Made by a program: the position numbers and the translations under genes. The notes beneath the pieces are model-generated. The model searched no databases, was not told where the DNA came from, and worked only from the letters and a program-made list of their open reading frames with translations. A stretch of DNA of 22,886 nucleotides from a virus, in IMG/VR virus record IMGVR_UViG_3300035698_026989, positions 1-22,886 of that record; one strand, 5' to 3'. Shown one piece after another: positions 1 through 22,886 of the stretch (positions within the stretch are counted from its first letter, which is position 1; each line of letters starts with the position of its first letter).

Positions 1-2
1 AA

Positions 3-542
3 CAAAAGCCTATTAATAAGATTAAGATCGCTAATCTTTTAGTACGATGTAACATAAAGTTTTCCGAAAGAAAGGGTAACTTTAATTTTAATTGTAGGTT
101 GATGCACTCTTACTTTTCACAGTTTGGTAAACAGCATTTAAGATACATACCTAAAGACATTAAGTCTCTGTCGCCACGTTATCTTAAGATTTTATTAGAT
201 TGGTTAGTTCTCGGTGATGGATATAAGAATAATAATAATATTGGGTATTATTCAACGTCTAAAAGATTGGTGGATGATATACAAGAAATTGTGATTAAAC
301 TTGGCCTTAGTGCTAATATTACTGAAAAAAAACAATCGGTTTCCATGATAAGAGGGCGTGTAGTTAAGCCAACAAAGATTTTATATGATTTGTTGATTAG
401 AACATCTTGCTTCAAGCGTCTATCTTCCAGTAAGAAAAACTACATAAGTAAAGAAAGTTATATAGGGAAAGTTTATTGCGTGTCCGTTCCCTCTGGAGTT
501 ATAAAAGTTAGAAGAAACGGAAAAGAATGTTGGTCAGGGAAT
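3..542 (+). other. C-terminal part of a LAGLIDADG-type intein inside TerL
   Basis: The 180 residues before Ser 543 are not terminase. They contain a DOD homing-endonuclease helix (LLDWLVLGDG) followed by a region typical of such enzymes (YYSTSKRLVDDIQEIV), then intein block F-like (YCVSVPSGVIKVRRNGK) and block G-like (CWSGN, then S). Asn at 540-542 is the expected cyclising residue and Ser at 543-545 the +1 nucleophile. The penultimate residue is Gly, not the usual His. The first endonuclease motif and the N-terminal splice blocks lie outside the window. The insertion sits between the two ATPase motifs, just before GSNPRG. Confidence 0.85.
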
Positions 543-1529
543 TCAATTGTCGGATCTAATCCAAGAGGTTGTATCTTTTCTGAGTATGCGATACAAGATC
601 CAAGGGCGTATCAATTTATTCGGCCAATATTGGCTGCTAATGGTGGGTGGGCACTCTTCGTGTCTACACCTCGTGGTAAAAACCACTTTTGGGAGTTGTA
701 TCAAATTGCATCTCGATCGGATTCGTGGTATTGCTCAAAATTAACATTGGATGATACTCGGCATATAGATAGTGCTGAGATAGATAGAGAACGGTCCGAT
801 GGGCTTATGAGTGAAGATCTTATCCAGCAAGAGTATTATACGAGTTGGACCATGGGTGTTGAGGGTGCCTACTATGCTAAATATATAGACAGAATGCGAC
901 TAAATAATCAGATTGGCAATGTTCCATGGGAAGTAGGGTTTAAAGTTCATACGGCATGGGATATTGGGGTTAGAGATAGCACGACAATACTCTTCTTTCA
1001 GACAATAGGTCAGACGGTAAGAATTATTGATTCTTATGAGAAGAACAAAGAAGGCTTGGAGCATTACGTTAATATTATTAAAAGCAAACCGTATACGTAT
1101 GGTAAGCATATTGCTCCGCATGATATTAGTGTTAAAGAGTTCGGTTCTGGTATGACTCGCATAACAAAGGCACGCAATCTTGGTCTTAACTTTACGCTTT
1201 CCAACAATGTATCTATTGTTGATGGTATTGAATCTGTTCGTAGTGCGTTAAGCAAGATATGGATTGACAGTAGTAAGTGTGCTGGATTTTTGAAAGCAAT
1301 AGAAAACTATAGACAAGAATACGATCATAAGCGTCGTACATACAAGAATAACCCTCTTCATGACTGGTCCTCTCATTTTGCAGATTGCTTGCGTTACCTG
1401 TGTGTTTCGCTGCCTAAAACACGTGATGGGCTGTCACCAGAGGAACTAGATAAGAGATATTATGAAGCACTTTATGGTGAGCGATCTAATATGCCATCTA
1501 TCTTTAGAGATGATTTACCAACATATTAA
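3..1529 (+). CDS. terL: Terminase large subunit, 3' part, with the C-terminal part of an intein
   Basis: DNA-packaging motor subunit (ATPase plus nuclease) that docks on the portal. The reading frame is open to the window edge, so the true start, the N-extein with Walker A and the front of the intein lie upstream; the Met codon at 99 is internal. 508 codons are visible. Residues 1-180 are intein, with a DOD endonuclease-type motif (LLDWLVLGDG) and a C-terminal splice block ending WSGN before Ser at 543. The remaining 328 residues are extein: GSNPRG, a Walker B-like strand followed by SEYA (Ser in place of the usual Asp, Glu kept), STPRGKNHF, then an RNase H-like nuclease with acidic residues in WDIGVRD, APHD and the late HFADCLRY. 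The extein is recognisably TerL. Intein activity is inferred. Confidence 0.93.
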   Translation, partial: QKPINKIKIANLLVRCNIKFSERKGNFNFNCRLMHSYFSQFGKQHLRYIPKDIKSLSPRYLKILLDWLVLGDGYKNNNNIGYYSTSKRLVDDIQEIVIKLGLSANITEKKQSVSMIRGRVVKPTKILYDLLIRTSCFKRLSSSKKNYISKESYIGKVYCVSVPSGVIKVRRNGKECWSGNSIVGSNPRGCIFSEYAIQDPRAYQFIRPILAANGGWALFVSTPRGKNHFWELYQIASRSDSWYCSKLTLDDTRHIDSAEIDRERSDGLMSEDLIQQEYYTSWTMGVEGAYYAKYIDRMRLNNQIGNVPWEVGFKVHTAWDIGVRDSTTILFFQTIGQTVRIIDSYEKNKEGLEHYVNIIKSKPYTYGKHIAPHDISVKEFGSGMTRITKARNLGLNFTLSNNVSIVDGIESVRSALSKIWIDSSKCAGFLKAIENYRQEYDHKRRTYKNNPLHDWSSHFADCLRYLCVSLPKTRDGLSPEELDKRYYEALYGERSNMPSIFRDDLPTY

Positions 1530-1538
1530 CATAGATTG

Positions 1539-1558
1539 TAACATATTGCTTGACATTG
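1539..1558 (+). repeat. 20-bp promoter-associated repeat, copy 1
   Basis: TAACATATTGCTTGACATTG. The identical 20 bases occur on the minus strand at 16707-16726. In both places the block carries the -35 hexamer of a strong promoter and about 11 bases upstream of it. The spacer and -10 sequences differ, so the shared part is the -35 side only. Confidence 0.9.
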
Positions 1559-1578
1559 CTAACTATGCATGCTATAAT
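1550..1578 (+). promoter_or_regulatory. Perfect consensus sigma70 promoter with extended -10
   Basis: TTGACA at 1550-1555, a 17-bp spacer and TATAAT at 1573-1578, with TG at 1570-1571 making an extended -10. It lies between the terL stop and the small gene at 1621, so the transcript would start near 1585 and could run on into the portal gene. The -35 lies inside a 20-bp block repeated at 16707-16726. Confidence 0.85.
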
Positions 1579-1620
1579 AATAATAGATAAAGAAGTTAGG
1601 CAGTGAATCAAGGATCTAAA

Positions 1621-1833
1621 ATGAAAAAAATAATAGAAACACTAGAAACTCTCTCGAAAAAGAAACTAATAGATGTCACTTATGATGAGCTTATGAATCT
1701 GTGTGGCCTGCTTGTAGATTATGATGCAGATTCTATATTTGAGGGTACGCCGCTCCCATTTATAGAAGAGAAATATGTTGCGTTAGTAAATGAATCAGTC
1801 AGTGAATGTTATTCAGATGTTTTTAATAGTTAG
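1621..1833 (+). CDS. Small hypothetical protein (70 aa)
   Basis: A 70-residue, mainly helical protein with a Lys-rich start and an acidic second half (LVDYDADSIFEG). The ATG at 1621 is preferred over an in-frame GTG at 1603 because AAGGA at 1610-1614 is well placed for the ATG. It follows the perfect promoter at 1550-1578 and precedes the portal gene by 117 bases, in which I see no gene. I do not recognise the family, and no TM segment or signal peptide is visible. Its position between terL and portal with a dedicated promoter suggests it is expressed strongly. A role in packaging control or as an accessory protein is only a guess. Confidence 0.6.
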   Translation: MKKIIETLETLSKKKLIDVTYDELMNLCGLLVDYDADSIFEGTPLPFIEEKYVALVNESVSECYSDVFNS

Positions 1834-1950
1834 TTAAGTGAAGAATTGTAGTCATCTCATTCGATATTAAGAATTGGTATGTGCTATTCTTGCTTTATGT
1901 AGTGTGCAGTTTTAGACTAATCATAAAGTTATTGAAAAAGGAGAAGTGTG

Positions 1951-3981
1951 ATGCCAATCTTTCCTAAAATGGGGCCTCAATACTATGATGAGAAAGATAA
2001 GTCGGTAATTACACGTATGGAATCTTTCTATGCTGATAGTATTACAATGAATCAGTCTTTCTGGGGAGAAGCAGACACGGATACTCGTTTTGAGTCTGGC
2101 GATCAGACCATTTGGAACGAGGTTTATGGCAATTTGCCAGCAAGTCGTAAGAAACAATTCAATTTTAATAGAATACGTCGTGTAGTAAATATGGTTGGTG
2201 GTTACCAACGTCGTAACCGTAAGTCTACTATTGTTGTTCCTGTTGAGAATGGCGATCAAGAGACGGCTGATCAGTTTAGTAAAATTATGATGTGGGCAAA
2301 CAATCGTGAGAACATTTTAGAGACTATCTCTGATTCGTTCCACGGTGCTCTTGTTACTGGTATGAATTTGATGCAGGTATGGGTCGATTATAGAAATGAT
2401 CCCATTTCTGGCAATATTAAAGTTGATAACTGTAGTTATAATAGCTTTCTTATAGATCCTTTTTTTCGTAAGTCAGATCTTTCAGATTGTAATGCGATTT
2501 GGAAACGGACCTTTTTGACAAAGAGAGAGTGTCTCTCGCTTTTACCTTCTCATGCTGACGAGATTCTCTCTCTCTCTACTAACGATGCAAGTGATGGTAA
2601 GTTTCAATTTATGCCTGAAAGTCATAACTCTGGTATAAAAAATCTTCTTACGTACGATGAATTTTATTATCGAGACTATAGAACTCAACGTATGCTTGTT
2701 GACTCTCAAACTGGTGAATCGTTTGAGTGGAGAAGCGATAACGATGATGATCTACGTCTCTTTTTAGGTAGGTACCCACAAATTACTATTATTGATCAAG
2801 AGGTTCCAACGGTTAATCTTGCAATTGTTGCGCAAGGTCGTGTTATGTTTAATGGTCCTAATCCAATGGGCATAGATACGTATCCGTTTGTACCAGTTCT
2901 TGGTTATTATAATCCACAGATCCCCTACTTTCCATATCGCATTCAAGGTATGGTTCGTGGTCTTCGCGATGCACAATACTTGTATAATAGGCGCAAGGGA
3001 ATTGAACTCGATATACTTGAAAGTCAGATTAATTCTGGTTGGAAGTATAAAGAGAATGCGCTCGTTAACCCCAAAGATATATTTCTTTCAGGCCAAGGTC
3101 GTGGATTAGCGCTCAAAGAAGAAGCAATGATGTCAGATGTTGAAAAAATTCAACCTGCACAAATTCCACCGTCTATGTTGCAGCTATCTGAAATATTGGG
3201 TCGTGAGATACAAGAGATATCTGGGGTTAATGAAGAACTTCTTGGGTCAGCCCAAGATGATAAGGCTGGCATTTTGTCTATGCTTCGGCAAGGTGCTGGT
3301 CTAACAACGCTTCAGGGTCTTTTTGATCGGTTAGATAACTCTCAAAAATTACTCGGTCGCTTGATGCTTAACATTATTCAAACAAACTTTACCCCAGGGA
3401 AGGTGAAGAGAATCATAGAAGAAGATCCGGTCCCTGGGTTTTATAATAAGAACTTTGGTGTTTATGACGCTGCTATCGAAGAAGGCTTTAACACAACAAC
3501 ACAGAGACAAGTTAACTTTGCTCAATTGTTGCAGCTTCGTGAGACTGGAGTCCCTATCCCTGATTCCGAATTGCTTAAGGCTGCAACATTACAGAACAAA
3601 ACTGAACTTATTGAAGCAATTGAAAAGCAGCAACAAATGGAACAACAGCAACAACAGATGCAGCAAAATATTGCTATGGAACAAGAGAAAGCTAAGCTTG
3701 ATCTGGCAAATGCACAAGCGCTTGCAGAGCGAGGCCTTGGTGCAGAACGTCTCAGTCGTATTGATGAAAATAAGGCAATGGTTGAAGAGCGACGCGCTGA
3801 AGCTGTTAAAGATCAGCAGTCAGCACTTCTTGATAGAGTTAAAGCCTTAAAAGAGTTGCAAGATATTGATATTACACAAATTGAACGACTATTAAATTTA
3901 GCTAATATATTAAAAGCACAAGAACAGGCTGAAGTGGAACAAACAAGTTTGGATCAAGCACCTGTTCAAGCGCCTCAGTAG
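1951..3981 (+). CDS. Portal protein, P22-like family
   Basis: A 676-aa portal: the dodecameric ring at the capsid vertex through which DNA is packaged and ejected. The N-terminal half has the P22-portal-type pattern: an early YDEKDKSVITRMESFYADS helix, RRVVNMVGGYQRRNRKS, then ALVTGMNLMQVWVDY and SYNSFLIDPFF. A central stretch gives PYFPYRIQGMVRGLRDAQYL and SGVNEELLGSAQDDKAGI. From about residue 557 the protein becomes Gln-rich and then long helical (QQMEQQQQQMQQ and onward to the end), fitting the C-terminal helical barrel of this family. Length is close to P22 portal. ATG 1951 is chosen over the GTG at 1948 because AAGGAG at 1938-1943 is 7 bases from the ATG. A terminator-like hairpin follows. 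Confidence 0.93.
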   Translation: MPIFPKMGPQYYDEKDKSVITRMESFYADSITMNQSFWGEADTDTRFESGDQTIWNEVYGNLPASRKKQFNFNRIRRVVNMVGGYQRRNRKSTIVVPVENGDQETADQFSKIMMWANNRENILETISDSFHGALVTGMNLMQVWVDYRNDPISGNIKVDNCSYNSFLIDPFFRKSDLSDCNAIWKRTFLTKRECLSLLPSHADEILSLSTNDASDGKFQFMPESHNSGIKNLLTYDEFYYRDYRTQRMLVDSQTGESFEWRSDNDDDLRLFLGRYPQITIIDQEVPTVNLAIVAQGRVMFNGPNPMGIDTYPFVPVLGYYNPQIPYFPYRIQGMVRGLRDAQYLYNRRKGIELDILESQINSGWKYKENALVNPKDIFLSGQGRGLALKEEAMMSDVEKIQPAQIPPSMLQLSEILGREIQEISGVNEELLGSAQDDKAGILSMLRQGAGLTTLQGLFDRLDNSQKLLGRLMLNIIQTNFTPGKVKRIIEEDPVPGFYNKNFGVYDAAIEEGFNTTTQRQVNFAQLLQLRETGVPIPDSELLKAATLQNKTELIEAIEKQQQMEQQQQQMQQNIAMEQEKAKLDLANAQALAERGLGAERLSRIDENKAMVEERRAEAVKDQQSALLDRVKALKELQDIDITQIERLLNLANILKAQEQAEVEQTSLDQAPVQAPQ

Positions 3982-4000
3982 TTAGAGGATATTTTAACCT

Positions 4001-4020
4001 TGCCTAATATAGGCATTTTC
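4001..4020 (+). terminator. Terminator-like hairpin after portal
   Basis: Perfect 6-bp stem TGCCTA/TAGGCA with a 3-base ATA loop (4001-4015), followed by TTTTC. It lies between the portal stop and the ribosome binding site at 4025. The stem is short, so partial termination or an RNA-processing role is possible. Confidence 0.5.
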
Positions 4021-4036
4021 TACAAAGGAGAAACAA

Positions 4037-4261
4037 ATGGCAAAAAACAAACGTTACTACAAATCATCGGGTGAAGAAGGAATGATCAAGAGCAATAAAA
4101 CAGCTTTTGCTAATATGCCACAGGAAGTAATCTTTAAGCCTTATGGTAATCCTACTTTTGGAACACCAGAAGGAATCGATGATACAATTACTGGCATAGA
4201 CCTTCAGATCACAGACGATTCTGATGAAATGAAAAAAAATACGTATGGCGGCAAGTACTAA
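4037..4261 (+). CDS. Small conserved phage hypothetical next to portal (74 aa)
   Basis: A 74-aa soluble protein starting MAKNKRYYKSSGEEGMI, with a middle FANMPQEVIFKPYG and an end GIDDTITGIDLQ followed by DEMKKNT. I recognise this pattern (Tyr-rich start, NMPQ, a GxDDxIxGID motif) as a small hypothetical that recurs beside the portal gene in podovirus-like genomes. Its function is not known to me. AAGGAG at 4025-4030 is 6 bases before the ATG. The next tiny gene begins one base after its stop, so the two are probably translationally coupled. Confidence 0.8.
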   Translation: MAKNKRYYKSSGEEGMIKSNKTAFANMPQEVIFKPYGNPTFGTPEGIDDTITGIDLQITDDSDEMKKNTYGGKY

Positions 4262-4262
4262 A

Positions 4263-4412
4263 ATGCCTGCAATGCCTCGTAATAATGACAAGGCTCAAAA
4301 GATTGCTTATAAGATCATGGGCATACCAATAAATATGCGCAAGGTTAAAAAAGTTAATCGAAAGAAAGTCGATAAACGACTAGATTTTGAAGAGTCTTCT
4401 CGTTTGAGATAA
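4263..4412 (+). CDS. Tiny basic protein (49 aa)
   Basis: An open frame of 49 codons starting one base after the previous stop. It begins MPAMPRNNDKAQKIAYKIMG and continues with a Lys/Arg-rich stretch (MRKVKKVNRKKVDKR) to an acidic-then-basic end. There is no separate strong ribosome binding site; coupling to the upstream gene would explain translation. The strongly basic composition suggests nucleic-acid or capsid contact, but this is inference. Support comes from tight spacing, an ATG start and a clean stop before the hairpin at 4421. An alternative start is the second ATG at 4272. Confidence 0.5.
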   Translation: MPAMPRNNDKAQKIAYKIMGIPINMRKVKKVNRKKVDKRLDFEESSRLR

Positions 4413-4420
4413 TACTATCT

Positions 4421-4457
4421 TACCTCCATCTCTTCCCTCCTGTTCGAGGTGGAGGTA
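4421..4457 (+). terminator. Strong hairpin upstream of the secreted-protein gene
   Basis: Arms 4421-4432 and 4446-4457 (TACCTCCATCTC and GAGGTGGAGGTA) pair over 12 positions with one G-U wobble; the loop is 13 bases. It is followed by CTTTAAT, which is a poor U-tract, so it may be a weak terminator or a stability element rather than a full stop. Confidence 0.5.
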
Positions 4458-4477
4458 CTTTAATAAAGGATATATAC

Positions 4478-4762
4478 GTGAAACGCTTGCTCATTTTTAT
4501 GCTTATAGTTTCGTCTGTCTATGGTGTAGAAAAACCAAAGAAAATTAAACATCCTAATGTAAATGTCATGGATAATTCAGGAGAAGTTTTTATAGAGCTA
4601 ACTTCAAGTAATAAGATAAAAGTAGATAATAATCTTCATATTATTGAAGGCCATGATAAAGTATCAAATATGCTTGTTAGACTTATATTTAATAAGAAGA
4701 ACTTTAATAAATATATGAAACCATGCCAAGTAAAAATTTTATCAAGTAATACCGTAAGATAG
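4478..4762 (+). CDS. Small secreted protein with signal peptide (94 aa)
   Basis: Begins with GTG (AAAGGA at 4465-4470, 7 bases upstream). The first 16 residues, MKRLLIFMLIVSSVYG, form a textbook Sec signal peptide: two basic residues, a hydrophobic core and small residues before a likely cut after Gly 16. The mature part is about 78 residues, basic, with alternating hydrophobic positions (EVFIELTSSNKIKVDNNLHIIEG) suggesting beta strands and a single Cys near the end. An exported protein is out of place between portal and scaffold. With hairpins on both sides it looks like a moron-type insertion that could alter the host envelope, for example superinfection exclusion. No family was recognised. 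Confidence 0.7.
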   Translation: MKRLLIFMLIVSSVYGVEKPKKIKHPNVNVMDNSGEVFIELTSSNKIKVDNNLHIIEGHDKVSNMLVRLIFNKKNFNKYMKPCQVKILSSNTVR

Positions 4763-4770
4763 TAATAAGA

Positions 4771-4843
4771 TTTTACTTCTCGATAGCTATCTTTATTATT
4801 GATACTCTCATCCATCAGCAATAACTACTATCGAGGAGTAAAA
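4771..4843 (+). terminator. Long-stem hairpin downstream of the secreted-protein gene
   Basis: Arms 4771-4786 (TTTTACTTCTCGATAG) and 4828-4843 (CTATCGAGGAGTAAAA) pair over 16 positions with one wobble. The 41-base interior contains a second imperfect stem (TTATTATTGAT with ATCAGCAATAA). There is no U-tract downstream on the plus strand, but the A/T-rich outer base pairs could act as a terminator in either direction. Confidence 0.5.
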
Positions 4844-4865
4844 CATCTTATACATAGGAGCATGT

Positions 4866-5345
4866 ATGGAAGATAAGAAAACGGTCGGTGCTGTCGCGCT
4901 CGATTTAATGCAAAAAAAATCCCCTACACGTGATCCAATTGAACTAGAACGTGAGATGCATAAAGACTATGCAAAGAATATTTATGAATGCATAGATCGT
5001 GGTATAAAAGAGACGAGTGGAGACTTTTTTGTTGTAGTTGTTACTAAAAAAGAACGTCTCATGAAAAATGTCTTACGTAACTATTTCGCCTTCCGCTCAA
5101 CATGTCCAACTCCTGAATGGGACCAGACAGTGTACCACTATCATATAGATGGTGATGTTGTAGAATTTTTGTGGGTAATCCCATCAAAAGATACATGTAA
5201 ATTGTTTATGGATAACGTTCTACAAATAGATAATAAAGAACGTGACCTCTTAAAATTTGTGTTAGATTTTGAAGATGGAACCCTTCTTCGTGAGGCTAAA
5301 AGGCTTAATGGAGAATCTGTTCAATCAATTATCTTAGAAAAATAG
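4866..5345 (+). CDS. Conserved phage hypothetical upstream of scaffold (159 aa)
   Basis: A soluble 159-aa protein: VGAVALDLMQ near the start, DPIELEREMHKDYAKNI, GDFFVVVVTKKERLMKNVLRNYF, then CPTPEWDQTVYHYH, FLWVIPSKDTC and DFEDGTLLREAKRLNGE. I recognise this motif order (GDFF...TK.ERL...RNYF...CPTP..DQ...WxIPSKD) from hypotheticals that recur between portal and scaffold/capsid genes in podovirus-like genomes. No biochemical function is known to me. AGGAG at 4856-4860 is 5 bases before the ATG at 4866; an ATG at 4862 is in another frame and stops at once. The scaffold gene follows 22 bases later, so co-transcription is likely. Confidence 0.8.
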   Translation: MEDKKTVGAVALDLMQKKSPTRDPIELEREMHKDYAKNIYECIDRGIKETSGDFFVVVVTKKERLMKNVLRNYFAFRSTCPTPEWDQTVYHYHIDGDVVEFLWVIPSKDTCKLFMDNVLQIDNKERDLLKFVLDFEDGTLLREAKRLNGESVQSIILEK

Positions 5346-5367
5346 TAATAATTTATAAGGAGTTTAT

Positions 5368-6072
5368 ATGGAAACACAAGAAAACGTAAATCAAGAGATA
5401 CAAGAACAGGTAGAGCCAGCAGAACAAGTAGAACAGGCTGCTCCAGTACAAGAAACATCTAAAGAAATTAATTTTAAAATGCTTAGAGAAAAAGCAGAGC
5501 GCGCAGAGCGAGAGCGTGATGCACTAGCACAACAACTTAAATCTTATGAAGCACAAAAAAATACTAAACAACCAGAAGTTGAAGATGATTATGGTTTTGG
5601 TGAAGATGATCTTATTGAGGGTAAGGATCTTAAGAAAGTTACAAAAGAACTTAAAAACTTACAATCTAAACTCAAACAACAAGAAGTACAAAATAACCAA
5701 ATGGCAGTTGAAACTCGTCTCAAGTCACAATATCCAGACTTTGATGCTATTGTCTCTAAAGAGAATGTTGAAATATTAAAGTACTCTCATCCTGAGATAG
5801 CAGCGACGATATCTTCATCTTCTGATCTCTATTCGTCTGCAGTTAGTGCATATAAATTTATTAAGACGCTTGGCATTGGCAATGATGCCTCGTACCAAAA
5901 AGATAAAGATCTTGCACAAAGAAATACAGCTAAACCTAAGCCGCTTGCAAGTGTTTCCCCTCAGCAGGGTGATAGCCCATTGTCTCATGCTAATGCGTTT
6001 GCTAACGGTCTTACTGAAGATCTTAAGGCTCAATTGCTACGTGAAATGAGTGACTGTCGCAAGTCATTTTAA
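5368..6072 (+). CDS. Scaffold-like head assembly protein (234 aa)
   Basis: Probable internal scaffold that guides capsid assembly. It is highly charged and Gln/Glu-rich: an acidic-Gln N-terminus (residues 1-32), a long helix with REKAERAERERDALAQQLKSYEAQK (about 38-65), an acidic patch EVEDDYGFGEDDLIEG, a second coiled-coil region (KKVTKELKNLQSKLKQQEV), then a folded-looking middle with LKSQYPDFDAIVSKENVEILK and a Pro/Ser-rich linker before the last helix. Composition, helical content and place directly before the major capsid gene all fit phage scaffolds. AAGGAG at 5357-5362. A terminator-like hairpin follows its stop, separating it from the capsid gene. The call rests on position and composition rather than a catalytic motif. 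Confidence 0.8.
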   Translation: METQENVNQEIQEQVEPAEQVEQAAPVQETSKEINFKMLREKAERAERERDALAQQLKSYEAQKNTKQPEVEDDYGFGEDDLIEGKDLKKVTKELKNLQSKLKQQEVQNNQMAVETRLKSQYPDFDAIVSKENVEILKYSHPEIAATISSSSDLYSSAVSAYKFIKTLGIGNDASYQKDKDLAQRNTAKPKPLASVSPQQGDSPLSHANAFANGLTEDLKAQLLREMSDCRKSF

Positions 6073-6091
6073 TTAATATATAAGTTATATG

Positions 6092-6148
6092 TTATACGTG
6101 GATATCAATGAGCCACTCGCCGGCAAGTTGGTGCCCACGTGTAATTTT
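6092..6148 (+). terminator. Terminator-like hairpin between scaffold and capsid genes
   Basis: Outer arms TTATACGTGG (6092-6101) and CCACGTGTAA (6135-6144) form a 10-bp stem with one G-U wobble, followed directly by TTTT. The loop holds a conspicuously GC-rich patch (6111-6136) with an imperfect inner stem, CCACT with AGTTGG. It would end scaffold transcripts just before the capsid promoter. Confidence 0.6.
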
Positions 6149-6170
6149 CTATAAAGCTTTACTGCTTATT

Positions 6171-6179
6171 TGCTATAAT
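6171..6179 (+). promoter_or_regulatory. Extended -10 promoter for the major capsid gene
   Basis: TGCTATAAT: a perfect -10 hexamer at 6174-6179 with the TG of an extended -10. No good -35 is found 16-18 bases upstream, which extended -10 promoters tolerate. The start would lie near 6186, leaving a leader of about 160 bases before the capsid ATG. Confidence 0.6.
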
Positions 6180-6184
6180 AGGTT

Positions 6185-6269
6185 TGACGTAATAAAGATT
6201 CGTCACCTTTTCTTTTACATTTTAGGCGTATTGAGCTTCGCCACCTCTCGACGTATAGTAGACCTCGTC
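6185..6269 (+). promoter_or_regulatory. Three small tandem hairpins in the capsid mRNA leader
   Basis: TGACG/CGTCA at 6185-6205, GGCG/CGCC at 6225-6242 and GACG/CGTC at 6250-6269. Each left arm is followed by TA, and each loop is 10-12 bases. The stems differ by compensating changes. The first would sit at the 5' end of a transcript from the 6174 promoter, where a stem-loop can protect mRNA. Single 4-bp stems are common by chance, so only the repetition makes this noteworthy. No gene is seen from 6073 to 6346. Confidence 0.35.
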
Positions 6270-6346
6270 AAGTCTTAAGTAGAACATATGCTAAATATAA
6301 TGCGTAATATGCGTTAGTTTTAGTGTAATTAGCTTAAGGATAAAAT

Positions 6347-7297
6347 ATGGCTATAACGACCACGAGTGTGCTTCCAGCACCGGTGCAACAAAGTTTTAGT
6401 TACAAATTACTCTCGGTCCCAACCCCAAATATGATTCACAAGATACCTGCAATGCGTAAGCAAATGCCTCGTAACGGTGGTACAACCATCCGTATGCGTC
6501 GCTATAATGCTCTTTCGACAGCAATGGTACCTCTTGGAAATTCAGGTGTGACTCCACCGCCTCAATCATTGACAGCTGTTGATATTGATGCAAAAATGTC
6601 ATTCTATGGAACATATGTTCAGCTTAATGAGCAAGTTACTTTGCAATCACAAGATCCAGTTTTAAATGAAGCTGCAGCACGTTTAGGTGTTTCACTTAGG
6701 CAAACTGAAGATCAATTAACACGTGATATGCTTGCATCAACTGCATCTTTCATTAATGCAACTGGTGGAACAAACGGTGACAACCCAACTAACATTCAAC
6801 GTTCGGATATTAATACTGTCGTGCGTGCATTACTTAATAATGATGCATACACAATCTTAGATAATATCGAAGGTGAAGATAAGTTTGGTACAGCACCTAT
6901 TCGTGATGCTTACTTTGCTCTTTGCAGCACAAACTTAACTGGTGAGCTTGATGGTATTTCAGGATTCATTCAGAAGAACCAATATCCTGCACCAATGGAC
7001 GCATTACGTTCAGAGTGGGGCGCAATTGGTAACCTTCGTTTCCTCGTATCATCGATCGGTTCTGTTACTGCTAACTCTTCCAATCTTGGCGCAGACGTGT
7101 ATAACGTTTTCTGTGTTGGTATGGAAGCATATGCATGTATAGAACAAGATGGATACAGCGCAAGCTTTATCTACAGACCGCCAATATATGATGGTCCATT
7201 AGCTCTTAATGCATCAGTTGGTTATAAGTTCGCTGAAGTTCCACGCATTACGAACGACCTTTGGGTAGTCAATCTCCGTTGCACGTTGGAGGCTTAG
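6347..7297 (+). CDS. Major capsid protein, N4-gp56 family
   Basis: Main shell protein of the head, 316 aa. It matches the N4-gp56 capsid family: an early PAMRKQMPRNGGTTIRMRRYNAL region, then PPPQSLTAVDIDAKMSFYGTYVQLNEQVTL (residues about 70-100), DPVLNEAAARLGVSLRQTEDQLTRDML, a central DINTVVRALLNNDA helix and SEWGAIGNLRFLVS, finishing with a beta-rich C-terminus. Length is at the short end for the family. TAAGGA at 6335-6340 is 6 bases from the ATG. It is preceded by its own terminator-promoter-leader arrangement, which fits the need for high expression. The next gene starts one base after its stop. Confidence 0.9.
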   Translation: MAITTTSVLPAPVQQSFSYKLLSVPTPNMIHKIPAMRKQMPRNGGTTIRMRRYNALSTAMVPLGNSGVTPPPQSLTAVDIDAKMSFYGTYVQLNEQVTLQSQDPVLNEAAARLGVSLRQTEDQLTRDMLASTASFINATGGTNGDNPTNIQRSDINTVVRALLNNDAYTILDNIEGEDKFGTAPIRDAYFALCSTNLTGELDGISGFIQKNQYPAPMDALRSEWGAIGNLRFLVSSIGSVTANSSNLGADVYNVFCVGMEAYACIEQDGYSASFIYRPPIYDGPLALNASVGYKFAEVPRITNDLWVVNLRCTLEA

Positions 7298-7298
7298 T

Positions 7299-8276
7299 AT
7301 GAACAATACAATACTTCAACAAGGACGCTTTACTTCAGATGGTCTTCTAAAACGTCTGAATATTCGTTCTGATGTTGATTGGATAATGGTTTATAACTAC
7401 ACCCAAGCTGCAACTCAGCAAGGTGTAGGCCGTGGTGTTAAGTTTTACTGGCAGCGTGGTTTTCTTGATGGTTCTGCATTAGAATATAAAAAAGATGATG
7501 GTGTTGATACGCTTGAGATGGTTGGCGTTGAGACTGGCGGTTTTTCGTTAGTTGACTTAACCGCTAGCCCAGTTGGCGATATTGATGCAACTATTACAGC
7601 TATATCGAATGCTGCTCCCCCTGTTGTAACAATAACTGCTACTACAGCGTTATCTGATGGTGATGTTGTTAGATTGATTAATGTTGCGGGAGCTCAACAA
7701 CTCGGTGGATATGAGTTCACTATTGATGTCTTAAACGCAACTACTTTCGAGCTAGCATATATGGCTGCTATTGTTGCTGGTACAAATGGTTCATTTAGAC
7801 CTATTAAATACAATCCAATTTATTACCCACGTCGTCGTTTTGTTTCTAAAATTACACAAGCGGCTTCTGCAGTAATAACAATGACGGTAACTCATGGGTT
7901 TACTGTAGGACAAAAAGTTCGTCTTATTGTCCCAAGTGCATTTGGAATGACTGAAATGGATGGCTTAACTGCAACCATTACAGCTGTTTCGACTGATCTT
8001 GCAGCTAATACTAACTATATTACTGTTGATGTTGATTCAACTGCGTTTACCGCTTTTGCCTTCCCATTAACAGCCGATGTACCATTCTCACCAGCATTGG
8101 TGGTTCCTCTTGGAGAAGCTGCTGAAGCAAGTTATGCTAACTTACTTGATGATGCAACAAGAAACGAGAGTTACATTGGAATGGAATTAGCTGCTGGCGC
8201 TCAGTCACCAGGTGGTTCTTCTGATGATGTAATATATTGGACCGCTGGTAAGTCTTTTAGTGTTGACAACGAATAA
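7299..8276 (+). CDS. Virion structural protein, paralogue 1 (325 aa)
   Basis: A 325-aa beta-rich protein directly after the capsid gene, and one of a tandem pair with the next gene. The N-terminal part (GRFTSDG, SDVDWIMVYNYTQAA, GRGVKFYWQRG) is shared with its neighbour. It then carries two copies of a beta module of the form x-GDxVRLIN...LGGYEFTIDVLNATTFEL (about residues 95-155) and HGFTVGQKVRLIVPS...ITVDVDSTAF (about 190-245), a pattern familiar from phage virion and tail proteins. A decoration, capsid-lining or tail role is inferred from position. GGAGG at 7288-7292 lies inside the end of the capsid gene, so translation is probably coupled. No enzyme motif was seen. Confidence 0.75.
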   Translation: MNNTILQQGRFTSDGLLKRLNIRSDVDWIMVYNYTQAATQQGVGRGVKFYWQRGFLDGSALEYKKDDGVDTLEMVGVETGGFSLVDLTASPVGDIDATITAISNAAPPVVTITATTALSDGDVVRLINVAGAQQLGGYEFTIDVLNATTFELAYMAAIVAGTNGSFRPIKYNPIYYPRRRFVSKITQAASAVITMTVTHGFTVGQKVRLIVPSAFGMTEMDGLTATITAVSTDLAANTNYITVDVDSTAFTAFAFPLTADVPFSPALVVPLGEAAEASYANLLDDATRNESYIGMELAAGAQSPGGSSDDVIYWTAGKSFSVDNE

Positions 8277-8285
8277 GGGGTAATC

Positions 8286-9263
8286 ATGGCAAATGATACT
8301 CTTATTAAGAGTGGTTCTTTTATTTCTGATGGCACTTCTGAAACCATTATCTTGAGAGAATCTGTTGATTGGTTAAAAACTTGGAATGTGACACAAGCTG
8401 CACTTCAAGATACACCAGGACGTGGTGTAGATTTCTACTGGCAACGTGGTATGGCTGATGATACGGGCGTTATTACCTTTAAGGAAGATGGTACTGATAC
8501 ATTAGAAATGCTTACGCTTGCAACCGGTGGATTTACGCTACTGGAAACAGATGAGTATGATGTTGGTGCTATTGATACTACTGTTACAGATGTATCAGGA
8601 GTTGCTGTTATAACAGTAACTTCTACTGCTGCACTAAGAGATGGTGATATTGTTAGAATGATTAATTGCGTAGGAGCACAACAGCTCGGTGGTTATGATT
8701 TCAGTATCGATGTTCTCGATGGAACAACATTTCAGCTAGCATTTATGCCAGCTATAGTTGCTGGTACAACTGGTTCGTTTAGATTAATCAAATATGATTC
8801 GTTGTTTTATCCAAAACATAGAGCCATATCTAGTATAACTAAAGCAGCACATGCTGTTGTTACAATGACCGTAGCTCATGGATTTACTATAGGTCAAACA
8901 GTTCGTTTTGTTATTCCAACAGCGTTTGGAATGAGAGAGCTGAACGGCTTGACTGGAACTGTTCTTGCTGTATCTACAAATGTTGGAACAAGTGTTAACC
9001 GTATTACTGTTGATATTGATTCAACTTCATTCTCAACATTTGCGTTTCCACTAACTGCAGCAGTACCATTTTCTCCTGCATTAGTAGTTCCTATTGGGCA
9101 ATCAGCTGAAGATATTGATGGTAAAGTTTCTTTAGATGATGCAACACGCAATATTGGATTTACTGGAATTAAGTTAGGAGCTGGTGAATTAGCTCCTGCT
9201 GGTGATACTGATGATAGAATTGTATGGGTAGCAGGTAAAGCTGACTTAGTAGAAAACGAATAA
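8286..9263 (+). CDS. Virion structural protein, paralogue 2 (325 aa)
   Basis: Exactly the same length as its upstream neighbour and collinear with it. Shared landmarks are VDWLKTWNVTQAAL, GRGVDFYWQRG, DTLEML...TGGFTLL, VGAQQLGGYDFSIDVLDGTTFQLAFM, AHGFTIGQTVRFVIPTAFGM, ITVDIDSTSFSTFAFPLTA and a near-identical C-terminal PFSPALVVPIG, with DDATRN. Differences are spread throughout, so the duplication is not recent. AAGGGG at 8275-8280 overlaps the previous stop region. Two homologues in tandem may build a hetero-oligomer, or one may have been specialised for another position in the particle. The specific role was not recognised. Confidence 0.75.
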   Translation: MANDTLIKSGSFISDGTSETIILRESVDWLKTWNVTQAALQDTPGRGVDFYWQRGMADDTGVITFKEDGTDTLEMLTLATGGFTLLETDEYDVGAIDTTVTDVSGVAVITVTSTAALRDGDIVRMINCVGAQQLGGYDFSIDVLDGTTFQLAFMPAIVAGTTGSFRLIKYDSLFYPKHRAISSITKAAHAVVTMTVAHGFTIGQTVRFVIPTAFGMRELNGLTGTVLAVSTNVGTSVNRITVDIDSTSFSTFAFPLTAAVPFSPALVVPIGQSAEDIDGKVSLDDATRNIGFTGIKLGAGELAPAGDTDDRIVWVAGKADLVENE

Positions 9264-9274
9264 TATAATTGTTT

Positions 9275-9295
9275 GGGGAGAGAAATCTCCCCTTT
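9275..9295 (+). terminator. GAAA-tetraloop hairpin after the paralogue pair
   Basis: GGGGAGA, GAAA, TCTCCCC at 9275-9292: a perfect 7-bp stem closed by a GNRA tetraloop, followed by only three T. It is stable, but the U-tract is weak, so attenuation or mRNA end protection is as likely as termination. The next gene's GAGGG binding site begins a few bases later. Confidence 0.5.
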
Positions 9296-9309
9296 AGAGA
9301 GGGAAAACA

Positions 9310-9714
9310 ATGACATTGCTAAAATCAGAAGAAATAAATAAAAAGAAACAAATGAATTTAAAAAATCAAAGAGATAGGGATCGCGAAATAGTACGTGGAA
9401 TCTTTAAGTTTGATGAAGTTCCTGGTGGAACAATGAGCTTTGTCTATAAAAAGTATAGAGAAGACCCTGTAGAACGTTATAGTTTTGTTGATGGTTGTGC
9501 ATATTCTATTCCTCTTGGAGTAGCAAAACATCTTAATAAAAACGGATGGTATCCAATTCATCATTTCACTATGGATGATAAAGATAAGCCTTCGGTTAGA
9601 GTTGGACATAAGAAGCATCGTTTTAGTTTTCAAAGCTTAGAATTTGTTGATGTTGATGATGTTCCTACAATACCTGGTGTAAATGATATTGTTACTGCAG
9701 AAATAATACGGTAA
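9310..9714 (+). CDS. Conserved phage hypothetical (134 aa)
   Basis: A 134-aa soluble protein with a very basic, charged N-terminus (KSEEINKKKQMNLKNQRDRD) and a conserved-looking core: VRGIFKFDEVPGGTMSFVYKK, YSFVDGCAYSIPLGVAKHLN, NGWYPIHHF and KHRFSFQSLEFVDVDDVP. I recognise the VRGxFxxxEVPGG...DGxxYxxPLGVAxHLNxNGWYP order from hypotheticals in podovirus-like late regions. Function unknown; position suggests a minor virion or assembly protein. GAGGG at 9299-9303 is 6 bases before the ATG. After its stop there is an AT-only inverted repeat (9738-9746 with 9752-9760). Confidence 0.75.
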   Translation: MTLLKSEEINKKKQMNLKNQRDRDREIVRGIFKFDEVPGGTMSFVYKKYREDPVERYSFVDGCAYSIPLGVAKHLNKNGWYPIHHFTMDDKDKPSVRVGHKKHRFSFQSLEFVDVDDVPTIPGVNDIVTAEIIR

Positions 9715-9771
9715 TCAGTGTTGAAAATGTTCTATAATAATTAAAATTACTTTTTAATTAGAAGGATTGTA

Positions 9772-10734
9772 ATGGCATCTTCAACATTGGATACGATACG
9801 GATTAAAGTGAGGAGACTTACTCATAGTCCATCTCAGGCACAGTTAACGAATACAGAAATTGATGAATACGTTAACACTTTTTATCAATACGATTTACCA
9901 GAACATTTACGACTTTTTACTAATCTTGTGCCATTTACCTTTTATACGAAGCCTAATGTAGATAGTTATTCAACAAATTCCGATGCCTTGACTGCCATTA
10001 ACAATCTTTCTGATTTTAAGAATAGAGTTATCACTGTTCATCCACCAGTTTATATTGATGGAAAACAGATGTTTTTTTCTCAATCTCCACAAGAATTCTA
10101 TGCTTCTTTCCCTAAGAATAAGTCAGTTGGATCTACTGGTAATACCGGAGACGGCGTAACAGTTTCTTTTTCGGGAACACTAAGTACGACTCCAATACAA
10201 AAAAATACTGTTTCATTTACCTCATCTACAACTACAAATGCTTCACTTAATCTTATTGATAATGGAAATAAAAACCTGTCTGGAGATGGTGTAGGAGTAA
10301 TAGATTATTTAACAGGAGCATATTCGCTTAATTTTTCTACAGCTCCAGCACTCGGTGCATCTATAGATTTTCATGTATTTCCTTATGTTGCTAGCGTGCC
10401 TCAAGCAGTTATGTATTACGGAAACACATTTACCGTGCGACCAATTCCTGACGGAGTGTATGCAATTGAGATGCAGGTATATCAGACGTTTACTGATTTT
10501 GCATTAGGTTCTACTAACCCAGAGCTTAATCAGTGGTGGCAATATATAGCCTACGGCGCTGCTAAAAAGGTATTTGAAGATCGAGCTGATCCAGATAATA
10601 TTGCAATAATATTGCCAGAGTTTAAACAACAAGAGCGATTAGTTTTAAGACGTACAATAGCGCAGCAGACAAATGGACGTGTCGCAACTATTTATACAGA
10701 AGGCATTGGCATTGATGGTAATGTTACTCAATAA
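9772..10734 (+). CDS. Head-to-tail adaptor-like protein with inserted beta domain (320 aa)
   Basis: Probable neck/adaptor protein below the portal. The N-terminal helical part (STLDTIRIKVRRLTHSPSQAQLTNTEIDEYVNTF, then DLPEHLRLF and FTFYTKPNVDSY) and the C-terminal helices (LNQWWQYIAYGAAKKVFEDRADPDN) resemble phage head-tail connector proteins. Between them, about residues 121-205, sits a beta module with DGVTVSFSGTLSTTPIQ, LIDNGN and GVGVIDYLTGAYSLNFSTAP, a module also seen in other phage tail proteins, so it looks like a domain insertion. AAGGA at 9762-9766. It lies just before the fibre-like and nozzle-like genes, as expected for neck genes. The P22 gp4-type role is inferred. Confidence 0.7.
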   Translation: MASSTLDTIRIKVRRLTHSPSQAQLTNTEIDEYVNTFYQYDLPEHLRLFTNLVPFTFYTKPNVDSYSTNSDALTAINNLSDFKNRVITVHPPVYIDGKQMFFSQSPQEFYASFPKNKSVGSTGNTGDGVTVSFSGTLSTTPIQKNTVSFTSSTTTNASLNLIDNGNKNLSGDGVGVIDYLTGAYSLNFSTAPALGASIDFHVFPYVASVPQAVMYYGNTFTVRPIPDGVYAIEMQVYQTFTDFALGSTNPELNQWWQYIAYGAAKKVFEDRADPDNIAIILPEFKQQERLVLRRTIAQQTNGRVATIYTEGIGIDGNVTQ

Positions 10735-10748
10735 TTAAAGGATAAGTA

Positions 10749-11330
10749 ATGGCTTACGATAATTCGATTCCACAACCAACAGATACACTTCAAGCATCAC
10801 AGGCTGATTTGCTCGCTAACTTTCAGGCAATAAAGATTCTTATTGATGTTGATCATAAGACCTTCGGCGATGCTAATGAAGGTGCTCATGCAAAAGTAAC
10901 GCTACCAGATTATGCAGCTACTGCAGTTTTTACAGGAACAAATGCAGGAATTTATGCACAAACTTCTGCATTAACAACAAAAAATGAACTGTATTCGCAT
11001 GTTGCCGGTAGAACAGATGTTCCATTTACTGCTATGTTGAATTCAATAACAGGATGGTCATATCTTCCTTCCGGATTATTAATGAAATGGGGCGTTGCAA
11101 CGGCAACGGGTGTTTTAACGGTTACTTATCCAGTAAATGCCGGAGTTATTCCAGATTTTGCTCAAGTATATACTGTTCTTTTAACACCAATTGACTCTAC
11201 TATCGGAGAAGCAGATGTTGCTATTCGCTTAATTCAGATAGAGGCAGCGTTTTTCAATGTTTATGGATCAAAAAGAACGACTCCTGGTACAGCTGCGACA
11301 TCGTTTAAATATCTTTCTATTGGAATATAA
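10749..11330 (+). CDS. Small tail-fibre-like virion protein (193 aa)
   Basis: A 193-aa protein with a fibre-type N-terminus (IPQPTDTLQASQADLLANFQAIKILIDVDH..F.DANEGAHAKVTLP) and a C-terminal beta domain opening with LPSGLLMKWG, a motif common at the ends of phage tail fibres. Several beta strands follow to the stop. The order (trimerising N-terminal helix, short shaft, knob-like end) suits a short fibre or spike attached near the adaptor. AAAGGA at 10737-10742. Its stop codon directly abuts the ATG of the nozzle gene, so the two products are probably made together. Receptor binding is inferred. Confidence 0.65.
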   Translation: MAYDNSIPQPTDTLQASQADLLANFQAIKILIDVDHKTFGDANEGAHAKVTLPDYAATAVFTGTNAGIYAQTSALTTKNELYSHVAGRTDVPFTAMLNSITGWSYLPSGLLMKWGVATATGVLTVTYPVNAGVIPDFAQVYTVLLTPIDSTIGEADVAIRLIQIEAAFFNVYGSKRTTPGTAATSFKYLSIGI

Positions 11331-13514
11331 ATGGCACAAAGAGATCGTTTTTTTATAGGACCACTTAGTGCTGGTCTTGAAAGCAATGTTAAACCGTGGC
11401 TTTTGCCAGATGATGCTTTCGCTCAACTTGAAAATGCATATGTTTTTAGGGGGAGGGTTAAGAAACGTTTTGGAACATATCCTATTGCCGATGGATCAAA
11501 TATATTACCATCTAGATTACGTATTGATCTTGGAAATACAGACGTCTTTGGAGATATCGCTGGAACTGTCCCAGGAGCTATCTTTGAAGTTGGGCAGCAA
11601 TTCTCTATTGGTACTGAAATATTCACGGTAATAGCTCTCGGTACTCCTACAAATATGATCACTACAGGAGCATCTACAACTTTAACATATGATACAACAA
11701 CTGGCGCTTATGATATTCAGGGTGCGACAGCTGGAATTCCATGTTATTTTTATCCAACACAACCTGTTATGGGTTTACCAAACTATGAAGATATTTCAGT
11801 AAACTTTGAACCACTCTTTGCTTTCGACACACAATTTGCATATCAATTTTCTGGTGGAATGTGGTCTCGTCTTGGCACAGATGTCTGGACCGGGACCGAT
11901 GCAGATTTTTTCTGGTCATATAATTATCGTGATGTCGATGCTAGTCAGACATCTCTTTTTACAACTAACTTTGTTGCGGCAGACAAGATACGTTATTGGA
12001 ATGCTTTGTGGAAGACACTGAATCCAATCGCAAGAGATAGTGTTGATCCTGTAACAGTAATTACAATAGAAACATGTAGAATTATTATTCCATTCAAAAA
12101 CAGATTGTTATTTTTAAATGTTGTTGAAAAAATTAATGGTGTTGATACTGCTATTGGTAATCGCTGTCGCTTTTCTCAAAATGGCAGTCCTGTCCACGTC
12201 GACTCATGGAGAGAAGATATCCCAGGCAGAGGCAGTTATATTGATGCATCGACTAAAGAACAAATTGTAAGCGCTCGACTTATTAGAGATAGATTAATTG
12301 TTTTCTTTGAGAGAAGTACCTGGGAGCTTGTTCACACAACAAACCAAATAACACCTTTTGTATGGCAACAAATTAACTCTGAGCTTGGTGTAGAATCTTC
12401 ATTTTCGAGTGTACCATTTGATCGTGTTGTTATTGGTGTTGGTAATGTTGGTATTCATGCGTGTACTGGTGCATCAGTTGATAGAATTGATAGCAAGATA
12501 CCAGATGAAGTTTTTGCTATTCGTGAAACAAATAGCGCTACAAATCGTGTTTATGGTATACGTGATTATTTTAGTGAAATGGTATATTGGACGTTCCCAA
12601 TACGTGGATCGTTTGCGCAAAAAGTACTTGTTTATAACTATTCTTCGGGAACGTGGGCGTTTTTTGATGATTCGTTTACATGTTTTGGATACTATCAGCC
12701 AAATGATAGTAGAACATGGCAAACAAGTCCACAACAATGGATGGTTACGGGAGATCCTTGGGTAGATCCGCAATATAATGCTCGTTTTAGGAATGTTGTT
12801 GCTGGAAATCAGCAGGGCTATGTATCAGTTATTGATAATAAAAAAGCTAGCAACGCTAAGTCTCTTTCTGTAACAAATATAGCCGGCTCTCCAAATGTCT
12901 TCACAAGTGTTAATCACAATCTTTCTAATAGTGATTTTGTGTTACTTGAAGATATTGATAGTGTAGATGTGGCTGGATTTGAAAGCTTAAATGACTCAAT
13001 ATATAAAGTAACGGTTATAGATGCTGATACGTTTAATTTGGCCAAATCCACCGGTGAAATTATAGATCTCACAGACACATACAATGGTGCTGGAAATATA
13101 TCTCGCGTCAGTAAAATTGATATTGTTACTAAAGAATATAACTTCTATAGAAATCAAGGCCATACCGTTGATGTTAATAAAGTTAATTTCTATATAGATA
13201 AGACAGATTTTGGACAGATTACTATTGACTCGCTTGTATCAAGTGCATCACTTTCTCTTATAGAAGAGGGCCAGGCAACAAATTCTATTTTAGGATCATC
13301 GATTTTGGAAACATCACCATATCCTATTGTCGCTATGGAGAAGTTGCAGACTAGATTATGGCACACAGTATATATTCAAGCTGCTGGTAATGCCGTACAA
13401 TTAAGAATATATAGCTCTAATGCACAGATGTTTGATAAAGATATAGCGTTAAGCAAATTTGATATGCATGCAATGATGTTTCATGCAATGTCGGGGAGCT
13501 CTCGCTTAGATTGA
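11331..13514 (+). CDS. Tail nozzle / hub-like protein (727 aa)
   Basis: A large beta-rich protein beginning MAQRDRFFIGPLSAGLESNV, WLLPDDAFAQLENAYVFRGRVKKRFG. This start recurs in tail proteins that resemble the P22 gp10 / T7 gp12 nozzle group. The body has repeated blade-like stretches (IRYWNALWKT, RLIRDRLIVFFERSTWELV, SVPFDRVVIGVGNVGIHACTGASVDRID, KVLVYNYSSGTWAFFDDSF) compatible with a beta-propeller. Near residues 510-570 it carries a beta module ending YKVTVIDADTFNL, the same kind as in the genes at 7299 and 8286. Starts immediately at the previous stop with only GGA nearby, implying coupled translation. Ends with TGA. Confidence 0.72.
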   Translation: MAQRDRFFIGPLSAGLESNVKPWLLPDDAFAQLENAYVFRGRVKKRFGTYPIADGSNILPSRLRIDLGNTDVFGDIAGTVPGAIFEVGQQFSIGTEIFTVIALGTPTNMITTGASTTLTYDTTTGAYDIQGATAGIPCYFYPTQPVMGLPNYEDISVNFEPLFAFDTQFAYQFSGGMWSRLGTDVWTGTDADFFWSYNYRDVDASQTSLFTTNFVAADKIRYWNALWKTLNPIARDSVDPVTVITIETCRIIIPFKNRLLFLNVVEKINGVDTAIGNRCRFSQNGSPVHVDSWREDIPGRGSYIDASTKEQIVSARLIRDRLIVFFERSTWELVHTTNQITPFVWQQINSELGVESSFSSVPFDRVVIGVGNVGIHACTGASVDRIDSKIPDEVFAIRETNSATNRVYGIRDYFSEMVYWTFPIRGSFAQKVLVYNYSSGTWAFFDDSFTCFGYYQPNDSRTWQTSPQQWMVTGDPWVDPQYNARFRNVVAGNQQGYVSVIDNKKASNAKSLSVTNIAGSPNVFTSVNHNLSNSDFVLLEDIDSVDVAGFESLNDSIYKVTVIDADTFNLAKSTGEIIDLTDTYNGAGNISRVSKIDIVTKEYNFYRNQGHTVDVNKVNFYIDKTDFGQITIDSLVSSASLSLIEEGQATNSILGSSILETSPYPIVAMEKLQTRLWHTVYIQAAGNAVQLRIYSSNAQMFDKDIALSKFDMHAMMFHAMSGSSRLD

Positions 13515-13583
13515 TATGATTTTGGTATTCTATTAAAGAGATATTCTTTATATTAAACAGACATTGTCTGGGAAGGATAGATC

Positions 13584-14012
13584 ATGAATACCATTCTCAT
13601 TATTTTCTCTATTTTTATTGGCACTCTTGTATGTAATGTTCGTTCGTGCGAGCAGAATGGAGTTCGTGATATAACAATATCACCATTAAGTCCTGGCATC
13701 ATACAAAAGATACAAAATTTTGCAGAGAAAAAAATAAGCGTTACACACAGAGATGATGGTGTGACGAAAACAAATCTTGTACGATTAGCTAAAGTTACTA
13801 AAAAATATTCCGCACCACTTAGATATGTTCATGGTGCTGTTCATCGCGTTAGAGAACAAGAAGATCCATTAGAAGATATTAAGCCGGGAAAATCACTGTG
13901 CTCTACAAGAACGCAAGTGTTTGTTTTTGTAGGCGTCATGACGGCAACTAGCACGATTATTTCAGCTGTTGTTGGTGGTACTGTAGCGCTTATTATTCAT
14001 TTTACAACGTGA
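13584..14012 (+). CDS. Two-helix membrane protein (142 aa)
   Basis: N-terminal hydrophobic segment, residues 2-17 (NTILIIFSIFIGTLVC), then a basic, mostly polar domain of about 90 residues (ITISPLSPGIIQKIQNF, TKTNLVRLAKVTKKYS) and a C-terminal TM segment about 112-140 (VFVFVGVMTATSTIISAVVGG and on). The first segment could be a signal peptide or an anchor; there is no proper lipobox, since Val precedes Cys. GGAAGGA at 13571-13577. A two-anchor protein at the end of a tail operon could be lysis-related, an envelope modifier or a moron. No family recognised. It is one of only two intact genes here that end in TGA. Confidence 0.6.
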   Translation: MNTILIIFSIFIGTLVCNVRSCEQNGVRDITISPLSPGIIQKIQNFAEKKISVTHRDDGVTKTNLVRLAKVTKKYSAPLRYVHGAVHRVREQEDPLEDIKPGKSLCSTRTQVFVFVGVMTATSTIISAVVGGTVALIIHFTT

Positions 14013-14020
14013 AGATTGAA

Positions 14021-14048
14021 TCACCTCCCGAGGAGGATCGAGAGGTGA
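14021..14048 (+). other. Hairpin with alternative pairings after the two-TM gene
   Basis: TCACCTC at 14021-14027 pairs with GAGGTGA at 14042-14048. Inside it, CCTCC (14024-14028) can instead pair with GGAGG (14032-14036). The two foldings exclude each other. It lies in the convergent gap and is followed by AAAAAGG. Confidence 0.4.
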
Positions 14049-14060
14049 CAAAAAGGAGTA

Positions 14061-14087
14061 AGTAGGCATATGAGAACCTACTGTTTT
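14061..14087 (+). terminator. Bidirectional terminator-like hairpin between convergent genes
   Basis: AGTAGG (14061-14066) pairs with CCTACT (14077-14082) across a 10-base loop, followed on the plus strand by GTTTT. On the minus strand the same stem contains the stop codon of the 14078-14620 gene and is followed a little later by a run of five T. It would stop both converging transcripts. Confidence 0.55.
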
Positions 14088-14620
14088 ATATACTCTAATA
14101 TAACATAGGTTGTAGTGAAACTTGATCGGTTACTTGTCGTTGTTATTTTTATGTTTGTTGTATCAACTTCTAATGATATTTGTGCTGCCGCTCCGGAAAA
14201 TGGTAATGGAATATAATTATGTCCTATGGTATCTGATGCAGCACCATATATTCTCGTAAATGTTGTATTGTTATCTATGGTTAATCCATGAGCAACTGAC
14301 TTGAGGGCACTGTTTGGAAGAGCTCCAAAGTTTATTACTTTTCTGAACACTTGCCGATAGGTTGGTGTTTGATCTGTTGTTGAAGAGAGTGCTGGATTAG
14401 GAAAAAAGAGTTGTCCATTAATAAATTCTGTTTGATCATAGTATCCGGCATCGCGAATATTTACTGATAGAGCAATATTATTTATGTTTTGGTAAAGCCT
14501 GACAAGAATATCTTTAAATTCGTCACTTGTTACATCTACATCTCGTATTTCTGAGATATCCCAAACGCTTGTTGTTGGCAAAAAAGCGCCAGTATTAATT
14601 CTCTCTTGAGCTGAAGCCAT
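14078..14620 (-). CDS. Virion-like protein on the minus strand (180 aa)
   Basis: Encoded against the surrounding late genes. N-terminal segment ERINTGAFLPTTSVWDISEI, helical EFKDILVRLYQNINNIALSVNI, then GYYDQTEFINGQLFFPNPAL, YRQVFRKVINFGALPN and a beta-rich C-terminus with TFTRIYGAASD and HNYIPLPFSGAAAQISLEV. This looks like a conserved phage structural hypothetical, but I cannot name a role. ATG 14620 is preferred over the in-frame GTG at 14623 because its AGGAG (complement of 14626-14630) is 5 bases from the ATG. It diverges from the gene at 14698 across a 77-base gap that carries a long dyad. Confidence 0.72.
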   Translation of the reverse strand: MASAQERINTGAFLPTTSVWDISEIRDVDVTSDEFKDILVRLYQNINNIALSVNIRDAGYYDQTEFINGQLFFPNPALSSTTDQTPTYRQVFRKVINFGALPNSALKSVAHGLTIDNNTTFTRIYGAASDTIGHNYIPLPFSGAAAQISLEVDTTNIKITTTSNRSSFTTTYVILEYIKQ

Positions 14621-14643
14621 CACTTCTCCTATTTTGTATAAGG

Positions 14644-14677
14644 CAGTATATCGTTATAGTATACTAACAATATACTG
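14644..14677. promoter_or_regulatory. Imperfect dyad in a divergent intergenic region
   Basis: CAGTATAT (14644-14651) mirrors ATATACTG (14670-14677), and GTTA (14653-14656) mirrors TAAC (14665-14668), giving 12 of 13 symmetric positions about one centre. It sits between two divergent start codons (14620 minus, 14698 plus), in a TATA-rich stretch with possible -10 hexamers on both strands. It may be an operator or simply overlapping promoter elements. Confidence 0.45.
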
Positions 14678-14697
14678 TTAAAGATTAAGGAGATATT

Positions 14698-15300
14698 ATG
14701 GCATTTTTGGGTGGTTTATTTGGTGGAGGTCAACAAAGGCAGCAGCCTCAGAGTAATCTTCCAGAAGGTTTTCAACAAATACAAAAATTTGGTCCTGAAC
14801 TTCAGGGTGCGCTTAGTCAACTTCTTCAGATGAGTATGCAAGGAATACAGGAAGGTTCTGGCGGATTTAAACCGATTGCAGAACGTGCACGAACTCAATT
14901 CAAAGAACAAACAATTCCAACGATTGCTGAACGCTTTACATCAATGGGTGGTGAAGGTGGACAAAGGGGTGGTGGATTCGCACAGTCTCTTGGTCAGGCT
15001 GGAGCTGGTCTTGAAGAAGGATTAGCTGGTATGGAGAGTCAGTATGGATTACAAAGACAGGGTCAACTACAAAACTTATTGCAGATGGGTCTTACCCCGC
15101 GTACTGAAACTACTTATCAGCAACAAGAGCCTGGTTTTCTGCAGTCTTTTGGAGCACCTATGTTACAGGGCCTTGGATCGTTAGCTCCAATGTTATTATC
15201 TGGAGCTTCTGGTGGAGCTGGTGGCATATTAAGCTTGCTTATGTCTCTTTTAGGTGGTGGCCAAGATCAAGGATCTTCACAACAATCAATGGGAGTATAA
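14698..15300 (+). CDS. Gly/Gln-rich probable internal virion protein (200 aa)
   Basis: A 200-aa protein opening MAFLGGLFGGGQQRQQPQ. A helical, Gln-rich middle follows (FQQIQKFGPELQGALSQLLQMSMQ), then IAERARTQFKEQTIPTIAERFTSMG, GGGFAQSLGQAGAGLEEGLAGMESQYG and a hydrophobic Gly/Leu-rich C-terminus (about residues 155-190). I recognise the QTIPTIAERFTSMG...LGQAGxGLEEGLA pattern from hypotheticals in podovirus-like late regions. The composition, amphipathic and glycine-rich, resembles DNA-ejection proteins such as those of P22, but that assignment is inference. It is preceded by AAGGAG and followed at once by the 386-aa gene, which it probably pairs with. Confidence 0.65.
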   Translation: MAFLGGLFGGGQQRQQPQSNLPEGFQQIQKFGPELQGALSQLLQMSMQGIQEGSGGFKPIAERARTQFKEQTIPTIAERFTSMGGEGGQRGGGFAQSLGQAGAGLEEGLAGMESQYGLQRQGQLQNLLQMGLTPRTETTYQQQEPGFLQSFGAPMLQGLGSLAPMLLSGASGGAGGILSLLMSLLGGGQDQGSSQQSMGV

Positions 15301-15301
15301 G

Positions 15302-16462
15302 ATGATACAAGTATTACCAAATCGTAGATCAGTCTCTGGTGATCTTGGCGCTGGCTTAGGGTCTGGTCTTGGTTCTGGACTCCAAGCTCTTGCTCAACAG
15401 CAAATAGAAACCATGCTAGAGCAACGCAAACAACAACAAGCTTCTACCGGGCTACAAGCTCTTGGTTTTTCTCCCGAAGAATCATCACAATTAGCTCAAT
15501 TACCACCACAAGCTTTGCAAGAAATTATTAAATACAAAGCTCAAGAGCCATCTCGTCAAGCATATGCACAATCAATTTCTGAAATTCTTGGCATGCCAGC
15601 AGAAGCTGTGCCAGGTGTACCAGAACCAGGAGCCCTAGCACCAGAGATACCTGCTCCAGGTGTACCTATTCCAGGTATCGCAGAACCAGTTGAAGAAGTT
15701 GGACAAGAAGTAATAGCAAAAAAAGCTATTAAACAAGATAGAAGAAATATTCTAGCTGGTCTTACAGAAAAGCAAGCAACTGAATTAGCTAAACTTAAAC
15801 TCCAAAAAGAAGCCCTATCTACTGCAGAAAGAAAAGAATTACGTAAAGAAAATATACAACGCGAGCGAGACGTGAAAAAAGAAACGCTTCCTATATATAA
15901 AGAAGTTAAAGATGAAGCGAAAGACGCAAGAGATAATATGAAGCGGCTTAAAAGAATGAGAGAATTAGCCTTAACGGGAAAACTTGGATCTCCTCTTTTT
16001 AATTCTCTTGCAAAATCACCACTTGTAACAAAGATTTTAGATCTTGGAGCTTTAAGAACAGCTGACGCACAAGAATTTGAGAAACTAAGTTCTGAATTTG
16101 TTAAAGGCGCAAAGAGCATTTTTGGAAGTAGAATCACCGATAATGCTTTAAAGGTGTTTATGAAAATGGTTCCAACGCTTTCTCAATCTTGTGAAGGAAT
16201 GACAAGGCTTATCGACCATCTTATGGAAGCAAACGAAGCAAGTCTTATAAGAGATAGAGCAATGAGTGATATCATTAAGAAATATAAGAAGCGACCAGAA
16301 AATCTTCAACAATTGATAGAGGAAGTTACTGAACCAGAAATTAATGAATTAGCACAGAAATTTAAAGCCCGTATGGAAGATGCTAAAGAGATGTTTGCTA
16401 TGAGCGGAAAAGAAATTCCAACTGGTGCAAAATTTGCTCAAGCAATTGGTGCTACTTATTAA
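15302..16462 (+). CDS. Helical probable internal / ejection-type virion protein (386 aa)
   Basis: The ATG at 15302 has GGGAG at 15291-15295 and lies one base after the previous stop; a longer in-frame start at 15254 would overlap the upstream gene and lacks support. Order: a Gly-rich start (GDLGAGLGSGLGSGLQAL), a Gln-rich helix, a Pro/Ala-rich linker (about residues 100-130), a long charged helical region (about 140-215), and a conserved-looking part at about 260-320 with EFVKGAKSIFGSRITDNALKVF and MVPTLSQSCEGM, which recurs in phage hypotheticals. It probably travels inside the virion with the preceding gene's product. Its last 11 bases overlap the convergent minus-strand gene at 16452. Function inferred from composition and place. 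Confidence 0.7.
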   Translation: MIQVLPNRRSVSGDLGAGLGSGLGSGLQALAQQQIETMLEQRKQQQASTGLQALGFSPEESSQLAQLPPQALQEIIKYKAQEPSRQAYAQSISEILGMPAEAVPGVPEPGALAPEIPAPGVPIPGIAEPVEEVGQEVIAKKAIKQDRRNILAGLTEKQATELAKLKLQKEALSTAERKELRKENIQRERDVKKETLPIYKEVKDEAKDARDNMKRLKRMRELALTGKLGSPLFNSLAKSPLVTKILDLGALRTADAQEFEKLSSEFVKGAKSIFGSRITDNALKVFMKMVPTLSQSCEGMTRLIDHLMEANEASLIRDRAMSDIIKKYKKRPENLQQLIEEVTEPEINELAQKFKARMEDAKEMFAMSGKEIPTGAKFAQAIGATY

Positions 16463-16631
16463 GAATGTTTTCTTTAACCGCTTCTTTTACAGAAGATTTA
16501 ACAATTGAACTAAGTAACATTATTGGAATAATGATTGGTGCTAATGCTATGCATACTAAGAGTGCCAATCCTATTCCGCAGAAAAGTCCACCAAAAAGAC
16601 AGGTAAGAAAAGTTTCGATTGCTGCAAACAT
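16452..16631 (-). CDS. 59-aa membrane protein, holin-like
   Basis: Minus-strand gene with ATG at 16631 and AGGAG (complement of 16637-16641) 5 bases upstream. The sequence starts MFAAIETFLTCLFGGLFCGI, continues hydrophobic to about residue 45 (LALLVCIALAPIIIPIMLL) and ends in a short charged tail (KSSVKEAVKENILNK). One long or two short TM helices with a charged cytoplasmic tail is the shape of small holins and of phage-encoded membrane toxins or exclusion proteins; nothing more specific can be claimed. It has its own near-consensus promoter (16687-16715) and overlaps the 3' end of the convergent 386-aa gene. The opposite-strand frame at 16465-16704 is the shadow. Confidence 0.7.
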   Translation of the reverse strand: MFAAIETFLTCLFGGLFCGIGLALLVCIALAPIIIPIMLLSSIVKSSVKEAVKENILNK

Positions 16632-16686
16632 GAACGCTCCTGCGTGTTTTATTTATTATAACTTTCTATATTCTTTATCTATTAAT

Positions 16687-16715
16687 AGTATAACACTAGT
16701 ATAATACAATGTCAA
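16687..16715 (-). promoter_or_regulatory. Near-consensus sigma70 promoter of the 59-aa gene
   Basis: On the minus strand: TTGACA (complement of 16710-16715), a 17-bp spacer and TATACT (complement of 16687-16692). It gives a start near 16680, about 50 bases before the ATG at 16631. The upstream side is very AT-rich and carries the 20-bp block also found at 1539-1558. Confidence 0.8.
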
Positions 16716-16726
16716 GCAATATGTTA
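16707..16726 (-). repeat. 20-bp promoter-associated repeat, copy 2
   Basis: Read on the minus strand this is identical to 1539-1558 (TAACATATTGCTTGACATTG). It holds the -35 of the promoter for the 59-aa membrane protein. Confidence 0.9.
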
Positions 16727-16751
16727 TAATATATACTAATATAATGTGAGA

Positions 16752-17006
16752 TTAACTTACTATATACGCTAATAGTAAAGACATAATAATTAGTCCTGCA
16801 AGCAATGATAGTCGTGTATAGAGAGTTTTAAAGCTTTTACGTTTATTACGTTCTTTTTCTTTAAGCTTTGGTTTTTTCATGTGGTTGGTATAACATTCAC
16901 GATTGCAAAACTTACGATTCTTCCTGTTTTTTGTTATCACAAAAGATCTTTTACAATAGAGACATTTACGCATTTTATGCATATAACTACTACCGTCTTT
17001 TATCAT
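16752..17006 (-). CDS. Zinc-ribbon protein with C-terminal TM helix (84 aa)
   Basis: Reads, from the chosen ATG, MIKDGSSYMHKMRKCLYCKR and on. Four Cys form CX2C-X15-CX3C (CLYC, then FCNREC), a zinc ribbon. A Lys/Arg-rich linker (KKPKLKEKERNKRKS) follows, then a single hydrophobic helix at the extreme C-terminus (LSLLAGLIIMSLLLAYIV). So it is a probable tail-anchored cytoplasmic zinc-binding protein. Start uncertain: ATG 17006 has GGAGA about 9 bases upstream and overlaps the end of the regulator gene; ATGs at 16982 and 16973 are alternatives that keep both motifs. No family recognised. It probably shares a transcript with the upstream ribbon-helix-helix gene. Confidence 0.7.
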   Translation of the reverse strand: MIKDGSSYMHKMRKCLYCKRSFVITKNRKNRKFCNRECYTNHMKKPKLKEKERNKRKSFKTLYTRLSLLAGLIIMSLLLAYIVS

Positions 17007-17157
17007 TGTTAATCTTCTCCACAATAGCTTGAATGATGAACGAAGACATCGTCATTCCATATTCTGTAGAATTTATCTTGATCATTTTATGAAATTCCGA
17101 CGGCACGTTAACTACCAATCGACTGTTTTTACCTTTTTTTCCTATCTTTATGTCCAT
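16990..17157 (-). CDS. Ribbon-helix-helix (Arc/CopG-like) regulator, 55 aa
   Basis: A small DNA-binding protein: a basic start (MDIKIGKKGKNSR), a beta strand RLVVNVP, helix A (SEFHKMIKINSTEYGM), a turn, and helix B (TMSSFIIQAIVEKIN). This is the Arc/CopG fold order at the usual length; dimers use the strand to read an operator. I choose ATG 17157 over an in-frame ATG at 17250 because the extra 31 residues look non-coding and because promoter and operator signals abut 17157. There is no ribosome binding site before it; a 7-bp inverted repeat touches the start codon, so autoregulation and a leaderless mRNA are likely. Confidence 0.75.
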   Translation of the reverse strand: MDIKIGKKGKNSRLVVNVPSEFHKMIKINSTEYGMTMSSFIIQAIVEKINNDKRR

Positions 17158-17173
17158 ATGTACAAATGTACAT
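17158..17173. promoter_or_regulatory. Operator-like palindrome at the regulator start
   Basis: ATGTACA, two bases, TGTACAT: a perfect 7-bp inverted repeat adjoining the start codon (17155-17157, minus strand) and covering the likely -10. Size and position fit a binding site for the ribbon-helix-helix protein encoded right next to it. Confidence 0.7.
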
Positions 17174-17193
17174 GAAGTGAAACTCTTTGTCAA
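17165..17193 (-). promoter_or_regulatory. Promoter of the regulator gene
   Basis: On the minus strand: TTGACA (complement of 17188-17193), a 17-bp spacer and TACATT (complement of 17165-17170; 4 of 6 consensus). The start would fall at about 17158, right at the ATG, so the message would be leaderless. Confidence 0.6.
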
Positions 17194-17275
17194 GAGAAGT
17201 CTCAATGTAGTAGGATGACAGAAGAGGCGTAATTGTCGGGTAAAATTCATATGTATTTTTTATAAGGAGATTTTA

Positions 17276-20203
17276 ATGGCTGTTAGACAAACAAAAATTC
17301 AATTAGCCTATGGTATAGGTGACGATGTAATTCAAGTCCCGCCAGCACCTATTTTGGCTGAACGTGACCCAACGACAAGAGATTATGCACAGCTTGGTAC
17401 GTTTTGGGTTAATAAATCAGCTGATTCTGTATGGTGTATTACCAGTATTGTTTCAAATGTTGCAACATGGTCTACAAGTCCTGCATCTGGAGTTGGAACA
17501 TTTACATCGGTTGAAATCGATGGAGGTGATTTACACTGTATTAATGCAAGTGATATTTTAGTAGATAATGGCAATCTTACACTTACCGCAGGAAATCTAA
17601 GCGTTGGTGGCAATGTAACAATCGTTGGTGATTTAGATCTAACGGGTGACTTTGATATTACAAGTGCAGATGCTGTTTCGATAACATCAACAAAAGACGC
17701 TGCACAAGCACTTTATTTCCACGCTAACGGTGGAACATCAGAAACAATAGATATACATTCTGATCAAGGTACGGCTGTAAATTCAGTCAATGTACATTCT
17801 GATGTTGGTGGAATAACACTTACAGCAAATGGACTCGCATCTGATGATGCAATTAATCTTAGAGCTATTGCTGGTGGAATTGATCTTGATGGAGCAATGC
17901 AAGTTAATATTGCAAGTTCTGAAGATACCGCTGATGCTATTTCTATTAACGCATCTGCTGGTGGAATGGAACTTATTGCAGCTGGCGCCGCAGCTGAAGA
18001 TATTGTTATAACAAATACAGCTGGTTCGGTCATAATTACTGGTGGAGAAGTTACTACAGCTGACGCAGTAGTTATTCAAGCATCAGCTGCTGATGGTGGA
18101 GTTACTATTAAAGCTGGTTCTGCTGGTATTTTAATTGGTAACGAAGCTGATACAGCTATTATAAGCGCTGGTGATATTGCCCCAACTGCAAGTAGAACAA
18201 TTACTGTTGGTGGTGGCACAGTTGTAACAGCTGCCGTAACAGATACCATTGATATTGGTGTTGACGGTGCAACAACAAATGCTAACTCTATTAAGGTAGT
18301 AAATGTTGGCACCGGTGCTGTTACAACTGGTGAAAATAATATTAACATTGGCACAGGAACAGCAGCCTCGGGTACAAATGCAGTAAGCATTTCTACAGGA
18401 ACTGGCGGCGGAACAAAGACTGTTGATGTTGGTAACGCTGATGGCCTTACCACAATCAATATTGATGCAATTGCATTAATAAATGACAGCCTAAATGTAA
18501 ACACGAGTATTAATACTGGCACAAGTACTGGTGCAGTTGCGATTGGTAATGCTGCTGCCGGAGCACTTACTTTTGATACAGCAGCTGGTATATCTCTTGA
18601 TGGTGCTACCGCTTCTAACTTTACCGTTACGGGTGCTAGCGCAGACTTAACTCTCGCATCAACCGGTGGCTCAGTTAATATCTCTGCTACAGAAGCTGTT
18701 GCAGATGCTATTGTTATTGATGCATCTGACGCAGCTGGTGGTATTAATGTTTCGTGTGGAACAAATGGTATTACCATTGATTCAACCGCAGGATTTTCTA
18801 TTGATGGTGCTACGGCTTCAAATGTAACCGTTACGGGAGCAAGTGAAGATTTAACAGTTCTATCGACAGGTGGTTCGGTTAATATTAGCGCTACTGAGGC
18901 AGTTGGTGATGCAATAGTAATTAATGCTACTGCAGGCGGTGTTGAAATTACTGGTACAGGAGCTGCTGGTGACGATGTTGATATTGTTTCTTTAAATTCT
19001 TCAATAAAGATCATAGCGAACGAAGACGTGTCTGATGCAATAGTAATTAATGCTACTGCTGGTGGTGTCGACATTACTGCTTTAGGTGGCGCTGGCGAAG
19101 ATATTGATATATCTAATACGAATGGTTCAGTTAATATTGCTAGTGCAGAAGCCGTTGGTGATGCAATAGTTATAGATGCCTCTAACGCTATTGGCGGTGT
19201 TCAGATAAAAGCAGGTACTGGTGGAATATCTATCGGTAACGAAGCTGACACAACACCTATTGACATTGGCGACATTGCTCCTACCGCAAGTAGAACAATT
19301 ACCGTTGGTGGTGGCACAGTAGTAACCGCAGCCGTTACAGATACAATCGACATTGGTGTAGATGGCGCAACAACAAACGCTAACTCCATTAAAGTAGTTA
19401 ATGTTGGTACAGGTAATGTAGCGACTGGTGAAAACAATGTTAACATTGGCTCGGGAACAGCTGCTTCAGGTACACACGCAGTTAACGTTTCTACGGGAAC
19501 TGGTGGTGGAACTAAAACCGTTAATGTTGGTAATGCTGATGGTCTTACAACCGTTAACATTGACGCAATCACCTTAATCAATGACAGTATTAATGTTAAT
19601 ACAAGTATTAACACTGGCTCGAGTACAGGAGTTGTTGCCGTTGGTAACGCTGCTGCCGGTGCTATTACCGTTGATACAGCTGCAGGCATATCTCTCGATG
19701 GTGCCACAGCTTCTAATTTCACGGTAACTGGCGCAAGTGAAGACTTAACGCTTGCATCAACCGGTGGCTCAGTAAATATTACAGCTACTGAAGCTGCGGC
19801 AAATGCTATCGTTATCGATGCATCTGATGGCGCTGGTGGAATTGATCTTACTGCTGGAACAGGTGGAATTGATCTAGCTGCTGCTGGTATTGTAACTATG
19901 ACTCCTGCAACTGCTTCGGCAGCCGGTGTAGCAGTTACTATCAGTGCAAATGCAGGTGTTGGAACCTTTACGGGACAAACAACTGCTTCAGCTGCTTCGC
20001 AAGTGTTTACTATTACTAATACTATTTGTACTGTTGGTTCAGCTATTCTTGTATCAGCAAGTAATCTTGGTGCTAACGATGCACAAATGACGGTTACTCG
20101 AGTGACTCCAGGAGCTGGATCATTCACCGTAACATTAACTAATAATGGTGCGGCAGCCTTGAATGGTGATGTAATTATCACTTTCTGGATGATTGCAGCT
20201 TAA
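17276..20203 (+). CDS. Large repetitive tail fibre protein (975 aa)
   Basis: Fibre or adhesin of the virion. N-terminal domain about residues 1-75 (AERDPTTRDYAQLGTFWVNK, VWCITSIVSNVATW) is typical of particle-attached fibres. It is followed by a long shaft of short beta repeats rich in Gly, Ala, Thr, Asn and Asp (GGxxIxxxxxAxDAIxIxA units), suggesting a beta-helix or stacked beta-roll. The final 95 or so residues form a distinct C-terminal beta domain (VGTFTGQTTASAASQVFTITN, MTVTRVTPGAGSFTVTLTNNGAAALNG). About 275 residues are present twice, 366 residues apart. AAGGAG at 17264-17269. It stands divergent from the regulator gene. Host-receptor contact is inferred. Confidence 0.8.
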   Translation: MAVRQTKIQLAYGIGDDVIQVPPAPILAERDPTTRDYAQLGTFWVNKSADSVWCITSIVSNVATWSTSPASGVGTFTSVEIDGGDLHCINASDILVDNGNLTLTAGNLSVGGNVTIVGDLDLTGDFDITSADAVSITSTKDAAQALYFHANGGTSETIDIHSDQGTAVNSVNVHSDVGGITLTANGLASDDAINLRAIAGGIDLDGAMQVNIASSEDTADAISINASAGGMELIAAGAAAEDIVITNTAGSVIITGGEVTTADAVVIQASAADGGVTIKAGSAGILIGNEADTAIISAGDIAPTASRTITVGGGTVVTAAVTDTIDIGVDGATTNANSIKVVNVGTGAVTTGENNINIGTGTAASGTNAVSISTGTGGGTKTVDVGNADGLTTINIDAIALINDSLNVNTSINTGTSTGAVAIGNAAAGALTFDTAAGISLDGATASNFTVTGASADLTLASTGGSVNISATEAVADAIVIDASDAAGGINVSCGTNGITIDSTAGFSIDGATASNVTVTGASEDLTVLSTGGSVNISATEAVGDAIVINATAGGVEITGTGAAGDDVDIVSLNSSIKIIANEDVSDAIVINATAGGVDITALGGAGEDIDISNTNGSVNIASAEAVGDAIVIDASNAIGGVQIKAGTGGISIGNEADTTPIDIGDIAPTASRTITVGGGTVVTAAVTDTIDIGVDGATTNANSIKVVNVGTGNVATGENNVNIGSGTAASGTHAVNVSTGTGGGTKTVNVGNADGLTTVNIDAITLINDSINVNTSINTGSSTGVVAVGNAAAGAITVDTAAGISLDGATASNFTVTGASEDLTLASTGGSVNITATEAAANAIVIDASDGAGGIDLTAGTGGIDLAAAGIVTMTPATASAAGVAVTISANAGVGTFTGQTTASAASQVFTITNTICTVGSAILVSASNLGANDAQMTVTRVTPGAGSFTVTLTNNGAAALNGDVIITFWMIAA
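17920..18744 (+). repeat. Internal duplication of the 975-aa fibre, copy 1
   Basis: Aligns with 19018-19842 at a constant offset of 1098 bp (366 codons). The best-conserved part begins at GNEADT and includes TASRTITVGGGTVVTAAVTD and ATTNANSIKVVNVGTG, unchanged between copies. Many third codon positions differ, so the protein, not the DNA, is conserved. The edges are approximate because the outer parts are diverged. Confidence 0.8.
19018..19842 (+). repeat. Internal duplication of the 975-aa fibre, copy 2
   Basis: Partner of 17920-18744. Between the copies, a shorter 204-bp step repeats the unit starting DGATASN, which occurs at 18599 and 18803 and again at 19697. Confidence 0.8.
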
Positions 20204-20215
20204 TTATAGTTTAAT

Positions 20216-20241
20216 TGTGGGTGCTCTTATGGGCACCCACA
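20216..20241 (+). terminator. GC-rich hairpin after the large fibre gene
   Basis: TGTGGGTGC (20216-20224) pairs perfectly with GCACCCACA (20233-20241), 9 bp with an 8-base loop. No T-run follows on either strand, so termination would be weak; mRNA 3'-end protection is an alternative. Confidence 0.5.
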
Positions 20242-20262
20242 CAACAATAGGTAGGAAAATTT

Positions 20263-20497
20263 ATGGAATTATTACCACGTATATCGGCAAAAATTGTTAA
20301 TACTGACGAAGCTGGATTGGAAAGAATATATGAATTTACGTTTCCAAATGGATCTCCTGCTTCTGAAATTTTACAATCACTTGCGGATATTCATAAAACA
20401 ATACCTTGAAACGGCTAAAGAAAATGAAGCAAAAGCTGCTGAAGAAGTTGAAAGCGTTGTTGTAGAAGATAAAGACGCTGATATAGAAGCAGAGTAA
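20263..20497 (+). pseudogene. Small gene split by a 1-nt frameshift (or programmed shift)
   Basis: From ATG 20263 (GGAAAA upstream) the frame reads MELLPRISAKIVNTDEAGLE, then YEFTFPNGSPASEILQSLADIHK, and stops at TGA 20407-20409 after 48 residues. The +1 frame across the same place stays open and continues QYLETAKENEAKAAEEVES to a Glu/Asp-rich end at TAA 20495-20497. Removing one A from AAAA at 20395-20398 joins the two into a smooth helix (LADIHK then QYLETAKENE). So either the gene carries a 1-nt insertion, the read is wrong, or a programmed shift near CCT TGA makes the long form. It lies between two virion-type genes. Function unknown; the acidic helical tail suggests a minor structural or chaperone-like role. 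Confidence 0.65.
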
Positions 20498-20525
20498 TAA
20501 CATTCTTAAAAAAAAGGAATAGGTT

Positions 20526-20867
20526 ATGGCTGCAAGTCTAGATATGCGCATAGAAGAAATCAGAACGCTCGCCGCAGCTTCAGTTGGCGCTGCCTATACA
20601 AATATAGGAACACAACTTAATAAACCAACTCGTTTATTAATTATTCAGAACGAAACGAATGCTCCAGTAATGATTTCATTTGCAGGTGGAGCTGATCACA
20701 TACAAATGAAATCCGGTCTGCAAATTGTTCTTGATGTGTGTACAAACGAAGTTGATAGTGAAGGTTTCTTTATATCAAAAGGAACTCAACTACAGGCTAA
20801 ATACACCGTTGGAGCTCCTACTACTGGATCGGTAAATATTACTGCCATGTATGCAAGGGGGTCATAA
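20526..20867 (+). CDS. Small virion-type hypothetical (113 aa)
   Basis: A 113-aa protein with an N-terminal part LDMRIEEIRTLAAASVGAAY followed by a beta-rich body: TRLLIIQNETNAPVMISFAGG, HIQMKSGLQIVLDVCTNE, GFFISKGTQLQAKY and GSVNITAMYARG. The compact beta-sandwich-like layout is common in minor virion proteins encoded beside fibre genes. I do not recognise a specific family. AAGGA at 20514-20518. Its TAA stop overlaps the ATG of the next fibre gene by one base (TAATG), so the two are probably coupled in translation, which suggests the products belong to one appendage. Confidence 0.65.
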   Translation: MAASLDMRIEEIRTLAAASVGAAYTNIGTQLNKPTRLLIIQNETNAPVMISFAGGADHIQMKSGLQIVLDVCTNEVDSEGFFISKGTQLQAKYTVGAPTTGSVNITAMYARGS

Positions 20868-22033
20868 TGTCGAGTATTTCTGCATTATCCGGTATTACTA
20901 CATTAACAGGTAATATTGGAGGAGCTGTTATTTCAGATGGTTCTGGCAATATTTCTGTAATAGGTTCAAATGTTATCTCTATTACGGGTACTCCGGCATC
21001 AAATCAATTAGATGTATCGTTAACAAATGGTACAGATGGTCAAGTATTAATTGGTGGTGGAACTATTCCTACATGGACTAATATATTATCAGCAGGTGGA
21101 ACTGTTGCTATTACTAACAGCGCTAACTCAATTAATATTGAAACTGCTGGAAGTGTTCCAGCACAATTTGATGAAGACGTTGGTAGTGCTGTCCCAGCTT
21201 TAGGTGTCTTGAATGTAGTTGGTGGAACAAACCTAAATACAAGTGGTGCCGGTAATACGGTTACCATTAACTTAGATACAGATATTACATTTCCCGATGG
21301 TGGCTCGGCACAGACTGGTATTGTTGCTGGTGAGATATTCTATCTTAAAGCCTATGATGTTGGTGGCGCTGCATATGAAACGTTTATAACGTTAACTGCT
21401 GACGCGGCAACACCGACCTGTAACTTAAGTGATTCGGTAACTAAGGCCGGAAATTATATCTATCGAGCTTCTGGAACAGATGTTCGTGTTGTTGATGGTG
21501 GAACGGGACTCTCAACCCTTACTGATCATGGTGTTCTTCTTGGCTCTGGAACAGCTGCAATTACACCGACAGCTGCTGGAACTAATGGACAAGTATTACT
21601 TGGATCGACTGGAGCTGACCCAGCATTTGGAGATCTTGCTTCTGCAGGGGGAACAATAACATTTACTCCTGGTGCAGGAACGCTCAATCTTGAAACGAGC
21701 GGCGCTGTAACAGCATCGTTTGCAGAAGATGTTGGTAGTGCTACGCCTGCTTTAGGGGTAATTACTATTGCTGGTGGTACTAATATTGCTACGAGTGGTG
21801 CAGGTTCTACCGTTACCATTAATTTTGATGGAACTCTTTCTGTAGCTCGTGGTGGTACCGGAGCTACAACGTTAGCTGATCATGGCATGTTGGTTGGCTC
21901 TGGAGTTAATGCAATTACTCCATTAGTAGTTGGTACTAATGGCCAAGTCATAGTAGGTTCTACTGGAGCTGATCCTATATTTGCTACGATGGCTTCTGCT
22001 GGAAGTACAATAGCTTATACTTTGGGCGCGTGA
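20867..22033 (+). CDS. Repeat-built tail fibre, interrupted by TGA (388 aa)
   Basis: Starts in TAATG overlap with the previous gene, AAGGGGG at 20855-20861. Residues 1-145 form a leader with one degenerate repeat-like unit (DGQVLIGGGTIP, FDEDVGSAVPALGVL). Residues about 146-207 are a different domain (GEIFYLKAYDVGGAAYETFI, NLSDSVTKAGNYIYRASG). Then come 118-residue units opening with GGTG..TL.DHG, a motif widespread in phage fibres. Translation ends at TGA 22031-22033 inside the second unit, yet the same frame stays open to the window end with two more units. All other units have GGA (Gly) at this codon. So this is probably a nonsense mutation, a sequence error or a read-through fibre; the real gene runs past the window. 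Confidence 0.75.
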   Translation: MSSISALSGITTLTGNIGGAVISDGSGNISVIGSNVISITGTPASNQLDVSLTNGTDGQVLIGGGTIPTWTNILSAGGTVAITNSANSINIETAGSVPAQFDEDVGSAVPALGVLNVVGGTNLNTSGAGNTVTINLDTDITFPDGGSAQTGIVAGEIFYLKAYDVGGAAYETFITLTADAATPTCNLSDSVTKAGNYIYRASGTDVRVVDGGTGLSTLTDHGVLLGSGTAAITPTAAGTNGQVLLGSTGADPAFGDLASAGGTITFTPGAGTLNLETSGAVTASFAEDVGSATPALGVITIAGGTNIATSGAGSTVTINFDGTLSVARGGTGATTLADHGMLVGSGVNAITPLVVGTNGQVIVGSTGADPIFATMASAGSTIAYTLGA

Positions 22034-22886
22034 ACTCTTAACTTAGAAACTGGTGGAGCAGTAGCTACTTCCGCACCAACAGATGCTGGAACGGCTACAC
22101 CTGCAGTTGGAGCTTTGACCGTTGCTGGTGGTACTAATATTGCTACAGCAGGTGCTGGTTCTACGGTAACAGTAAACTTCGATGGTACATTACCAGTAGC
22201 TAGTGGTGGAACTGGAGCAATCACATTAACAGATCATGGGGTTGTTGTTGGTTCTGGAGTTAATGCAGTTACTCCAATTGCAGTCGGAACAGATGGGCAA
22301 GTTATAGTAGGCTCGACTGGAGCTGATCCTGTATTTGCAACATTAGCTTCTGCTGGTGGTACTGTTACATTTACTCCTGGGGCTGGAACGCTTAATCTTG
22401 AAGCAGTATCTTCAGGAACAACATCATTTGCAGAAGATGTCGGTACAGCCGCACCTGCTGCAGGCGTTATAACTATTGCTGGTGGAACCAATATTGCTAC
22501 ATCTGGCGCTGGTTCAACCGCGACTATTAACTTTGATGGCACATTGCCTGTAGCTAGTGGTGGAACCGGAGCAGTCACATTAACAGATCATGGGGTTGTT
22601 GTTGGTTCTGGAGTTAATGCAGTTACTCCAATTGCAGTCGGAACAGATGGCCAAGTTATAGTAGGCTCGACTGGAGCTGATCCAGTGTTTGCAACAGTAG
22701 CTTCTGCTAGAAGTACCATTGCATTTACGCTTGGTGCTGGAACATTAAATCTAGAAACTGGTGGCGCAGTAGCAATTTCAGCTCCTAGTGACGCTGGAAC
22801 GGCAACGCCTTCAGTTGGTGCTTTAACATTTGCTGGTGGTACTAATATTGCTACCGCAGGTGCTGGTTCTACAATAACTATCAACT
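21497..22886 (+). repeat. Four tandem 354-bp fibre repeats in A-B-A-B order
   Basis: Units at 21497-21850, 21851-22204, 22205-22558 and 22559 to the window end (partial). The GATCATGG landmark recurs exactly every 354 bases (21524, 21878, 22232, 22586). Units 1 and 3 share TPGAGTLNLE and SFAEDVG; units 2 and 4 share LETGGAVA and a DAGTATP segment, so the true period is a two-unit module of 708 bp. Confidence 0.9.
22034..22886 (+). pseudogene. Continuation of the repeat fibre beyond the in-frame TGA, cut by window edge
   Basis: 284 codons without a stop, in the same frame as the fibre gene, beginning TLNLETGGAVATSAPTDAGT. It finishes the second 118-residue unit and holds the third and most of the fourth. 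No in-frame ATG with a binding site restarts translation soon after the stop, so it is not a separate gene. Whether it is expressed depends on the status of the TGA. Confidence 0.7.

Follow-up and report, generated by a model that had tools for sequence, protein, structure and literature searches.

Two promoters of an uncultured phage are probably paralogous copies of one module beside small accessory genes

P22-like phages carry the ant moron just before the tailspike gene, and the motif TTGC-N6-TTGC/T is given for the same phages (PMC2629481). In Cluster O mycobacteriophages, regulatory repeats are palindromes found at more than 30 sites, many of which are not at promoters (PMC4351075). Here we analyzed a complete IMG/VR record of 22,886 bp (the window), probably a genome fragment, in which two distant promoters, W1 and W2, share conserved blocks. 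We put at roughly 0.75 the probability that W1 and W2 are paralogues derived from a single promoter module, copied with or beside small accessory (moron) genes. The clade that carries the module comprises P22-portal podophage-like viruses.

The 20-mer TAACATATTGCTTGACATTG, which spans an upstream block and the -35 element, occurs exactly twice in the window, at 1539-1558 on the plus strand (W1) and at 16707-16726 on the minus strand (W2), as a preliminary description had stated; the mean count in shuffled sequence is 0.01. No further copy with up to three mismatches exists in the whole window and no exact copy elsewhere in the genome contig or viral contig collections. No copy lies away from a promoter. 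The preliminary description also held that the match does not derive from one long duplication, which is unsupported since ungapped homology spans 97 bp: 70/97 positions are identical between 1508-1604 on the plus strand and 16757-16661 on the minus strand. The upstream flank is identical at 20/31 positions (shuffled mean 10.2; P about 0.0002). The argument from differing spacers fails, as the 10-bp inner spacer (2/10 identical) is the sole part of the module at chance level and the perfectly matching block TAGATAAAGAA had been overlooked. A run of 20 identical bases is improbable if the 70/97 identity is spread evenly (P = 0.015), which indicates that conservation clusters on the promoter elements. 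By alignment, W1 and W2 are to be read as a diverged duplication with conserved blocks, not as unrelated promoters sharing one block.

Both sites have the -35 element, a 17-bp spacer (within the usual 16-18 bp), the TATAAT-type -10 and the TGn of sigma70-type extended -10 promoters. The W1 core, TTGACA-17-TATAAT with a TGC extension, lies at 1550-1578 on the plus strand (-10 at 1573-1578) and matches the consensus at 12/12 positions; the W2 core, TTGACA-17-TATACT with a TGT extension, lies at 16687-16715 on the minus strand (-10 at 16692-16687) and matches at 11/12, in agreement with the elements and the 17-bp distance described before. W1 and W2 are the top two promoter-like sites of the window; across 1.1 Mb of related phage DNA, they and the corresponding site of the related record L003 take the first three ranks. 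TAGATAAAGAA begins five bases after TGnTATA[AC]T, at 1584-1594 (plus strand) in W1 and at 16671-16681 (minus strand) in W2, and stands out as an invariant 11-bp element at the predicted transcription start. These features support the view that W1 and W2 are genuine sigma70-type promoters: host RNA polymerase carrying the main sigma factor would recognize TTGACA-17-TGnTATAAT, and transcription would begin within TAGATAAAGAA, at about 1584-1586 for W1 and 16681-16679 for W2. Transcription itself from the two sites is what we infer from this architecture. Further downstream, TGTG(C/G)TATTCTTGC is conserved upstream of the portal gene at 1880-1890 of the window and at about 2145-2157 of L003 and is possibly another extended -10 promoter; by eye, it was not seen in more distant relatives.

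Relatives were collected by searches with the portal protein, which yielded L003 (88%) and L004 (70%), and with the capsid protein, whose roughly 600 matching contigs were reduced to a set of 80. The left end of the window overlaps the record G001, composed of L075 and L215, along 641 bp (91% nucleotide identity). G001 contains a close relative's early region, and in its late genes the match to the window is about 66-74%. When 46 related records were searched for TTGAC-N15-TGNTATAMT-N5-TAGATAAAGAA with up to three mismatches, five copies were found in three records (two in the window, two in G001 and one in L003), all with zero mismatch, and none in the other 43. The module is known from these three records only, all of them incomplete genomes, and its family consensus is TTGAC[AT]-N14-TGnTATA[AC]T-N5-TAGATAAAGAA. 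Looser matches to TATAMT-N5-TAGATAAAGAA occur in at least 119 viral contig stretches, among which a TGCATGC spacer is shared only by L075 (part of G001) and L003; as the 11-mer runs into a Shine-Dalgarno sequence in many of the best promoter-like matches, we do not regard it as a feature of phages in general.

All five copies have the -35/-10 core and the 11-mer at the predicted start in common, and in all ten pairwise comparisons the 11-mer is identical and the -10 region matches at 7-9 of 9 positions. From promoter through spacer, W1 and L003 are 89% identical over 46 bp. Upstream of the -35, W1 and W2 agree at 11/11 bases, as against 2-5/11, the level of chance, in all other pairs. These outer bases thus do not belong to the promoter family in general; they point to recent common ancestry, to a phage-specific operator or to both. 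This weakens the earlier claim of a shared regulator site, since L003 and G001 have not kept the outer half of the 20-mer in their orthologous promoters; being common only to W1 and W2, this half does not demand a common regulator.

Recent duplication without any regulator could account for such a pattern, if W2 arose by copying of a different promoter within its genome and the 20-mer is simply what has not yet diverged. The 97-bp ungapped homology with its above-chance upstream flank fits this account, as does the exact identity of W2 from the -10 through the 11-mer with G001 copy b (TATACTATTAATAGATAAAGAAT), as would be expected had W2 derived from a version of that promoter in its own phage. 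The early leftward promoter of the window phage would then carry TAACATATTGCTTGACATTG with TATACTATTAATAGATAAAGAA. The improbable 20-bp run speaks against it, and the conserved blocks coincide with promoter elements, so that some sequence selection is likely. We hold duplication alone to be possible, at somewhat less than even odds.

The bases around the -35 allow a different account, in which a phage regulator binds direct pentamers that are spaced 10 bp apart on one helix face and straddle the -35, and thereby controls both promoters. The candidate operators are ATTGC-TTGAC-ATTGC at 1545-1559 on the plus strand (W1), with a third TTGT half-site at 1536, and ATTGC-TTGAC-ATTGT at 16706-16720 on the minus strand (W2), both repeating in a 10-bp step. 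Two such direct-repeat sites are present in the window against 0.15 expected, and a 5/5 repeat match is rare in the relatives' DNA (5/1498 TTGAC sites, 0.3%). G001 copy b has TTGTC-TTGAC-TTGTC and is the leading promoter of a leftward operon that comprises ORF76b, a 68-aa ORF and ERF, opposite a small divergent gene weakly similar to 434 Cro. L003 has six [CT]TAC units in 10-bp steps and in the same register; its tandem 10-bp repeats (GTTACCACGA and variants) at 1491-1544 run into the promoter -35. Moreover, the bases right after the -35 are the same between the two copies of a phage and different across phages. In this account the half-site would differ between phages as immunity specificities do. 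On the other hand, the 10-bp lag was picked after inspection of the data, W1 and W2 are not independent, and G001 copy a, which sits between the RusA-like/189-aa genes and terL, is free of the repeat (1/5).

The regulator in this account is hypothetical. G001 encodes two HTH proteins (L075, 2272-2607 and 2911-3144). The RHH (Arc-like, phrog_582) protein encoded at 17157-16990 in the window was considered and rejected: the palindrome TGTACAAATGTACA precedes its own start codon, and TGTACA, its likely operator, is absent at W1 and W2. TGTACAAATGTACA lies at 17159-17172, directly before the RHH gene, is conserved in G001 (L215, about 7715-7730) and is likely to be an autoregulatory operator of the gene, which has no evident Shine-Dalgarno sequence. 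The regulator site over the -35 that was proposed earlier is plausible in view of the 10-bp direct repeat around TTGAC, but unproven. We give slightly less than an even chance to control of both promoters in this way, and likewise to the statement that the repeats flanking the -35 are a phage-specific operator through which one regulator acts on the copies of one phage. A broader scheme, in which a regulator acting through these repeats coordinates all early, late and accessory copies of a mobile module and half-site specificity switches between phages while the 11-mer stays fixed, appears unlikely.

Promoters activated by a lambda-CII-like protein have TTGC-N6-TTGC/T straddling the -35, and the literal motif is present as TTGC-TTGACA-TTGC at 1546-1559 and as TTGC-TTGACA-TTGT at W2. 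It is absent from G001 copy a and L003, and chance alone predicts 7.2 TTGY-N6-TTGY pairs in the window, where 8 are present. CII promoters have a poor -35 that needs an activator, but the -35 here is the full consensus TTGACA, for which we rejected membership in the lambda CII class. None of 19 related records gave a match to Phage_CII (PF05269), the window being without an early arm. CII-type activation is therefore very improbable.

An ORF76-family gene at 1621-1833 on the plus strand, encoding 70 aa from an ATG with an AAGGA Shine-Dalgarno sequence, follows W1, and a 59-aa hydrophobic ORF with an AGGAG Shine-Dalgarno sequence, at 16452-16631 on the minus strand, follows W2. Four of the five promoter copies lie directly upstream of an ORF76-family gene, the fifth (W2) being the one before the 59-aa membrane ORF. 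The family is confined to the same three promoter-bearing records. Searches of the viral collection gave nothing beyond G001 and L003, no Pfam or PHROG family matched, and phage and plasmid records gave no match. The 70-aa protein (pI 4.2) is modeled confidently as three helices (pLDDT 89), for which a structure search returned no convincing match; a 220-aa paralogue gave a poorly folded model. Because the same promoter and leader are repeatedly linked to the family, a role of ORF76 in autoregulation or host takeover is possible, although this is speculation. An intrinsic terminator follows ORF76a in G001; in the window, neither ORF76 nor the 59-aa ORF showed one immediately behind it, and there was no Rfam match in the window or seven loci.

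Both promoters lie at moron-type insertions. The terL-portal interval, which harbors W1, is a variable insertion site with a gap of 266 to 2942 bp and unrelated small ORFs in nearly every relative, the gap of L157 having no ORF. W2 and the 59-aa ORF reside in an insertion of ~290 bp that separates the e402 gene from the zinc-finger gene. G001 has neither W2 nor the 59-aa ORF at this junction, its e402 counterpart ending only 6 bp away from the zinc-finger gene. Genes are thus present or absent at the same junction, as in morons, and the promoter of their own is recognized by sequence. W1 would express the ORF76 protein between terL and portal, and W2 the membrane protein between the ejection and fibre genes, both independently of the late operon; these are the two genes named in the preliminary description. 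Against the module reading, no ORF76 gene stands behind W2 and the W2 spacer has diverged. If correct, it illustrates a way in which accessory genes may spread within a phage genome, each carrying a copy of one promoter, and offers a candidate regulon that can be tested in a phage group that is uncultured and apparently widespread.

Several other features of these genomes were noted. A LAGLIDADG homing-endonuclease domain inside terL (window 1-540; 91% nucleotide identity with G001) is probably an intein, and 354-bp repeats lie within fibre-like genes at 21496-22884, to the end of the record. In L004 (8058-8882) and in several Chlamydiota genomes (L228, L231, L233 and L234), roughly 0.7 to 1.1 kb of DNA interrupts the capsid gene, and these loci gave no Rfam intron match. 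Of 234 genomes in the phylum to which the Simkaniaceae bin G046 belongs, 8 encode the capsid protein (L203 and L227-L236 being capsid relatives), and an all-species scan gave five capsid matches, two of which are named Simkaniaceae and Parachlamydiaceae. Chlamydiota are likely hosts of this large uncultured group by capsid relationship, which for the window phage itself would be a lead only.

Compared with known systems, the tetranucleotide direct repeats, which lie on either side of the -35 at a 10-bp distance, resemble those of lambda CII-dependent promoters, but here the -35 is consensus and the -10 extended, the half-sites change between phages, and no CII family protein was found. As in mycobacteriophages (Cluster O, PMC4351075; stoperators, PMC9283540), short conserved regulatory repeats occupy several places in the genome; in contrast to Cluster O, the copies here are few and all at promoters. 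There is also a likeness to the morons of P22-like and lambdoid phages (for example the ant moron, PMC2629481), small independently expressed genes at variable sites in the late operon; an Arc/RHH repressor is encoded before the tailspike of P22, and likewise before the fibre gene of the window. Unlike in those phages, one promoter family is found here at separate sites, including an early leftward position in G001.

Follow-up and report, generated by a model that had tools for sequence, protein, structure and literature searches.

An Arc-like regulator gene with a predicted leaderless, self-repressed start in the tail module of uncultivated phages

Autorepressors of the ribbon-helix-helix (RHH) type are classical. 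Leaderless repressor messages have, to our knowledge, been noted since lambda cI, and the bacterial cases known are few. For phages, they are established for lambda cI as well as PY54 cI and cro; both PY54 starts were located by RACE, and PY54 Cro binds a 16-bp palindrome upstream of cI (excerpted account in PMC4488713). The locus described here resembles lambda cI (transcribed from PRM) and the PY54 genes in that a phage repressor message would start at its own AUG. However, those genes encode lambda-type CI/Cro repressors of an immunity region, whereas here an Arc-like RHH protein is encoded antisense within a tail module and the palindrome lies directly against the ATG. PaaR2 of a cryptic prophage of E. 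coli O157:H7, leaderless by 5' RACE and mass spectrometry and with divergent promoters within a short intergenic region, is likewise a leaderless regulator gene (a prediction in our case) but differs in governing a toxin-antitoxin locus as a different regulator, described as cI-like in gene structure (excerpted account in PMC8630535). In Rhodobacter sphaeroides, acuR is the leaderless, self-regulating first gene of acuR-acuI-dddL with an inverted repeat overlapping its promoter, and it is translated far less than the genes that follow (excerpted account in PMC3017554); AcuR differs from the regulator studied here in being a ligand-responsive, chromosomally encoded member of the TetR family. 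Arc of phage P22, CopG and omega share the small RHH fold, with Arc as the nearest PDB sequence to our family profile, but their operators and genes are unlike those of our regulator, and no leaderless RHH phage repressor, these three included, was found in the literature searched, of which coverage was partial. Leaderless repressor genes are thus already known, and the regulator here appears to be a further example, of the Arc-like RHH type.

The window, i.e., the whole stretch of viral DNA that we analysed, comprises 22,886 nucleotides. Its features of concern here are the following:

16990-17157, minus strand: RHH (Arc-like) regulator gene of 55 aa, starting with ATG and lacking a Shine-Dalgarno sequence (SD) (profile and structure-model matches)
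17157-17158, minus strand: predicted transcription start, at the A of the ATG or the preceding base (from the -10 spacing)
17158-17173: operator-like palindrome ATGTACA-TT-TGTACAT in minus-strand reading, flush with the ATG (putative site, from sequence)
17159-17172: conserved 14-bp operator core within the palindrome (alignment with relatives)
17165-17170, minus strand: -10 hexamer TACATT, lying in the palindrome (promoter scan)
17188-17193, minus strand: -35 hexamer TTGACA, with a 17-nt spacer (promoter scan)
16752-17006, minus strand: overlapping ORF, 84 aa, SD-led, with a CxxC zinc-ribbon-like region followed by a hydrophobic segment (sequence)
16452-16631, minus strand: hydrophobic ORF, 59 aa, SD-led (sequence)
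17276-20203, plus strand: divergent tail-fibre-like gene, 975 aa, marker of conserved synteny (translation, relatives)

A sequence-only reading of this DNA had pointed to a palindrome that ends flush with the ATG at 17157 and covers the -10 of a TTGACA-17-TACATT promoter, and to the lack of a ribosome binding site that nearly all neighbours have. Both observations hold. The promoter runs from 17193 to 17165 on the minus strand and matches 10 of 12 consensus positions in our scan, with just 4 of 6 in its -10 TACATT. Seven bases (TGTACAT) separate this hexamer from the A of the ATG, so that a sigma-70 polymerase would be expected to start at this A or one base earlier. An SD match of at least 4 nt is found for 20 of the 22 other genes of the window (the exceptions being those at 4245 and 11331) and is missing from the gene at 17157.

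The assignment of the encoded protein to the Arc/CopG type, implied in that reading, is supported by both sequence and fold. The window protein passes the Pfam cut-off for no family but matches phrog_582 ("Arc-like repressor"; E 2.4e-4), which is matched by 15 of the 18 members of alignment A1, and Arc is the best match when the family profile is compared with PDB sequences (E 2.4e-6). The AlphaFold model (pLDDT 88.2) has helices at residues 20-32 and 37-54 and agrees with the strand-helix-helix fold of RHH repressors, with Arc, CopG and other RHH chains as its top matches. In Foldseek, the top match is the Arc-operator complex, albeit a weak one (E 0.018, with no match below 0.001), and a second structural comparison returned RHH chains throughout (Z up to 7.1), Arc, CopG and omega among them. 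Since the RHH strand pairs in the dimer only, the monomer model shows just the helices. RHH antitoxins also appear among the structural matches; the RHH core takes up most of the 55 residues and therefore leaves little space for a C-terminal toxin-binding tail.

The exact palindrome, ATGTACAAATGTACAT on the plus strand at 17158-17173, occurs only once in the record, and copies with up to three mismatches are not enriched (3 found against 2.21 expected), so that the search for further copies proposed earlier yielded one exact copy at the regulator start and inexact ones at chance level. By itself, the palindrome is statistically borderline (p in its own 73-base region 0.016 with 60 shuffles or 0.07 with 300), and its significance is carried by its exact position and its conservation. 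A chance palindrome with no regulatory role would be in keeping with a local p of 0.02-0.07 and with the 25 perfect inverted repeats of this kind in the window (arm of at least 7, spacer 0-6; ca. one per 0.9 kb). Given these comparable repeats, the window alone is weak evidence, and its relatives decide.

Neither viral contigs nor phage records yielded a homologue when searched with the 55-aa protein, and none were found for the neighbour at 15296-16459 either. We therefore used the 727-aa tail gene at 11331-13514 as query, through which 35 loci were found, joined by the best 80 of at least 575 by alignment and by two MAG contigs, i.e., 117 loci including the window and 102 after removal of redundancy. 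The MAG contigs of the tail-gene relatives L237 and L238 are labelled Methylococcaceae and Parachlamydia, with binning errors possible. An RHH gene (E <1e-3) was recognised at 52 of the 102 loci of this sample, which includes the best 80 of at least 575, on the minus strand every time and 2.5 to 7.0 kb beyond the tail gene; where at least 7 kb of sequence follow the tail gene, 38 of 42 loci have it. A lysogeny role of the regulator was considered and found unsupported: a search of 20 virus records (fragments) for integrases of the tyrosine type came up empty, and a lysogeny switch is hence not indicated.

Three relatives share the unusual start region. L003 and L162 were reached through the tail gene independently of the motif, while L256, whose RHH gene likewise adjoins a tail-fibre-like gene, was reached by the DNA motif itself. 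Their promoters read TTAACA-17-TACATT (L003), TTGACA-17-TATATT (L162) and TTGCAA-18-TACATT (L256, with a weak -35), each followed by seven bases to the ATG and lacking an SD, so that all four genes combine an ATG, no SD and a -10 about 7 nt from the start codon. This recurrence backs the leaderless message predicted earlier, with the start itself being what we infer. A quick tail-gene tree, for which the slower and more careful search is incomplete, pairs the window with L003 at 100, places L256 on a very long branch and requires three changes for the four rows of predicted leaderless genes, so that it does not show them to form a single clade.

The window, L003 and L256 agree at every base of the 14-bp operator core, and L162 carries a C to T change and, at the mirror position, a G to A change, which together retain the dyad. 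Across all six pairs, 12-14 of 14 core positions are identical, against 3-7 of 14 in the spacer and 6-14 of 27 coding bases from +4 to +30. A core kept amid such diverged flanks, together with a symmetric, compensated change, leaves a chance palindrome highly improbable. Each of the four contigs has a single exact operator, always at the regulator's own promoter, with one additional one-mismatch site elsewhere in each of the L003 and L162 contigs; this fits a local autorepressor.

The relatives also bear on the reading that the protein really begins upstream, in a frame that is open to an ATG at 17250, and that the palindrome is coding sequence (CTFVH). The upstream frame is open for 34 codons in the window and 30 in L003, and CTFVHM is common to both. 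However, the ATG at 17250 has no SD, and L003 offers one TTG; in L162 and L256, the frame ahead of the flush ATG is open for 6 or 9 codons, none of them an ATG, GTG or TTG, which fixes the flush ATG as the start there. Moreover, the L162 operator changes are symmetric in the DNA yet alter the residues (CIFIH). We consider such an upstream start hardly credible.

How unusual the promoter position is can be gauged from controls. A promoter score of at least 6.95 at leaderless distance, a threshold fixed afterwards as the lowest of the four genes, is reached by 4 of 4 compared with 5 of 1467 control ORFs (at least 100 aa; promoter weights being approximate) and none of 47 other RHH genes, excluding two with fewer than 45 bases upstream. 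The same threshold is passed by 3 of 370 control ORFs without an SD, and a score of at least 10 is reached by the window and L162 compared with 0 of 1467 controls. Palindromes with an arm of 6 stand flush with the start in 15 of 1467 controls and in no other RHH gene.

Alternatively, the gene could be self-repressed but leadered, with transcription starting upstream and SD-less initiation at the ATG behind an unstructured, A/T-rich leader. Starts without an SD do exist, and a match of at least 4 nt is found in 38 of the 52 RHH genes; only three of the other 14 are predicted to be leaderless (some starts being uncertain), so that a missing SD alone is not diagnostic. However, for each of the four genes the top-scoring promoter places the start at the ATG, with next-best promoters scoring 5.1 in the window and 6.4 in L162 and a close runner-up in L003 (7.3 against 7.1). 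We regard a leadered message as unlikely, though less so than any other alternative discussed here.

The other RHH genes of the group mostly have SD-bearing predicted leaders of ca. 10 to 60 nt with different palindromes, e.g., TGTACAC-NNN-GTGTACA over TACAAT in L182 and L211, CCACTAT-GTTT-ATAGTGG over TATAGT in L009, or TTTGTACGTACAAA upstream of the gene in L028. The median palindrome p is 0.226 in RHH upstream regions (n=44) compared with 0.53 in controls (n=176, at most four sense ORFs per locus; Mann-Whitney p=0.0004). These 44 of 53 regions include the added L256 and leave out L036 and L183 as near copies, L031, L215, L236 and L176 as fusions or for unsure starts, and L177, L187 and L193 for too short upstream DNA. 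In addition, TGTACA is found upstream of 8 of 43 RHH genes compared with 17 of 664 controls, and TTGACA upstream of 8 of 43 compared with 10 of 664. With palindromes enriched and both hexamers over-represented, a self-operator seems to be general across the RHH group, while the leaderless form seems confined to some lineages. In four loci (L031:16317-16910, L215:17236-17691, L233:16478-16951 and L236:10263-10817), an HNH_3 endonuclease domain (E 7e-12 to 0.007, with the L215 match below the cut-off) is followed by the syntenic RHH in one frame, which suggests homing endonucleases with the RHH as DNA-binding part.

Motif scans show that the start region alone does not identify such genes. Among the matches listed for a loose pattern (TGTACANNTGTACAN{0,3}ATG), an RHH gene was found, besides the window, in one contig only (L142, the contig of L003), and the motif by itself is thus no predictor of RHH genes. 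A tighter scan returned 27 stretches, three of them with an RHH gene at the flush ATG (L142, again that of L003; L240, the contig of L162; and L256). Eight others (L239, L241, L242, L243, L250, L251, L259 and L261) form one homologous set that we take to be the leader of a T4-like gp32 gene, with TTGACA, 17 nt and then TATATTTATACATATG or TACATTTATACATATG: promoter and palindrome are near-identical, there is no RHH gene, and the flush ATG goes unused, the likely start being 36 nt further downstream. This near-identical string is what speaks for the palindrome being the site of a host regulator or another phage regulator instead of the RHH protein. Against this stand the sole exact copy at the RHH gene's own start in each of the four contigs and the enrichment of palindromes upstream of RHH genes generally, and we judge a foreign regulator improbable. 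The self-repression proposed in the sequence-only reading is instead favoured by this lone operator, the symmetric change in L162 and the general enrichment.

The anatomy, family, conservation and single operator per contig that are directly visible in these sequences are thus best read, and probably correctly so, as a small antisense operon whose regulator is leaderless and represses itself. The start point, binding, repression and shared transcript that we infer would combine as follows. An Arc-type RHH repressor would control a short antisense operon in the tail module of these uncultivated phages, whose portals are P22-like. RNA polymerase at TTGACA-17-TACATT would begin transcription on the A of the start codon or on the preceding base, yielding a leaderless mRNA translated from its 5'-terminal AUG. 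Two RHH dimers could occupy both halves of ATGTACA-TT-TGTACAT, spanning the -10 to the start point, and would thereby exclude polymerase and shut off both the regulator and its SD-led partner ORF.

The met boxes of MetJ are 8 bp each, and the minus strand of our palindrome can similarly be divided into two 8-bp boxes in head-to-tail order, TGTACATT and TGTACATA. Unlike in MetJ, the boxes of L162 are not self-palindromic and just the overall dyad is retained. A candidate third 8-bp operator box within the gene, in which TGGACA differs from TGTACA at one position, was dropped because it is absent from L003 and L162.

The ORF at 16752-17006, for which profile searches gave only weak endonuclease and zinc-finger matches, is the probable co-transcribed partner of the regulator. 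By analogy with the acuR operon of R. sphaeroides, the leaderless regulator may be translated weakly and its partner strongly. The 59-aa hydrophobic ORF has a promoter-like site of its own ahead of it (TTGACA-17-TATACT, minus strand, 16715-16687, 11 of 12), and up to 30 of 52 loci have an SD-led hydrophobic ORF behind the RHH gene, a count that may take in non-genes. Tentatively, and with considerable doubt, one could see in these loci a large group of uncultivated phages whose tail module almost always carries an antisense RHH cassette, frequently accompanied by a small membrane protein; the regulator of this cassette would have become leaderless in some lineages, perhaps repeatedly, with operator, -10, start point and start codon fused into a 16-bp block. 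If so, a single self-limited message would give weak translation of the regulator and strong translation of the SD-led partner, and these loci, with leadered and leaderless orthologues in the same place, would provide a natural experiment on leader loss. The comparative set brings together SD-led and predicted leaderless versions of one regulator at the same locus, with an operator dyad kept by a compensated change, and short promoter constructs could thus be used to test why leaders are lost from repressor genes.

Some further features of the window deserve mention. A second antisense ORF in the structural region (14078-14623, minus strand, 181 aa) starts with GTG behind an AGGA SD and has no Pfam match. 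The terminase-like ORF at 99-1529 contains a LAGLIDADG domain (E 2.9e-6) that is probably an intein. Finally, the adjacent ORFs at 7299-8276 and 8286-9263, of 325 aa each, have similar translations and look like tandem paralogues.
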